Of a stretch of 64,000 nucleotides of DNA, positions 1-64,000 are shown piece after piece. Made by a program: the position numbers and the translations under genes. Numbering within the stretch: position 1 is the stretch's first letter; every line of letters starts with the position of its first letter. The notes beneath the pieces are model-generated. The model made no database searches. It was given only the letters and a program-made list of their open reading frames with translations, and was not told the origin of the DNA. Source of the stretch: Porphyrobacter sp. AAP60 (lineage in GTDB: Bacteria; Pseudomonadota; Alphaproteobacteria; Sphingomonadales; Sphingomonadaceae); NCBI RefSeq assembly GCF_001296025.1, contig NZ_LJHV01000002.1:558001-622000 (forward strand), read 5' to 3'.

Positions 1-54
1 TGAGCGTGTCTAAGCACCGTCCTTTTTTCGGCCCAAGCAAAAAGTGAAGTGCAG

Positions 55-80
55 CCCTTCGACAAGCTCAGGGCGAACGG
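55..80 (+). repeat. Short palindromic repeat, copy 1
   Basis: A 26-bp element with core CTTCGACAAGCTC followed by AGGGCGAACGG lies just before rnr. Two more copies lie at 5122-5147 (inverted) and 5186-5211. Elements of this kind are, to my knowledge, scattered between genes in sphingomonad genomes. It ends 13 bp before the rnr start, so it would lie in the rnr leader. A TGA at positions 1-3 may be the stop of an upstream gene outside the window. Confidence 0.7.
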
Positions 81-93
81 TTAAGGGGTAGAA

Positions 94-2394
94 ATGCCCA
101 AGCCCCCCAAACTCCCGCAAGGGATGCCGACTGCCAAACAGGTACTCGACTTCATCCAGTCCTCCGACACACCTGCTGGCAAGCGCGAGATCGCCAAGGC
201 CTTCGGACTGAAAGGGCAGGAGAAGATCAAGCTCAAGGCCCTGCTCAAGGACATGGCTGAAGATGGCCTGATCGACGGCAAGAAATCCGCGTTTCACCGC
301 ATGGGCGGCGTGCCCAAGGTAACGACCCTCAAGATCGTCGCCATCGAGGATGGCGACCTGATCGCCGAACCTGACAATTGGGATCCGGAAGCCCCCGGCA
401 ACGCGCCGCGCCTCACCATCCGCGAACCGCGTCCCAAGCCTGGCATGAAGCGCCCGCCTGCCTTGAAACGGGGCGACCGTGTGCTGGCGCGAACCGAAGA
501 ACACGAAGAGGGCTGGCGTGCGCACGTCATGAAGAAACTCCCTTCGCGGACCGAAGGACTGATGGGCGTGGTCGAGATCGACAAGGCCGGCAAGGCCTGG
601 CTCGCCCCGGTGGACAAGCGCGTGCGTCAGTCGACACCCATCGCTGACCGCGGCGAGGCCGAAGCAGGCCAGCTGGTGATCGCGGAACGCGTTGGTCGCT
701 CAGAGCGTGCCGGCGTGAAGGTCATCGAAGTGATCGGCGACCCGCTCGCTCCGCGAAGTTTCAGCCTGATTGCCATCGCCAAACACGGCATCCCCGATGT
801 CTTCCCCGAAGAGGTGTTGGAAGAAGCGCCCCGCGCTGCCAAACTCAAGCTCTCCGAAAAGACCCGCGAAGACCTGCGGCATCTGCCGATTGTTGCCATT
901 GATCCTGCCGATGCGCGCGATCACGATGATGCAATCTGGGCCGAGCCGGACGGGCAGGGCGGGTTCAACGCCCTGGTGGCAATCGCCGACGTCAGCTTCT
1001 ACGTCCGCCCCGGCAGCGCGCTCGACCGCGAAGCGAGGAAGCGCGGCAATTCGGTCTATTTCCCCGACCGCGTGGTGCCGATGCTGCCCGAAATCCTGTC
1101 AGCCGATGTCTGCTCGCTGAAAGAAGGCGAAGACCGCGCGGCGATGGCCTGCCACATGCACATCAACGCAGATGGCAAGGTGTCGAGCTTCCGATTTACC
1201 CGTGCACTGGTACGGATCGCGCACAACATCGCCTACGAAGATGCGCAAAAAGCGGTCGATAGTGGCAGCCCGCCAGAATATCTGGCGCATCTCTGGGATG
1301 CATGGAAGGCGCTCTCCACCGCCCGAGATGCGCGTGATCCGCTGGCGCTCGAACTGCCGGAACGCCGTGTGGTGCTCAACGAAAAGGGCGAAATCGCGGA
1401 GATCGCGATCCGCGAACGGTTGGATGCACACCGCGTGGTGGAGGATTTCATGATTGCGGCCAATGTCGCGGCGGCCAAAGCGCTGGAGGCCAAGACCGCC
1501 CCCGTTGTCTATCGCATCCACGAACCGCCAAGCCGCGAGAAGCTGATCGCCTTGCGCGATTACCTTGCGACCATGGGCAAGAAGCTGGCGCTGGGTCAGG
1601 TGGTGACGCCGGGCCTGTTCAACCGGATGCTGAAGGATGTCACAGACGAGGCGGAAAAGGCGCTGGTGATGGAGGCAGTCCTACGCAGCCAGACGCAGGC
1701 CTATTACGGCCCGGCCAATGCGGGGCATTTCGGCCTGAGCCTCGGCTCCTACGCTCACTTCACCTCGCCGATCCGCCGTTATTCCGATCTTCTGGTGCAT
1801 CGCGCCCTGGTCGATGCCTACAAGCTGGAACAGCCCGCCCCGCCGGGATCCTTGCCCCCGACAAGCGGCCTGTCAGATCGCGACCGCGCCTCCCTCCAGC
1901 AGGTTAGTGACGCCATCAGCCAGACTGAACGCCGTGCAATGGAGGCTGAACGCGACACCATAGATCGTTACGTTGCCGCATGGCTTTCGGCCCGCGTGGG
2001 CGAGGTGTTCGATACCCGCATCACGGGTGTGCAGAGCTTCGGATTTTTTGCCACTATCGTAGGGCTGGGCGGGGATGGGCTGGTGCCGATTTCCACGCTT
2101 GGTAACGAATATTTCCGGCATGACGAAGCAGCACAGGCACTGGTCGGAGTGGATAGCGGCACAAGCTATGCCAGCGGTGACCGGCTGAAGCTGAAACTGG
2201 GCGAGGCCAATCCGTTGACCGGCGCTCTCAAGTTTGTGCTGCCCGAAGCGGACGCGGGCGCAATCGAACCACGCGGCACAAGGCAGGATGATCGGCGCCG
2301 CAGCGCAGGCGGTCCTCCGAAAAAGGCGGGCAAATTTGTCGTGGGCAAGCGCGGGCGGCCGGGCAACATCCGCCATCAGGGCCGCAAGAAATAG
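94..2394 (+). CDS. rnr: Ribonuclease R (3'-5' exoribonuclease)
   Basis: The 766-residue protein is a hydrolytic 3'-5' exoribonuclease of the RNB family, acting in the cytoplasm on structured RNA, rRNA fragments and tmRNA-tagged messages. An N-terminal winged-helix-like region (about 10-65) precedes cold-shock-like RNA-binding segments. The RNB catalytic domain begins near residue 265 and shows the metal-binding motif AIDPADARDHDDAIW. A C-terminal S1 domain follows (about 630-715, with SFGFFATIVGLGGDGLVPIS). The protein ends in a basic tail rich in Arg, Lys and Gly, as is common in RNase R. Length fits the family. The ATG follows a purine-rich stretch (AAGGGG) at a usable distance. It is monocistronic in appearance: a convergent uspA gene ends 15 bp downstream. 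Confidence 0.96.
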   Translation: MPKPPKLPQGMPTAKQVLDFIQSSDTPAGKREIAKAFGLKGQEKIKLKALLKDMAEDGLIDGKKSAFHRMGGVPKVTTLKIVAIEDGDLIAEPDNWDPEAPGNAPRLTIREPRPKPGMKRPPALKRGDRVLARTEEHEEGWRAHVMKKLPSRTEGLMGVVEIDKAGKAWLAPVDKRVRQSTPIADRGEAEAGQLVIAERVGRSERAGVKVIEVIGDPLAPRSFSLIAIAKHGIPDVFPEEVLEEAPRAAKLKLSEKTREDLRHLPIVAIDPADARDHDDAIWAEPDGQGGFNALVAIADVSFYVRPGSALDREARKRGNSVYFPDRVVPMLPEILSADVCSLKEGEDRAAMACHMHINADGKVSSFRFTRALVRIAHNIAYEDAQKAVDSGSPPEYLAHLWDAWKALSTARDARDPLALELPERRVVLNEKGEIAEIAIRERLDAHRVVEDFMIAANVAAAKALEAKTAPVVYRIHEPPSREKLIALRDYLATMGKKLALGQVVTPGLFNRMLKDVTDEAEKALVMEAVLRSQTQAYYGPANAGHFGLSLGSYAHFTSPIRRYSDLLVHRALVDAYKLEQPAPPGSLPPTSGLSDRDRASLQQVSDAISQTERRAMEAERDTIDRYVAAWLSARVGEVFDTRITGVQSFGFFATIVGLGGDGLVPISTLGNEYFRHDEAAQALVGVDSGTSYASGDRLKLKLGEANPLTGALKFVLPEADAGAIEPRGTRQDDRRRSAGGPPKKAGKFVVGKRGRPGNIRHQGRKK

Positions 2395-2406
2395 CGGCCC
2401 GGCCGC
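2394..2406. terminator. Possible small bidirectional terminator hairpin
   Basis: GCGGC-CCG-GCCGC forms a 5-6 bp GC hairpin in the 15-bp gap between the convergent rnr and uspA genes. It is followed by ATTT on the plus strand and TATTTC on the minus strand. Its position suits a shared terminator, but the stem is short and the U tracts are weak. Confidence 0.35.
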
Positions 2407-2409
2407 ATT

Positions 2410-2862
2410 TCAGACTTGGTGGTCGCTCTTGGCCTCGTCGTAATCGCCGGGGATGATGTAGAGCGGGCAGGGGAGGGATCCGGCTGCTGCCGAGAAATGT
2501 GTCACCAGCGGGCCGGGCGCTGTGCCTTTCGCTGCTCCCAGCACCAGTGCGGCAACTTCCGGATGCTCGGCAAGAAATTCGCCGACGATTTTCTGCCCTT
2601 GGCCAATGGCAACAGAAATGGTCGGCATGATCCCGCTTTCCGCGAGCAGATTGCCGGCGACTCCGTGAGCGAGCATTTCGGCCCTGTCATGCGCCTCGGC
2701 CTCGATCGTCGCCTGCACCGCACCGAATGCGCTGAAGTTCTGCTGTGGAACCAGTGCAAGCAGATGCACTGCACCGCCAACAGCAACGGCCCGGCGCGCG
2801 GCGTAACGCAGGGCGGCTGTGGCCTCTTCACTTTCGTCGATAATGACAAGAAATGTGCGCAT
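2410..2862 (-). CDS. Universal stress protein, UspA family
   Basis: A 150-residue single-domain Usp protein. The N-terminus [21 protein letters not shown] matches the family's first beta strand, the Asp and the following helix. The C-terminal half has [11 protein letters not shown] followed by [11 protein letters not shown], resembling the nucleotide-binding G-x2-G-x9-G-S/T region in degenerate form. Such cytoplasmic proteins are induced by stress and starvation; the exact role here is unknown. It is divergent from pdhC, with 150 bp between the start codons that must hold both promoters. A long open frame on the other strand runs through this gene in phase with pdhC but is not a credible extension. 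Confidence 0.85.
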
Positions 2863-3012
2863 GTTTCACGGCCCCGTTGCGTGCGCGGGTATCAATGCAT
2901 TCGTATGGATTGGCAAGTCCCCCGCCAATCCACCCCATTCTGGCACTTGCCCGACGCTAGGGAATTGGCCAGAGAACGCCGCAAGGATCGATTACAGGAG
3001 TTTCAGCGGATC

Positions 3013-4452
3013 ATGGCCTTGGACATCAAGATGCCCGCCCTTTCACCGACCATGGAAGAAGGCACGCTGGCGCGCTGGCTGGTGAAGGTGGGAGATACGG
3101 TTTCTTCCGGCGACATCATGGCCGAGATCGAGACTGACAAGGCGACAATGGAATTCGAAGCGGTTGACGAAGGCGTGATCAGCGAAATCCTCGTCGAAGC
3201 GGGGGCTGAAAACGTCAAGGTAGGCGCAGTGATTGCGCGGCTGACGGTTGAAGGCGAGGAAGCGGCGCCTGCGCCAACTCCGGCTGCGGCCAAGGAAGCG
3301 GACACTGCCCCTTCAAAGAGCGCACCTGCCGCAGCGCCTGCGACCGATGGGCCTGCCGCAACCCCGACCGCGCGCAAGCTGGCTGAACAGTCCGGCGTCG
3401 ATCTCGCAAGCCTCACCGGCACCGGCCCCAAGGGAAAAATCACCAAGGAAGATGTCGAGGCGGCTATTGCCAAGAGCGGCGGTTCGCCCGCTGCGGCACC
3501 TGCGCCTACTCCGACTCCAGCGCCCGCCCCTACAGCGTCGGGCGAACGCATTATTGCCTCGCCGCTGGCCAAGCGGATCGCGGCGGACAAGGGCATCGAT
3601 CTGGCGCAAGTGAAGGGCAGCGGCCCCAATGGCCGGATCGTCAAGGAAGACGTGGAGAACTTCACCCCGCCGAAGGCCGCAGCGTCGAGCGACAAGCCGG
3701 AGAGCGCATCTGCCCCGGCACCGGCCCCCAGCCCCAAACCCCAGCCCGAAGTCGAAGGCGGCGCGCCCTATGCCGAGGAAAAGCTGTCGGGCGTCCGCAA
3801 GGTCATCGCCCGCCGCCTGACCGAGAGCAAGCAGACCGTCCCGCACTTCTACCTCACCATCGACATCCGGCTCGATCCGCTGCTGGAACTGCGCGCGCAG
3901 TTGAACAAGTCGCTGGAGCCGGACGGCGTGAAGCTGTCGGTCAATGATCTGCTGATCAAGGCGCTCGCCCGCGCACTGATCCGCGTGCCGCAGTGCAATG
4001 TCAGCTATCACGGCGACACTTTGCGCCGGTACGAACGCGCCGATGTGTCGGTGGCGGTGGCCGCGCCTTCTGGCCTGATCACGCCGGTCATCACCCACGC
4101 CGACACCAAAGGCCTCGCCGCGATCTCGACCGAGATGAAGACGCTCGCGGGCAAGGCGCGGGATGGCAAGCTGATGCCGCACGAATATCAGGGCGGCACG
4201 GCGAGCCTGTCGAACCTTGGCATGTTCGGGATCAAACAGTTCGACGCGGTGATCAACCCGCCGCAGGGTATGATCCTCGCGGTCGGGGCGGGCCAGCAAG
4301 CGCCCTATGTGGTCGATGGTGAGATCAAGGTTGCGACCGTGCTCCATGCCAGCGGCAGCTTCGACCACCGCGCTATTGATGGCGCGGACGGCGCGCAGCT
4401 GATGGAGGCGATCAAGCAGCTGTGCGAGAACCCGATGGGGCTGGTGGTGTGA
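3013..4452 (+). CDS. pdhC: Pyruvate dehydrogenase E2, dihydrolipoamide acetyltransferase, with two E3-binding domains
   Basis: E2 moves the acetyl group from E1-bound lipoamide to CoA and forms the core of the cytoplasmic complex. The 479-residue protein has an N-terminal lipoyl domain (about 1-78) with lipoylated Lys43 in ETDKATMEF, an Ala/Pro linker, a peripheral subunit-binding domain (117-152), a second Ala/Pro linker, a second such domain (182-217), a third linker, and the catalytic domain (about 245-479) with the active-site signature [10 protein letters not shown]. One E3-binding domain is the rule, so the second is unusual. The ATG at 3013 follows CAGGAG and gives the conserved start [17 protein letters not shown]; the frame upstream is open but antisense to uspA. 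It is the first gene of a run leading to lpd. E1 genes lie at 40-43 kb. Confidence 0.96.
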
Positions 4453-4748
4453 GCACAACCGAAGCCAAGGCCATGCCGGGCGGAGCAACCGGACTTTATC
4501 TGTTCTTGCTCGGCAGCGCCTCGGTGTTTCTATCGGCGGTCATTCTGGTTCTGTCCGGCTCAAGCGCTGCGCGGGTCGGTACAGGGGCTTGGTTGATTCC
4601 CGCTTGGGGCTTAGCCGCAATCAGATTGGCGTTTGGTCTGAGGCGGCCACGCGGACCGCTCGTGAAATGGGCGTCACGCATTTGGTTAGCGATTGGCGCC
4701 CTTGGTCTGCTGATGGTCACCTTCGGATCAAGATTGCAGTTCTCATGA
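4449..4748 (+). CDS. Small integral membrane protein of unknown function
   Basis: A GTG at 4449 overlaps the pdhC stop (GTGA) and opens a 99-residue frame; its own stop overlaps the next start (ATGA). That coupling at both ends is the main support for it being real. It has three hydrophobic stretches (about residues 12-36, 42-57 and 66-92) separated by Arg-rich loops, so it is probably an inner-membrane protein. I do not recognise a family. It sits between pdhC and an acyl-CoA thioesterase, which says little about its job. Starts further upstream would lie inside pdhC. Confidence 0.6.
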
Positions 4749-5134
4749 CTGACCGCTCCCCCCAAATCCGCGTCACAGCCATGCCGGCCGATACCAACCC
4801 CTATGGCGGGGTGTTCGGCGGGTGGCTGATGGCGCAGATGGCGCTGGGCGCTGGCTCCCTCGCAAGCCGCGTAGGGCAGGGCAAGGCGGTGGTGGTGTCC
4901 GCAACCGACTTTGCTTTTCCGGGCGCGATGGCGGTGGGCGACGAACTCAGCGTCTATGCCGATGTCATCGCAACCGGCACCACCTCGCTCACCATCGCCG
5001 CCGAGGCCATCGCGCGGGAACGCAACGGCGAGGCCACCACCAAGGTTGCCCAAGGCACCTTCAAATTCGTGCTGATCGGTGAGGATAATCGTCCGCGGGC
5101 GATTGCACAAACACTCCAAACCCGTTCGGGCTGA
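4745..5134 (+). CDS. Acyl-CoA thioesterase, hotdog fold (YciA-like)
   Basis: This 129-residue single-hotdog protein hydrolyses acyl-CoA thioesters to free acid and CoA. The family signature is visible near the N-terminus: DTNPYGGVFGGWLMAQM, followed by VSATDFAFPGAMAVGDELSVYADV and a C-terminal GTFKFVLIGEDNRPRAI. Length and motifs match YciA-type thioesterases. The ATG at 4745 overlaps the preceding stop (ATGA), so translation is probably coupled. Its last codons and its TGA stop lie inside an inverted copy of the sphingomonad palindromic repeat. Placement in the pdhC-lpd run, next to the producer of acetyl-CoA, suggests control of short acyl-CoA pools, but this is inference. Confidence 0.85.
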   Translation: MTDRSPQIRVTAMPADTNPYGGVFGGWLMAQMALGAGSLASRVGQGKAVVVSATDFAFPGAMAVGDELSVYADVIATGTTSLTIAAEAIARERNGEATTKVAQGTFKFVLIGEDNRPRAIAQTLQTRSG

Positions 5135-5211
5135 GCTTGTCGAAGCCTTGTCCTTACTTTTTGCGATGGCGCAGAAGCAGGACAGCCCTTCGACAAGCTC
5201 GGGGCGAACGG
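5122..5211. repeat. Inverted pair of palindromic repeats before lpd
   Basis: One copy lies in inverse orientation at 5122-5147 and one in direct orientation at 5186-5211. Both share CTTCGACAAGCTC and CGAACGG with copy 1 at 55-80. The arms are near-complementary with a loop of about 38 nt, so the RNA could form a large hairpin between the thioesterase and lpd. The inverted copy supplies the stop codon of the thioesterase gene. The pair may act as an mRNA-stabilising or attenuating structure in the operon. Confidence 0.75.
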
Positions 5212-5234
5212 AGATAGAATGACGGGAAACTGCA

Positions 5235-6644
5235 ATGGCTAATGAATATGACGTAATCGTGCTCGGTTCCGGCCCCGGCGGCTATGTCGCGGCGATTCGC
5301 TGCGCGCAGCTGGGGCTGAAGACCGCTATCGTGGAACGCGAAAACCTCGGCGGCATCTGCCTCAACTGGGGCTGTATCCCGACAAAGGCGATGCTGCGCT
5401 CGGCCGAAATCTTCCACTACATGCAGAACGCCAAGGATTACGGCCTGGTGGCGCAGGGGATCGAGGCCGACCTTGCCGCTATCGTCAAGCGCAGCCGCGG
5501 CGTGGCCAAGCAGCTCAATCAGGGCATCGGACACCTGATGAAGAAGAACAAGATCACCGTCCACATGGGCGAGGGCAAGCTGACCGGCGCGAACAGTCTC
5601 ACCGTGAGGGGCGAAAAGGGCGAGGAAGCCCTGACCGCCAAGCACATCATCGTCGCCACCGGAGCCCGCGCCCGCGACCTGCCCTTCGCCAAGGCCGACG
5701 GCAAGCGCGTGTGGACCTATCGCCATGCCATGACCCCCACCGAACTGCCCGAAAAGCTGCTGGTCATCGGATCAGGCGCGATCGGGATCGAATTCGCCAG
5801 CTTCTACAATGACCTTGGCACCGAAGTTACCGTCGTCGAGATGCTCGACCGGATCGTGCCGGTGGAAGATGCCGATGTCTCGACCTTCCTCGAAAAGTCG
5901 CTGCGCAAGCAGGGCATTGCGATCATGACCGGAGCGGGTGTCGAGGATGTGAAGGTCAGCGACAAAGGCATCACCGCAACGATCAAAGACAAGAGCGGCA
6001 AATCGGCAGCAAGCGATTTCACCCATGTCATTGTCGCGATCGGCATTGTGCCGAACACCGAGAACATCGGGATCGAAAAGCTCGCCGAGATGGAGCGCGG
6101 CTTCATCCAGATCGATCCCTATGGGCGCACCAAAACCAAAGGCCTGTGGGCCATCGGCGACTGCACCCCCGGCCCATGGCTGGCACACAAGGCGAGCCAC
6201 GAGGGCGTCACCTGCGCTGAAGCCATCGCACAGGAACTGGGTAACAAGGATGTCCACCCGCACCCGCTCAACCGCAACAACATTCCCGGGTGCACCTATT
6301 GCCACCCGCAGATCGCCAGTGTCGGCCTGACCGAAGCAAAGGCGAAAGAAGCCGGCTACGAGCTCAAGGTTGGCAACTTCCCCTTCATCGGCAACGGCAA
6401 GGCGATTGCGCTGGGCGAAGCGGAAGGGTTCATCAAGACCGTGTTCGACGCGAAGACCGGCGAATTGCTGGGCGCGCACATGGTCGGCGCGGAAGTGACC
6501 GAGCTGATTCAGGGCTATACCGTCGGCAAGACGCTCGAAACCACCGAGGCGGAACTGATGATGACCGTCTTCCCGCACCCCACGCTGAGCGAAATGATGC
6601 ACGAAAGCGTGCTCGATGCCTATGGCCGGGCGCTGCACTTCTGA
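5235..6644 (+). CDS. lpdA: Dihydrolipoyl dehydrogenase (E3)
   Basis: The flavoprotein reoxidises dihydrolipoamide on E2 with NAD+. The 469-residue protein starts with the FAD-binding fingerprint VLGSGPGGYVAAIRCAQLG. It carries the redox disulfide in GGICLNWGCIPTKAML, the NAD-binding GSGAIGIEF segment in the middle, the second FAD contact AIGDCT, and the dimer-interface His-Glu pair in HPHPTLSEMMHE near the C-terminus. Length is typical. It follows the repeat pair and lies in the same direction as pdhC, as expected for the E3 of pyruvate dehydrogenase, though E3 is usually shared with other 2-oxoacid dehydrogenases. Confidence 0.96.
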   Translation: MANEYDVIVLGSGPGGYVAAIRCAQLGLKTAIVERENLGGICLNWGCIPTKAMLRSAEIFHYMQNAKDYGLVAQGIEADLAAIVKRSRGVAKQLNQGIGHLMKKNKITVHMGEGKLTGANSLTVRGEKGEEALTAKHIIVATGARARDLPFAKADGKRVWTYRHAMTPTELPEKLLVIGSGAIGIEFASFYNDLGTEVTVVEMLDRIVPVEDADVSTFLEKSLRKQGIAIMTGAGVEDVKVSDKGITATIKDKSGKSAASDFTHVIVAIGIVPNTENIGIEKLAEMERGFIQIDPYGRTKTKGLWAIGDCTPGPWLAHKASHEGVTCAEAIAQELGNKDVHPHPLNRNNIPGCTYCHPQIASVGLTEAKAKEAGYELKVGNFPFIGNGKAIALGEAEGFIKTVFDAKTGELLGAHMVGAEVTELIQGYTVGKTLETTEAELMMTVFPHPTLSEMMHESVLDAYGRALHF

Positions 6645-6655
6645 AGGAACACAGC

Positions 6656-7510
6656 ATGACACAGGCAGCACCCGAGGCGCTCAAGGGCGAAGACTGGGCG
6701 GGCGATATGGGCGCGCGCTGGCTGGCCAGTCTTGACCGGTTCGAGGGCATGATCGCACCCATCGGCGCAGCTTTGCTGGCGCGAGCGGATTACAAGCCGG
6801 GCGAAAGGGTGCTTGATCTGGGCTGCGGCGGCGGAGCGACTACGCTTGCCATTGCTGAAGCGGTGGGGCCGGAGGGCGCAGCGGTCGGTCTCGATGTCGC
6901 GCCCATGCTCGTCGAGCGGGCCACAGAGCGTGCCGCCGCAACGGGCAGTGCCGCGCGCTTCGTCTGCGCCGATGCGGCCACCGCGACACTCGACGAACCG
7001 CCGTTTGACCGGTTGTTCTCGCGTTTTGGATCAATGTTCTTTGAAGCGCCCGTCCCAGCCTTCAACAACCTGCGCGCGATGCTCAAACCCGGTGCGCGGA
7101 TCGATCTCGCCGTGTGGGCCAACCCGCGCGACAATCTGTGGATGATGGAAATGATGGGCGTCGTGCGCCAGCACATCGAAATTCCGCCTGCCGTCCCGCG
7201 CGCGCCAGGGCCATTCGCGTTCGAGGATCTGACCTACCTTGAAGAGGTGCTGGCAGCTGCAGGCTTTTCAGCCATGACAGTTACACCTTACGAAGGCGAA
7301 CAGCCTGTCGGCGGGCCCAATGCCAGCCCGGCCGAAGCGACGGATTTCGTGCTCGGATCCATGGCCGCCGGACGTTTGCTGGAGGAGCACGGTCCAGCGG
7401 TCCGCGATGCAGCAAAGGCAGATCTTCTCGCTCTGTTCAATCGCCATCACCGCGAAGGCGAAGGCGTGATGCTGCAAGCAAAGGCGTGGTTGGTGACAGT
7501 GCGGGCTTAA
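6656..7510 (+). CDS. Class I SAM-dependent methyltransferase
   Basis: A 284-residue protein with the Rossmann-type AdoMet-binding fold: motif I is VLDLGCGGGATTLAIAEAVG (about residues 52-71), followed by GLDVAPMLVERA and CADAATATL. It resembles the UbiE/Methyltransf_11 class, but the substrate cannot be read from sequence. The ATG at 6656 follows AAGGAAC ten bases downstream of the lpd stop, so it is probably cotranscribed with lpd. The downstream neighbour is a tRNA-Ser gene on the opposite strand. Confidence 0.8.
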   Translation: MTQAAPEALKGEDWAGDMGARWLASLDRFEGMIAPIGAALLARADYKPGERVLDLGCGGGATTLAIAEAVGPEGAAVGLDVAPMLVERATERAAATGSAARFVCADAATATLDEPPFDRLFSRFGSMFFEAPVPAFNNLRAMLKPGARIDLAVWANPRDNLWMMEMMGVVRQHIEIPPAVPRAPGPFAFEDLTYLEEVLAAAGFSAMTVTPYEGEQPVGGPNASPAEATDFVLGSMAAGRLLEEHGPAVRDAAKADLLALFNRHHREGEGVMLQAKAWLVTVRA

Positions 7511-7521
7511 GCTGGGACGCT

Positions 7522-7611
7522 TGGCGGACAGGGTGGGATTCGAACCCACGGTAGGCTTGCACCTACGGCGGTTTTCAAGACCGCTGCCTTAAACCACTCG
7601 GCCACCTGTCC
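7522..7611 (-). tRNA. tRNA-Ser (anticodon UGA), CCA encoded
   Basis: On the minus strand the gene begins GGACAGGTGGCCGAGTGG and ends CCTGTCCGCCA. The acceptor arms GGACAGG and CCTGTCC pair perfectly, the anticodon loop reads CTTGAAA giving UGA, the T arm contains GGTTCGAATCC, and a long variable arm gives 90 nt in total, as expected for serine tRNA. The 3' CCA is encoded. Confidence 0.96.
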
Positions 7612-7684
7612 GCTGCGCGCCGCTCTTTAGCCAGAGTTTTACCGCGAGTCACCACACTTCGGTTGTTGGGAATTCATCCAAGGT

Positions 7685-8755
7685 ATGACATCCCAAGGCA
7701 TGATGATTCCCCGCACCCTATCTGCCGCTATTCTGGTTTCGCTTGTATTTTCCATCGCCGGTGCATCTCCTGCCATGGCCCCGGCTGCCGCGCAGGTTGC
7801 ATCGGGTGACAATTTGTCATTCGACGCATACCTCGAGCTGCTGAAGGCGCGCGCGCTTGGCGAGGGTGTGAGTGCGGCAACGGTGGAACGGATGACAGCG
7901 GGGCTGACCCCGAACACCCGCGTCATTCAGCTTGACCAGAGCCAACCCGGCAGCGCCACCACGCGCGGCTATCCGTCAATGTCGAACTACATTGCAACCC
8001 ATGTCGATGCGGCGCGGATCGGCGGCGGGCGATCGGTCTATGCCCAGCATCGCGATCAACTGGCCCGGATCGAGCGTGAATATGGCGTGCCGGGGCAAGT
8101 GGTCATCGCGATTTTCGGGCATGAAACCAGCTATGGCCGGGTAAAGGGCAATTTTGATCTGTCTCGCAGTCTGGCAACCTTGGCGTGGGAAGGGCGGCGG
8201 CGTGAATTGTTTGCGGGCGAATTCATCGCGCTGATGAAAGTCGCAGACAAAGGCTACCCGCGCTCGCAGCTTGTCGGCAGCTATGCCGGCGCCTTCGGCA
8301 ATCCGCAATTTCTACCCAGCGTATACCTGCGCCTGGCAACCGACGGGGATGGAGACGGGCGCGCCGATATTTTCAACAATCGTGCCGATACCTTCGCATC
8401 GATCGCGAACTATTTCCGCGACGCAGGGTGGCGCGCAGGCCAACCGTGGGGTGTGCGAGCGGCGGTACCATCCGGCTTTGATGTGACCGCATACCGCACC
8501 CGGTTAGTCTCTCCCGTATGCCCGCGGGTGCATGAACGTCTCAGCCGCTGGATGACTGTGGCCGAATGGCGCGCGGTTGGCGTGGTTGCGCAAGGCGGGC
8601 TTGCCGATGACGTCATGGTGTCACTGTTCCAGCCCGATGGCCCCGGCATGCCAGCGTGGCTGCTGACTGGAAATTACCGCGCAATCCTCGAATATAACTG
8701 TTCGAGCTATTACGCCATGAGCGTGGGTCTGTTGGCTGACGAAATCGTGAACTGA
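7685..8755 (+). CDS. Lytic murein transglycosylase, MltB family
   Basis: A secreted enzyme that cleaves the MurNAc-GlcNAc bond of peptidoglycan with formation of 1,6-anhydroMurNAc. The 356-residue protein has an N-terminal signal peptide (hydrophobic core about 11-27, Ala-rich cleavage region). The catalytic Glu is E147 in IFGHETSYG, and the substrate-site segment YAGAFGNPQFLPSVY (about 200-214) matches MltB. The calcium-loop-like DGDGDGRADIF (about 220-230) corresponds to the EF-hand-like loop of MltB. No lipobox is evident, so it is probably soluble periplasmic rather than a lipoprotein. An in-frame ATG a few codons later is an alternative start. It precedes a D-Ala-D-Ala carboxypeptidase gene. 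Confidence 0.9.
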   Translation: MTSQGMMIPRTLSAAILVSLVFSIAGASPAMAPAAAQVASGDNLSFDAYLELLKARALGEGVSAATVERMTAGLTPNTRVIQLDQSQPGSATTRGYPSMSNYIATHVDAARIGGGRSVYAQHRDQLARIEREYGVPGQVVIAIFGHETSYGRVKGNFDLSRSLATLAWEGRRRELFAGEFIALMKVADKGYPRSQLVGSYAGAFGNPQFLPSVYLRLATDGDGDGRADIFNNRADTFASIANYFRDAGWRAGQPWGVRAAVPSGFDVTAYRTRLVSPVCPRVHERLSRWMTVAEWRAVGVVAQGGLADDVMVSLFQPDGPGMPAWLLTGNYRAILEYNCSSYYAMSVGLLADEIVN

Positions 8756-8808
8756 TCCGCGCCGGTCCCTCGCCAAGCGGCTGACCCGCCAGTATAGCCT
8801 TCGCCATA

Positions 8809-9987
8809 ATGGCCATGACGCAAAAACGCTTTCCCCTGTTTGCCCTGTTCCTGTGCGCGATGGCTATGCCAACGCAGGCAGCAATGCCGGTCAAAGCTCC
8901 ACCAAGGCCCGCGGTGCCGGCAGCCGCAGAGGCTCCGGTGGCGTTGCTGGTCGATCTGAGCAATGGACAGGTTCTACACGCCCGCAACCCTGACCGGCGC
9001 TTCATGCCGGCATCGGTCACCAAGGTGATGACGCTTTACCTTGCGTTCGAGCTGATCGAGGCTGGCAAGCTCGATCCGGCACAGATCATGGCAATGAGCC
9101 CTCTCATCGCACGCGAATGGCGTCGCAAAGGGTCTACCATGTTTCTGGACGCGGGCGAACAGGTGCGGGTGGATGACCTGCTGCTTGGCATCGCCAATGT
9201 CTCGGCCAATGATGGCGCGGCCGTGCTGGCCGAGGGGCAAGCCGGATCCGTTGCTGCATGGACAGCGGAAATGAACGCCACTGCCCGCAGGCTGGGCATG
9301 GCCGGCAGCCACTTCGGCACGCCCAACGGCTGGCCTGACGAAGGGCGCACTTTCACCACCGCTCAGGATCTGGTTACACTAGCGCGGGCAATGCTGGCCC
9401 GGCATCCCGACAAGTTCGGATACTACATCGGGCGCACCGGCTTCGATTACAAAGGCATTACCCAGATCAACCACGATCCCATGATCGGGCAGGTTGCTGG
9501 CGCGGACGGTATCAAGACCGGCTTCACCAACGAATCCGGCTTTTCCTATCTCGGCACCGCGCAGCGCAATGGCCAGCGCCTCGCCCTGGTGCTGGCCGGT
9601 GTCGAGAATGGCCGCCTGCGTGGCCGCTTGGCGCGCTCTTATGTCGAGTGGGGTTTCACCGCGTTTGAACGGCAGCGACTGTTCGATCCCGGCACAGTGA
9701 TCGGAACGGCGCGGGTGCAGGATGGCAGCGCCTTGCGGGTTCCACTGGTCGCACGCGGCGCGGTTAGCGTCAATCTGCTGCGTGGCAGTGACGGTCCACT
9801 GCGCGCGACAATCCATTATGATGGGCCATTGCGCGCACCACTTGCACAGGGCGAACAAGTGGCCGTTCTGGAAGTCACCGCACCCGGCATGGCGCCTGCC
9901 ACGATCCCGCTCTTCACAAACGAGGAAATCGGCGCTGCCGGGCCACTCGATCGGATCATCAATTCCATCGCCGGGTTGTTTTCATGA
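8809..9987 (+). CDS. D-alanyl-D-alanine carboxypeptidase (low-molecular-weight penicillin-binding protein)
   Basis: A PBP5/6-type serine peptidase (peptidase family S11) that trims the terminal D-Ala of peptidoglycan stem peptides in the periplasm. The 392-residue protein has a signal peptide (about 1-25, ending in PTQAA). Its active-site motifs are S69-V-T-K72, S132-A-N134 and K236-T-G238. After the catalytic domain comes a PBP5-like beta domain, and the C-terminus, PLDRIINSIAGLFS, looks like an amphipathic membrane-anchoring helix. A second ATG six bases after the first is an equally possible start. The stop overlaps tmk by 4 nt, beginning a run of closely coupled genes. Confidence 0.93.
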   Translation: MAMTQKRFPLFALFLCAMAMPTQAAMPVKAPPRPAVPAAAEAPVALLVDLSNGQVLHARNPDRRFMPASVTKVMTLYLAFELIEAGKLDPAQIMAMSPLIAREWRRKGSTMFLDAGEQVRVDDLLLGIANVSANDGAAVLAEGQAGSVAAWTAEMNATARRLGMAGSHFGTPNGWPDEGRTFTTAQDLVTLARAMLARHPDKFGYYIGRTGFDYKGITQINHDPMIGQVAGADGIKTGFTNESGFSYLGTAQRNGQRLALVLAGVENGRLRGRLARSYVEWGFTAFERQRLFDPGTVIGTARVQDGSALRVPLVARGAVSVNLLRGSDGPLRATIHYDGPLRAPLAQGEQVAVLEVTAPGMAPATIPLFTNEEIGAAGPLDRIINSIAGLFS

Positions 9988-10631
9988 ACAGCGGGCGCGG
10001 GGTTTTTATCGCATTTGAAGGCGGGGAGGGGGCAGGCAAATCGACGCAGGCCCGGATGCTGGCTGATGCCTTGCGGAAGCGCGGCCTCTCTGTTGTGACA
10101 ACACGCGAGCCCGGAGGCACCCCCGGTGCGGAGGCGATCCGGGATCTGCTGCTGTCGCCGCCGGGCAATGCCTGGACTGCGGAATCCGAAGCTCTGCTGT
10201 TTGCCGCTGCGCGTGCCGATCATGTTGCGCACCTGATCCGCCCGGCCTTGGCCCGCGGCGATTGGGTCATCTGCGACCGCTTTGTTGATTCTAGTCGGGC
10301 CTATCAGGGCGGAGCAGGCGCGATTGGCGACTCGGCCATCCTTGGGCTTCACGAGTTTGGCAGTTCCGGTATGCGTCCCGACCTGGTGGTTCTGCTGGAG
10401 GGTGACGAGGCGAGCCTCGCTGCCCGTCTTGCTGCGCGAGACGGGAATACCAGCGATGCAATCGGCGGACGTCCGGCCTCATATCATCGGGCCGTAGCGG
10501 CAGCCTTTCGCGCTCTGGCGGTAAGCGAACCTCATAATTTTGCTCGCATCGATGCGATTGGTGACCCGCATGATGTGCATGCTGCAATCATGAAGGCTTT
10601 GGCACCGCTATTGCCTGCGGGTAATCCATGA
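9984..10631 (+). CDS. tmk: Thymidylate kinase
   Basis: Phosphorylates dTMP to dTDP in dTTP synthesis. The 215-residue protein shows the P-loop EGGEGAGKST (about 12-21), the REPGGTPGAEAIRDLLL segment that binds dTMP, the DRFVDSSRAYQG motif (conserved DR), and a LID region with RLAARDG. Length fits the family. The ATG overlaps the stop of the carboxypeptidase gene (ATGA), and its own stop overlaps holB the same way. The tmk-holB pairing is conserved in proteobacteria. Confidence 0.96.
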   Translation: MNSGRGVFIAFEGGEGAGKSTQARMLADALRKRGLSVVTTREPGGTPGAEAIRDLLLSPPGNAWTAESEALLFAAARADHVAHLIRPALARGDWVICDRFVDSSRAYQGGAGAIGDSAILGLHEFGSSGMRPDLVVLLEGDEASLAARLAARDGNTSDAIGGRPASYHRAVAAAFRALAVSEPHNFARIDAIGDPHDVHAAIMKALAPLLPAGNP

Positions 10632-11584
10632 CAGTCTGGCCCAACCACACCGATCCTTGGCGGCAATGGCGCGATGCACTTGGCGGAGAGCGGATGCATC
10701 ACGGCTGGCTGCTTGCAGGCAAGGCAGGCCTTGGCAAGCGCGACTTTGCCATGGCCGCCGCAAGGGAATTGGTCGCCGAACCCGGCGTGCCACAACCGAC
10801 CGGTGATCACCCCGATATTATCGTGCTGACCTATGGTCCCAAGGACGACAAGGGCGAAAAGGCGCAGGCCGAAGGCAAGCCGTTCGATCTTGCCCGGTCA
10901 ATCCGCATCAAACAGATCCGCGCGATGCAGAAGCGCCTGATCACTCGCCCTACATTGGGCAGCCGCCGTGCAATTATAATCGACCCCGCTGATGATCTTG
11001 AAAAAGCATCTGCCAACGCGCTGCTCAAAAGTCTAGAAGAACCGCCGGCAGGCACATTTTTCCTGCTTGTCAGCCATCGTCCGGCACGCTTGCTCCCCAC
11101 CATCCGTTCGCGCTGCCGGACCCTGCGTTTCCCCGTGTTGAACGACAGCCAGCTTGCCGCGATGCTTGAACAGGCCGGCGTTCGGTCTGACCCCGATGCG
11201 ATTGCGGCCGCGGAAGGGTCTTTCGGCGCAGCCTTGCGGTTCAGCGCACAAGATCTCGCGCCGATTGCGAACATCATTGCCGCGCTGATTGCGGGCGAGG
11301 AAAAGGGCAATGCGCGGCGCGGCGAGCTTGCGCGCCTGATCGGCGGAAGGGCCGACCGCGAGCGGGTTCAGGCCGTACTCGATCTGGCGCAAGGTCTGGT
11401 CGCGAGGGCGGCGCGCCTTGCCAGAGACCCGCAACACCGGACGCAGTTGGTTGAAACCCATACCGCCCTGGTGAACCTTGCGGCAGAAGCGCCCACGGCC
11501 AATTTCGATCCAGGACTCTTGCCCTTCGAGATCGGCAGCTTGCTTGTCGCCGCTGCGCCCGCTAGCGAACCGGCCCATGGCTGA
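10628..11584 (+). CDS. holB: DNA polymerase III subunit delta'
   Basis: A clamp-loader subunit that helps load the beta clamp. The 318-residue AAA+ protein keeps a P-loop-like GKAGLGKRDF (about 31-40) and the SRC motif in TIRSRCRTLRF that provides the sensor/arginine-finger region. The segment ANALLKSLEEPPAGTFFLLVSH is a hallmark of clamp-loader proteins. The start overlaps tmk by 4 nt and the end overlaps metG by 8 nt, so the three genes are probably translationally coupled. Confidence 0.93.
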   Translation: MTVWPNHTDPWRQWRDALGGERMHHGWLLAGKAGLGKRDFAMAAARELVAEPGVPQPTGDHPDIIVLTYGPKDDKGEKAQAEGKPFDLARSIRIKQIRAMQKRLITRPTLGSRRAIIIDPADDLEKASANALLKSLEEPPAGTFFLLVSHRPARLLPTIRSRCRTLRFPVLNDSQLAAMLEQAGVRSDPDAIAAAEGSFGAALRFSAQDLAPIANIIAALIAGEEKGNARRGELARLIGGRADRERVQAVLDLAQGLVARAARLARDPQHRTQLVETHTALVNLAAEAPTANFDPGLLPFEIGSLLVAAAPASEPAHG

Positions 11585-13157
11585 CCTCGACCTGCACCCC
11601 TTCTACATTACCACCGCCATCAGCTATCCGAACGGGCGGCCGCATATCGGCCACGCCTATGAGGCTATTGCCGCGGATGTGATTGCACGCTTCCAGCGAC
11701 TGCAAGGTCGCAAGGTCCGGTTCCAGACCGGCACGGACGAGCATGGCCTGAAAATGGCCCGCAAGGCCGAGGAGCAAGGGCGCAGCCCGGCAGAGCTTGC
11801 TGACCAGATGTCTGGTTATTTCAAGGCCATGTGCGATGCCCTGAACATCTCCTATGATCGGTTCATCCGCACGTCCGAGCCCGATCACCACCGGGCCAGT
11901 CAGGCAATCTGGCAGGCGATGGAGGCTTCGGGTGATCTCTATCTCGATCGCTACGAAGGTTGGTATTCAGTCCGCGACGAGGCCTATTATGACGAGAGCG
12001 AGCTGACCGAAGGCGAGGGGGCAGAAAAACTGTCTCCCCAAGGCACCCCGGTCGAATGGACGGTTGAGGAAAGCTGGTTCTTCCGCCTTTCCAGATATCA
12101 GGACTATCTGCTTGGTCTCCTTAAGCAACCCAGCTTCCTCGAGCCAGCAAGTCGCCGGAACGAAATGATTGCCTTTGTCGAACAGGGACTGCGCGATCTC
12201 TCGGTCAGTCGCACCAGCTTCGATTGGGGCGTGAAGGTGCCGGGCAGCGATAACCATGTGATGTACGTGTGGGTCGATGCGCTCACAAATTATCTCACCG
12301 GCCTTGGGTATCCCGATTACAAACCGGATGGAATGGATGCGTTCTGGCCTGCCAGCCTCCACCTGATCGGCAAGGACATTGTGCGGTTTCATTCGATCTA
12401 CTGGCCGGCTTTCCTTCAAAGCGCAGGCTTGCCCGCGCCCAGAAAAGTGTTTGGCCACGGCTTTCTGCTCAACCGCGGCCAAAAGGAATCGAAATCTCTC
12501 GGCAATGTAACCGATCCTTTGGCTTTGGCCGAGGTGTTCGGCGTGGACGCCTTGCGCTACTTCCTGATGCGCGAAGTCGCCTTCGGGCAGGATGGCAGCT
12601 ATTCGCCCGAAGCGATTGTTTTGCGCGCCAATGCCGAACTCGCAAACAGCTTCGGCAATCTTGCGCAGCGCACTTTATCGATGATCGTGAAGAACATGGA
12701 CGGAAAGCTCGAAGCGTTCGAGCGAGCCGATGCTGACGTGGCATTGCTGCAAACCGTTACGATTGCTTGCGGAACGGAACTCCCGCGCGCATTCAACGAC
12801 TTGTCATTTTCGACCGGGATCGAGGCGTGGCTTCGCGCGGTCTATGCTTGTAACCAGTATGTCGACGATCAAGCTCCTTGGGGCCTGAAAAAGACCGATC
12901 CGGATCGGATGAAGGCAGTGCTGCAAACCCTGTTCATCGCCTTGCGTGATCTGGCCATTGCGATCCAGCCCGTGGTGCCGCAAAAGGCAGCCGCGCTGCT
13001 CGATCAGCTTGGCATCCCGGAAGGCGATCGCAGCTTTGCGGCGCTTGCCGACACCGACTGGTTCAACCGCCTTGTCACCAGTGGGTTTGCTGTTTCTCCG
13101 CCGATGCCGCTATTCCCGAGGCTGGAACTCCCTGCAAAGGATGATGGTGCGGACTGA
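11577..13157 (+). CDS. metG: Methionyl-tRNA synthetase
   Basis: Charges tRNA-Met with methionine. The 526-residue class I synthetase has the HIGH motif at 23-26 (RPHIGHAYEA) and the KMSKS-equivalent K303-ESKS307. It is the short form, lacking the C-terminal EMAP-type tRNA-binding domain, and no zinc-knuckle cysteine set is visible in the connective domain, as in other compact bacterial MetRS. The start at 11577, MADLDLHPFYITTAISYPNG, was chosen from the conserved N-terminus; the frame is open further upstream inside holB. Its TGA overlaps the tatD ATG by one base. Confidence 0.95.
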   Translation: MADLDLHPFYITTAISYPNGRPHIGHAYEAIAADVIARFQRLQGRKVRFQTGTDEHGLKMARKAEEQGRSPAELADQMSGYFKAMCDALNISYDRFIRTSEPDHHRASQAIWQAMEASGDLYLDRYEGWYSVRDEAYYDESELTEGEGAEKLSPQGTPVEWTVEESWFFRLSRYQDYLLGLLKQPSFLEPASRRNEMIAFVEQGLRDLSVSRTSFDWGVKVPGSDNHVMYVWVDALTNYLTGLGYPDYKPDGMDAFWPASLHLIGKDIVRFHSIYWPAFLQSAGLPAPRKVFGHGFLLNRGQKESKSLGNVTDPLALAEVFGVDALRYFLMREVAFGQDGSYSPEAIVLRANAELANSFGNLAQRTLSMIVKNMDGKLEAFERADADVALLQTVTIACGTELPRAFNDLSFSTGIEAWLRAVYACNQYVDDQAPWGLKKTDPDRMKAVLQTLFIALRDLAIAIQPVVPQKAAALLDQLGIPEGDRSFAALADTDWFNRLVTSGFAVSPPMPLFPRLELPAKDDGAD

Positions 13158-13933
13158 TGCTGGTCGATAGCCACTGCCACCTTGAATATAAAGGCTTGGT
13201 CGATGATCAGGCCGGCGTGCTTTCGCGCGCGCGGGAAGCCGGGGTCAGGGCATTTCTCAATATCTCTACCCGCCAGAGCGAATGGGATCAGGTGATCGCA
13301 ACGGCGGAGCGCGAGCCAGACGTATTCGCCAGCGTTGGCATTCACCCGCACGAAGCGGATGCACACAAGGATCTCGGCCGCGAGATATTGCGCGCGGCAA
13401 CCCACCATCCGCGCGTGATTGCGATCGGAGAGACGGGTCTGGACTATTTCTACGACCATTCGGACAGAGACACGCAGAAGCGCCTGTTTCGTATGCATAT
13501 TGATGTCGCTCGCGAAACGCAGTTGCCGCTCATCATCCATACCCGTGATGCCGAAGATGATACCTTCGCGATCCTTGCAGATGAAATGGGGAAGGGGGCC
13601 TTTCCCGCTCTGATCCACTGCTTCACCGCTTCGGCTGAGTTTGGCGAAAAGGTACTTGAACTGGGTCTCACGATCTCGCTATCCGGCATCGTAACCTTCA
13701 AGAATGCCAAGGCCTTGCAAGACGTTGCCAAGACTGTGCCTGAAGACAGGCTGTTGGTGGAAACCGACAGTCCGTTTCTTGCGCCGGTGCCGCATCGTGG
13801 CAAAGTATGCGAGCCGGCTTACGTCGCCGACACCGCAGCCTACATTGCCGGATTGCGCGGAACCGACGTTGAACAACTGAAGGCGCAGACATCCGCCAAT
13901 TTCTTCAATCTTTTCCGTAAGGCACAACCGTGA
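13157..13933 (+). CDS. TatD-family metal-dependent hydrolase (putative DNase)
   Basis: A 258-residue TIM-barrel protein of the TatD/YcfH family, usually described as a Mg-dependent 3'-5' exonuclease on DNA or RNA. Metal ligands are seen in DSHCHLE (residues 4-10), in IGETGLDYFYD (the conserved Glu), in PLIIHTRDA, in ALIHCFTAS, and in the final Asp of LLVETDSPFLAPVPHRG. The gene follows metG with a TGATG overlap, and the metG-tatD-MBL order is widespread in alphaproteobacteria. Substrate and role here are inferred from the family only. Confidence 0.92.
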   Translation: MLVDSHCHLEYKGLVDDQAGVLSRAREAGVRAFLNISTRQSEWDQVIATAEREPDVFASVGIHPHEADAHKDLGREILRAATHHPRVIAIGETGLDYFYDHSDRDTQKRLFRMHIDVARETQLPLIIHTRDAEDDTFAILADEMGKGAFPALIHCFTASAEFGEKVLELGLTISLSGIVTFKNAKALQDVAKTVPEDRLLVETDSPFLAPVPHRGKVCEPAYVADTAAYIAGLRGTDVEQLKAQTSANFFNLFRKAQP

Positions 13934-14712
13934 AACTGGTGATGCTCGGCTCTGGCACCTCTACCGGGGTGCCGCGGCTGGGCGGGCCGGATGGCGCGGG
14001 CGATTGGGGTGAATGCGACCCCGACGAACCCCGGAACCGCCGGACGCGGGTCTCCATCTTGGTCGAAAGCGACGAAGGCAAAAGGTTGCTCGTTGATACC
14101 TCATCGGATTGCCGGGCGCAGCTCCTTGCCAATCGGGTGGGAAGCATCGACGCAGTTTTCTGGACACATGACCACGCCGATCACTGTCATGGCATCGACG
14201 ATTTGCGGGTGCTTCGATATGGCCGGGCCGGGCCAATTCCAGGCTTTGGCGAAACGGAAACGGTCCGACGCCTGCGGCAGCGTTTCGGGTATGTGTTTGC
14301 CGGACAGGAAGGCTACCCGACGATCTGCACAATCGACACGCTTGACCGGCTGAGGATGATCGCCGGTTTTGGTGTGGACTGGTGCCAGATGGCGCACGGT
14401 CCGGGTGAAACAACAGCCTTCCGATTTGAAGCCGATGGGAAGTCTATCGGTTACGCCACTGATTTCAGTGCAATTTCGGATGAAATGATCGATCTGTTTT
14501 ACAAGGTCGATATCTTGGTGAGCGATTGCCTTCGCCGCGATCCCCATCCGACGCACGCTCATCTCGGCATGGCAATCGAGTTTGGTGAACGCTGCAAGGC
14601 AGGCCGTGTTGTGCTAAGCCATCTGGACAAAAGCATGGATTACCAGACGCTTTGCAGCGAAGTGCCGGAGTTCGTGACGGTGGGATATGACGGGCTGGAG
14701 ATGAAGGCATGA
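13930..14712 (+). CDS. MBL-fold metallohydrolase, PhnP-like
   Basis: A 260-residue metallo-beta-lactamase-fold hydrolase. The dinuclear metal motif HDHADHCHG occupies residues 80-88, with further ligands expected in VSDCLRRDPHPTHAHLGMAIE and LSHLDKSMDY. PhnP-like enzymes are phosphodiesterases (for example on cyclic ribose phosphates), but homologues beside tatD in alphaproteobacteria are not tied to phosphonate use. A GTG start overlaps the tatD stop (GTGA), and the stop overlaps the next ATG. No phn genes are near. Confidence 0.85.
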   Translation: MKLVMLGSGTSTGVPRLGGPDGAGDWGECDPDEPRNRRTRVSILVESDEGKRLLVDTSSDCRAQLLANRVGSIDAVFWTHDHADHCHGIDDLRVLRYGRAGPIPGFGETETVRRLRQRFGYVFAGQEGYPTICTIDTLDRLRMIAGFGVDWCQMAHGPGETTAFRFEADGKSIGYATDFSAISDEMIDLFYKVDILVSDCLRRDPHPTHAHLGMAIEFGERCKAGRVVLSHLDKSMDYQTLCSEVPEFVTVGYDGLEMKA

Positions 14713-14906
14713 ACCCCGATCTGTTGCTCCCGATTGTCAGCAGCGCTGCATGGTTGATCCTCGCGGCGAGCGCTCTTGCATCGTTCCGCCTTGGTTGGGG
14801 TCAGATGATCAAGATGGCGTTGCTCTGGATAGCGATTTTCGGCGGGATTTTTCTTGCGGTCGAGTGGTTCTTCATTGCCCAAGGCAGCGCCGCCACACTG
14901 GTTTAG
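14709..14906 (+). CDS. Small membrane protein of unknown function
   Basis: A 65-residue protein with two hydrophobic helices (about 5-25 and 33-56), predicted to span the inner membrane twice. The start overlaps the preceding hydrolase stop (ATGA), which supports translation. I do not recognise a named family. The gene ends 38 bp before mazG; the gap holds a very A+T-rich stretch (AACATAATATATATTATCC) that could carry a separate mazG promoter. Confidence 0.65.
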   Translation: MNPDLLLPIVSSAAWLILAASALASFRLGWGQMIKMALLWIAIFGGIFLAVEWFFIAQGSAATLV

Positions 14907-14944
14907 ATTTAACATAATATATATTATCCATCTTGAGGATCGGG

Positions 14945-15712
14945 ATGAACGACAGCCCTAGCGAGCACCCAATCGAGCGCCTGCTCTCTATCATGGCACG
15001 GCTGCGCGATCCTAGAACCGGCTGTGACTGGGACCTTGCACAAAACTTTGCGACCATTGCACCCTACACGATCGAGGAAGCTTACGAGGTTGCCGACGCC
15101 ATAGAGCGCGGCGACATGAGCGACCTCAAGGATGAACTCGGCGACCTGCTGCTTCAGGTTGTCTTTCATGCGCGCATGGCTGAAGAAGCCGCCCACTTTG
15201 CGTTTGCCGATGTTGCCAACGCCATCGGCGACAAGATGCAAGCGCGACATCCACACATCTTCGGCGATGCGAAAGGAACGATGGACGATACGCGCTGGGA
15301 AGACCTGAAGGCAGATGAGCGATCGGCCAAAGGTGTAACCAGCGCTCTCGACGGCGTGGCTACCGCCCTTCCAGCCTTGATGCGGGCACAAAAACTTCAG
15401 AAACGCGCCGCGCGCACAGGCTTCGATTGGCCTGATCCTACAGGGTCTGAAGCCAAGATTGCCGAGGAAATTGATGAACTTAAATCAGCCCCATCCGATG
15501 ACGCCAGGTTTGAGGAAGCCGGCGATCTGCTGTTCGCCGCCGTCAACTTTGTTCGCGCCCATGGCATCAGCGCCGAAGAAGCATTGCGCGCAGCCAACAA
15601 GAAATTTGAACGCCGGTTCCGGGCGATGGAAGAATTGAGCGGCGGTGATTTTCCTAACCTGTCACTCGATGAACAAGAAGGTCTGTGGCAAGCAGTCAAG
15701 AAGACCGAATAG
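14945..15712 (+). CDS. mazG: Nucleoside triphosphate pyrophosphohydrolase
   Basis: Hydrolyses NTPs or dNTPs to monophosphates and PPi, a housecleaning function. The 255-residue protein has two MazG domains. The first shows LRDPRTGCDWD, the catalytic Glu/Asp set in YTIEEAYEVADAI and the helix DLKDELGDLLLQVVFHARMA. The second, in the C-terminal half, has EIDELKSA and FEEAGDLLFAAVNFVR. The ATG at 14945 follows TTGAGGATCGGG, a reasonable ribosome site; a TTG four codons earlier is less likely. The gene converges on hflX with an 11-bp gap and no clear terminator. Confidence 0.93.
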   Translation: MNDSPSEHPIERLLSIMARLRDPRTGCDWDLAQNFATIAPYTIEEAYEVADAIERGDMSDLKDELGDLLLQVVFHARMAEEAAHFAFADVANAIGDKMQARHPHIFGDAKGTMDDTRWEDLKADERSAKGVTSALDGVATALPALMRAQKLQKRAARTGFDWPDPTGSEAKIAEEIDELKSAPSDDARFEEAGDLLFAAVNFVRAHGISAEEALRAANKKFERRFRAMEELSGGDFPNLSLDEQEGLWQAVKKTE

Positions 15713-15723
15713 AGCCCTGAATT

Positions 15724-17049
15724 CTAGAACGAAATGCTCGAGAATTGTCCCAATTCCTTGGGGTTTAGCCGCACCGTCAAGCGACGCACCGGGCCGTCCT
15801 CACCCTCGCCGCCGTCTTCGTCTGCCAAGACCTCGCCATGGGCATGCAGCCAGGCAATCCGTCGTCCATCCTGCACTGGCAGGATAAACGTAGCCTCGCG
15901 CGCAGTGCCGGTGAGCATCCGCGCCAATTCCGCTTCGAGCGCATCAACGCCCTCACCTGTCACCGCTGAAAGAGCAATGGTGCCCTGTCCCGCGGCCAGC
16001 TCCCGCAGTTCATCAAGTGATTCAGCATCCAGCAGGTCACACTTGTTCCAAACTTCAAGGATCGGGATCGCACTGGTGCCGGTTTCGGCATCGACCACAC
16101 CCAGATCGCCAAGCACATCGATCACTTGCTTTTTCTGCGCAGCATGGCTGGGATTGGCCATATCGCGAACATGGCAGATGACATCAGCAGCGGTCACTTC
16201 TTCCAAAGTGGCGCGAAACGCAGCAACCAGCTGCGTCGGCAGATCGGAGATAAAGCCCACCGTATCTGAAAGGATCACCTTTTCGACCCCCGGCAGCCCG
16301 ATCGCGCGCATGGTTGGATCAAGCGTAGCAAACAGCAGGTCTTCAGCCATCACCTCAGCCCCGGTCAGGCGATTGAAAAGCGTGGACTTCCCCGCGTTGG
16401 TATAACCAACCAAGGCAACCACTGGCCAAGGCGCCCTGCCCCGCCGCTCACGGTGAAGTGTGCGGGTCTTTCGGACTTGATCAAGCTCGCGCCGTAGCCG
16501 GCTCATCCGCTGCCGGATCATTCGCCGGTCGGCCTCGATCTGGGTTTCGCCCGGCCCGCCAAGAAAGCCGAACCCACCGCGCTGACGTTCCAGGTGAGTC
16601 CAACTGCGCACAAGGCGGCTCTGCTGGTAATCGAGATGCGCCAATTCGACCTGCAAGCGACCTTCGGCAGTCGCGGCGCGCTCCCCGAAGATTTCAAGGA
16701 TCAGGCCGGTCCGGTCGATGACCTTGCGCTTGAGCTTGTCTTCAAGGTTGCGCTGCTGGATCGGCGTCAGCGCGCCATCCACGATGACAAGCTCCGCCTC
16801 GTATTGCTCGCACCAGACCGCAATATTCTGCACCTGGCCAGAACCGAACAGAGTGTTAGGCTGCATCTTGCGGACCGGCAGGATCGCGGAATGCCCGATG
16901 ACGACACCAATCGCAAGCGCAAGCCCTTCGGCCTCCGCAAGCCGCTCGGCGGCGTCGAGATCATAGCGCAACGCACGAATATCCGGGCACAGCACCAGCG
17001 CCCGCGCACCGCGGGTTACTTCGTCCTGAAGATCGCTATCAAAGCTCAG
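15724..17049 (-). CDS. hflX: Ribosome-associated GTPase HflX, probable CTG start
   Basis: HflX is a GTPase that splits stalled or heat-damaged 70S ribosomes. The protein shows the HflX N-terminal nucleotide-binding region with LFGSGQV and [14 protein letters not shown], a coiled-coil linker around [13 protein letters not shown], and the G domain with G1 [13 protein letters not shown]3 DTVGF and G4 NKCD. The first ATG/GTG/TTG is GTG at 16995, but the frame is open upstream and encodes the conserved-looking [17 protein letters not shown]. The only upstream start candidate is CTG at 17047-17049, which overlaps the hfq stop as CTGA. I therefore give the 441-residue form; GTG at 16995 gives 423. 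Confidence 0.9.
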
Positions 17050-17627
17050 TCGTCTATCCCGTCGTCATCGCTGTCTTCATCATCGACGCTGAGATCGACA
17101 GGCCCTGCGGGCTGAATGGTGGAAACCGCATGCTTGTAGGCCAGTTGGACTGCCCCGTCGCGTTCCAGCAGCATGCAGAACAGGTCATAGGCAGCGATAC
17201 GACCCTGCAGCATCACACCATTCACAAGAAACATAGTGACCTGAACATGGGCCTCGGCCACGCGGCTCAGGAAAATATCCTGCAACAGTTTTTGCTTCTT
17301 GCCGCCAGCCTGACTGCCGAACTGCGCCGGATCCAGCGCCTGCCCCGGCATGATCGTGCTGATCGCATGCTTGTACACCAGCTGCGATTGCCCGTCACGG
17401 CGCAGAAGGATGGAAAAATTGTCGAACCATGTGACAATGCCTTGAAGCTTTACGCCTTTGACTAGAAACATGGTGACCGGAATCTTGTTCTTGCGCAGCA
17501 GGTTGAGGAATGCATCCTGCAAGTTGCCGGCTCGTGTGGAAGCAGCGCCCCCACTGGTTCCGCGCGGTTCTGTTACAGCACTGGCTGGCGCAACGGGACG
17601 GGGAGAGAGAGTTCGTCCACTGGACAT
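17046..17627 (-). CDS. hfq: RNA chaperone Hfq with two Sm domains in tandem
   Basis: Hfq binds sRNAs and mRNAs and promotes their pairing. Canonical Hfq is about 70-100 residues and forms a hexamer; this one is 193 residues with two Hfq domains. Domain 1 (35-94) is near-canonical: [27 protein letters not shown] and YKHAIST. Domain 2 (113-173) has [16 protein letters not shown] and YKHAVST, with Lys replaced by Met in the distal-face KLQG motif. A Ser/Ala/Pro-rich leader precedes the domains and an acidic tail (178-193) follows. A trimer of tandem units could form a pseudo-hexamer. The ATG is fixed by AGGAG eight bases upstream; 157 bp separate it from ntrX. Confidence 0.95.
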
Positions 17628-17784
17628 GACTGTGGCTCCTTGTTTTTGGCGGCCGCCTTTGCGGTCCGCAAATAAAGGACTGAAAACGCATCGGGGCGCG
17701 GAAACAATCCTGCCAGCATCATGCCGCCTGTAATGCGCGGCGACAAGGCTTGATTTCAGGGGAGTACAGCCGCCTGTCGAAGCT

Positions 17785-19167
17785 TCAATCGTCATCCTCA
17801 CGGCGATCTGCCATGCCCAGCAGCTTGAGCTTACGGTGCAAGGCCGAACGCTCCATGCCGATGAAACTCGCGGTTTTGGAGATATTTCCGGAAAAGCGGC
17901 GAATCTGGATCGTAAGATATTCCCGCTCGAAACTTTCCCGCGCCTCGCGCAGCGGCACGCCCATGATCGCTGACAGGCTGTCACCGGCCATTCCGATCTG
18001 CCCGCCGATGATCTCCGGCGGCAGCATGTCCGGTTCAACCGTGCTGAGCTTTTCGCGCGGCGTCATGATGATGGTGCGCTCGACTACGTTGCGCAATTGG
18101 CGGACATTGCCGGGCCAATCATAGGCTTGCAGCGCCGCCATAGCCTCGGCCGAAATGTCCGGCGGTGCGAGACCCTGATCGTTGGAATAGCGTGTGAAAA
18201 AATGTTCGGCCAGAGCCGGGACATCCTCGCGGCGCTGCGCCAGCGACGGGATCGCCACTGGCACCACGTTGAGCCGGTAAAACAGATCTTCGCGGAAGCG
18301 CTTTTCTTCCATTTCGACGGTGAGATCGCGGGTCGTGGAAGAAACCACCCGCACGTCCACGCCAATCTGCCGTGTGCCGCCGACCCGCACAAAGCTCTGA
18401 TCGGTCAATACCCGCAGGATCCGTGCCTGGGTGGAGAGCGGCATGTCGGCAATCTCGTCGAGATAAAGCGTGCCGCCATCGGCCATTTCGAGCAGGCCGG
18501 GCCGCACCTGCTTGCCGCCGGCTTCCTCGCCAAACAGTTCCTGTTCGAAGCGTTCAGGAGTGATCCGGGCCGAGTTCACCAATACGAAGGCACCATCGGA
18601 ACGCGCGCTCCAAGCGTGGAGCAGCCGCGCGGCGACTTCCTTGCCTGCGCCGGGCGGGCCCGAAATCAGCACCCGGCTGCCGGTGCTGGCGACGCGTTTC
18701 AACGTCGCCCGCACACTGTTGATCGAGGGCGAATTGCCGGTGAATTCCGCGCTGCCCCAGCTGCCTTCGCGCAAGCGGGAATTCTCGCGCCGCAGCCGCT
18801 CGGTCTCGGTCGCGCGTTCGACCAGCAGCAGCAGCCGCTCGGCCTCGAACGGCTTTTCGATGAAGTCCATTGCTCCGCGGCCGACAGCTGCAACCGCCGT
18901 GTCGATATTGCCGTGTCCGGAGAAGATGATCACAGGCAAGTTCGGCTCGCGCAGCTTGATCGCGTCAAGCAGTTCGAGCCCATCCATCTGGCTGCCGTGC
19001 AGCCACACGTCGAGCAGGACAAGGCTGGGCCGTCGTTCATCGATCGCTGCGAGCGCAGCGGTGCTATCTGCGGCGGTACGGCAGGCATAGCCTTCATCGC
19101 CGAGCACCCCGGCGACAAGCTCGCGAATGTCGCGTTCATCATCGACGATGAGGATTTCAAGCGCCAT
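17785..19167 (-). CDS. ntrX: Two-component response regulator NtrX (sigma-54 activator-like, without GAFTGA)
   Basis: NtrX is the partner regulator of NtrY in nitrogen and redox signalling. The 460-residue protein has a receiver domain (about 1-120, VDDERD and LLDVWLHG with the phospho-acceptor Asp), an AAA+ domain (about 145-370, [16 protein letters not shown] and [13 protein letters not shown]), and a Fis-type helix-turn-helix at the C-terminus ([19 protein letters not shown]). The position of the sigma-54 contact loop GAFTGA reads [12 protein letters not shown], so the motif is absent. The ATG at 19167 has AAGGA eight bases upstream; a GTG two codons earlier lacks spacing. Confidence 0.93.
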
Positions 19168-19212
19168 GGGCACAGTCCTTCGGATTTGAGGGATTCAGGG
19201 GGGCAGCACAAA

Positions 19213-21438
19213 TCACAGCGCTACGCCTTCGGGGGGTTGCGGGTTGCGGGCAAAACGAAGTGTTACGCGGGCGCCGCCGCTGGGCGTGCTGGCAAAACTC
19301 ATGTCGCCGCCGTGTTCGTCGACGATCTTGTTGACGATCGCGAGGCCAAGGCCGGTGCCTTTCTCGCGGGTGGTGACGTAAGGTTCGGTCAGGCGTTCAC
19401 GGTCAGACGGTAAGCCGATCCCGTTGTCTTCGATTGTCACGACAACTGCGTCCCCTGCATCGCGCATCGCCACCGCAATTTCGCCTTCGTACTGCCCCAA
19501 GGCTTCCCCCGCCCGCGCCTCCACCGCTTCCACAGCATTCTTGAGTACGTTGGTCATCGCCTGGCCGAATTGGTGGCGGTCGCAGCGAATTTCGCGATCG
19601 ATCAGCTCGGACGATGCAACGCTGAAGGCAATGCCGGAATGGGCCACTTCCTGCAGGAACACTGCCTGCCGGACGAGATCCAGCGCGTCCTCGTCACGGA
19701 ACACCGGCTTTGGCAGACGTGCGAAGGACGAGAATTCATCGACCATCTTGCGAAGATCACCAACCTGGCGGACGATCGTGCTGGTGAGTTCGTCAAATAG
19801 ATCGCGATCTTCATCGCCAACCTGCGTGCGATAACGCCGCTTCAGGCGCTCGGTAGCCAACTGGATCGGGGTGAGCGGGTTCTTGATCTCATGCGCAATC
19901 CGGCGCGCAACATCGGACCACGCCGCTTGCCGCTGGTCGAGCAGCTGGCGGGTGATGTCCTCAAAGGTGATCACGTGCCCGCTGGTTCCGGGCGCCACCT
20001 TGACGGCAAGCGTCAGCAGTTCGGTGCCCTTGGCATGGGTGATGATCGCGCGCTCTTTACCGTCAGCGATCATGTGACACAATTCGGGGGCCAGCGTTTC
20101 GAGCGAATGGCCGATCATGCTCGCCCCACCTTCGGATGCAAGCAGAACCTGCGCCGACGAGTTCATCAGCGTCACCCGCGAATTGTCATCGACCGAAATC
20201 ACCCCGGCGGTGACAGATTCCAGCACGGCTTCGGTAAAGGCGCGGCGGTCATCGATCTGGCGGTTGGCGCTCACAAGCGCCTGCGTCTGCTTTTCCAGCT
20301 GCGCGGTCATGCGGTTGAAGGCCCGGTTGAGCATTCCGATCTCGTCCGCGCCGGTCCGCCCCTCAAGCCGCAGCGCGAAATTGCCCTGCCCCACCTTGCG
20401 CGCCGCGCCCACCAGATTGGTGAGCGGCTGAACCTGACGATCAGCAAAGCGCAACGCAAACCAGATTGCCAACCCTACGAGCAGCAAACTGACACCGACC
20501 AGCGCCAGATTGAAGCGCAGCTGCAACGTCCGTGCGCTCCCCGTAAGACGGTCATAGGCACCGACAATCGACTGCGCACGCGACCATGAATTGAACATCG
20601 TCTCTTCCGTGGTGCGCGCATTGTAGAGATAGACACCGCTTTCCGGATCAATCGGCACCAGCGCTTCGATCCTCTCGGGACTGCCGACGACCACGACCAA
20701 TTCACCCTGATCCAGCTTCTCTACCGCCGCGCGAGTGAACTGGAGATGGCCCGAGTTCTGCGGCAAGTTGAAGGCGAATGCCGTTCGGAACGAGCCATCC
20801 GCCACCCGTTGCAGGATCGCACTTTCGGAGATCTCGCGCCCCTGCGCCTGATAGAGGTAGAAGTCGGGGAAATCGGGATCGGTGATCGGCACCCGCGCCA
20901 GAATTTCGCGCATGTCGGTCGCCATGATAACACTGTTTTGTTCGACGTTGCGCTGGTTGGCGTCATAATAACTCTGCGCCAGCGCATTGGCATTTTCCAT
21001 CAACCCGCGGGAGTCATCGGAAAACCAGAAGTCGACACCGGTCTGGAACAGGAAAGCGGCAAACCCCGCTACCAGCAGGGTCGGCAGCGCGGCGACCATT
21101 GAAAAGAAGAACACCAGCCTGACATGCAGCCGCGCCGTGCTCCCAGCAGCACGCCGCAGCGCGAGGCGGCGGCCAATCAACACCAGCAACGCCATCGCCG
21201 GCACCAAAGTTGCCATCAACAGGACCGAAACCTGCATTGTGGGCAGCAAATCGTCCGACGCTGTGGAGCGATTGAAAGAGTAATAAGTCGCAACAATCGC
21301 AGCCACCAGCGCGATGACTGCCAGAATTTCGAGCCACAGGAAAATGTTAGCCCGGCGCGCTGCAATCGCGAAGCGACGCCACCAGCGCGGTGGCTGCCGT
21401 ATGCTCAGGCTTGAGGCGCTGGTCGCGGGGCTATCCAT
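19213..21438 (-). CDS. ntrY: Sensor histidine kinase NtrY
   Basis: A membrane sensor kinase for NtrX. The protein (741 residues from this start) has an N-terminal membrane region with several hydrophobic helices (about 30-135), an extracytoplasmic segment of about 190 residues, a further helix and HAMP domain (NLVGAARKVGQGNFALRL), a PAS domain (ITFEDITRQ at its end), a HisKA domain with phospho-accepting His in ARRIAHEIKNPLTPIQL, and an ATPase domain with DNGIGLP and GTGLGLAIVNKIVDEHGG. Starts at 21450 (ATG) and 21468 (TTG) are alternatives; 21438 has the better AGG spacing. It lies 45 bp upstream of ntrX and 92 bp after ntrC. Confidence 0.92.
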   Translation of the reverse strand: MDSPATSASSLSIRQPPRWWRRFAIAARRANIFLWLEILAVIALVAAIVATYYSFNRSTASDDLLPTMQVSVLLMATLVPAMALLVLIGRRLALRRAAGSTARLHVRLVFFFSMVAALPTLLVAGFAAFLFQTGVDFWFSDDSRGLMENANALAQSYYDANQRNVEQNSVIMATDMREILARVPITDPDFPDFYLYQAQGREISESAILQRVADGSFRTAFAFNLPQNSGHLQFTRAAVEKLDQGELVVVVGSPERIEALVPIDPESGVYLYNARTTEETMFNSWSRAQSIVGAYDRLTGSARTLQLRFNLALVGVSLLLVGLAIWFALRFADRQVQPLTNLVGAARKVGQGNFALRLEGRTGADEIGMLNRAFNRMTAQLEKQTQALVSANRQIDDRRAFTEAVLESVTAGVISVDDNSRVTLMNSSAQVLLASEGGASMIGHSLETLAPELCHMIADGKERAIITHAKGTELLTLAVKVAPGTSGHVITFEDITRQLLDQRQAAWSDVARRIAHEIKNPLTPIQLATERLKRRYRTQVGDEDRDLFDELTSTIVRQVGDLRKMVDEFSSFARLPKPVFRDEDALDLVRQAVFLQEVAHSGIAFSVASSELIDREIRCDRHQFGQAMTNVLKNAVEAVEARAGEALGQYEGEIAVAMRDAGDAVVVTIEDNGIGLPSDRERLTEPYVTTREKGTGLGLAIVNKIVDEHGGDMSFASTPSGGARVTLRFARNPQPPEGVAL

Positions 21439-21530
21439 CGTTGCCTGCATACAACAATGGTGTGGCAAAAATGCAAGCCTATTCCGACAGACTGTGTTTT
21501 CGGCGAGGCGACAATCCCTTTGCCAAACCG

Positions 21531-22967
21531 CTACTGCGGCGAGAACCGGTCGGGTTCGAGACCCAGTTCTCCGATCCGCTTGCGAAGGGTATTCCTGTTA
21601 ATGCCAAGCAGTTGGGCGGCCCGCAACTGATTGCCGCCGGTGCGGCCCAGCGCATATTCGATCAACGGCTTTTCAAAAGCAGCCAGCGCCCGGTGATAGA
21701 TCGCGCCCGATGGGGGAGTTTCCAGCGCAAGCCAGTTTGCCAAGGCAGCGCCGAACCCCCCCTGCCCTTGTTCGGCAACAAGGTTGGCCGTCTGGATTTC
21801 AGGGCCGATGATGTCGATCACATTGTCAGCGTCGATCCGTTCCTCACGCGCCATCAGGGCGAGGCGGTACACCACATTGCGCAATTCACGCACGTTTCCA
21901 CGCCAGGCCCGCGCTTCAAGTTGGGCCAATGCCTCAGGGGTCAGTTGACGGCGCGGCAAGCCGTCTTCTGCAGCAAGTAGGAGGAAATGCTGGGAAAGTG
22001 CGGCAATATCCTCGCGCCGTTCGCGCAACGGGGGCAGCTCGATCGGCACGACATTCAGCCGGTAGAACAGATCCTCACGGAACGTGCCTGCCGCGATCAT
22101 CGGTGTCAGGTCTCGGTTGGTGGCAGCAATGATGCGGACATTGACTGCGATTTCCTGCCGCCCGCCCACACGCCGGATGCGCCCGGATTGCAGCGCGCGC
22201 AGCAGCCGGGTCTGTGCCTCGGCGGGCATGTCGCCGATCTCGTCAAGGAACAGCGTGCCGCCATTGGCCTGTTCAAACTTGCCGATGGCTTGCGCGATAG
22301 CGCCGGTAAACGCGCCCTTTTCGTGGCCGAACAGCTCGCTTTCGATCAGATCTGCGGGGATTGCGGCGGTATTGACCGCAACGAAAGGCCCTGTGCGCCG
22401 ATTACCAAGCTGATGGATGGCCTCGGCCACCAGTTCCTTGCCTGTGCCACTCTCACCGGTGATCAAGACGGTAAGATCATTGCGCAGCACGCGCGTAATC
22501 ATGCGGTAGACGCCCTGCATCGCCGGGCTGCGCCCCACCAGCGGCATTCGTTCACCCTCGCCGGGCAGCGCATCTACGGCATCGGCTGCCGATGGTGCGC
22601 GCGATCCAACGGCCTGCCGCACGGCGTGCACCAGTTCATCAAGGTCAAAGGGTTTGGGGAAATATTCGAAGGCGTCGCTCTCGCTCGCGCGGACAGCCGT
22701 GTCGAGCGTGTTCTGTGCTGACAGCACGATCACCGGCATGTCCGCAGCTTGGTCACGCACCGCCGCAAGGCTGGCAAGGCCATCGCCATCTTCAAGGATC
22801 ACGTCTGTCAGCATGACCGAAAATCGCCGCCCGCCCAGCAACTTGTCGCGCGCTGCGATGCTGGTGCAGTGTGCGATGGCAAAGCCTTCGTCTTCCAGCG
22901 CGGCTATGATCACCGTGGCAATTGCAGCATCATCTTCAACCAGAAGAACGGGGTCGATTGCGGCCAT
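21531..22967 (-). CDS. ntrC: Nitrogen regulatory response regulator NtrC (NR(I))
   Basis: The 478-residue sigma-54 activator switches on nitrogen-scavenging genes when phosphorylated by NtrB. It has a receiver domain (about 1-120, LVEDDAA and MLTDVILEDGDGL), an AAA+ domain (about 140-375) with TGESGTGKELVAEAIH, the intact sigma-54 loop GHEKGAFTGAIAQAIGKFEQ and GGTLFLDEIGDMP, and a Fis-type helix-turn-helix (GNQLRAAQLLGINRNTLRKRI). The ATG at 22967 is two bases after the ntrB stop, so the pair is translated together. It contrasts with NtrX next door, which lacks GAFTGA. Confidence 0.95.
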   Translation of the reverse strand: MAAIDPVLLVEDDAAIATVIIAALEDEGFAIAHCTSIAARDKLLGGRRFSVMLTDVILEDGDGLASLAAVRDQAADMPVIVLSAQNTLDTAVRASESDAFEYFPKPFDLDELVHAVRQAVGSRAPSAADAVDALPGEGERMPLVGRSPAMQGVYRMITRVLRNDLTVLITGESGTGKELVAEAIHQLGNRRTGPFVAVNTAAIPADLIESELFGHEKGAFTGAIAQAIGKFEQANGGTLFLDEIGDMPAEAQTRLLRALQSGRIRRVGGRQEIAVNVRIIAATNRDLTPMIAAGTFREDLFYRLNVVPIELPPLRERREDIAALSQHFLLLAAEDGLPRRQLTPEALAQLEARAWRGNVRELRNVVYRLALMAREERIDADNVIDIIGPEIQTANLVAEQGQGGFGAALANWLALETPPSGAIYHRALAAFEKPLIEYALGRTGGNQLRAAQLLGINRNTLRKRIGELGLEPDRFSPQ

Positions 22968-22969
22968 GA

Positions 22970-24085
22970 TCAACTTTCATCCTGCGCTTGCGGCAAATGC
23001 AGGCGGAAATGGGTGAGCCCGGCACGGTGATCGCGTTCGTGGCTGACGTTGCCGTTCATGTCCCGCACCAGCTTGCGAACCAGCGAAAGGCCTAGCCCCT
23101 GGCCAGAAGGCTTGGACGAGACAAAGGGTTCGAACACGTGATCCCGCAAGCTGGGATCGATGCCCGGCCCGTTATCGCTGATAGTGATTTCGATCGGCAA
23201 GGGCACAGCGCGGCCATTGCGGATCGCGCTGAAAGCGAGACCGCTGACAAACCGGGTCTGCACCGTGATCAGTGCAGGCTCACCCGTCGAAACCGCAGCA
23301 TCGCGGCCATTGGAAATGAGATTGATCAACACCTGTTCCAGCGCATCGCGATTGGCCAGAACCGGAGGGAGCGAGGGGTCAAATTCTTCGCGTATCTCGA
23401 AATCGCCGCGCTCGGTCCCGGCAGCCCGCATGGTAGATACCGCTGTACGGATCGCTTCGTGGGGATTGCAGGCATCCACTGGCCCGGTGCGCGTGCTGCC
23501 CAATTGCTGCATCCGGTCGATCAGACGGGCAATGCGATCGACCTCGTCTGTGATCATTCGCGCCAGTTTCTGGTCTTCGGGCGGAAGTTTGCGCGCCACC
23601 AACTGGCCCGCCCCGCGGATCGCGGCGAGCGGGTTCTTGATTTCATGCGCCAGCACTGCCGGTGCGCCGAGCATCGCATCGCCGCTAGCAGGATGCGCGG
23701 CCTCATCGTGGCCGATCTGTGACAGTGTAACCACACTCCAGCCCGGATAGCCGCTCAACGGTGAGGCTGTGAGGTTGACGCGAGCATCTGCCGCACCAAC
23801 CCGGATCACCAGATCCCGGGCGACAAGAGCATCGTCGGCTCTCATCAAACGTGCCTCGACCCTGGCATCGATCGGGCCAATGCGATCGATCAGTTTTGTG
23901 CCGATCAAACGGTTGGCGCTGGTGCCCAGCAAGACTTCGGCGGCGTGATTGGCTTCTACAATCAGCCCTTCGGGATTAATCAGAACCAGAGCGAAAATCA
24001 GCCCTGCAATCTGCGAGGCCGAGTCGGGCCGCATTGCAGCCTCAAGCAATACGGCAGCACGCTCGTGGGTGGGGGTAGTTGGCAC
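22970..24085 (-). CDS. ntrB: Nitrogen regulation sensor histidine kinase NtrB (NR(II))
   Basis: A soluble kinase and phosphatase for NtrC, normally controlled by PII proteins. The 371-residue protein has a PAS domain (about 25-130), a HisKA domain with His in LAHEIKNPLAAIRGAGQLV, and an ATPase domain with NLISNGRDAAVS, DNGPGID and GQGLGLSLVRKLV. No membrane segment is seen. The GTG start at 24085 lies three bases after the dusB stop (TGACGGGTG), consistent with the classical nifR3-ntrBC operon of alphaproteobacteria. Confidence 0.94.
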   Translation of the reverse strand: MPTTPTHERAAVLLEAAMRPDSASQIAGLIFALVLINPEGLIVEANHAAEVLLGTSANRLIGTKLIDRIGPIDARVEARLMRADDALVARDLVIRVGAADARVNLTASPLSGYPGWSVVTLSQIGHDEAAHPASGDAMLGAPAVLAHEIKNPLAAIRGAGQLVARKLPPEDQKLARMITDEVDRIARLIDRMQQLGSTRTGPVDACNPHEAIRTAVSTMRAAGTERGDFEIREEFDPSLPPVLANRDALEQVLINLISNGRDAAVSTGEPALITVQTRFVSGLAFSAIRNGRAVPLPIEITISDNGPGIDPSLRDHVFEPFVSSKPSGQGLGLSLVRKLVRDMNGNVSHERDHRAGLTHFRLHLPQAQDES

Positions 24086-24088
24086 CCG

Positions 24089-25105
24089 TCAGGCTGCTTG
24101 CTGCATCAAAAACGGGGTATAGAAGCGCTCGATCTCGCCCAGCACCTGATCGGCATCGTCGATGAAATTGGCCATGTTGCGAAACTCGGCCGATCCATGC
24201 AGGCCCTTGGTGTACCAGCCCAGATGCTTGCGCGCCATTTTCACACCCGTGTCGCGGCCATAGTGATCGAGCATTCTTTCATAGTGTTCCACCACGAGCC
24301 GGTATTGCTCGTCGATACCGGGGGCGGCGCGCGCTTCTCCGCTGCGCCACCAGTGCATGACCTGCCCCAGCAGCCACGGCTTGCCGTAAGCGCCGCGCCC
24401 GATCATCAAGCCATCTGCGCCGGATTGTTCGAGCGCCTTGGCAGCATCGTCGATAGTGCAGATATCGCCGTTGACGATGACCGGGACGTTCACGGCTTCC
24501 TTCACCTTGCGGACAAAAGCCCAGTCGGCGCTGCCCTTGTACATCTGGTTGCGCGTGCGACCGTGGACAGTGATCATTTGCACGCCAATATCCTCGGCCA
24601 TCCGTGCCAGATCAGGTGCGTTAAGGCTGTCGTGATCCCAGCCCATCCGCATCTTGACCGTAACAGGAACTTTCACTGCCTTCACGGTGGCTTCCATCAA
24701 TCGCACCGCCAGCGGCACTTCGCGCATCAACGCACTGCCCGCGAGCTGGCCGACAACCTTGCGCACCGGACAGCCGAAATTGATGTCGATGATCGCTGCG
24801 CCATTGCCTTCCTGAAGCTTGGCAGCCTCGGCCATGCTGGCAGGATCGCAACCGACCAGCTGCATCGACACCGGTTCTTCGATCCGGTCCCATGCGGTCT
24901 TCTGCAGGCTCTGGCGGGTTTCGCGGATTGCGGCCTCGCTCGCGATCATCTCGGTGACGTTGAGGCCTGATCCATAACGCCTAACCAGTGTGCGGAACGG
25001 CATGTCGGTCACGCCCGTCATCGGAGCGAGCAGCACGGGCTCGGCAACTGTGACAGGGCCGATGGCAATGGGCTTGATCGCCGGAGGGGTGGGAAGCGCG
25101 GTCAT
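24089..25105 (-). CDS. dusB: tRNA-dihydrouridine synthase DusB (NifR3 family)
   Basis: A flavin-dependent enzyme that reduces uridine to dihydrouridine in the tRNA D-loop. The 338-residue TIM-barrel protein has the FMN-binding start [16 protein letters not shown], the motif [20 protein letters not shown] with the catalytic Cys, [29 protein letters not shown] and [17 protein letters not shown]. It heads the minus-strand block that continues through ntrBCYX, hfq and hflX. Its start is divergent from ispDF with 77 bp between them. Confidence 0.95.
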
Positions 25106-25182
25106 GATGTCGTGTGCCTAATAATTGGGCAGGCGCATAGTGGATTGCCGAAAGCGCGTCCAGACCTTAAGCGAAACCCGCT

Positions 25183-26370
25183 ATGGCAAGCGCCCCCGCC
25201 CTTCCTCCCTTTGCCGCCATCGTGGTTGCCGCAGGCAAGGGTCTGCGCGTGGGCGGAAACACACCCAAGCAGTTCCGCGATTGGCGCGGCAAGCCTTTGA
25301 TCCGCCATTCGGTCGAGGCTTTGCTCGACCAGGGTGCGATTGAAGTCGTGGTGGCTATTCCCGCAGGAGCCGAGGAAGCGGCGGCGGCGGCGCTTGCAGG
25401 TATGAATAGTTACCGGCTTGTGACCGGCGGCGAGACCCGGCAGGACTCTGTGCGCAAGGCGCTCGATGCGATGGATGATGGCTCTTGCGCACGGGTGCTC
25501 ATTCATGACGCGGCCCGTCCAGACTTGCCGCAGCAGGTCACTGAGCTTTTGGTCAATATGCTTGAGGTCTATGCGGGTGCGATCCCGGTGCTGCCAGTGG
25601 TAGACAGTATCGCGGTGGCCGATGGCGACCTGATGAGCGGCAAGGCCGACCGCGAGGCGCTGCGCCGGGTACAAACCCCGCAAGCCTTCCGCTTTGACGA
25701 CATTCTTGCCGCGCATCGTGCGTGGAAAGGCCCAACCGACGCGGGCGACGATGCGCAGGTGCTGTTGGCCAGCAATGGTTCAGTTGCGCTGGTCGATGGC
25801 GACGAACGCCTCAAGAAAATCACCTTTGCCGAGGATTTTGCCGACCCCATGACCGCCGCCAATGCCCCGGCTCCCGCTTTCCGCATCGGACAGGGATATG
25901 ACGTTCACCGGCTGGAAGCGGGGGAGGAATTGTGGCTCGCCGGGGTGCAGGTTCCGCATGACATGGGCCTTTCGGGCCATTCCGATGCCGATGTGGCGCT
26001 GCACGCGATCACCGATGCCGTGCTGGGCGCGATAGGTGCGGGCGATATCGGCACACACTTCCCGCCCAGCGATCCGCAATGGCGCGGTGCCCGTTCTGCG
26101 CGGTTTCTCGAACACGCAGTCGGGCTCGCCCGCGATGCTGGTTACGAAATAGGCAATGTCGATCTGACCCTGGTCTGCGAGGCCCCCAAAATCGGACCGC
26201 ACCGCCCTGCCATGCGCGCCGCTGTTGCTCAAATCATGGGCACCGGCGAAGGCGCCGTCAGCATCAAGGCCACGACCACCGAAAAACTCGGCTTTACCGG
26301 ACGCGGCGAAGGCATTGCCGCCCAGGCCATCGTCCTTCTCACACTTGCACCACAAGGAAGCAGCACATGA
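25183..26370 (+). CDS. ispDF: Bifunctional IspD/IspF enzyme of the MEP isoprenoid pathway
   Basis: A fusion of 2-C-methyl-D-erythritol 4-phosphate cytidylyltransferase (IspD, about 1-228) and 2-C-methyl-D-erythritol 2,4-cyclodiphosphate synthase (IspF, about 232-395). The IspD part shows VVAAGKGLRVGGNTPKQF, LIHDAARPDLP and RRVQTPQAFRF. The IspF part shows GQGYDVHRLE with the zinc ligands Asp and His, LSGHSDADVALHAITDAVLGA, DIGTHFPPSD and KATTTEKLGFTGRGEGIAAQA. This fusion is common in alphaproteobacteria. Its stop overlaps the following start (ATGA). It makes isopentenyl precursors for quinones, undecaprenol and carotenoids. Confidence 0.96.
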   Translation: MASAPALPPFAAIVVAAGKGLRVGGNTPKQFRDWRGKPLIRHSVEALLDQGAIEVVVAIPAGAEEAAAAALAGMNSYRLVTGGETRQDSVRKALDAMDDGSCARVLIHDAARPDLPQQVTELLVNMLEVYAGAIPVLPVVDSIAVADGDLMSGKADREALRRVQTPQAFRFDDILAAHRAWKGPTDAGDDAQVLLASNGSVALVDGDERLKKITFAEDFADPMTAANAPAPAFRIGQGYDVHRLEAGEELWLAGVQVPHDMGLSGHSDADVALHAITDAVLGAIGAGDIGTHFPPSDPQWRGARSARFLEHAVGLARDAGYEIGNVDLTLVCEAPKIGPHRPAMRAAVAQIMGTGEGAVSIKATTTEKLGFTGRGEGIAAQAIVLLTLAPQGSST

Positions 26371-26933
26371 ACCCTCGTCTGATTGCACCGACCCTTGCCC
26401 TTGCCGCCCTTGCCTCTGCGCAAGCTGCGCAGGCCCAGCAGCAGGCCTGCGTGGCCGCTGCCGATCTGGGTGATGCAGTGGTTTACGCCATGCCGATCGC
26501 CTATGATGCCGCCCGCACGGCCTGCACCAACCGGCTGACGAGCAATGGTTTTATGGCCACCGGGGGGGAGGATTTCATCGCCACATTCCGCGGCGGTCAG
26601 GACAAGGCTTGGCCGGGCGCATTCCGCTTGATCAAGACATTCATGGCCGATGAAGCCAATGCCGGTGGCGGAGCCAATTCGGACATGGGTGCGATGCTCA
26701 CCGCCTTGCCCGAAGAAGCGCTGCGACCCTTCGTCGACGGACTGGTCGGTCAAATGATCGCGGGCGAGATCAAGGGCGACAGTTGCAGCAAGATCGAGCG
26801 CGGGCTGGCACTTATCGCCCCGTTGCCGCCCGAAAACGTCGGTGGCTTGTTCACCTTCATCGCAGAAATGGCCGATCTCAAGAACCCACCCATTTGCGGC
26901 GCAGCACCTGCTGCGGTGCAGGCAAAGAAGTAA
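26367..26933 (+). CDS. Secreted protein of unknown function
   Basis: A 188-residue protein with a clear signal peptide (about 1-23, hydrophobic core LALAALASAQAAQAQ), so it is probably periplasmic. The mature part has four Cys residues (in QQACVAA, RTACTNRL, GDSCSKIE and PPICGAA) that could form two disulfides. I do not recognise a domain. The start overlaps ispDF (ATGA) and the stop lies five bases before the pncC start, so it belongs to one operon with both. The context does not reveal its job. Confidence 0.75.
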   Translation: MNPRLIAPTLALAALASAQAAQAQQQACVAAADLGDAVVYAMPIAYDAARTACTNRLTSNGFMATGGEDFIATFRGGQDKAWPGAFRLIKTFMADEANAGGGANSDMGAMLTALPEEALRPFVDGLVGQMIAGEIKGDSCSKIERGLALIAPLPPENVGGLFTFIAEMADLKNPPICGAAPAAVQAKK

Positions 26934-26938
26934 ACCCG

Positions 26939-27451
26939 ATGCCGCTATCCCTCCTGCCTGACGATATCGCCGCGCTCGCCGCCCGTGTGGTCGCCGAAAA
27001 CACCGCCGCCGGCCGCAAGGTGGTGCTGGCGGAAAGCTGCACGGGCGGGCTGGTGGCTGCGGCATTGACCGAAATCGCCGGATCTTCGGCAGTGCTCGAT
27101 CGCGGCTTCGTGACCTATTCCAACGAAGCCAAGATGGAAATGCTGGGCGTCGCCAGTGACATCATCGAAACCTTTGGTGCCGTCTCGATTGCCTGCGCCT
27201 GGGCGATGGCCAAGGGCGCGCTAGACCGGTCGCGGGCCGATGTTGCTGTGGCTATCAGCGGGGTCGCAGGGCCCGGCGGCGGCACGCCGCACAAGCCGGT
27301 TGGCACAGTGGTGTTCGCGCGCGTCACCCGAAACACCGATGGCGAGCCCGAAGGGGAACTCAAATTCTTTGATGGCGGCGAAGGCCCTGATGGCAGAGCC
27401 GAGATCCGCCGTCAGGCGACGTTCTGCGCGCTCGAATTGCTGCTGCCGTAA
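26939..27451 (+). CDS. pncC: Nicotinamide-nucleotide amidohydrolase (CinA C-terminal domain protein)
   Basis: Deamidates NMN to nicotinate mononucleotide, recycling NMN made by NAD-dependent DNA ligase. The 170-residue protein is the stand-alone C-terminal CinA domain, without the N-terminal COG1058 domain. Conserved motifs are LAESCTGGLVAAALTEIAGSS with the catalytic Ser, RGFVTYSNEAKMEMLGV, and ISGVAGPGGGTPHKPVGTVV. Its last 40 bases overlap tail-to-tail with the ratA-like gene on the other strand. Confidence 0.92.
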   Translation: MPLSLLPDDIAALAARVVAENTAAGRKVVLAESCTGGLVAAALTEIAGSSAVLDRGFVTYSNEAKMEMLGVASDIIETFGAVSIACAWAMAKGALDRSRADVAVAISGVAGPGGGTPHKPVGTVVFARVTRNTDGEPEGELKFFDGGEGPDGRAEIRRQATFCALELLLP

Positions 27452-27873
27452 AGCTGCGACGCGCGCTTTTCGAAAGCCTCTACCATCTTGCGGAAGGCCT
27501 TGTCGAAATACTGCCCGGCGATCCTCTCGAACAAGCGGTTCTTGAAGGTAAAATCGACGAGGAAATCGATCTCGCAAGTGGTCGCATCGACGGCGCGGAA
27601 CGTCCAGACATTGTCCAGATCACTCAACGGCCCGTCAAGGTAGTGCACGGCGATCTCGCGCGGGCGGGCCTTGGTGACGCGCGAGGTGAAGCTCTCCCGG
27701 ATCGCCTTGAAGCCCACCACCATGTCAGCGACCATCTCGGTCTCGGTGTTAGAGCGTACGCGGGTCGCGATGACCCACGGCAAAAACTCGCCATAACGGC
27801 CCACATCCGCGACCAGATCGAACATCTGCTCCGCGCTGTAAGGCAGGCGGCGGGTTTCGCGAATACCGGGCAT
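27412..27873 (-). CDS. START-like protein of the Coq10/RatA family
   Basis: A 153-residue polyketide-cyclase/START-like protein. The family pattern is seen in RRLPYSAEQMFDLVADVGRYGEFLPW, in VGFKAIRESFTSRV, and in a C-terminal helix with VDFTFKNRLFERIAGQYFDKAFRKMVEAFEKRA. Coq10 homologues bind ubiquinone and support its delivery to the respiratory chain; bacterial RatA was described as affecting ribosome association, so the true role is uncertain. The ATG overlaps the lipA stop by one base, as in other alphaproteobacteria. The 3' end overlaps pncC by 40 bp. Confidence 0.88.
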   Translation of the reverse strand: MPGIRETRRLPYSAEQMFDLVADVGRYGEFLPWVIATRVRSNTETEMVADMVVGFKAIRESFTSRVTKARPREIAVHYLDGPLSDLDNVWTFRAVDATTCEIDFLVDFTFKNRLFERIAGQYFDKAFRKMVEAFEKRASQLYGSSNSSAQNVA

Positions 27874-28844
27874 CAGGCGCCAGCCTTGGCTCCGGCGCGG
27901 CCATGTTCTTTGGCCAGCTTTTCTTCGCGCGCCTTGCGCATCACCGCAAAATCATCTCCCGCGTGATAGCTCGAACGGGTCAGCGGGGTCGCGGCAACCT
28001 GCAGGAAGCCCTTGGCCCGCGCGATCGCACCGTAGGCTGAAAATGCCTTGGGCGTGACAAACTCCTCGACCGTCGCGTGCTTGGGCGTGGGCTGGAGATA
28101 TTGGCCCATCGTCATGAAATCGACTTCGGCGCAGCGCATGTCATCCATCACCTGATGGACTTCCAATCGCTGTTCGCCCAGCCCCAGCATAATGCCCGAT
28201 TTGGTGAAGATCAGCGGGTTATGGGCCTTCACCTCTTCAAGTAGCCGCAGCGAGGCATAGTAACGCGCACCGGGGCGGATGCTGGGATAAAGCCGGGGCA
28301 CCGTTTCGAGGTTGTGGTTATAAACATCCGGCCCGGCCTCGCAGATCATTTCCACCGCGCGGCGCATCTTGCCGCGGAAATCGGGCGTGAGAATCTCGAT
28401 CGTGGTGTCAGGCGTGTTGCGACGCAGCGCCTCGATCACCTTGACGAACTGCGATGCACCGCCATCGGGCAGATCATCACGATCAACGCTCGTAATGACG
28501 ATGTGCTGAAGGCCCATCTTGGCCGCGGCGATGGCCGTATTCTCCGGTTCGAACGGATCGACCGCGCGCGGCATCCCGGTCTTGACGTTGCAGAAGGCGC
28601 AGGCCCGCGTGCAGACATCGCCGAGGATCATCACCGTGGCGTGTTTCTTCGTCCAGCATTCACCGATATTCGGGCACGCTGCCTCTTCGCACACCGTATT
28701 GAGGTTAAGCTCGCGCATCAGACGTCGGGTTTCGTGATAACCTTCGCTGACCGGCGCGCGCACGCGGATCCAGTCCGGCTTGCGCTGGCGGGCGGGCCTG
28801 TCTTCGGACGGGACGGGCTGCGGCGTGCTGGCGAGATCGTTCAT
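27873..28844 (-). CDS. lipA: Lipoyl synthase
   Basis: A radical SAM enzyme that inserts two sulfurs into protein-bound octanoyl groups, making the lipoyl cofactor needed by E2 and by the lipoyl domain of E1 beta encoded in this window. The 323-residue protein has the auxiliary cluster Cys52, Cys57 and Cys63 ([13 protein letters not shown]), the radical SAM cluster Cys78, Cys82 and Cys85 (CTRACAFC), and a C-terminal [10 protein letters not shown]. The ATG at 28844 gives the expected N-terminus; the frame is open upstream but enters the terminator region of the next gene. It is followed by the Coq10-like gene. Confidence 0.96.
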
Positions 28845-28917
28845 AGGATGCCATTTAGGCGCGACAGGCCCGTGCCGCAAGCACGCGGCAGCTTGCAATT
28901 GCGGCACATGCCATAAC

Positions 28918-28956
28918 AAAAAAGGGGAGCGCCGGATGGTATGTCCGGCGCTCCCC
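28918..28956 (-). terminator. Rho-independent terminator of the TPR gene
   Basis: A perfect 13-bp stem (28924-28936 with 28944-28956, GGGGAGCGCCGGA and its complement) with a 7-nt loop is followed on the minus strand by six T residues (28918-28923). It lies 24 bp after the stop of the TPR protein gene and upstream of lipA, and so separates the two transcripts. Confidence 0.92.
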
Positions 28957-28980
28957 ATTGTATGTTTGCTTGATGCAGGA

Positions 28981-30336
28981 TCAGATGCTGGTCGCAGCCG
29001 GTGCTGCTGCGGCCATGCCGCCCTGCTGTGCAGCATAGGCGCTCCACAACTTCGCAACCGGGGCACGCACGCCGTCGACCTGCGCCAGACTTTCGCGCGC
29101 AGCAGCAGCATCGCCTGCGCCGATCTGGGCAATGCCGAGACGGGTCAACGCAAGATTGCGATCAACACCGGCCATCCCGAGGCTCTTTTCGTAAAAATTG
29201 ACCGCCTTGGCGTATTCACCATAGCTGAGAAAAGCATCTCCGGCTGCGATCACTGTGCGAAGCTGGGCGTTACCGGCGTTGGCATCTCTTTCCAGCGCAG
29301 GAAGCTCCGCACGGTCTCCTGCAATCCGGCCGCTGGCGACTCCCATCTGTTCATCAACATAGGTGTCGGACCCACGGGGGATCGTCCCGTTAGCGCGCGC
29401 CTCTTCGATCAAATTCTTCACTTCCATCGGCAGGCGACGGGCATCGGCAGCCTCGATGTAGAAGATGTAATCGTTCTTATCCTTCAGCGTGCCGACCTTC
29501 TTGCCGAGCCGCAGCAGATCAAGCATCACCGGGCCGTCGAAGTCGTTGAGGTTACGCGTCAGGTTGACGGCATCACGCCAGTTTTCCGGTTGGGGATTGT
29601 CGATCACCCAAGCGGTTGCGAAATCATAGACCTGCGGCACGATTTCATTGGTGTAAGCCACCGACACGCCGCGGCGATACCATTTCTGATCGACCGGCTG
29701 ACCCTGGGCCTTGCGCTGCGCAATGGCATCGCTGAGATATTTCAGACCTTCGACATTGCGATCTTCGCTGAAATACAGCTCAGCCATGTTCATCTGCAAG
29801 TCGGACGTCGTGACGCCTTCTGCGGCATAATTGAGATCGATGGCCTTCTGCAGGTAATTGCGCGCCTTTTCATATTGGTTGAGGCTGGTCGCGACCTGGA
29901 ATGCCACAAGGTTGAAACGCCCGGCTTCTTCCGGTTTGATCTTGCCGCTGGCGAGCATCATTTCCACGCCCTGAAACTGCAGGGCGTTGTCCTTGGATTT
30001 GATCCCGGCGTTGAACAATAACCCACCGGCCGCGATCTGCTCGTCAGGCGAAACTGCAAGCGGAACCAGCGCAGTCAGCTGCGGCTTGAGGCCGGAGACA
30101 TCGGTTCCTTCCGCCTCTACGGCGGTGCTCACCGGCTGATAGGCCTCAACGAACTCCTTCGAATAGACCGGCTTGGCGGGATCGGCCTTTTCTTCCTTTT
30201 TCCGCTTCTGGGCATGGGCTGCATCGGCAAATCCGGGAACCGCCAACACGGCAGTGCCACTGGCCAGAGCGATGGCAAGCGCCAGCTGCCGGGCAAGGCC
30301 GGCGTTACGAAGACGGGGCGAAGACAAATTGGTCAC
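28981..30336 (-). CDS. Secreted tetratricopeptide-repeat protein
   Basis: A 451-residue protein with a signal peptide (about 10-43, ending AAHAQ) followed by a charged [10 protein letters not shown] segment and a helical repeat body. TPR-like units are seen in [47 protein letters not shown] in part, and [18 protein letters not shown] followed by [21 protein letters not shown]. It is probably a periplasmic protein with scaffold or peptidoglycan-related functions, but none can be assigned. The GTG at 30336 was chosen because GGAGG lies five bases upstream; the open frame extends further upstream. A strong terminator follows. It is divergent from gyrA. Confidence 0.8.
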
Positions 30337-30660
30337 TGCATCCTCCAGAACTAACGCAGCGCATGCCTGATCGGCGTTTAACGCTGCCATAACATCTGCC
30401 CTCGCCTTTGAACGGCTCGGCCCAGATTTGCAATTGTCGCTAGACGAGCCGTGCTGAACGCCCATTGAATGCCCGCAGGACAATCCGTTCACGATGCGGC
30501 ATATGTGGAAAAACGCCGCCTGTTCGCGCTGTGTTCGCGGGCAAAGGTGGCGCAAGCGGGCTTGGGGCACTAGATAGGGTCAAAGCAACGGCCTTGCGGG
30601 GCCACCGCCACAGCGGCTTTTGAACGCACGCAAAGAACACCAGCAGAAACGGGCCAAGCC
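30337..30660. other. Gene-free divergent region between the TPR gene and gyrA
   Basis: These 324 bases separate two divergent genes and must hold both promoters. I see no convincing -35/-10 pair, no RNA gene and no strong hairpin. An open frame in phase with the TPR gene covers most of it on the minus strand but has no good start or conserved character. Confidence 0.5.
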
Positions 30661-33471
30661 TTGAGCGACGACAGCGACATTCTCGATTCCACCGCCCCGG
30701 TACCGATGGGCGGATTTGAACGCATCGACATCGTCGATGAAATGAAATCGAGTTATCTCGATTACGCGATGAGCGTGATCGTCTCCCGCGCGTTGCCGGA
30801 CGTGCGTGACGGGTTGAAGCCGGTTCACCGGCGGATTCTGTTCGCCAGTCAGGAAGGCGGGTTCGTCGCTGGCAAGCCTTACCGCAAGAGCGCCAAGATC
30901 GTCGGCGACGTGATGGGTAACTATCACCCGCATGGCGACAGCGCGATTTACGATGCCTTGGCGCGCATGACGCAGCCGTGGTCGATGCGGGTGCCGCTGA
31001 TCGATGGTCAGGGCAACTTCGGTTCGATGGACCCCGATCCGCCAGCCTCCATGCGTTATACCGAAGCGCGGTTGGCGCGGGTGGCCAACAGTCTGCTCGA
31101 CGATCTCGACAAGGATACGGTCGATTTCACCGAGAACTATGACGGCAGCCGCAAGGAGCCGACTGTTCTGCCCGCGCGCTTTCCCAACCTGCTGGTCAAC
31201 GGCGCAGGCGGGATCGCGGTCGGCATGGCGACCAACGTGCCGCCGCACAACCTTGGCGAAGTGATCGACGCTTGCTTTGCCTATATGGACAATCCGGCGA
31301 TCACATCTGAAGAACTCATCGAATATATCCCCGGCCCCGATTTTCCCACTGCGCCGCTGATCCTCGGTACGCATGGGGCACGTCAGGCCTATACCACCGG
31401 GCGGGGGTCGATCCTGATGCGGTGCCGCCACGAGGTGGAATCCACGCGCGGTGCCAAGAGCGAAGGGCGCGAAAGCATCGTCTTCACCTCGATCCCCTAT
31501 CAGGTCGGCAAGTCCAATCTGGTGGAAAAGATCGCCGAAGCCGCCAAGGAAAAGCGGATCGAGGGCGTTTCCGACATCCGCGACGAATCCTCGCGCGAAG
31601 GTGTGCGGGTTGTGATCGATCTGAAGCGCGATGCCACGCCCGAAGTGGTGCTGAACCAGATCTGGCGGCACACCCCGGCGCAATCATCCTTCCCTGCGAA
31701 CATGCTGGCGATCCGCGGCGGACGGCCCGAAACGCTGCGCCTGCGCGATTTCATCGCCGCCTTCATCACCTTCCGCGAGGAAGTGATCACCCGGCGCACC
31801 AAGTTCGAACTCGCCAAGGCACGGGAGCGTGCGCATATCTTGCTCGGCCTCGTGGTGGCGGTGTCGAACCTTGATGAAGTGGTGGCGATGATCCGCAGCG
31901 CCCCGAACCCCGCCGAAGCGCGTGCCCGCCTGATGGCCAAGGAATGGCCGATCGGCGACATCGCGCAGTATATCCGGCTGGTCGAGGCGATTGATCCCGA
32001 TGCCGACCAGGAAGGCGGCACCTATCGCCTGTCCGAAAGACAGGTGCGTGCAATCCTCGAACTGCGCCTCCACCGTCTGACCGCGCTGGGCCGTGACGAA
32101 ATTGGCGGCGAGCTGAAAACCCTCGCAGTTTCGATCGAGGAATACCTCTCGATCCTGGGTGATCGGGTGAAGCTGTATGGCGTGATGCGCGACGAGCTGG
32201 CCGAAATCCGCGCCACTTATGCCACCCCGCGCCTGTCCGAAATCGCGCCGGCCTGGGATGGTCTGGAAGACGAAGACCTGATCGAACGCGAAGAGATGGT
32301 CGTTACCGTCACGCATGATGGTTATATCAAACGCACGGCGCTCAACACCTTCCGGGCGCAGGCGCGCGGCGGCAAGGGCCGCAGCGGAATGGCAACCAAA
32401 GACGAAGACGCAGTGGTCGAACTGTTCGTCACCAGCACCCACAACCCCGTGCTGTTCTTCACCAACACGGGCCGCGTTTACCGGATGAAGGTGTGGAAGC
32501 TGCCCGAAGGCGGGCCGCAGACCAAAGGCCGCCCGATGGTCAATCTGCTGCCGCTGGGCGACGAGGAACGCGTCACCAACGTGCTGCCCCTGCCCGAAGA
32601 CGAGGCATCATGGGCCAATCTCAACATCGTGTTCGCCACCGAACAGGGCATGGTGCGTCGCAATTCGATGGACGCCTTCACCAATGTGCCGACCGCGGGC
32701 AAATACGCGATGGGCTTTGTCGAAGGATCGGGTGACCGGCTGATCGGCGTGCAACTGCTGACCGAAGAACAGCAGATCTTCCTCGCCAGCGATTCGGGCA
32801 AGGCGATCCGCTTTGCCGCGACCGATGCGCGCGAAACCAAGAGCCGCACCGGCATCGGCGTGCGGGGCATGAGCCTGAAAAAGGGCGGCAAGGTCGTCAG
32901 CATGGCGGTGCTCGATCCCCTCACCGCCGACATGGAAACGCGCGAGGCTTACCTGCGTGCAGCGGCATGGAAGAACAACGACGCGCAAGCCGCCCTGCCC
33001 GCCGAACAGGTCGAAGCCATGACCGGTGGCGAGGAGTTCATCCTCACCATCACCGCAAATGGCTATGGCAAGATCTCCTCTGCCTATGAATACCGCACCA
33101 CATCACGCGGCGGCCAGGGTATCACCAATATCGGAACGCCGGAAAGCAACCCGGAACGCAACGGCCCGGTGGTGGCAAGCTTCCCGGTCAAGCACGGATC
33201 GCAGCTGATGCTGGTGACCGATCAGGCCAAGCTGATCCGGCTCGACATCGATTTCCGCCACATGGTGGAAGGCGGGTTTGAGAGCCTCAAGGGCTTCTCT
33301 ATCTCCGGACGCAGTTCGTCGGGGGTGCGCATCTTCGATGTCGCCAAGGGCGAACACATCGTTGGCGCGGCACTGATCGACGAGACCGAAGAGCCGGAAA
33401 ATCCAGCGGAAGAAGCTATCGCAGCCGAATTGAACAACACGGCGAACGCGAGCGAGCCGCCCCTCAGCTGA
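30661..33471 (+). CDS. gyrA: DNA gyrase subunit A
   Basis: The A subunit breaks and rejoins DNA for negative supercoiling. The 936-residue protein begins at TTG (MSDDSDIL); the next ATG would remove part of the conserved N-terminus. The catalytic Tyr is Y133 in SMRYTEARL. The quinolone-determining region reads [12 protein letters not shown] with Ser94 and Asp98, the sensitive-type residues. The C-terminal DNA-wrapping beta-pinwheel contains the GyrA box QARGGKG, followed by repeated blades and an acidic tail of about 30 residues. It is slightly longer than the Escherichia coli protein, as usual in alphaproteobacteria. A terminator lies just downstream. Confidence 0.97.
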
Positions 33472-33493
33472 CAGCCAATCGCGAATGGTGATC

Positions 33494-33533
33494 AAAAAAC
33501 GGGCAGTCGATCAACAAGTCGGCTGCCCGTTTT
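33494..33533. terminator. Bidirectional terminator between gyrA and the lysoplasmalogenase gene
   Basis: ACGGGCAG (33499-33506) pairs with CTGCCCGT (33523-33530) around a 16-nt loop. A run of A precedes it and TTT follows, so both convergent transcripts would end in a hairpin plus U tract. Confidence 0.8.
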
Positions 33534-33559
33534 CCATGTGCCTAAAAAAGCAGCAATCG

Positions 33560-34228
33560 CTACCTGACGGGCTGCTCGCCTCTCAAGCATTGCACGATGC
33601 CGGTCGCGATCATCACCTGCCCGGCGAAGTAAAGCGGCCAGATCAGAAGATCGGGCAGCGGCGCGAAATCAAAAGTGCCTAGCTGTGAGAAAATCAGCCA
33701 GTCACTCACCACGAACAGCACTGCCCCGGTGCCGACACGATAGCGCGGATAGTGGCTCATCCACGCCGCCGCCGCCATCGCTCCCAAGAAACCGGCGTAA
33801 AGTGCGACCTGCAACTGTTGGCCGCTGAGGATATAACTAACCAGCGGCGTGCCTATCAGCAGCGCTAACCCGATCATTTTCTGCACTGGCGAAGGGCGGG
33901 CGTGGCGGTTGCGCAGATACAGCGCCACAGCAAAACAGTGGGCTGCGGTGAAAAACGCTCCGCCGACAAGAAAATCCAATTCGATGGCGACATCGCCTGC
34001 CGCTGCCAGCGTCAGTGCGCCAATCAATAGCAACCCGTCGAGCCCCCGCTTGCCGCGCGGAACCCGGGCCTGCGCGTAGACCGCGAGCAGACCCACCGAA
34101 GCACCTTTGGCAAGCAAACCCCAGGTACCCTCGCCCACCGGATTATCGCGCAGAAAATAAAACGCGATCGCCGCCGCGATACTCGCCAGCAGCCATGGTC
34201 TTTGTTCGATCAGCGCCTGTTTCGCCAT
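33560..34228 (-). CDS. Lysoplasmalogenase-like membrane protein (YhhN/TMEM86 family)
   Basis: A 222-residue multi-pass membrane protein with about seven to eight hydrophobic helices. Family motifs are seen in LTLAAAGDVAIELDFLVGGAFFTAAHCFAVALY and in GTGAVLFVVSDWLIF, which carry the conserved Asp and His residues. Members hydrolyse the vinyl-ether bond of lysoplasmalogens or have an unknown lipid function in bacteria. It converges with gyrA across a terminator and is divergent from trmFO with 67 bp between start codons. Confidence 0.85.
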   Translation of the reverse strand: MAKQALIEQRPWLLASIAAAIAFYFLRDNPVGEGTWGLLAKGASVGLLAVYAQARVPRGKRGLDGLLLIGALTLAAAGDVAIELDFLVGGAFFTAAHCFAVALYLRNRHARPSPVQKMIGLALLIGTPLVSYILSGQQLQVALYAGFLGAMAAAAWMSHYPRYRVGTGAVLFVVSDWLIFSQLGTFDFAPLPDLLIWPLYFAGQVMIATGIVQCLRGEQPVR

Positions 34229-34295
34229 TGCCTGCCTGTCCTCGTTTCAGCCGTTGGGCTTGCAGGCGCGCTAACACGCAATTACGTGCCCTGCC

Positions 34296-35681
34296 ATGAC
34301 CGCAATTGCGACTATGCACGATGTGCACATTATCGGAGGCGGCCTCGCCGGGAGCGAGGCGGCGTGGCAGCTGGCGCAGCGAGGCTTGCGCGTGCGCCTG
34401 TCCGAGATGCGCGGCGGCGGGGACATGACCCCGGCGCACCAGACCGATGGCCTGGCCGAAATGGTGTGTTCCAACTCCTTCCGCTCGGATGATGACACCA
34501 AGAACGCAGTCGGCCTGCTGCATCATGAAATGCGGATGCTGGACAGTCTGATCATGCGCGCGGGCGAAGTGGCGCGGGTGCCTGCTGGCAGCGCCATGGC
34601 GGTAGACCGCGACGTATTCTCGGCCGAGGTGGAAAAGGCGCTTGCCAGCCACCCCAATGTCACAATCGTGCGCGAGCGGGTGGATGCCCTGCCCGCTGCC
34701 GGTCTGACCATCGTTGCTACCGGGCCGCTGACGGCCGAAGCGCTGGCGGGCAGCATTGTGCGCGCCACAGGAGCCGAACGGCTTGCGTTCTTCGATGCCA
34801 TTGCCCCGATCATCCACCACGACAGCATCGACATGAGCAAATGTTGGGTCCAGTCGCGCTGGAACAAGACCAACGCCGCATCGAACGAAGGAGGCGATTA
34901 CATCAATTGCCCGATGGACGAGGCGCAATACCGGGCTTTCGTGCAAGGGCTGCTCGAAGGCGAAAAGTCCGAATTCAAGCAGTGGGAGAAGGACACGCCC
35001 TATTTCGATGGCTGTATGCCGATCGAGGTAATGGCCGAGCGCGGGTGGGAAACCTTACGCTATGGCCCGATGAAGGGTGTCGGGCTGGACAACCCTTTCG
35101 ATACCACACCTGAATTTCCGCAGGGGCGGTGGCCTTATGCCGTGGTGCAGCTGCGGCAGGACAATAAGCTGGGCACGCTGTGGAATATGGTCGGTTTCCA
35201 GACCAAGCTGAAATATGCTGCGCAAGTGGAACTGTTCCGCACCATTCCGGGGCTGGAAAACGCCGAATTCGCGCGGCTTGGCGGGCTGCACCGCAACACC
35301 TTCCTCAATTCGCCGGAGGTCTTGGACCGCCAGTTGCGCCTGAAAGCCGCGCCGCATATCCGCTTTGCAGGTCAGGTGACGGGCTGTGAAGGGTACGTAG
35401 AAAGCGCGGCAATCGGGCTGGTGGCCGGCATGATGGCCGCGGCCGAATTGGCAGGTCGCGAATGGCAGCCCCTCCCCGCGACGACTGCGCTCGGCGCCTT
35501 GCTCAGCCACATCACCGGCGATGCCGCAGCCGAGACATTTCAACCGATGAACGTCAATTTCGGCCTGTTTCCCCCCTTGCACGATGTCGGCAAGAAGGTG
35601 CGCAAAGAAGCCTACACCTCACGTGCCAAGGATGATCTGGCCCGCTGGATCGCCGATACACGCGAGGCTGTTCCCGTTTAA
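34296..35681 (+). CDS. trmFO: Folate/FAD-dependent tRNA (uracil-54) methyltransferase TrmFO
   Basis: Makes ribothymidine at position 54 of tRNA with methylene-tetrahydrofolate as carbon donor and FADH2. The 461-residue protein has the FAD fingerprint [21 protein letters not shown], the family motifs [12 protein letters not shown] and [10 protein letters not shown], and the conserved Cys in [13 protein letters not shown] and [13 protein letters not shown]. The ending [12 protein letters not shown] is typical. A second ATG six codons in ([10 protein letters not shown]) is an alternative start. It replaces the SAM-dependent TrmA in this lineage. Confidence 0.95.
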
Positions 35682-35689
35682 GGGCGCGG

Positions 35690-36181
35690 TCAGCACTTGC
35701 AGGCAGGCTTTTTCGCCGCTGGCTTGGGTGCAGTGGCGGCGAATTCGCGTGGAGTCAGCCGTTCATTGCCATCAACATCGGCCGCTTCGAACCTTTCCAC
35801 TGTAGTGACCGCCCATTCTTCAAAGGTGAGCAGGTTGTTTCCGTCTTTGTCCAGTTTGCGGAAGGCATCAGTGCGGGTCGACAGCATTTCGTTGCGCGTG
35901 ATCAGCCGGTCACGGTTGCGATCATAGCGGAAGAAGCGCTGTTCTTCGCGGCTGAGTTCGCTCACTTCGGGAGGGGCCGGGCCTTGCAGATCGCCGGGAT
36001 CAGCCATCGGCAGGGCATCGGGATCAAGCACCGGCGCCTCGACAGGCGGCGGCGGCGGTGCGCTGCTTTCGATCTCGGCGCGGCCTTGCCACCACACCAC
36101 ACCAACTCCGGCAAGCGCGAGCCCGCCGATCACACCCAGAACTGCCTGTCGCAACGGTCTGCCCCCTGTTGCTGCACTCAC
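35690..36181 (-). CDS. Membrane-anchored EF-hand protein
   Basis: A 163-residue protein with an N-terminal hydrophobic helix (about 13-31), a Pro-rich linker (about 38-50), and three EF-hand-type calcium loops: YDRNRDRLITRNE, LDKDGNNLLTFEE and ADVDGNERLTPRE. It is probably exported or anchored in the inner membrane with the EF-hands outside. The C-terminus AAKKPACKC is basic and carries two Cys. Function is unknown; a calcium-sensing or buffering role is inference. It is convergent with trmFO (8 bp) and lies just after the squalene-synthase-like gene. Confidence 0.8.
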   Translation of the reverse strand: MSAATGGRPLRQAVLGVIGGLALAGVGVVWWQGRAEIESSAPPPPPVEAPVLDPDALPMADPGDLQGPAPPEVSELSREEQRFFRYDRNRDRLITRNEMLSTRTDAFRKLDKDGNNLLTFEEWAVTTVERFEAADVDGNERLTPREFAATAPKPAAKKPACKC

Positions 36182-36198
36182 CTGGTAAATATACCTAA

Positions 36199-36861
36199 TC
36201 AGGTCAGAAAGATAGCCGCTCTCATCGCAATCAGCGGCGCACCCCTGCCCTCCATCATCGGACGTCCGCCACGCTGCAAGCTGCGCACGGCCAGAGCATT
36301 CAGCACCGCTAACCCGCGCAAAGGGCGCGGCATCCGTCCTCGCGGTGCACTGCGCCCCAACCCGGCATCGATCAGCATTGCCCGCTCACCAGCGTCCGAA
36401 ACGCTGCCCGCAGCATCGGCCAATGCCCAGCGAAACCCTGCAGCCGCGACCATTTCTGCTTCTGCTGGACGAAGATCACCGTCCAAAGCCCCGAAGATGG
36501 CTGACCGCTGCGCTCCGAACCCCTCGATTGCGTCCCGATCGAGCTGATCGGCGGTAACAAGCACCTCCCACCCGTCCACCATTGTCGCCAGCGCAGCTTC
36601 GCGGCCGGCCCATTCGGCGCTGATAGCGTCGAGCACCACATCCCCGCGCGGGCGATCTGCGACAGGCTTTCCCAGCGCATCACGCCACCACGCCAACCGC
36701 ATCTGGCCCAGCATCGGCTCGGTCGTACGGGCCACAATCCTGGCGAGCCGCCGGTCGAGCTGGAACGCAGCAGCCATTGGCCCGCGCACCGCTGGCGGGC
36801 TCCAGGCCAGAGCGAGATCAGCCTCAGGTGGCAAAGGATCAGAGCTATCGAAAGGCATCAT
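36199..36861 (-). CDS. Squalene/phytoene synthase-like protein lacking Asp-rich motifs
   Basis: A 220-residue, mostly helical protein. The segment MLGQMRLAWWRDALG resembles the arginine/tryptophan motif of the squalene/phytoene synthase superfamily, in particular of short homologues related to NDUFAF6. The DxxxD motifs that bind prenyl diphosphates are absent and the protein is shorter than catalytic members, so it is probably not a prenyl synthase. Its neighbour trmFO supports this reading, as I recall such homologues beside trmFO in other alphaproteobacteria. It lies 17 bp upstream of the EF-hand gene on the same strand. Confidence 0.55.
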   Translation of the reverse strand: MMPFDSSDPLPPEADLALAWSPPAVRGPMAAAFQLDRRLARIVARTTEPMLGQMRLAWWRDALGKPVADRPRGDVVLDAISAEWAGREAALATMVDGWEVLVTADQLDRDAIEGFGAQRSAIFGALDGDLRPAEAEMVAAAGFRWALADAAGSVSDAGERAMLIDAGLGRSAPRGRMPRPLRGLAVLNALAVRSLQRGGRPMMEGRGAPLIAMRAAIFLT

Positions 36862-37062
36862 TCCCGCGGCCTACCGCTGTGGGTTCATGCTTGGCAAGCA
36901 AACTGTCTCCGAACGGGACGCAAGGCCGTAATCCAGCCCTGAGGGCAGGTTTAACCCTTTGCTAACCATGGTTCTTCGTATTCCGATTACCAGAGTGGAT
37001 TATGGCCGACGGGTGCAACTGGAATTCCTGCGCCATTTTTGCGCGGGATGTCGGGGAAGGAT

Positions 37063-39024
37063 ATGCATCCGATGGAACGAAAGACACCGGCAAGAAGGCC
37101 GTTTCTGCGTTCGCTGCTGTGCGATACAGCCGCGAATACCATTGCGATCTCCGCTGCGGCAATGTTCCCGTTGCTGGCCATGGTGGGCGGCGGCGTTGAC
37201 GCCAGTCGTTATTATATGACCGCAGCGCGCATGCAGGCAGCCTGCGATGCGGGCGCACTGGCAGCGCGCCGGGCAATGGTCGATGACAACTTCACTTCGG
37301 AACACCGGACAATCGGCCTGAATTTCTTCGACCAGAACTTCGACGACGGGATCTTCGGAAGCGAAGAACGCGTACGCGATTACACCAGTGATGGCGAAGG
37401 CGTTGTCACCGGCACCGCAAGCGCCACCCTGCCCACCACGATCATGGGGGCATTCGGCTTCGGCGATTTCGACCTTTCGGTGACTTGCAGCGCCGAAATC
37501 AACATTTCCAATACCGACATCGTATTCGTGCTCGACGTGACCGGGTCGATGAACTGCCCCGATAACAACATTGCGGGCTGCACGAACGGCAACAACAACA
37601 ACGTAGAGGCTTCAAACTCGCTGATTGTCGGCCTGCGCGACGCGGTGATGAGCTTTTACGACACCGTTGAATCCGCGACTTCGGCTGCCGCACAAGTCCG
37701 TTACGGACTGGTGCCTTACGCCCACACCATCAACGTAGGCTTTGATCTGCCGCGCCAGTATCTGGCGGATACGCATTCCTATCAATCGCGCGTGCCGCGG
37801 TTCCAGAACGTGCAGCAATGGCAGACCCGTTCCAATCAGGTGGAATGGGTGCCGCGCTTCACGAGCAATTTCGGTTCGGGCAACACGGACCATTACCGGT
37901 TCAACAATTCTTCTTGGAGCGTGTTCACGGCTGACTCCACAGACCGCTCGCGTTGTCTCAACATGAACGGGGTTACCTATTCGGTTGGTGCTGAGCGCTG
38001 GAGAGTGTCTAACCCGGAATATCGCCTCAACGTCTGGTCTGGCGGCAGCTCGAGCGCCCGTGCGGGGTGCCGCGCAACAGTGCGCAAGCAGGAGCAGGTC
38101 ACAGTCAACCAGTTCCAGGATTACGTCTATTGCAGCGTAACACCGGGCGCGACCGGCAATTGCGGTGTGAACAACCCTGCGGGCAGCCCGGTGGGATGGG
38201 AAACCGTCAACCTCAGCTCGCTTTACAACACCAGAACCATACAGATGCCCACCGGCACTAATGGCGCCATGCAAACGTTGACCTGGGATGGCTGCATCGA
38301 AGAAGCGAACACGGTGAACACTGGCAACTTCAGCCCGGTGCCAGCCAATGCCTTCGATCTGAACATCAATCTTGTTCCCACAAACGAGGCACAGAAGTGG
38401 AAGCCGCAGTTGAACAATGCCATCTGGCGGCGTTTCAACGGCAGCGGCCAGGCCACCACTGCAAACATTGCCAGCGGCGATAACAACAACTGGCGGCCGT
38501 TCACCCATTGTGTCCGTGAAGCCCGCAAGCTGGACGAGTGGACCCGCGTCGACCTTCGGGCATATGTGGATTCACTGGTAGCCTTCGGGGGCACCTATCA
38601 CGATCTCGGCATGATCTGGGGTGCGCGCTATATTTCGCCGCGCGGCATTTTCCGCTCCGAAAACGAAGCCGCACCCAATGGCGATGCCATCGCACGGCAC
38701 ATCGTGTTTATGACCGACGGGGCACTTGCTCCCAACGCTTCGGTCTATTCGTCCTATGGTGTCGAGCCTTGGGACCGGCGCATTACGACTGATGGTTCCA
38801 CGGGCCTCAATGATCGCCATGAAGCGCGTTTTCAGGTCGCATGCCGTGCTGCCCGCCAGGAAAACATCACGGTCTGGGTGGTCGCCTTCGGCACCGAACT
38901 GACACCGGAACTGACCAGCTGCGCCTCTCCCGGCCGTGCCTATCAGGCCAGCAATAACGCCGCGCTTACCAGTGCTTTCCAGGAGATTGCGCAGAAGATC
39001 GCAGCATTGAGGTTGACCCAATGA
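37063..39024 (+). CDS. TadG-like pilus protein with von Willebrand A domain
   Basis: A 653-residue protein (from this start) with an N-terminal cytoplasmic basic stretch and a single transmembrane helix (NTIAISAAAMFPLLAMVGGGVDASRYYM), followed by a large outer part. This is the TadE/TadG pseudopilin type N-terminus. The vWA domain begins at DIVFVLDVTGSMN, whose DxTGS is the MIDAS metal site, continues with GGTYHDLGMIWGARY and ends near VFMTDGA. An Asn/Trp/Gly-rich insertion of about 250 residues splits the vWA fold. Starts at 37048 and 37072 are alternatives; GGGGAAGG lies directly upstream. It begins a three-gene unit coupled by ATGA overlaps. Confidence 0.82.
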   Translation: MHPMERKTPARRPFLRSLLCDTAANTIAISAAAMFPLLAMVGGGVDASRYYMTAARMQAACDAGALAARRAMVDDNFTSEHRTIGLNFFDQNFDDGIFGSEERVRDYTSDGEGVVTGTASATLPTTIMGAFGFGDFDLSVTCSAEINISNTDIVFVLDVTGSMNCPDNNIAGCTNGNNNNVEASNSLIVGLRDAVMSFYDTVESATSAAAQVRYGLVPYAHTINVGFDLPRQYLADTHSYQSRVPRFQNVQQWQTRSNQVEWVPRFTSNFGSGNTDHYRFNNSSWSVFTADSTDRSRCLNMNGVTYSVGAERWRVSNPEYRLNVWSGGSSSARAGCRATVRKQEQVTVNQFQDYVYCSVTPGATGNCGVNNPAGSPVGWETVNLSSLYNTRTIQMPTGTNGAMQTLTWDGCIEEANTVNTGNFSPVPANAFDLNINLVPTNEAQKWKPQLNNAIWRRFNGSGQATTANIASGDNNNWRPFTHCVREARKLDEWTRVDLRAYVDSLVAFGGTYHDLGMIWGARYISPRGIFRSENEAAPNGDAIARHIVFMTDGALAPNASVYSSYGVEPWDRRITTDGSTGLNDRHEARFQVACRAARQENITVWVVAFGTELTPELTSCASPGRAYQASNNAALTSAFQEIAQKIAALRLTQ

Positions 39025-39635
39025 TCGGCCGCCTACACCTTCGCCGCCTTGCGCCGCGCCACCTGTCGCACGACAGCAGCGGCGTCACACTGGTCGAGTT
39101 TGCCTTTGTCGCGCCGGTTCTGATCCTGATCGTGATGGGCATTTTCGACATGGCACACACGCAATATACCAGTTCACTGCTGCACGGGACGATGCAGAAG
39201 GCCGGGCGCGACCTGACGCTGGAGAATGCCGGTAGCCGCCAAGCCGCGATTGATGCGCGGGTACGGGCGCAGATATTGAACGTTGTTCCGCCTAGTGCGA
39301 CGATCACGTTTGAACGGCTTTCGCACTTTGATTTCAGCGACATCGGTGAAGCCGAAGAGTTCACCGACGAGAACGGCGACGGCGTCTGCAACAACAACGA
39401 AGTATACGTTGATGCCAATTCCAACGGACAATGGGATGCAAACCGCGGAGAAAGCGGGATCGGCGGCGCACGCGATGCCGTGCTTTACACCGCCAATGTC
39501 AGCTATCGCCGCTTGTTCCCGATGTACGGGTTGGCCGGGATGCCGGAAAACGTAAATCTGAGCGCTTCGACCGTGCTGCGCAACCAGCCTTTCGATGAAC
39601 AGGATCGTTCGACAGATACCGGGAACTGCCCATGA
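39021..39635 (+). CDS. TadE-like pseudopilin with calcium-loop insertions
   Basis: A 204-residue protein with the TadE signature: basic leader, then GVTLVEFAFVAPVLILIVMGIFDMA (residues 21-45), the hydrophobic N-terminal helix with the conserved Glu. In the outer part, residues 116-127 (DENGDGVCNNNE) form an ideal EF-hand/dockerin-type loop, followed at 131-139 by DANSNGQWD, a second partial loop. Calcium binding is inferred. The start overlaps the vWA gene and the stop overlaps the next gene, both as ATGA. Confidence 0.82.
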   Translation: MIGRLHLRRLAPRHLSHDSSGVTLVEFAFVAPVLILIVMGIFDMAHTQYTSSLLHGTMQKAGRDLTLENAGSRQAAIDARVRAQILNVVPPSATITFERLSHFDFSDIGEAEEFTDENGDGVCNNNEVYVDANSNGQWDANRGESGIGGARDAVLYTANVSYRRLFPMYGLAGMPENVNLSASTVLRNQPFDEQDRSTDTGNCP

Positions 39636-40321
39636 CTGTTGCAATGCGAAACCCGTTCCGCATTCCGGGCCGCCGCTTTGCGCGCAAATTGGCGCACAAC
39701 AAATCTGGCGTTGCGATGGTGGAGTTTGCCTTCACCGCTCCGCTCATTCTCGCCATGGGAATGATAGGGACGGATACCGCATTTTATGTGATCACTCACA
39801 TGCAGGTAAGCCAGGTTGCGATGCAAATCGCCGACGGAACCTCGCGCATAGGTGAACAGGACGTGCTGATCGAACGCAAGGTGTTTGAACGCGACGTCAA
39901 CGAAGCCTTTGTCGGCACGGAAAAGCTGGGTGACAACATCCGTATTTTCGAACGCGGCCGGGTGATTGTTTCCAGCCTGCAGCGAAATGACGACGGCGGG
40001 CAATGGATCGCCTGGCAACGGTGCCGCGGTGCCAAGGTGCACAATTCGTCCTACGGTTTCGAAGACGATGGCAAAACCGGCACCAGTTTTCCCGGCATGG
40101 GCGAAACCGGACGGGAAATCACCGCAGCCCAGGGCACAGCGGTAATGTTCGTCGAGGTTTCGTATGACTACGAATCACTGACCCCGTTCGGAGTCTTTGA
40201 AGGCAAAACGATCAACTACACCGCCGCCTTCAACGTGCGTGATTCCCGCGACCTGACCCGGATACACGAAGGCGGCCCTCCGGCCAGCTGCGCCACCTAT
40301 TCGGCAGCCCGCCCGGTCTGA
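39632..40321 (+). CDS. TadE-like pseudopilin
   Basis: A 229-residue protein with the same architecture: basic leader, then GVAMVEFAFTAPLILAMGMIGTDTA (about 25-49) as the N-terminal helix with conserved Glu, and an outer domain with two Cys (RCRGAK and ASCATY). It is the last gene of the vWA-TadE-TadE unit. No tadA ATPase, tadB/C platform, rcpA secretin, flp pilin or prepilin peptidase is present in the window, so assembly must rely on a machine elsewhere. It converges on pdhB with a 30-bp gap. Confidence 0.8.
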   Translation: MTVAMRNPFRIPGRRFARKLAHNKSGVAMVEFAFTAPLILAMGMIGTDTAFYVITHMQVSQVAMQIADGTSRIGEQDVLIERKVFERDVNEAFVGTEKLGDNIRIFERGRVIVSSLQRNDDGGQWIAWQRCRGAKVHNSSYGFEDDGKTGTSFPGMGETGREITAAQGTAVMFVEVSYDYESLTPFGVFEGKTINYTAAFNVRDSRDLTRIHEGGPPASCATYSAARPV

Positions 40322-40351
40322 TAACAGCCGGACGGACTACCTTTAGGGCTC

Positions 40352-41728
40352 CTATTTGTAGCACACCTTGCGCGCCGCCTCGACGATGCGTGCAGGGTTG
40401 ATCAGCGCCAGCTTTTCAAGGTTGGCCGCATAGGGCAGCGGCACGTCTTCGTTGCAAACCCGCAGCACCGGTGCATCGAGGTGGTCAAAGCCGTCCTCCA
40501 TGCAGATGCTGATGATCTCGCTGGCGATGGAGCAGGTGGGCCAGCCTTCCTCAGCCACGATCAGACGGTTGGTTTTGGCAAGGCTGGTCAGCACGGCCTG
40601 CTTGTCGAGCGGGCGCAGCGTGCGCAGATCGATCACTTCGGCATCGATGCCCTCGTCCGCCAGCATGGCTGCCGCTTCCAGCGCCATGCCGACACCGATG
40701 GAGTAGGTGACGATGGTCACATCGCTGCCTTCGCGCACGATCCGCGCCTTGCCGATCGGCAACACGTAATCGTCCATGTCCGGCACATCGAAGCTACGGC
40801 CATAAACCAGTTCGTTTTCAAGGAACACAACCGGGTCCTGGCAACGGATGGCGGCCTTCAGCAGCCCCTTGGCGTCAGCCGCATCATAGGGCGCGATCAC
40901 GATCAGGCCAGGGACGCTGGCATACCACGGGCCGTAGTTCTGGCTGTGCTGCGCGCCGACGCGTGACGCCGCGCCATTGGGGCCGCGGAACACGATCGGA
41001 CAGCGCATCTGCCCGCCCGACATGTAGTTGGTTTTCGCCGCCGAGTTGATGATGTGGTCAATCGCCTGCATGGCGAAATTGAAGGTCATGAATTCGACAA
41101 TCGGACGAAGCCCGCCCATCGCCGCACCCGTGCCGATGCCAGCAAAGCCATATTCGGTGATCGGGGTGTCAATCACGCGCTTGGGGCCGAATTCGTCCAG
41201 CAGGCCCTGGGTCACCTTGTAGGCACCCTGATATTCGGCGACTTCTTCACCCATCACAAAGACGCGCGGATCGCTGCGCATTTCTTCGGCCATCGCATCG
41301 CGCAAAGCTTCGCGCACGGTGGTGCTGACCAAGCTGGTGCCTTCAGGGATGGCGGGATCGGAAGCAGAGCTTTCAGCCGGAGGGGCCTTTTCTGCTTTGG
41401 GAGCAGGTGCCTTTTCTGGTGTTGGTGCAGGTGCGGGCGATTCCGCTTCGGCCGGTGCTGGCGCTGGGGTGGGAGCGGATTCCTCCCCCTCCCCTTCGAT
41501 CAGCGCGATAACCGCGCCCACCGCGACATCTTCGGTTCCCGCCTCGATCAGGATCTTGGACAGCACGCCTTCGTCGATGGCTTCGAATTCCATCGTCGCC
41601 TTGTCGGTTTCGATCTCGGCAATGATATCGCCCGGCTCGATCCGGTCGCCTTCGGCCTTGAGCCACTTGGCGAGCGTGCCCTGCTCCATCGTCGGCGAAA
41701 GCGCCGGCATCTTCAGTTCAATCGCCAT
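40352..41728 (-). CDS. pdhB: Pyruvate dehydrogenase E1 beta with N-terminal lipoyl domain
   Basis: E1 beta forms the thiamine-diphosphate decarboxylase with E1 alpha. The 458-residue protein carries an N-terminal lipoyl domain (1-78) with Lys43 in ETDKATMEF, a Pro/Ala/Glu linker (about 82-125), and the transketolase-like domain (about 130-458) with [25 protein letters not shown] and a C-terminal TPP-partner domain. A lipoyl domain fused to E1 beta is characteristic of alphaproteobacteria. The lipoyl part is very similar to that of pdhC at 3 kb. It lies three bases downstream of pdhA. Confidence 0.96.
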
Positions 41729-41731
41729 GGC

Positions 41732-42817
41732 TCAATACTCCTCCACCAGAACATCGGTGTAGAGTTCGCTCGCTTCCGGCTCGGGAGAGTTCTCGGCAAA
41801 ATCGGCCGCCTCGGCCACTTCGGCGCGGATCGCCTTGTCGATGCTTTTCAATTCGTCTTCGCCCTTGCCGCTCTCGATCAGGGTCTTTTTCAACCGTTCG
41901 ATCGGATCGTGATGGTCACGCTGATCCTGCACCTCCTCACGGGTGCGGTACTTGGCCGGATCGGACATGGAATGCCCGCGATAGCGATAGGTGTTGCATT
42001 CCATCAGCACCGGGCCATGGCCTGCGCGGACGTGGGCGAAAGCAACTTCGGCGGCCGCACGCACTTCGAGCACGTCCATCCCGTTCACTTCCATGCCCGG
42101 AATGCGGAACGCCGTGCCCCGGCGGTAAAACGCGGTTTCAGCTGACGACCGCTTGGTCGCGGTGCCCATCGCGTATTGGTTGTCTTCCACCACGAACACG
42201 ATCGGCAGCTTCCACAGCGCCGCCATGTTGAAGGTTTCGTAGACCTGCCCCTGGTTGGCCGCACCGTCGCCGAAATAGGCAAGGCAGATGCCGCCATCCT
42301 CGTTGTACTGGTGGGCAAGTGCGAGGCCCCCGCCCAGCGCAACCTGCGCGCCGACAATCCCGTGGCCGCCATAAAACTTATGCTCGGTCGAGAACATGTG
42401 CATCGACCCGCCCTTGCCCTTGGAGATCCCGGCTTCGCGCCCGGTGAGTTCCGCCATGATCACCTTGGGATCGATCCCGTAGGCGAGCATGTGGCCGTGA
42501 TCGCGGTATCCCGTGATGACGCTGTCACGATCATTATCGAGCGCGCTTTGGAGCCCGATGGCGACTGCTTCCTGTCCGATGTAAAGGTGGCAGAACCCGC
42601 CGATCAGGCCGAGCCCGTAAAGCTGGCCCGCCTTTTCCTCGAACCGCCGGATCAGCAGCATCTGGCGGTAGAATTCCATCATCTCCTCGTCGCTGGCGGC
42701 GTAACGCTTCTTCGCTTCGAAGGCGTCTTGCAGCGAATGGAGGGTGAAATCGGTATCACCGCCTTTGGGGACGGATTTCTTTGCTGCCGCGGACGGCTTG
42801 GCAGGCTGTTTGGCCAA
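41732..42817 (-). CDS. pdhA: Pyruvate dehydrogenase E1 alpha
   Basis: E1 alpha binds thiamine diphosphate and decarboxylates pyruvate. The protein shows LLIRRFEEKAGQLYGLGLIGGFCHLYIGQEA, the YRDHGHMLAYG loop, and the TPP motif GDGAANQGQVYETFNMAALWKLP with VVEDNQYAMGT. The phosphorylation-loop region RYRGHSMSDPAKYRTREEV is conserved. The longest open frame starts at 42877, but TTG at 42817 gives MAKQPAKPSAAAKK, resembling relatives, with AGAGG about ten bases upstream, so I prefer the 361-residue form. It is followed by pdhB and preceded by the ftsB-like gene, the usual alphaproteobacterial order. Confidence 0.94.
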   Translation of the reverse strand: MAKQPAKPSAAAKKSVPKGGDTDFTLHSLQDAFEAKKRYAASDEEMMEFYRQMLLIRRFEEKAGQLYGLGLIGGFCHLYIGQEAVAIGLQSALDNDRDSVITGYRDHGHMLAYGIDPKVIMAELTGREAGISKGKGGSMHMFSTEHKFYGGHGIVGAQVALGGGLALAHQYNEDGGICLAYFGDGAANQGQVYETFNMAALWKLPIVFVVEDNQYAMGTATKRSSAETAFYRRGTAFRIPGMEVNGMDVLEVRAAAEVAFAHVRAGHGPVLMECNTYRYRGHSMSDPAKYRTREEVQDQRDHHDPIERLKKTLIESGKGEDELKSIDKAIRAEVAEAADFAENSPEPEASELYTDVLVEEY

Positions 42818-42972
42818 GACAAGGTTTCCTCTCTGTGGCGCACTCGTGGGGAGGAGAAGCGCGTCGGATGCTATCATCCGTCTATAGGCAAGGTCTGGTC
42901 AGGGGCGCAACGCCAAGCCGTAGCGGAATGCGCCGAACGCATACGAAATCAGCAGATGACCGGCGCGGAAGC

Positions 42973-43275
42973 CTATTCGTCGTCGAGGGTAATGACGACT
43001 TCGTCTTCGCGCATCACGCCCAGTTGTTCGCGCACCAGCTCGCTGGCAAGATCGGGATCGGCGGCTTCGGGGTCGAGCAGCATCACCCGGTTACGCAAAG
43101 CATCACGCTTCTCAGTCAGGCGGGCAATATCAGCCTTGCGGGATTCGAGCGCGGAGACATTTTCGCTCCACGCCAGTACGCCGGTCGGTCCGGCGACAGC
43201 AAAGCCTGCCAGCAGCAACAGCGCAACCAGCGCCAAAGCCTGCTTCAGTCTGCTTTCCGATCCGTTATTACGCAT
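42973..43275 (-). CDS. Septum formation initiator family protein (FtsB/DivIC-like)
   Basis: A 100-residue bitopic membrane protein: short cytoplasmic start, one transmembrane helix (about 10-32, ALALVALLLLAGFAVAG), then a coiled coil (about 40-65, SALESRKADIARLTEKRDALRNRVMLL) and a C-terminal segment ending in VREQLGVMREDEVVITLDD, matching the family ending. FtsB is part of the FtsQLB divisome complex in the periplasm. The ATG at 43275 follows an AGG seven bases upstream; an open frame extends a further 22 codons. Its place before pdhA is conserved in alphaproteobacteria. Confidence 0.87.
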   Translation of the reverse strand: MRNNGSESRLKQALALVALLLLAGFAVAGPTGVLAWSENVSALESRKADIARLTEKRDALRNRVMLLDPEAADPDLASELVREQLGVMREDEVVITLDDE

Positions 43276-43382
43276 TGCTGGCCTGATCCCCCCTGCCGAA
43301 GGTGCGACAGAATCATACTTGCCGCGCCGCTGCAAGAGCATTGCGCCAGCCCGCGCAAAAAACCGTGTGATTCAGGACGGTT

Positions 43383-44546
43383 TCAGTAAGACCGTGGCAG
43401 GCCGAGCACGTGTTCGGCCAGATAGGACAGGATCAGATTGGTCGATATCGGCGCAACAGTATAAAGTCGCGCCTCGCGGAACTTGCGTTCGACATCATAT
43501 TCCTCGGCAAAGCCGAACCCGCCGAAGGTTTGCACGCACATATCCGCCGCAGCCCAGCTGGCTTCGGAGGCAAGCAGTTTGGCCATATTGGCCTCCTCGC
43601 CGGGATTGCCACCTTCATCGTAAACCCGCGCTGCGTGCTGCACCATCAATTCGGCAGCGCGCATCTGGGCGTAGCAACGCGCAATCGGGAATTGCACGCC
43701 CTGATTCTGGCCGATGGGGCGGGCAAACACGCTGCGATCCTTGGCGTAAGCGGTGGCTTTCCCGATGAACCACCTGGCATCCCCGATGCACTCGGCCGCG
43801 ATCAGGATGCGTTCGGCGTTCATGCCTGAAAGGATGTAGCGGAAGCCCTTGCCTTCCTCCCCCACCAGCGCGCTGGCAGGGATGCGCAGATCATCGAAGA
43901 ACACCTCGCAGGATGAATGGTTCATCATGGTGCGGATCGGTTTGACGCTCATGCCGTTCTGCAGGGCCGCCTGCATATCGACAAGAAAGATCGAAAGGCC
44001 TTCGGTCTTGCTCGCCGCCTCTTCGCGCGGGGTGGTGCGGGCGAGCAGCAGCATCAGGTCGGAATATTCGGCACGGCTAGTCCATATCTTCTGGCCGCTG
44101 ATGATATATTCATCGCCGTCCCTGACAGCGCGTGTTTTCAGGCTGAGGGTATCGGTACCGCTGGTCGGTTCGCTGACGCCGAAGGCCTGGAGGCGCAATT
44201 CTCCACTGGCGATGCGCGGAAGGTATTCGGCCTTTTGTGCCTCGCTTCCATAACGCAGCAGCGTGTTCATGATGTACATTTGCGCATGGGCGGATGATCC
44301 GTTGCACCCGCTCGCCTGGATTTCCTCCATGATCACGCAGGCCGCCTCAAGGCTCAACCCGCTGCCGCCGTGATCTGCCGGGATCAGCGCGGCGAGGAAC
44401 CCCGCCTTGGTCAGCGCGTCAACAAACTCCGCGGGGTATTCGCGCGCCGCATCCTTGGTGCGCCAGTATTCACCCGGAAATCCCTCGCACAACCCGCGAA
44501 CGGCGCGGCGGATTTCGGCGAGGTCTTCGTGGCTTTGATTGTGCAT
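43383..44546 (-). CDS. Acyl-CoA dehydrogenase family protein, unusual active-site Glu placement
   Basis: An FAD flavoprotein oxidising an acyl-CoA at C2-C3. The 387-residue protein has the three-part ACAD fold, with QAFGVSEPTSGTD and ISGQKIWTSRAEYSDLMLLLAR in the flavin-binding middle domain and FGGFGFAEEYDVERKFREARLY near the end. The usual Glu in the C-terminal YEGT-type motif is absent: the segment reads TVAPISTNLI. Glu245 in SGMNAERILIA aligns with the alternative base of isovaleryl- and long-chain enzymes, so it may be the catalyst. Substrate is unknown. The ATG at 44546 starts the conserved part. It is divergent from the MFS gene. Confidence 0.88.
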   Translation of the reverse strand: MHNQSHEDLAEIRRAVRGLCEGFPGEYWRTKDAAREYPAEFVDALTKAGFLAALIPADHGGSGLSLEAACVIMEEIQASGCNGSSAHAQMYIMNTLLRYGSEAQKAEYLPRIASGELRLQAFGVSEPTSGTDTLSLKTRAVRDGDEYIISGQKIWTSRAEYSDLMLLLARTTPREEAASKTEGLSIFLVDMQAALQNGMSVKPIRTMMNHSSCEVFFDDLRIPASALVGEEGKGFRYILSGMNAERILIAAECIGDARWFIGKATAYAKDRSVFARPIGQNQGVQFPIARCYAQMRAAELMVQHAARVYDEGGNPGEEANMAKLLASEASWAAADMCVQTFGGFGFAEEYDVERKFREARLYTVAPISTNLILSYLAEHVLGLPRSY

Positions 44547-44688
44547 GGCGGGCCTTTGTTTCGCAGATGCTCCGGCTGCTAGCCCGCACCGGCCAGCCTT
44601 GTCCACCTGACGAGAATGCCAGCACCCGCGCGATTCCCGGCAAAACTGCGCGCTGACAGGCGCTTCGTGATCCGATAGGGCGCGCGCG

Positions 44689-45882
44689 ATGGAGCCCTCC
44701 CCCACCTATCTCACCCGCGCGCAGGAATGGGCCTTGGCCGTGACCATCGCGGTGGTGACGGCCAATGCCTATTACATTCACCCGATCATCGGCGAGGTCG
44801 CCCGCGCTTTCGGCATCGGCGCGGCAGAGATCGGGATTGTGCCGGCACTGAACCAGTTGGCGCTGGCGCTGGGCATTTTGCTGCTGCTGCCACTAGGTGA
44901 TTTCTATTCCAACCGCCGCCTGTGCCTTGTTTTTGTAGCGGGTCAAACGCTGTGCCTGCTGGGCATGGTGCTGGCACAGGATTTCGTGCTGTTCACCGCC
45001 GCATCGACAGTGCTCGGCTTTTTCACCATCGCGCCTTACCTGATCCCCGCCTTCGCATCGAAACGGGTCGCGCCCGAACGCCTCGGGCAAGTCACCGCGC
45101 AGCTGACCGCCGGGGTGATCTTCGGCATTCTGGTGGCGCGCATGGGCGCAGGCATCATCGCCGAATATGCCGATTGGCACGCGGTCTATGTCGGCGCGCT
45201 GGCGCTGATGGCGGCGGTAACTGCTTTTCTTCCCATCGCCATGCGCAGCGAGGCGGCCCCGGCAAAGCAACCGCAAGCCCGATATGGCGCGCTGATCGCT
45301 TCGGTTTTCACATTGGCGGCCAAGCACCCCGATATGCGGATTTCCGCCGCGATTCAGGGGCTGAATTTCGCGATCTTCACCGCCAGTTGGCTGGCCATGG
45401 CGCTGCACCTGACCAGCCCCGCGCTGGGATATGGCACCGATGATGTGGGTTATCTGGCCGGAATTGCGGCGATCAGCATTTTCACCACCCCGCGGCTGGG
45501 GCGCTGGGCAGACAAGGTCGGGCCGCGCAAAGCCCGGCTGGTGGCAGCGGTGATCCAGTTTGCCGGGATCGCGCTGTTCTATCCCTTCGGCTTCAACATC
45601 TGGGCGCTGCTGCTGCCGCTGCTGATCGTCAACATGGTCGGCCCGACCATTGATGTGACCGGGCGGATGACAATGTTCACTCTCGCGCCCGAAATCCGCA
45701 CCCGGCTGACCACCTCCTATATCGTCGTCATGTTCATCGGCGGCGCAATCGGCAGCGCGGCGGGCACGGCGGTGTACGATTCGGGAGGATGGGCGGGAAC
45801 CTGCGCGCTGATGCTGGTAATGTCGGCCTGCGTTCTGGCGCTGGCCTTCCATGCAGAGCGGCGCTGGAAAGCACTGGCTTAG
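44689..45882 (+). CDS. MFS transporter
   Basis: A 397-residue protein with about twelve hydrophobic helices, consistent with the major facilitator superfamily and a drug/sugar efflux type. The loop after helix 2 reads PLGDFYSNRRL, a form of the MFS motif A (G-x3-D-x2-G-R-R-x-L), and the second half has a related TPRLGRWADKVGPRKARL. The substrate cannot be predicted. It stands alone between an acyl-CoA dehydrogenase gene and tRNA-Arg. Confidence 0.88.
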   Translation: MEPSPTYLTRAQEWALAVTIAVVTANAYYIHPIIGEVARAFGIGAAEIGIVPALNQLALALGILLLLPLGDFYSNRRLCLVFVAGQTLCLLGMVLAQDFVLFTAASTVLGFFTIAPYLIPAFASKRVAPERLGQVTAQLTAGVIFGILVARMGAGIIAEYADWHAVYVGALALMAAVTAFLPIAMRSEAAPAKQPQARYGALIASVFTLAAKHPDMRISAAIQGLNFAIFTASWLAMALHLTSPALGYGTDDVGYLAGIAAISIFTTPRLGRWADKVGPRKARLVAAVIQFAGIALFYPFGFNIWALLLPLLIVNMVGPTIDVTGRMTMFTLAPEIRTRLTTSYIVVMFIGGAIGSAAGTAVYDSGGWAGTCALMLVMSACVLALAFHAERRWKALA

Positions 45883-45889
45883 GCAAGAG

Positions 45890-45966
45890 TGGTGACCCCG
45901 GCGCGATTCGAACGCGCGGCCCCCAGATTAGGAATCTGGTGCTCTATCCGGCTGAGCTACGGGGTC
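45890..45966 (-). tRNA. tRNA-Arg (anticodon CCU), CCA encoded
   Basis: The minus strand begins GACCCCGTAGCTCAGCCGG and ends CGGGGTCACCA. The acceptor arms pair perfectly, the anticodon loop reads TTCCTAA giving CCU, and the T loop contains GTTCGAATC. The length is 77 nt including the encoded CCA. It reads AGG codons, which are rare in this high-GC genome. Confidence 0.95.
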
Positions 45967-45998
45967 CCACGCGCTTCATAGCAGCGCGGTCCTACCAT

Positions 45999-46484
45999 TC
46001 AATTCAACTTTTCGGGCGGAGCAACCGGAAACGGCAAGGGGGCTACCGCCACACCTTCATCGATCAGCGCCCTGGCTTCGTCCAAAGTCGCCTGCCCGTG
46101 GATTGGTGCGGCATCACGCTCGCCATAATGCATCTTGCGGGCATCCTCGGCGAACTTGTCGCCCACCCAGGTACTGGCCTTGAGCGCCTCGGCCTGCGCT
46201 TTGGCCAGCGCGGCCAGGGCTTGCTGCACCTTCGGCGGAACAGGCGCGTTGGAGAGCTGCTGCGAGGCTTCGGCAGCGGCAGAAGCCTGGGCAGGCGCGC
46301 GTTCGGTCCGGGCATTGCTCTTGGCCGGAACCGCCGGAGCCATCGGCGCTTTTGTCACCGCATCCGATCCGCAGGTGGGGCAGGCGATCAGACCAAGCCC
46401 AAGCTGCTCGGCGTAATCGGCCGACGAGCCGAACCAGCCTTCGAAGCGGTGGCCGTCAGCGCAAGCGAGGTCGAAAACGATCAT
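45999..46484 (-). CDS. DUF1178 family protein
   Basis: A 161-residue protein of a conserved alphaproteobacterial family of unknown function. The N-terminus MIVFDLACADGHRFEGWFGSS contains one Cys and is followed by ACPTCGSDAVTKAPMAP, which resembles a zinc-ribbon half. An Ala-rich middle precedes the conserved C-terminal motif WVGDKFAEDARKMHYGE, ending in GQATLDEARALIDEGVAVAPLPFP. It overlaps the nitrilase gene by 4 nt (ATGA) and belongs with grxC, a common alphaproteobacterial cluster. Confidence 0.9.
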   Translation of the reverse strand: MIVFDLACADGHRFEGWFGSSADYAEQLGLGLIACPTCGSDAVTKAPMAPAVPAKSNARTERAPAQASAAAEASQQLSNAPVPPKVQQALAALAKAQAEALKASTWVGDKFAEDARKMHYGERDAAPIHGQATLDEARALIDEGVAVAPLPFPVAPPEKLN

Positions 46485-47308
46485 GGCGCTGATGTGGGAA
46501 CAGGGCGGCGGTTGGCAAGAGCGGGCACCTGCGCACGCACCTCGGCGATCCGGCCAAGATCAATGTCGCAAAAGGCAAGGCCCGGCGCCTCGCCCCCCAT
46601 GTCGAGCAGCACTTCGCCCCACGGATCAATGACCAGAGAGTGGCCATAGGTGGTGCGGCCATCCTCGTGCGTGCCCGCCTGCGCTGCGGCGATAACAAAG
46701 GCGCTCGCCTCGATCGCCCGGGCGCGCAGCATGACGTGCCAATGCGCCGCGCCCGTGGGGACGGTGAAGGCAGCAGGCACCGCGATAGCATCGCAGCCCC
46801 GGTCACCCAGCGCCCCGAACAGCGCCGGAAAGCGCAGGTCATAACAGATCGTCAGCCCCAGCTTGCCGACCGGCGTATCCTCGACAGCAACGACCGCCCT
46901 GCCCGGCTCGTAAGCCGCGCTTTCGCGCCACGCCTCACCATTGGCGAGTTCGACGTCGAACATGTGCATTTTGTCATAGGTGACGGGCGGGCCGAGATCG
47001 GGGTGAAAATAATGCGCCCTGTTGGCCCACTTCCCGCCTGCAGTGACGACCGGCATTGATCCGATCGCGATATCGACATGCGCCTTGGCCGCTATCACCG
47101 ACAGGCGCTCGATCATCGCGGCAGGCGCGTCGCTCTCGATCCACTGGCGGGCACGCTGACGGTCGCGGTCCAGCAGCAGCGCCATTTCAGGCGTGAACAG
47201 CACAAGTGCGCCGCGTTTCGCACAGCGTTTTGCCGCATCCTCGATCACAGCGAGATTTGCCTCGGGGTCGATCCCCGAAGTCATCTGCAAGACCGCGATC
47301 GTCGTCAT
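46481..47308 (-). CDS. Carbon-nitrogen hydrolase (nitrilase superfamily, Nit1/Nit2-like)
   Basis: A 275-residue amidase-type hydrolase. The catalytic triad is visible: Glu41 (LFTPEMALL), Lys113 (TYDKMHMFDVE) and Cys155 (LTICYDLRFP). Homologues act on deaminated glutathione or omega-amides, removing damaged metabolites; the glutaredoxin partner makes a glutathione-repair role plausible, but this is inference. It overlaps grxC by one base (TGATG) and the DUF1178 gene by four. Confidence 0.9.
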   Translation of the reverse strand: MTTIAVLQMTSGIDPEANLAVIEDAAKRCAKRGALVLFTPEMALLLDRDRQRARQWIESDAPAAMIERLSVIAAKAHVDIAIGSMPVVTAGGKWANRAHYFHPDLGPPVTYDKMHMFDVELANGEAWRESAAYEPGRAVVAVEDTPVGKLGLTICYDLRFPALFGALGDRGCDAIAVPAAFTVPTGAAHWHVMLRARAIEASAFVIAAAQAGTHEDGRTTYGHSLVIDPWGEVLLDMGGEAPGLAFCDIDLGRIAEVRAQVPALANRRPVPTSAP

Positions 47309-47571
47309 CAGCCCGCCAGTAGCGCGTCGAGCTTGCCGGCACGCTCCAGCGCGGCGAGATCGTCCGATCCGCCCACGTGGGTATTGCCGATGAAAATCTG
47401 CGGCACTGTCATCGCTTCCGGTGCGCGAGCGAGCATTTCATCGCGCTTTTCCCCGCCCATGGTGATGTCATGCTCGGTGAATTCAGCACCCTTCTGGCTC
47501 AGCAGCCGTTTGGCGCGCACGCAGAAAGGGCAGGCGAACTTGGTGTAGATATCGATCTTGGGGCTGGCCAT
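47308..47571 (-). CDS. grxC: Glutaredoxin 3
   Basis: An 87-residue dithiol glutaredoxin that reduces disulfides with glutathione. The active site is Cys14-Pro-Phe-Cys17, followed by the cis-Pro loop TVPQIFIG and the GSH-binding GGSDDLAALE. The ATG at 47571 has AGAGG five bases upstream; the open frame extends upstream without a comparable site. It heads the grxC-nitrilase-DUF1178 unit and is divergent from hsp20 with 150 bp between starts. Confidence 0.95.
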   Translation of the reverse strand: MASPKIDIYTKFACPFCVRAKRLLSQKGAEFTEHDITMGGEKRDEMLARAPEAMTVPQIFIGNTHVGGSDDLAALERAGKLDALLAG

Positions 47572-47639
47572 GGATCCCTCTTGAAAGCTCCGTTGAACAA
47601 ACCAGATAGAGCCTGTCGCCACGTTCCGCCAGTCTTGGG

Positions 47640-47721
47640 GAATGAAAGGTCAGACATGCGGGCGCTGCATCCGGCAGGCTCGCAACAGAACCAGATTGCT
47701 CGATCAAGAGGATTTGCAACT
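47640..47721 (+). promoter_or_regulatory. ROSE-like RNA thermometer in the hsp20 leader
   Basis: Just before the hsp20 ATG the leader holds TTGCTC (47696-47701), a 6-nt loop, then GAGGA (47708-47712), the Shine-Dalgarno sequence nine bases before ATG. UUGCUC pairs with GAGGA with one bulged G and one U-G pair, which is the hallmark of the terminal hairpin of ROSE elements that mask the ribosome site of small heat-shock genes at low temperature. A small CTGC/GCAG hairpin lies upstream (about 47666-47678). The boundary on the 5' side is a guess. Confidence 0.7.
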
Positions 47722-48207
47722 ATGTCACGTTTCGATTTCACCCCCTATCGCCGCAGCACCGTGGGGTTTGACCGCCTGTTCGATCTGCTCGAAAACCAGG
47801 CGCGCCTCAACGCCGGTGACAATTATCCCCCTTTCAACATCTCGCGCCGCGGTGAGGACAATTACCGCATCACGCTGGCCGTCGCCGGTTTTCGCGCGGG
47901 CGATATCGACATCACCGCCCAGCAGAACCTGATGGTGGTACAGGGCCGCAAGCGCGACGAGGCCGAGGACGGGTCTGAACTGATTCACGTCGGCATCGCC
48001 AATCGCGGGTTCGAACGCCGCTTTGAACTGGCTGATTTCGTGCGCGTGGAACGTGCCGATCTGGCCGATGGCCTGCTGATCATCGATCTGGTGCGCGAAG
48101 TGCCCGATGCAATGAAGCCGCGCAAGATTGCGGTCGGCGGTACGGCGCAGCTTTCGGCGGTGCCCTCACCGGAAGATGATGACGATCAGGCTGCCAGCGC
48201 GGCCTGA
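47722..48207 (+). CDS. Small heat shock protein, Hsp20/alpha-crystallin family (IbpA-like)
   Basis: A 161-residue ATP-independent holdase that binds unfolding proteins. The N-terminus MSRFDFTPYRRSTVGFDRLFDLLE matches IbpA-type proteins. The alpha-crystallin domain (about 35-125) includes YPPFNISRRGEDNYRITLAVAGF and GIANRGFERRFELADFVRVERADLADGLLIIDLVREVP, the second part with the conserved A-x-L-x-N/D-G-L segment. A basic PRKIAVGG segment and an acidic tail follow. Expression is probably controlled by heat through the ROSE-like leader. The frame is open upstream, but ATG 47722 carries the conserved start. Confidence 0.95.
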   Translation: MSRFDFTPYRRSTVGFDRLFDLLENQARLNAGDNYPPFNISRRGEDNYRITLAVAGFRAGDIDITAQQNLMVVQGRKRDEAEDGSELIHVGIANRGFERRFELADFVRVERADLADGLLIIDLVREVPDAMKPRKIAVGGTAQLSAVPSPEDDDDQAASAA

Positions 48208-48632
48208 TTTATCCATTGCTCTGTGATTAAAAGTAAAGGGGGCGGATCTTGCGATCCGCCCCCGCGACTTGCGTCGCCCTGTCCGATCCTATCCGTCCGG
48301 GTCGCAGAAGACGGACAAAATCGGACAAGCTCGTCAACAGGGGCCAGGAGACATCCTTCCCCCGAAGTCCGCTTTCCGGCGAATGCGGAAAAGCAGTAGT
48401 GCTGACTAGGCAGCAAGCCCCTATCAAACCCTCAATATGGGGCGCGGTCTAATGCGGAACCGTAACAACGCGCAAGGCAAATCTGCAAAGTTTGTAAGAA
48501 CGCGACCTCAAAAGATACAGTTGCGAAACAAACGATTGCAAGCCTCTAACAAGCAATCGTATGATATCGCCCCGACCACACTACGTGTTCACCCGTCAGC
48601 GGAAAAACCGCCGAGATTAACGCGTTCCCGCG
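48208..48632. other. Gene-free stretch rich in hairpins, possible structured RNA
   Basis: These 425 bases between hsp20 and the pyrG stop hold no convincing reading frame. They contain a series of hairpins: 48238-48263 (11-bp stem), 48264-48277 (5 bp, TTGC loop), 48280-48327 (8-bp outer and 5-bp inner stem with a symmetric internal loop), 48371-48394 (about 8 bp with a bulge), and a pairing of GCCCC with GGGGC around 48416-48442. On the minus strand a TTGCAA/TATCTT pair with 18-nt spacing (48541-48512) could be a promoter, with a terminator at 48227-48263. I cannot match this to tmRNA, RNase P RNA or SRP RNA. Confidence 0.45.
48227..48263 (-). terminator. Minus-strand rho-independent terminator candidate
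   Basis: GGGGGCGGATC (48238-48248) pairs perfectly with GATCCGCCCCC (48253-48263) around a 4-nt loop. On the minus strand it is followed by TTTACTTTTAA, a U-rich tail, whereas the plus-strand side is GC-rich. It would end a minus-strand transcript from the region below pyrG; as a plus-strand structure it could also protect the hsp20 mRNA. Confidence 0.6.
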
Positions 48633-50270
48633 TCAGACCAGGCGCGACTGCTCCAGCGCGGCGGCAATGAATCCGGCAAACAGCGGGTGCGGATCGAACG
48701 GACGTGACTTCAGTTCCGGATGGAATTGCACGCCGACAAACCACGGGTGGTCGGGCCGTTCGACAATTTCGGGAAGCAAGCCGTCAGGCGACATGCCTGC
48801 GAAGATAAGCCCCTGCTTTTCCAGCGGTTCAATAAAGGCGCTGTTGACTTCATAACGGTGGCGATGGCGTTCGGAAATCTGTTCGGCCCCGCCATAGATG
48901 CGCGAGGTATGGCTATTGGCGCTCAGCTTGGCCGGATAGGCGCCCAGACGCATCGTGCCGCCCAGATCCCCGCCTTCGGCGCGGCTCTGCAAGCCTTCCT
49001 TGCTCATCCATTCGGTGATGATGCCGACCACCGGCGTTTCGGTTGCGCCGAATTCCGTCGATGAAGCCCCTGCAAATCCCGCCGTACGGGCCGCCTCGAT
49101 GCAGGCCATCTGCATTCCCAGACAAATGCCGAAGAAGGGAACATCGCGTTCGCGGGCGAAGCGCACAGCGGAAATCTTGCCTTCGCTACCGCGTTCACCG
49201 AATCCGCCCGGCACCAGAATGCCGTGCATCGGCTCCAACGCGGCGATGATCTGCGATTCGTCGTCACCTTCGAAGATTTCGGCGTCGATCCAGCGGATGT
49301 TGACCTTGACCCGGTTGGCCAGCCCGCCGTGAACCAGCGCCTCGTTCAGGCTTTTATAGGCGTCTTGCAGGCCGACATATTTGCCCACCACGGCGATCGT
49401 GACTTCACCCTCGGGGTTGAAATAGCGGTCGTTGACGTCTTCCCACGATGCCAGATCGGGTTCGGGGGCGTCGGAGATGCCGAATGCGCGAAGCACTTCG
49501 CGATCCAGCCCTTCGGCGTGATATTGCTGCGGCACGGCATAGATCGACGGTGCATCGAGTGCGGGGATCACGGCTTCGGCACGCACGTTGCAGAACTGCG
49601 CAATCTTGCGCCGATCGCTTTCGGGGATCGGGTGTTCGGCGCGGCACAGCAGAATGTCGGGCTTGATACCCAGGCTGGCCAGTTCGCGCACCGAATGCTG
49701 GGTCGGCTTGGTCTTCAGCTCGCCCGCCGCCTTGATGTATGGCACCAGCGTCACGTGAACAGACAAGGTCTGCAGCGGTTCCAGCTCGTTCCTCAGCTGG
49801 CGAATCGCCTCCATGAAGGGCAGCGATTCGATATCGCCCACCGTGCCCCCGATTTCGCACAGGATGAAATCGTGATCACCCTGATCGGCCAGCGCGAAAG
49901 CCTTGATCTCGTCGGTCACGTGCGGGATCACCTGCACGGTTGCGCCGAGGTAATCGCCGCGCCGTTCACGCGCGATGATGTCGCGGTAAACCCGGCCCGA
50001 GGTGATATTGTCGCTCTGCCGCGCGGAAACGCCGGTGAAGCGTTCGTAATGCCCCAGATCAAGGTCGGTCTCGGCCCCGTCGTCGGTCACATAGACCTCG
50101 CCGTGCTGATAGGGGCTCATCGTGCCAGGGTCGACATTGAGATAGGGATCGAACTTGCGGATGCGGACTTTATAGCCACGCGCCTGCAGCAACGCCGCGA
50201 GGCTAGCTGCCATGAGACCTTTGCCAAGCGAGGAGACCACGCCGCCGGTGATGAAAATGAACCGCGCCAT
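48633..50270 (-). CDS. pyrG: CTP synthase
   Basis: Aminates UTP to CTP with glutamine and ATP. The 545-residue protein has an N-terminal synthetase domain (about 1-265, [21 protein letters not shown] with the P-loop, and [40 protein letters not shown] in two parts) and a C-terminal class I glutamine amidotransferase domain (about 290-545) with the nucleophile Cys in [10 protein letters not shown] and the His/Glu pair in [11 protein letters not shown]. It lies downstream of secG in the same direction, a conserved pairing (tpiA-secG-pyrG) in alphaproteobacteria. Confidence 0.97.
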
Positions 50271-50385
50271 GGGAGTTGGGCCTTAAGCGTCAGGAGGGAT
50301 TCGGGGCAAGCGAATTGCGGTGCGCAAAATCACGCCATCCACAATACTGTTAGATTTTCGCCGGGCAGCGATGCCCGCCGCGGCC

Positions 50386-50781
50386 TTATTCGGCCAGCGG
50401 ATCATCACCGGCAGGCGCAGCCGGAGCGGTCTGCGCGGGTGCATCAGCGGGCGCTGCAACCGGAGGGGCGACCGGATCGGCCAGCAGATCGGGCGCGCCG
50501 CCCGTGCTTTCCACGTTGCGATCAAGGGTCGATGAGATCCCGCCCACACGGCTTTCACGCACGGCCAGCGCAGCCAGCACGATCGAGAGAACCACGAAAG
50601 TCACGGCCAGCCACTTCGTCGCGCGGGACAGAAAGTCTGCCGCACCGCGCGCGCCGATGCCGCCCGAGGGGTTGTTGCCGATGCCCAGCCCGCCCCCTTC
50701 GGAACGCTGCATCAGCACGACGCCGACCAGCGCAGCAGCCACGAGGGCCTGAATCACGGTAAGGAAGATGAACAGGGACAT
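50386..50781 (-). CDS. secG: Preprotein translocase subunit SecG
   Basis: A 131-residue inner-membrane protein, subunit of the SecYEG channel. It has two transmembrane helices (about 3-23 and 54-75) with the conserved cytoplasmic loop VLMQRSEGGGLG and SRATKWLAV between them. A Pro/Ala-rich C-terminal extension (about 95-131) is longer than in Escherichia coli but common in alphaproteobacteria. The ATG at 50781 gives the normal start MSLFIFLTVIQALVAAAL; an open frame extends 19 codons upstream. Confidence 0.93.
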   Translation of the reverse strand: MSLFIFLTVIQALVAAALVGVVLMQRSEGGGLGIGNNPSGGIGARGAADFLSRATKWLAVTFVVLSIVLAALAVRESRVGGISSTLDRNVESTGGAPDLLADPVAPPVAAPADAPAQTAPAAPAGDDPLAE

Positions 50782-50901
50782 GCAATAATCTCGTGGCGAG
50801 GGCGCACAGGGCGCCCGGTTGCGTTTGTAGCGCGCCATGTAGGCCTACACAGCGCCCGCGACAAGTGCGCCGGACGGCAGGCCAACAGGCGGCAGATCGG
50901 T

Positions 50902-51675
50902 TCAGCCGTCGAACGGCTCGCTGGCGGCCAGCGCAATGCCCATCAGGCTGTCGGCAGTAAGGCTTGCCCCGCCCACCAGCGCCCCGCCTACATCGGGAAC
51001 GGCGAAGATTTCGGCGGCGTTTTCGGGCTTTACCGATCCGCCATAGATGATGCGCACCTCGGCCCCTTGTTCATCGCCGAACAGTTCGATCAGCAGCGCG
51101 CGGATGGCGCTGTGCATTTCGGCGATGTCATCGGTGGTGGCTGCCGTACCGGTGCCGATGGCCCAGATCGGTTCATAGGCAATGGTCAGCCGCTCGGCCA
51201 CGTCTGCGGGCATCTCGTCTGCGGGCGGGAGCGAGGCCTTGAGCTGGCGCTTCACAAAGGCGACTGCCTTGCCCGATTCGCGGGTTTCGGCGCTTTCACC
51301 GCAGCACATGATGATGCGCAGGCCTACCGCCAGCGCGCTTTGCGCTTTGGCGCGCACGATTTCGTCGCCTTCGGCGTGACCCTGCCGCCGTTCCGAATGG
51401 CCCAGGATCACGAACTTCGCGCCGGCATCGGCGATCATCGTGGCAGAAATATCGCCGGTAAAGGCGCCGCCTTCGGCTTGGTGGCAATCCTGCGCGCCCA
51501 CGGCGATCTGTTCAGCTTCGCGGTGGATCGGATGGATCAGCGTGAACGGCGGCGCCAGCGCCACTTCGACCTTCATGTGGCGCTGCGCCGCACGATCAAT
51601 CGCGCGCGCTTCGGACAGCATCGCGCGGGTGCCATGCATCTTCCAGTTTCCGACAATATAGGGTCGGCGGGTCAT
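50902..51675 (-). CDS. tpiA: Triosephosphate isomerase
   Basis: Interconverts dihydroxyacetone phosphate and glyceraldehyde 3-phosphate. The 257-residue TIM barrel has the catalytic Lys in GNWKMHG, His in ILGHSERRQ, and Glu in IAYEPIWAIGTG, with the phosphate-binding IIYGGSVKPENA and GGALVGGASL. The ATG at 51675 has AGGA seven bases upstream; a TTG five codons earlier is unlikely. The divergent neighbour is ppiD, 246 bp away. Confidence 0.96.
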   Translation of the reverse strand: MTRRPYIVGNWKMHGTRAMLSEARAIDRAAQRHMKVEVALAPPFTLIHPIHREAEQIAVGAQDCHQAEGGAFTGDISATMIADAGAKFVILGHSERRQGHAEGDEIVRAKAQSALAVGLRIIMCCGESAETRESGKAVAFVKRQLKASLPPADEMPADVAERLTIAYEPIWAIGTGTAATTDDIAEMHSAIRALLIELFGDEQGAEVRIIYGGSVKPENAAEIFAVPDVGGALVGGASLTADSLMGIALAASEPFDG

Positions 51676-51806
51676 GACTATATCCTGCAAGGTATAAAAA
51701 AGAGAGGGTTAGCGGCCGGAAGCCGTGATTCTGTTGTTGCTGTAGTGCTCCGGAGCCGCGTGCGCTAGCCGAGGACGGTTTGCTAGTCAAAAGACGTCGA
51801 CACCTG

Positions 51807-51833
51807 TTGCCGCGCGGTCGCAGGGCCTATAAA
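51807..51833 (+). promoter_or_regulatory. Weak candidate promoter for ppiD
   Basis: TATAAA (51828-51833) could be a -10 element; the best -35 match, TTGCCG (51807-51812), is only 15 bases upstream, shorter than optimal. It lies about 90 bp before the ppiD start in the tpiA-ppiD divergent region. Confidence 0.3.
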
Positions 51834-51921
51834 GCGCCCACGCGCCGCGACCTTCGCGGCACTTCAGCGGGATGGCTTGCTGTCCCGTCCACCGCCAGCT
51901 CCGGATGGGGTCAGATACGCA

Positions 51922-53859
51922 ATGCTTTCGTTCTTCCGCCGTTTTTTCCAGTCGAAGATCGGCCTGCCGATCTTTCTTGCGTTTCTGGCCTTGATGGCGC
52001 TCGCCTTTGCGGCGGCGGACATCGGCGGCAATGCCACCTTTGGCGGCGTTTCGAACAGCGACCGCGCAGCGGTGGTGGGCGGCGAAGGCGTGCCCTTGTC
52101 GGATGTGACCGTGGCGGCCAACACCGCGCTGGCACAGGTGCGCGAACAGGACGCCACGCTGACCATGCCGGAATTCATCGCTCAGGGCGGACTGGACGAG
52201 GTCATCACCCAGCTGATCGATCGCTACACCGTGGGCAATTACGCCGAGAAATACGGTCTGCGTGCCGGCGAAAATCTGGTGAACAGCGAAATCCTCAAGA
52301 TCGGCGCGTTTCGCGGGCTGACGGGCGAGTTCGATGTGCAGGCCTATCAGGCAGCGCTGCGCCAGCGCGGGCTGAATGATGCGATTTTCCGCCGCGATCT
52401 GGTGGACGGGCTGCTTGAACAGCAATTGCTGCAACCCGCCGTGGCGGTGCCGCAGCTGCCCGAAAAGATCGCCCGCCAATATGCGGCTCTGGTGCTGGAA
52501 AAGCGCAAGGGTGAAATCGCGCTGATCCCCAGCACCACCTTCGCGCCCGCCGGTAACCCGACCGATGCGCAGTTGACCGCATGGTACAACGACAACCGCA
52601 CCCAGTTCATCCGCCCTGAACGCCGCACCCTGCGCTTTGCGGTGTTCGGCGAGGACCAGTTGGAGGTCAACGCCGCCCCCACCGACGCGGAAATCGCCGC
52701 CCGTTACAAGCGCGATGCCGCCAAGTTTCAGGCAAGCGAGCGCCGCGCTGTCACCGCTTTTGTCGTGCCGACGCAGGATGCGGCCCGCGCATTGGCAGCG
52801 CGGATTCGCGGCGGGGTTTCGCTCGAAGCTGCCGCCCGCGAAGCCGGTTTCTCCGCATCGCCGGCTGAATTGCGCGACCGTGAAACCATGGCGGGGGCGA
52901 CCAGCTTTGCCTTTGCCGAGGCCGCCTTCAAGGCAGCCGAAGGCGGGATTGTCGACCCGGCACAGGGTACGCTGGGCTGGTATGTCGCGCGGATCGACCG
53001 GATCGAGCGCACGCCTGCCCGCACGCTGGCGCAGGCCACGCCCGAAATTACCGAACAGCTCACCACGGAAAAGCGCAGCGCAGCCGTGGCCGATCTTACC
53101 GCCGAAATCGAAAGCGAGATCGACGGCGGCACCGCGCTGGCCGAAGTTGCCAAGGCTTATGGCCTGACGGTGGAAACCACCCCTGCATTGCTCGCCAACG
53201 GGCAGGCCTTCGGTCAGCCGCAGGCGCAGATCGTGCCGCAATTGTTCCCGGTTCTGGCAACTGCATTCCAGATGGACGAGAGCGAACCGCAGCTGGCGCA
53301 AGTGGGCGATTCCCAGGAGTTCGTCATCTTCGAGGTCGCCCGTATCGAAGAAGCCGCCGCTCCGCCGATCGCACAGGTGCGCGAAGCCGCTATCGCCGGG
53401 TGGAAGCGAGCGCAGGGCGCAACGCTTGCCAAGGCCGCAGCCGAGCGGATCATGGCCAAGGCGCGCGGCACAACCACACTTTCCGCCGCCATCGCCGCGG
53501 AAAACAAGCCGGGCATCGAACGCGAAGTGATCGATCTGGAACGCCGCCAGCTACTCGCCAGGCAGCAGGGTAATCTGCCGCCGCCGCTGGTGCTGATGTT
53601 CAGCATGGCCGAAGGTTCGGTCAAACTGCTCGAAGCGCCGCGCAATCTGGGCTGGTATGTCGTCGCGCTGGAAGACATCAGCACCAGTCCGGTCGATTCC
53701 GAACCCGGTCTGGTGCAGCAAACCCGCCAACAGCTGGGCGCGGCCCTGTCGGACGAATACCGCCGTCAGGCGACCGCTGCGATGCGCACTGAACTGGGCG
53801 TGACCCGCAACGACAACGCAATTGCCGCCCTGCGCAAGCAGTTGGCGGGCGAGCAATAA
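51922..53859 (+). CDS. ppiD: PpiD-like periplasmic folding chaperone, parvulin type
   Basis: A 645-residue inner-membrane-anchored protein that helps outer-membrane and secreted proteins leave the Sec channel. The start MLSFFRRFFQSKIGLPIFLAFLALMALAF gives a short basic cytoplasmic end and one transmembrane helix (about 13-35). SurA-like N-terminal regions (about 45-230) are followed by a parvulin-like domain (about 270-370, with GGVSLEAAAREAG and FAFAEAAFKAAEGGIVDPAQGTLGWYVARI) and a second folded C-terminal part. PpiD proteins often lack isomerase activity. The gene stands upstream of trpE, as in other sphingomonads. Confidence 0.92.
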   Translation: MLSFFRRFFQSKIGLPIFLAFLALMALAFAAADIGGNATFGGVSNSDRAAVVGGEGVPLSDVTVAANTALAQVREQDATLTMPEFIAQGGLDEVITQLIDRYTVGNYAEKYGLRAGENLVNSEILKIGAFRGLTGEFDVQAYQAALRQRGLNDAIFRRDLVDGLLEQQLLQPAVAVPQLPEKIARQYAALVLEKRKGEIALIPSTTFAPAGNPTDAQLTAWYNDNRTQFIRPERRTLRFAVFGEDQLEVNAAPTDAEIAARYKRDAAKFQASERRAVTAFVVPTQDAARALAARIRGGVSLEAAAREAGFSASPAELRDRETMAGATSFAFAEAAFKAAEGGIVDPAQGTLGWYVARIDRIERTPARTLAQATPEITEQLTTEKRSAAVADLTAEIESEIDGGTALAEVAKAYGLTVETTPALLANGQAFGQPQAQIVPQLFPVLATAFQMDESEPQLAQVGDSQEFVIFEVARIEEAAAPPIAQVREAAIAGWKRAQGATLAKAAAERIMAKARGTTTLSAAIAAENKPGIEREVIDLERRQLLARQQGNLPPPLVLMFSMAEGSVKLLEAPRNLGWYVVALEDISTSPVDSEPGLVQQTRQQLGAALSDEYRRQATAAMRTELGVTRNDNAIAALRKQLAGEQ

Positions 53860-53878
53860 GCGCCGGTGTGATCGCTTC

Positions 53879-55405
53879 GTGACCGCATCTGCCACCGGCC
53901 TGCCCGAAAACGCCGCCGCCGCCATTGCCGCCCTGCGCGAAGGACGCGCTGCGCTGGTCTGGCGCCGGATCATAGCAGACAGCGACACGCCGGTAGGCGC
54001 GGCGCGGCGCTTGATCGTGCCGGGGCGCGGCGATTTCCTGCTCGAATCGGTGGAAGGCGGCGAAGTGCGCGGGCGTTACAGCCTGCTCGGGATTGATCCC
54101 GATCTGGTGTTCCGGGCCAGGGGCGCAATGGCGGAAATCAACCGCGAATGGCGCACCGACCGCGAGGCCTTCGCCCCTTTGGCAGGCAATGCGCTGGCAG
54201 AATTGCGTGCGCTGGCCGATGCCTGCCGGATCGACCCGATGCCCGAAGGCCTGCCGCCTGCGCTCGCCTGCCTCGTCGGCTATCTCGGATACGAGACCAT
54301 CGGGCTGGTCGAAACCCTGCCCCGCGCCGCCGATAGCCCGCTGGAACTGCCCGACATGCTGTTCGTGCGGCCCACGGTCATTCTGGTGTTCGACGGGCTT
54401 ACCAATGCGCTGTTCGCCATCGCGCCGATCTGGGAAGCGAGCGATCCCCAGGCCGCCGTCGAGCGTGCTGGCGAGAGGATCGATGCCGCGCTCAGCCAGC
54501 TTGCGCACCCATCGCCTGCTGCCGATCACACCGCACTGCCTGATGCCCTGCCCGATCTTTCGCCGGTGATTGCGGCGGAGGATTACAAGGCAATGGCCCT
54601 GCGCGCCAAGGACTACATCCTCGCCGGAGACATATTCCAAGTGGTGCTGGCGCAGCGCTTCACGTGCCCCTTCCCGCTCCCCCCGCTGGCGCTGTACCGC
54701 GCATTGCGGCGGGTGAACCCTTCACCGTTCCTCTATTTCCTCGATCTGCCGGGCTTTGCGCTGGTGGGATCGAGCCCCGAAATTCTGGTGCGGGTGAGAG
54801 AAGGCGAAGTCACCATCCGCCCCATCGCCGGAACGCGCCCACGCGGGGCCACGCGAGAGGAGGATGTCGCCAACGAAGCCAGCCTGCTGGCCGATCCCAA
54901 GGAGCGCGCCGAGCATCTCATGCTGCTTGATCTGGGGCGCAATGATGTGGGCAGGGTCGCGGCAGCGGGGACGGTCGAAGTGACCGACAGCTTCACCATC
55001 GAACGGTACAGCCACGTGATGCACATCGTCAGCAATGTCGTGGGCCAGCTTGATCCGTCGAAAGACGCGCTCGATGGCCTGTTTGCAGGCTTTCCGGCAG
55101 GCACGGTTTCGGGTGCGCCCAAGATCCGCGCCTGCCAGATCATCGCCGAACTGGAGCCGGAAACACGCGGCGCTTATGCAGGCGGGGTCGGCTATTTCGC
55201 GCCCGATGGCAGCCTTGATTCGTGCATCGTGCTGCGCACCGCAGTGGTGAAGGACGGGGTGATGCACGTGCAGGCAGGCGCAGGCATCGTCGCCGATTCC
55301 GATCCCGAATATGAACTGGCCGAATGCCGTGCCAAATCTGGCGCGCTGATCGCGGCCGCACGCGAGGCGGTGCGCGTTGCGGGCGAACCGGGGCATGGTC
55401 AATGA
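53879..55405 (+). CDS. trpE: Anthranilate synthase component I
   Basis: Makes anthranilate from chorismate, with ammonia supplied by TrpG, the first step of tryptophan synthesis. The 508-residue protein from GTG 53879 has the N-terminal regulatory part with LLESVEGGEVRGRYSLLG, where LLES and the nearby Ser are the usual tryptophan-binding residues, and the chorismate-binding domain (about 235-500) with FQVVLAQRF, GSSPEILVRV, RPIAGTRPRGATREED, LLDLGRNDVGRVA and GTVSGAPKIRACQII. No leader peptide or attenuator was seen in the 19 bp after ppiD. It starts the chain of overlapping genes. Confidence 0.95.
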   Translation: MTASATGLPENAAAAIAALREGRAALVWRRIIADSDTPVGAARRLIVPGRGDFLLESVEGGEVRGRYSLLGIDPDLVFRARGAMAEINREWRTDREAFAPLAGNALAELRALADACRIDPMPEGLPPALACLVGYLGYETIGLVETLPRAADSPLELPDMLFVRPTVILVFDGLTNALFAIAPIWEASDPQAAVERAGERIDAALSQLAHPSPAADHTALPDALPDLSPVIAAEDYKAMALRAKDYILAGDIFQVVLAQRFTCPFPLPPLALYRALRRVNPSPFLYFLDLPGFALVGSSPEILVRVREGEVTIRPIAGTRPRGATREEDVANEASLLADPKERAEHLMLLDLGRNDVGRVAAAGTVEVTDSFTIERYSHVMHIVSNVVGQLDPSKDALDGLFAGFPAGTVSGAPKIRACQIIAELEPETRGAYAGGVGYFAPDGSLDSCIVLRTAVVKDGVMHVQAGAGIVADSDPEYELAECRAKSGALIAAAREAVRVAGEPGHGQ

Positions 55406-56259
55406 TCCGCCGTTTTGCTCTTGTCGCTGGCCTCGCCATAATCGCGCCTGCTTGCACCGAAGCCCCGGCGGGCGAGCCGGTGGTTCGCACCATGCTTGAT
55501 GGCTCCGACCCTGATGCAGCCCTGCCCTCGCCCACAGCCACGCCGTCACAGGCCGCTGGCCCTTCGGATTGCCGCGAAGTGGTGTTCGAGCAGGCGTCGC
55601 TGACGCACTGCGTGGCCGATCCGGCAAAACACCGCATTGCCATGGCCAATCTGGGCGCTGACAAGCAACCATTCGCATCGCTTTCCGCCTTCGCCGGCAG
55701 TGTCGATGCCGCGACCATCGCCTTTGCCATGAACGGCGGGATGTATGGCGATGATCTCAAGGCCATCGGCTATTACGTCCAGAACGGCGAGCGGCTGGGC
55801 GAATTGAACCGGGCCGAGGGTACGGGCAATTTCTACATGAAGCCCAACGGCGTGTTCTTCGGCACGGGCGGCACATGGCAGGTGCTGGGCAGCAACACCT
55901 TCTTCAACACCGTGGGGGATCGTCCGCAATTCGGCACACAATCCGGGCCACTGCTGCTGGTGGACGGCAAGCTGCACCCCGATATTCAGGACAATGGCCC
56001 GTCAAAGGCCATCCGCAATGGAGTCGGCGTGGACGCCAAGGGCAAGGCGCATTTCGTGATTGCAAACGCGCCGGTCAGCTTCGGGCAACTGGCGCGCTAT
56101 TTCCGTGACGAGGTGAAGGTGGCCAACGCGCTTTATCTCGACGGCGCGGTGTCATCGCTGTGGGATCCGGCAAGAGAGCGTATGGATGGGGGCCGCGTCG
56201 GGCCGATCATCGTCGTGACTCGTATCGGGAAGATCGGGCGGGCGGAGGCAGCGCAATGA
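55402..56259 (+). CDS. Phosphodiester glycosidase family protein (NAGPA domain), probably exported
   Basis: A 285-residue protein. The hydrophobic N-terminus (about 5-17) is followed by Cys in IAPACTEAP, a weak lipobox, so it is a lipoprotein or periplasmic. The body shows the NAGPA-type motifs: [56 protein letters not shown] and [14 protein letters not shown]. Characterised relatives uncover GlcNAc-phosphodiesters, but the bacterial substrate is unknown. It is wedged between trpE and trpG with 4-nt overlaps on both sides, so it is expressed with tryptophan genes although no pathway link is known. Confidence 0.85.
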
Positions 56260-56867
56260 TTCTTGTCATCGACAATTATGACAGCTTCACCTTCAACCTT
56301 GTCCATTACCTGATGGAACTGGGCGCCGAGGTGCAGGTGGAACGTAATGATGCGCTGACCGCCGCCGAAGCCTTGCGGACCAACGCGTCAGGCTTCCTGA
56401 TCTCGCCCGGCCCCTGCACGCCCAACGAGGCCGGGATCAGCCTTGATCTGGTGGCGGCCTGCGCGGATGCGGGCAAGCCTTTGATGGGCGTGTGCCTCGG
56501 CCATCAGGCGATCGGCCAGCATTTCGGCGGAACAGTGCAGCGCGGCGGGCTGATGCATGGCAAGACCTCTCCGGTCACGCATGACGGGACGGGGGTGTTC
56601 GCCGGCCTGCCATCACCGTTCATCGCCACGCGCTATCACAGCCTTGAGGTGGTGGACGTGCCGGAGGTGCTAATCGCCAATGCCTTTGCTGAAACACCGG
56701 GCGTCGATCATCCTTCCGTGATGGGCTTCCGCCACGCCAGCCTGCCCATCCATTCCGTGCAGTTCCACCCCGAAAGCATCGCTACCGAGCATGGCCATGC
56801 ACTGCTTGCCAATTTCCTGGCGGTGTGCGGGCTGGAACCGGCGCTGCCCGAAAGGCTGCGGGCGTGA
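56256..56867 (+). CDS. trpG: Anthranilate synthase component II (glutamine amidotransferase)
   Basis: Provides ammonia from glutamine to TrpE. The 203-residue class I amidotransferase shows [15 protein letters not shown] at the start, [12 protein letters not shown], the nucleophile Cys80 in [11 protein letters not shown], and the His/Glu pair in [13 protein letters not shown]. The same protein may serve p-aminobenzoate synthesis, as in many bacteria. It overlaps the preceding glycosidase gene (ATGA) and trpD (GTGA). Confidence 0.95.
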
Positions 56868-57856
56868 GCGTGCTCCCCGATGTGACCGCGCCTTTGAGCG
56901 AGGGCGAGGCCGAAGCCGCTTTCGGCACCCTGCTCGACGGCGCACCGTCCGAGGCCGATATCGAGGCCTTCCTCGTCGCCCTGTCGGCGCGGGGCGAGAC
57001 TGCCGATGAAATCGCAGGCGCGGCGCGGGCGTTGCGGGCTCGGCTGATCCCCATCAACGCCCCCGAAGGCGCGATCGACGTGTGCGGCACCGGCGGTGAC
57101 GGACACCACACGTTGAACGTCTCGACCGCCGTCAGCCTCGTGGTCGCGGCCTGCGGCGTTCCGGTCGCCAAGCACGGCAACCGTGCCGCATCGTCCAAGG
57201 CGGGCGCTGCCGATACGCTCGAAGCGCTGGGACTCGACATGGACGCCGCCGGGCGCACGGCCGAGAAAACCCTCGCCGAAATCGGCATCTGCTTCCTTTT
57301 CGCCAAAAACCACCATCCGGCGATGGCGCGCATCCAGCCCATCCGCCTGAAAATCGGCAAGCGCACGATCTTCAACCTGATGGGCCCGCTGTCGAACCCC
57401 GCCAAGGTCGAAAGCCAGCTCATCGGCATCGCGCGGCCCGCCTATGTCCCGATCTATGCGGGCGCGCTGGCGCGGCTCGGCACCGGCCGGTCGCTGATCG
57501 TTTCTGGAGATGAAGGGCTCGACGAGCTCAGCCTTGCAGGCGGCAACGAAGTTGCGGTGGTCACCGGCAATGCCTTCACCATGGAGAGGGTCTCTGCCAG
57601 CGCGGCCGGCCTTCCCCACGCCCCGGTCGAAGCGATCAGAGGCGATGATGCCGAGCACAACGCCGCTGCCCTGAAAGCGCTGCTGATGGGCACGCCCGGC
57701 CCCTATCGCGATGCGGTGCTGTTCAACGCCGCCGGCGCGCTGCTGGTCGCGGCACGGGGAGCAAGCTGGCGCGACCGGGCGGCAATGGCCGCCGAAGCGC
57801 TCGATTCCGGCCGCGCCCAAGCACTGCTGCAACGCTGGATTGCATTGGCCCAATGA
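56864..57856 (+). CDS. trpD: Anthranilate phosphoribosyltransferase
   Basis: Joins anthranilate and PRPP. The 330-residue protein begins at GTG 56864, which overlaps the trpG stop. It has an N-terminal helical domain, the PRPP-binding [20 protein letters not shown], the segment [21 protein letters not shown], and [11 protein letters not shown] with [14 protein letters not shown]. All are typical of TrpD. Its stop overlaps trpC (ATGA). Confidence 0.95.
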
Positions 57857-58677
57857 AACCTCAACCACGTGAGAACATGAACAAACTCGAAGAAATCTGC
57901 GCCGCCAAGCGCGAAGTGGTCGCCGCCCGCAAGCTGGCGATCAGCGATGCGCAACTGGCGCTCGCCGCGCGCATGCAAACCGCCCCGCGTGGGTTCGAGG
58001 CTGCACTGCGCGCCCGCGCCGATACAGGTTACGCCCTGATTGCCGAGGTCAAAAAGGCCAGCCCTTCGAAAGGCCTGATCCGCGCGGATTTCCGCCCGGC
58101 GCAGCACGCCGCCGCCTATGAGGCGGGCGGCGCAGCCTGCCTTTCCGTCCTGACCGACGCGCCCTATTTCCAGGGTCACGAGGATTACCTTGTTGCCGCG
58201 CGTGCTGCCTGCACCCTGCCGGTGCTGCGCAAGGATTTCATAGTCGATCCGTGGCAATGCCTTGAAGCCCGCGCCATCGGGGCCGACGCGATTCTGATCA
58301 TCGTCGCTGCGCTGGAAGACAGCGCGATGGCCGAAATCGAAGCCGCTGCCCGCGAACAGAACATGGATGTGCTCGTCGAAGTGCATGACGAGGACGAGTT
58401 GGAACGCGCCGCGCAGCACCTCAAATCGCGCCTGATCGGGGTCAATAACCGCGATCTGAAAACCTTCACCACCAGCCTCGCCGTGACTGAACGGCTTGCC
58501 CCGCTGATGCCCGAAGGCACGCTGGTAGTGGGCGAAAGCGGGATCAACACGCCGGCCGATCTCGCCCGCCTCGAAGCGGCAGGCGTGCGCACCTTCCTTG
58601 TCGGCGAAAGCCTGATGCGGGCTGACGATATTGCGAGTGCCACTGCCGAGCTGCTCGCGCCACAAGCGGCGGCATGA
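57853..58677 (+). CDS. trpC: Indole-3-glycerol phosphate synthase
   Basis: Closes the indole ring in tryptophan synthesis. The 274-residue TIM-barrel protein has [19 protein letters not shown] (catalytic Lys in [10 protein letters not shown]), [42 protein letters not shown] and VGESGIN. It is a stand-alone TrpC without the TrpF domain. The ATG at 57853 overlaps the trpD stop; a second ATG at 57877 ([12 protein letters not shown]) better matches the family's usual start, so the first eight residues are uncertain. It overlaps moaC. Confidence 0.95.
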
Positions 58678-59150
58678 GCGATAAACTCACCCACCTTGAT
58701 AGCGAAGGCGCCGCGCACATGGTCGATGTCGGCGGCAAGGCCTCCACGGCCCGCCGCGCTATCGCATCGGGGCGGATCACCATGTCGGCTGCGGCGCTCG
58801 AAGCGATCCGCGCAGGCGACGCGCCCAAGGGCGATGTGCTGGGCACAGCGCGCATCGCCGGAATTATGGCGGCCAAGCGCACCGGCGATCTGATCCCGCT
58901 GTGCCACCCGCTGGGGCTGGAAGCGGTCAACATCGATTTCACTTTCGAAGAAAACGCCATCCGCGCCATTGCCACCGCTTCGCTGACTGGCAAGACCGGG
59001 GTGGAAATGGAAGCGATGACAGCGGCTTCCATCGCACTCCTCACAATATATGACATGGCGAAGGCGATTGATAAGGGCATGGTGATCGAAGGCGTGCGCC
59101 TGATCGAGAAGACCGGCGGCAAATCGGGCGACTGGAAAGCCAGCCTTTGA
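58674..59150 (+). CDS. moaC: Cyclic pyranopterin monophosphate synthase
   Basis: Second step of molybdenum cofactor synthesis, acting with MoaA. The 158-residue protein carries [40 protein letters not shown] with the active-site residues, and [28 protein letters not shown] followed by [10 protein letters not shown]. Length is typical. It is coupled by 4-nt overlaps to trpC upstream and moeA downstream, the order trpDC-moaC-moeA being conserved in alphaproteobacteria. Confidence 0.96.
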
Positions 59151-60328
59151 GCACTCTGCTGGGCCTTGAAGACGCACAGGCCCGGCTGCTGGCGCTGGCG
59201 CCGCAATTGCCGCTTGAGGCCGTGCCTGCACAAGCCGCGCTGGGCCGCATCATCGCCAACGATCTGCGCGCCGCCCGCACGCAACCTGCTGCCGATCTTT
59301 CCGCAATGGATGGTTATGCGATTGGCGGCGGCGATGGGCCATGGACGCTGACAGGCGAAAGCCGCGCCGGTGCGCCGTATGGCGGCGTACTGGACGCTGG
59401 CGATTGCGTGCGGATCTCAACCGGCGCAGTGGTTCCCGATGGCGCCGACCGCGTGTTGTTGCAGGAAGATGCGGATGTGACCGGAACCAGCGTCACCGCA
59501 ACTGAAATACCCCCGCCCGGACGCCACATCCGCAGGCGCGGGTTCGATTTCAACGCAGACGATCTGGTGCTGGCCCAAGGCACGATGATGACGCCAGCGC
59601 GCATCGCGCTTGCCCTTGCGGCGGGGCATTCACAAGTGCTGACCCCGCGCCGCGTGCGGGTAGTTGTGATGGACAGCGGCGATGAACTTGCCGCTGATCC
59701 GGCAAATTGCGCTCCTCACCAAATCCCCGCCAGCAACGCCGCCATGATTGCCGCTATGCTCGCATCGCTGGGCTGCGAGGTTACGCGGATCGGCCCGGTG
59801 CCCGATTCCCGCACAGCGCTGGCTGCCGCGCTGGCAAAGGCCGAGGCTGCGGATATCCTGATCACATCGGGCGGAGCATCGGTGGGGGATCATGATCTGA
59901 TCAAGCCGGCATTGGCTGAATGGGGTGCTGAAACCGCGTTCTGGAAGGTCGCGATCAAGCCGGGCAAGCCACTGCTGGTGGCAACACGCGGATCGCAGGT
60001 GATCCTTGGCCTGCCGGGCAATCCTGTATCGTGTTTCGTGACCACCTTCCTCTTCGTCCTGCCGCTGGTCCGCGCAGCTTTGGGCGATCCTGATCCTCTG
60101 CCCCGCAGCGTCATGTTGCCCGCAAACGAAGACCTGCCTGCCGTGGGCAAACGCCGGGAGTTTCTGCGCGCCGTCAGTAAAGGGGGCACCGTGCAGTTGG
60201 CGGGATCGCAGGATTCCTCTGCTCTCAGCGCGCTGGCAGCGGCCGATTGCCTGATCGACCGGCCAGCGGGCGCTCCCGGCGTTGCCGCAGGCGCGCCCGT
60301 TCCAGTGTTCTACCTCCAGAATGGCTGA
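59147..60328 (+). CDS. moeA: Molybdopterin molybdenumtransferase
   Basis: Inserts molybdenum into adenylylated molybdopterin. The 393-residue protein starts at TTG 59147, overlapping the moaC stop (TTGA). It has an N-terminal domain with [12 protein letters not shown], the domain with [22 protein letters not shown] and [11 protein letters not shown], the MoCF-type domain with [18 protein letters not shown] and [23 protein letters not shown] in part, and a C-terminal beta domain. Start-codon choice fits the chain of overlaps; no better ATG exists nearby. Confidence 0.94.
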
Positions 60329-60355
60329 ATCGTGCGGGTTTGCGCCGGGGTGTGC

Positions 60356-60384
60356 TTGACACTGTTCTTCTGGTTGCCTAATTG
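60356..60384 (+). promoter_or_regulatory. lexA promoter
   Basis: TTGACA (60356-60361) is a perfect -35 hexamer, followed after 17 bases by TAATTG (60379-60384) as -10. The LexA box begins at the end of the -10 element, the expected arrangement for autorepression. The leader to the lexA ATG is about 140 nt. Confidence 0.7.
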
Positions 60385-60398
60385 TTCCTTGTTCGTTC
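60384..60398 (+). promoter_or_regulatory. LexA operator (SOS box), GTTC-N7-GTTC
   Basis: GTTC (60384-60387), seven bases, GTTC (60395-60398) is an exact match to the direct-repeat LexA box known for alphaproteobacteria. It overlaps the end of the predicted -10 and the likely transcription start of lexA, so LexA should repress its own gene. Confidence 0.85.
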
Positions 60399-60529
60399 AC
60401 CTTAATGACGAGCATGTTAGTGCACGCAACGCACCTTTGGCCCGCCGGGCCGGTGCCTCTTGGCGCACGTGAGCGATTGGTGCCGGGCTGCAAGGCCGGG
60501 CGCATATGCGACCAAGGGAGACTTGATCT

Positions 60530-61213
60530 ATGCTGACCGCCAAACAGCACGAACTGATCCGCTTCATCCAGCAGCGGCTGGAAGAAACCGGGATCTCGCC
60601 CAGTTTCGAAGAAATGAAGGAAGCGCTCGATCTCAAGAGCAAGTCGGGTGTTCACCGGCTGATTTCCGCACTGGAAGAACGCGGGTTCCTGCGCCGCCTG
60701 CCCAACCGTGCCCGCGCGCTCGAAGTGATCCGTGAGCCGGGCGATACGACCCCTGCCCGCAGCATTCCGGCAAGCGACAATGTGGTGGCGATGCCCTCGC
60801 CAGTCGCCCGTGCGCCGCAAGCGGCCAATGACGTGATCGAACTGCCTTTGCATGGCCGGATTGCGGCCGGTGCCCCGATCGAGGCGCTGGAAGGCCAGAG
60901 CACGTTGCCTGTCCCTGCTGCCTTGCTCGGCCCGGGGGAGCATTATGCGCTTGAGGTTTCCGGCGATTCGATGATCGACGCCGGGATTTTCGATGGCGAC
61001 TTTGCATTGGTGAAGCGCACCAACTCCGCGCGCGATGGCGAAATCGTGGTCGCGCTCGTTCGGGGTGAGGAAGCGACGCTGAAATATCTGCGCAAGGAAG
61101 GCGGCCAGGTCCGGCTCGATCCGGCCAACGCCGCCCATGATCCGCAGTTCTACCGCCCTGATGAGGTTGAAGTGCAAGGCAAGCTGGCCGGCCTGCTGCG
61201 GCGCTATCACTAA
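60530..61213 (+). CDS. lexA: SOS transcriptional repressor LexA
   Basis: Represses SOS genes until RecA filaments trigger self-cleavage. The 227-residue protein has an N-terminal winged helix (1-70, [24 protein letters not shown] in two parts) and a C-terminal S24 peptidase domain. The cleavage site is Ala113-Gly114 in RIAAGAPIE; the Ser/Lys dyad is Ser147 (SGDSMIDAG) and Lys185 (ATLKYL). The linker is longer than in Escherichia coli, typical for alphaproteobacteria. The ATG follows AAGGGAGA nine bases upstream. It is separately promoted from moeA. Confidence 0.96.
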
Positions 61214-61268
61214 GGGCTGAAACGGGCCGGAACCGATGAAACGCACGAAATGGTTTTACGAAAACCGG

Positions 61269-61334
61269 CGTGAAACATTGGCTCCGGCCTGATTGTCCTT
61301 TTGTTTGAATACTTTGCGGGACAATTGTTTCACG
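61269..61334. repeat. Large inverted repeat downstream of lexA
   Basis: CGTGAAACATTG (61269-61280) pairs with CAATTGTTTCACG (61322-61334) with one bulged base. Inside it ATTGTCC (61292-61298) and GGACAAT (61319-61325) form a competing or nested stem. A smaller hairpin GGTTTT-ACG-AAAACC lies just before (61252-61266). The structures lie between the convergent lexA and comEC genes and could act as terminators, though none has a clear U tract. Confidence 0.55.
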
Positions 61335-61355
61335 CAAGGTGCGCTGCAGGGGTGG

Positions 61356-61399
61356 TTTAGCCCCGTCTAGACCCACTCTAGACCCCTGTTAGACCCCCT

Positions 61400-61417
<18 letters not shown>
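61356..61417. repeat. Phased array of about 11-bp TAGACCC repeats
   Basis: Six TAG-containing units begin at 61358, 61368, 61379, 61390, 61401 and 61411, spaced 10, 11, 11, 11 and 10 bases. Four read TAGACCC exactly, the first reads TAGCCCC and the fifth TAGGTCG. The array lies in the lexA-comEC gap and enters the last six codons of comEC, whose stop is one of the TAG units. The spacing equals one DNA turn. Confidence 0.75.

Positions 61418-64000
<2,583 letters not shown>

Follow-up and report, generated by a model that had tools for sequence, protein, structure and literature searches.

How a protein that carries two Hfq domains in one chain assembles an Sm ring, and what each of the two domains contributes to it, is the question raised by the hfq gene of Porphyrobacter sp. 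AAP60. The gene lies in the window analyzed here, a stretch of 64,000 nucleotides (contig NZ_LJHV01000002.1, positions 558,001 to 622,000). The first-pass annotation of the window had proposed that both domains belong to a single chain and that each carries LQD and YKHA-x-ST. Both points were confirmed. Two matches to PF17209 (Hfq; cut-off 27) were found at G000:C12:575337-575522 (106.3 bits) and 575097-575285 (81.6 bits), in one frame without an internal stop (17046-17627, minus strand), and LQD and YKHA-[IV]-ST were present in each domain of the translation. The whole protein scored 183.5 bits with PF17209 over the two stretches, 176 with TIGR02383 (Hfq; cut-off 61.7), and 293.8 bits with NF010691 (cut-off 270), the last match covering model positions 12-176 of 176. 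Alignment of domain 1 with domain 2 gave a score of 162 (best of 2000 shuffles, 48), and the two were 56.9% identical over positions 7-64. Apart from these two domains, the 3.25 Mb genome gave no Hfq match, which makes the double-domain protein its sole detected Hfq. The closest named locus was a MAG of the Erythrobacteraceae (89% in the best-matching segment), followed by Porphyrobacter and Erythrobacter isolates (84-87%, best eight rows). Features of the locus are listed in Table 1.

Table 1. Features of the hfq locus and its neighbors (positions in the window; residue numbers of the window protein, with E. coli Hfq numbering where stated).
Feature	Position	Strand	Basis
hfq, two-domain Hfq of 193 aa, from ATG to TGA	17046..17627	minus	translation and profile matches
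AAGGAG, Shine-Dalgarno-like, before the hfq ATG	17636..17641	minus	sequence
Hfq domain 1, residues 36-97 (rim R45/K46/K48; YKHAIST)	17337..17522	minus	Pfam match
Hfq domain 1, further residues: K57 (E. coli 28), K60 (31), N70 (41)	17337..17522	minus	
Hfq domain 2, residues 115-177, rim lost (A124/E125/H127)	17097..17285	minus	Pfam match
Hfq domain 2, changed sites: N136 (E. coli 28), M139 (31), L149 (41), Q172 (63)	17097..17285	minus	
Hfq domain 2, kept residues: Q116, F150, Y164, K165, H166	17097..17285	minus	
Interdomain linker, residues 95-114	17286..17345	minus	
N-terminal extension, residues 1-34, motif GRTLSPRP, low model confidence	17526..17627	minus	
Acidic C-terminal tail, residues 174-193, after the last conserved Pro	17049..17108	minus	
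ntrX (response regulator), upstream of hfq	17785..19173	minus	NF051870, 735 vs 600 bits
hflX frame, stop to stop, downstream, overlapping the hfq end	15724..17064	minus	

A double-length Hfq is already known in this bacterial group and the fusion is not new, as the first-pass annotation had suspected. An early survey, taken to be that of Sun, Zhulin and Wartell in 2002, reportedly noted one in Novosphingobium. The curated family NF010691 (PRK14091.1, double-length RNA chaperone Hfq, 176 positions) covers the class; compared with it, the window protein is extended at the N terminus by a segment with GRTLSPRP, which some of the double-domain proteins share. According to the available part of a 2010 report, ZMO0347 of Zymomonas mobilis has two Sm-like domains, like the window protein, and six other Sphingomonadales species share this arrangement; the same text raised the question whether three two-domain chains suffice for an Hfq ring and contains no analysis of residue differences between the domains (PMC2877685). 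Available excerpts further connect hfq with stress tolerance in Z. mobilis, through a mutant (PMC2877685) and through deletion or overexpression (PMC9797736), list, citing earlier work, two hfq-like gene copies for Novosphingobium aromaticivorans (PMC3474761), and report improved growth of N. pentaromativorans at 18 °C on hfq overexpression (PMC11784078). Within the literature searched, which was covered in part, a two-domain Hfq chain was described only in PMC2877685; the available text of PMC10725011 (with hfq in the reference list only), PMC5770649, PMC11770335, PMC5107571, PMC7471390, and PMC10992037 describes none. In the same partial coverage, no paper pairing Hfq with "pseudo-hexamer" and no description of the K28/M31/Q63 signature presented below were found. 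What is added here is the regularity of a fixed, complementary asymmetry between the domains.

Hfq was present in 146 of 149 genomes of the window's family, which we infer from the names of the closest loci to be Sphingomonadaceae in the GTDB sense. Among the matches listed, 20 of these genomes had one Hfq match. Another 125 had two, either close together or absent from the matches listed, and a single frame held both domains in all 114 inspected (113 and the window; the remaining 11 were left out). In genome G007 the two matches were 2.8 Mb apart in 119-aa frames and were counted as single. All 80 named loci were double, including those of Novosphingobium; the named relatives comprised Erythrobacter, Qipengyuania, Novosphingobium, and other Sphingomonadales. 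Together, 113 family genomes, 80 named loci, and the window gave 194 double loci; three copies of the window (L001, L002, and L035) were left out of all counts. In other families of the order sample, 44 of 46 genomes had a match, 43 of them a single one, and G529 had two on different contigs in frames of 91 and 51 aa. The NF010691 cut-off was passed by 5 of 385 class genomes, namely the five family members in that sample, and, at the phylum level, by 17 of 398, again all from the window's family; of the two others from the family in that sample, G068 scored 261 bits yet is double (L222), and G040 is single. Outside the family, no genome among the matches listed exceeded this cut-off (380 class and 379 phylum genomes), a count that could miss a diverged double Hfq scoring below the listed matches. 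In the sampled genomes, the double Hfq is confined to the window's family.

The hflX frame and the end of hfq overlap (17046-17064), with the hfq stop in a CTGA, and no ATG, GTG, or TTG occurs in the hflX frame between the upstream stop at 17064 and position 16995. The 18-residue stretch before the first such codon, at 16995, is conserved in relatives. Of the 167 double loci in which the motif was located, 59 lacked a standard hflX start within 60 codons upstream of it; 3 of these 59 were false motif hits, and no motif was located in 66 of all rows. In the 194 double loci, hfq ended in CTGA (141), TTGA (40), ATGA (1), or GTGA (1). A start of hflX at CTG by reinitiation, or a frameshift, is possible; the CTGA may simply follow from the last codon, GAC. 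A search of Rfam gave no match at gathering score in window positions 13500-22000. Locus L146 (G063) has a single-domain Hfq frame with a TAA inside the domain; in HflX it is very similar to L145, in which the Hfq domain is unbroken.

Residue positions are hereafter given in E. coli Hfq numbering. The 194 double loci (180 different domain-1 rows) are mutually related, partly of the same species, and are not 194 independent events; the single-domain comparison set consisted of 45 proteins, without the partial L146. Domain 1 had been called canonical in the first-pass annotation. This did not hold at position 28, which was Lys in all 194 first domains and Asn in 45 of 45 single-domain Hfqs; the 20 single-domain Hfqs of the family itself carry N28, unlike any domain 1. 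Otherwise, domain 1 had K31 in 193, W38 in 193, and N41 in 192 of the 194 loci. The loss of the distal-face Lys from domain 2 (VKLQG to VMLQG) had been noted correctly and extends to the whole set, with Met31 in 194/194. Second domains also had L41 (185/194), A38 (173/194), and Gln63 (193/194, the remaining locus being gapped at a contig end). Position 63 presumably faces the distal side of Hfq. In the single-domain loci N28, K31, W38, N41, and M63 were each found in 45/45.

That domain 2 has also lost its basic rim went unremarked in the first-pass annotation. Positions 16, 17, and 19 were all basic in every first domain (194/194) and every single-domain protein (45/45), and in 13 of 194 second domains. 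The mean net charge of positions 16-19 was +2.8 in domain 1, −0.3 in domain 2, and +2.9 in 46 singles. R16 was retained in 112 of 194 second domains, a charge of +2 or +3 over positions 16-19 was seen in 21 of 194, and domain 2 of the window protein has A, E, and H at the three positions. Judged by these residues, the loss is graded across the family and complete in the window protein. N or Q at 41, a basic rim at 16/17/19, and K31, which are functional sites and not a definition of the Hfq family, are all found in domain 1 of the window protein; domain 2 has L41, A/E/H, and M31.

Neither domain has lost the Sm/Hfq core or the greater part of the U-binding pocket. Q8 was found in all 194 first and all 194 second domains, F42 in 193 and 192, Y55 in 194 and 192, and K56, H57, and T61 each in 194 and 193. 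The window protein has Q8, F42, K56, and H57, which we take to be the U-pocket residues of Hfq, in each of its domains. Within one chain the two domains were on average 59% identical. Domain 2 was the more variable, with 80% identity between second domains and 89% between first domains in sampled pairs. One strongly diverged double Hfq, L147 (G077), had R31, G38, and T41 in domain 1 and very long branches for its domains; L225 (G145), which has the same genus code, diverged less.

Net charges of the linker and tail were counted without the partial loci L146 and L089. The linker measured 15-24 residues across the 194 double loci (20 residues in 119 of them) and had a median net charge of 0 (193 loci). 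The tail after domain 2 had a median of −7 (193 loci) and that of the singles −4 (n = 45); in 180 of 194 doubles, though not in all, the last 15 residues carried a net charge of −4 or lower. The best solved match of the window protein by both sequence and fold was Hfq of Caulobacter crescentus (6gwk), which has one domain per chain and forms an ordinary hexamer, unlike the two-domain chain studied here. In that protein, according to the available part of the report, a short acidic tail packs its tip on the basic rim R18/K19/K21 (PMC6561178), residues that align with E. coli positions 16, 17, and 19. It appears from the charges that the acidic tail of the first Hfq copy turned into a near-neutral linker; a typical fusion chain has a single acidic tip and a single strong rim. 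At the other end of the protein (17590-17627), a short motif, GRTLS[AP]RP, is conserved; a looser form occurred in 127/193 double loci, and the form [RK][TS]L in 105/194 doubles and 0/46 singles. It is possibly a docking motif.

A single chain was modeled with AlphaFold2 from 62 sequences (alignment from 61 of 76 named loci with a located start). The best of five models had a mean pLDDT of 81.9 and a pTM of 0.72; the other four had mean pLDDT of 81.3, 76.6, 67.9, and 34.9, a wide spread of confidence. Both domains were mostly at pLDDT 94-98 (blocks of ten), and the N-terminal extension was low. The Sm fold, a helix and five strands, was predicted in both domains (33-105 and 109-183), with Z of about 9 to solved Hfq. 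With VIA-align, model residues 33-105 were superimposed on 6gwk (Z 9.7, rmsd 1.1, 71 aligned) and residues 111-179 on 5szd (Z 9.5, rmsd 1.4, 69 aligned). No solved two-domain Hfq chain was present among the fold and sequence matches listed. The placement of the two domains relative to each other in the single-chain model is probably confident, because the pTM of 0.72 equals the share of residues with pLDDT of at least 70 (139/193).

The origin of the fusion was examined with a tree of HflX (104 rows: 71 doubles, 20 family singles, and 13 from outside the family). Its doubles were the window and the first 70 of 109 loci, thinned from 112; the 80 named loci were left out. A single change accounts for the double form on this tree (SH-aLRT 76, a modest support), and the fork of L010 (single) and L147 (double) was not settled. 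In a tree of the domains (60 columns), second domains lay on one side of a branch with a support of 89, and domain 1 needs two changes, because domain 1 of L147 joins the E. coli row via long branches. L147 is very divergent in both domains, and we are unsure of its placement. A single duplication is the simplest reading, with modest support. That family singles arose by secondary loss of domain 2 was not supported: the HflX tree needs a single gain, and the 20 singles have N28.

As an explanation of the whole, we consider it likely that three chains form a single Sm ring of six alternating domains (1, 2, 1, 2, 1, 2), with threefold and not sixfold symmetry. The fusion would have arisen by duplication of the whole gene inside the family, and each ring would take up three chains with the two domain kinds in alternation. 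U-rich 3′ ends would still bind the pore. ARN-rich RNA on the distal face would meet six lysines arranged as three K28+K31 pairs, not as six single K31, and sRNA-mRNA annealing would be left to the three domain-1 rims. An acidic tip, probably that of the neighboring domain 2, would cover each rim, and the ratio of tips to rims would stay 1:1, as three and three. The heteromeric Sm/Lsm rings of eukaryotes likewise consist of diverged Sm domains, but they have separate genes and seven members, and the Hfq fusion, unlike them, would fix the order of its two domain kinds. Such eukaryotic rings are mentioned in the available part of PMC2877685.

The first-pass annotation had pictured a pseudo-hexamer of three chains with three canonical and three altered distal sites. 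The altered half stands, with domain 2 changed; both kinds of site may nevertheless differ from standard Hfq, because domain 1 has changed too (K28). In the available part of PMC12262471, K31A and R16A have effects in E. coli; K31A is mild in total-RNA and earlier reporter assays, yet gives fewer RNA-RNA chimeras. Given the mildness of K31A, the effect of the lysine change may be small. In simulations of Pseudomonas Hfq, N28 and I30 were proposed as a distal N pocket in which the backbone of N28 binds (PMC8121710, available part), and N28K therefore need not alter that pocket.

The same residues could also be accommodated by other arrangements. Six chains might build two linker-joined rings, six copies of domain 1 in one and six of domain 2 in the other, and the Sm core and YKHA motif kept in each domain, with a mean within-chain identity of 59%, are what two separate homomeric rings could show. 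The high pTM of the single-chain model, however, suggests a defined contact between the domains, and fixed complementary changes at neighboring 28 and 31 would be easier in one mixed ring; we regard stacked rings as quite unlikely. That either domain acts alone, released by an internal start or by proteolysis, seems very improbable. A start-capable codon lies near the start of domain 2 in 104/194 loci (TTG in the window), but an SD-like 4-mer with a start codon was found there in 9/194, against 174/194 before domain 1. On this count, a conserved internal start from which domain 2 would be expressed separately was not supported. We give practically no credence to a sequencing or assembly error joining two genes, which the first-pass annotation had named among the findings that would overturn it: the same architecture recurs in 194 loci from many assemblies with both domains in frame, a curated family describes it, and so does the available part of the 2010 Zymomonas report (PMC2877685). 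An assembly or frameshift artifact is refuted by these loci.

A different kind of alternative concerns the cause of the asymmetry and is compatible with the threefold ring. The ring may act in the ordinary way, domain 2 having decayed where six copies are unneeded (constructive neutral change). The greater variability of domain 2, its loss of the rim and of N41, and L147 as an extreme decayed pair all agree with this. Decay alone is nevertheless insufficient to explain the sites that are constant in 194 loci bar one gap, namely K28 of domain 1 together with M31 and Q63 of domain 2, and we find this account rather unlikely. Returning to the alternating ring, we advance tentatively, and with some doubt, a stronger form of it. 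The ring would be obligately alternating across the clade, with the paired distal lysines 28/31 and the annealing rim on domain 1 only, and domain 2 would be a specialized subunit, with its U-pocket residues kept and the acidic inhibitory tip at its end.

If this is true, the alternating ring would read ARN repeats in a two-site period of six nucleotides and not in a period of three. In ordinary Hfq one mutation hits all six sites, so the need for each is hard to test; in the natural fused dimer, three sites can be changed at a time. The conserved split in this family predicts which sites of the Hfq ring may be halved (rim, K31, and N41) and which may not (the U pocket and the Sm core).
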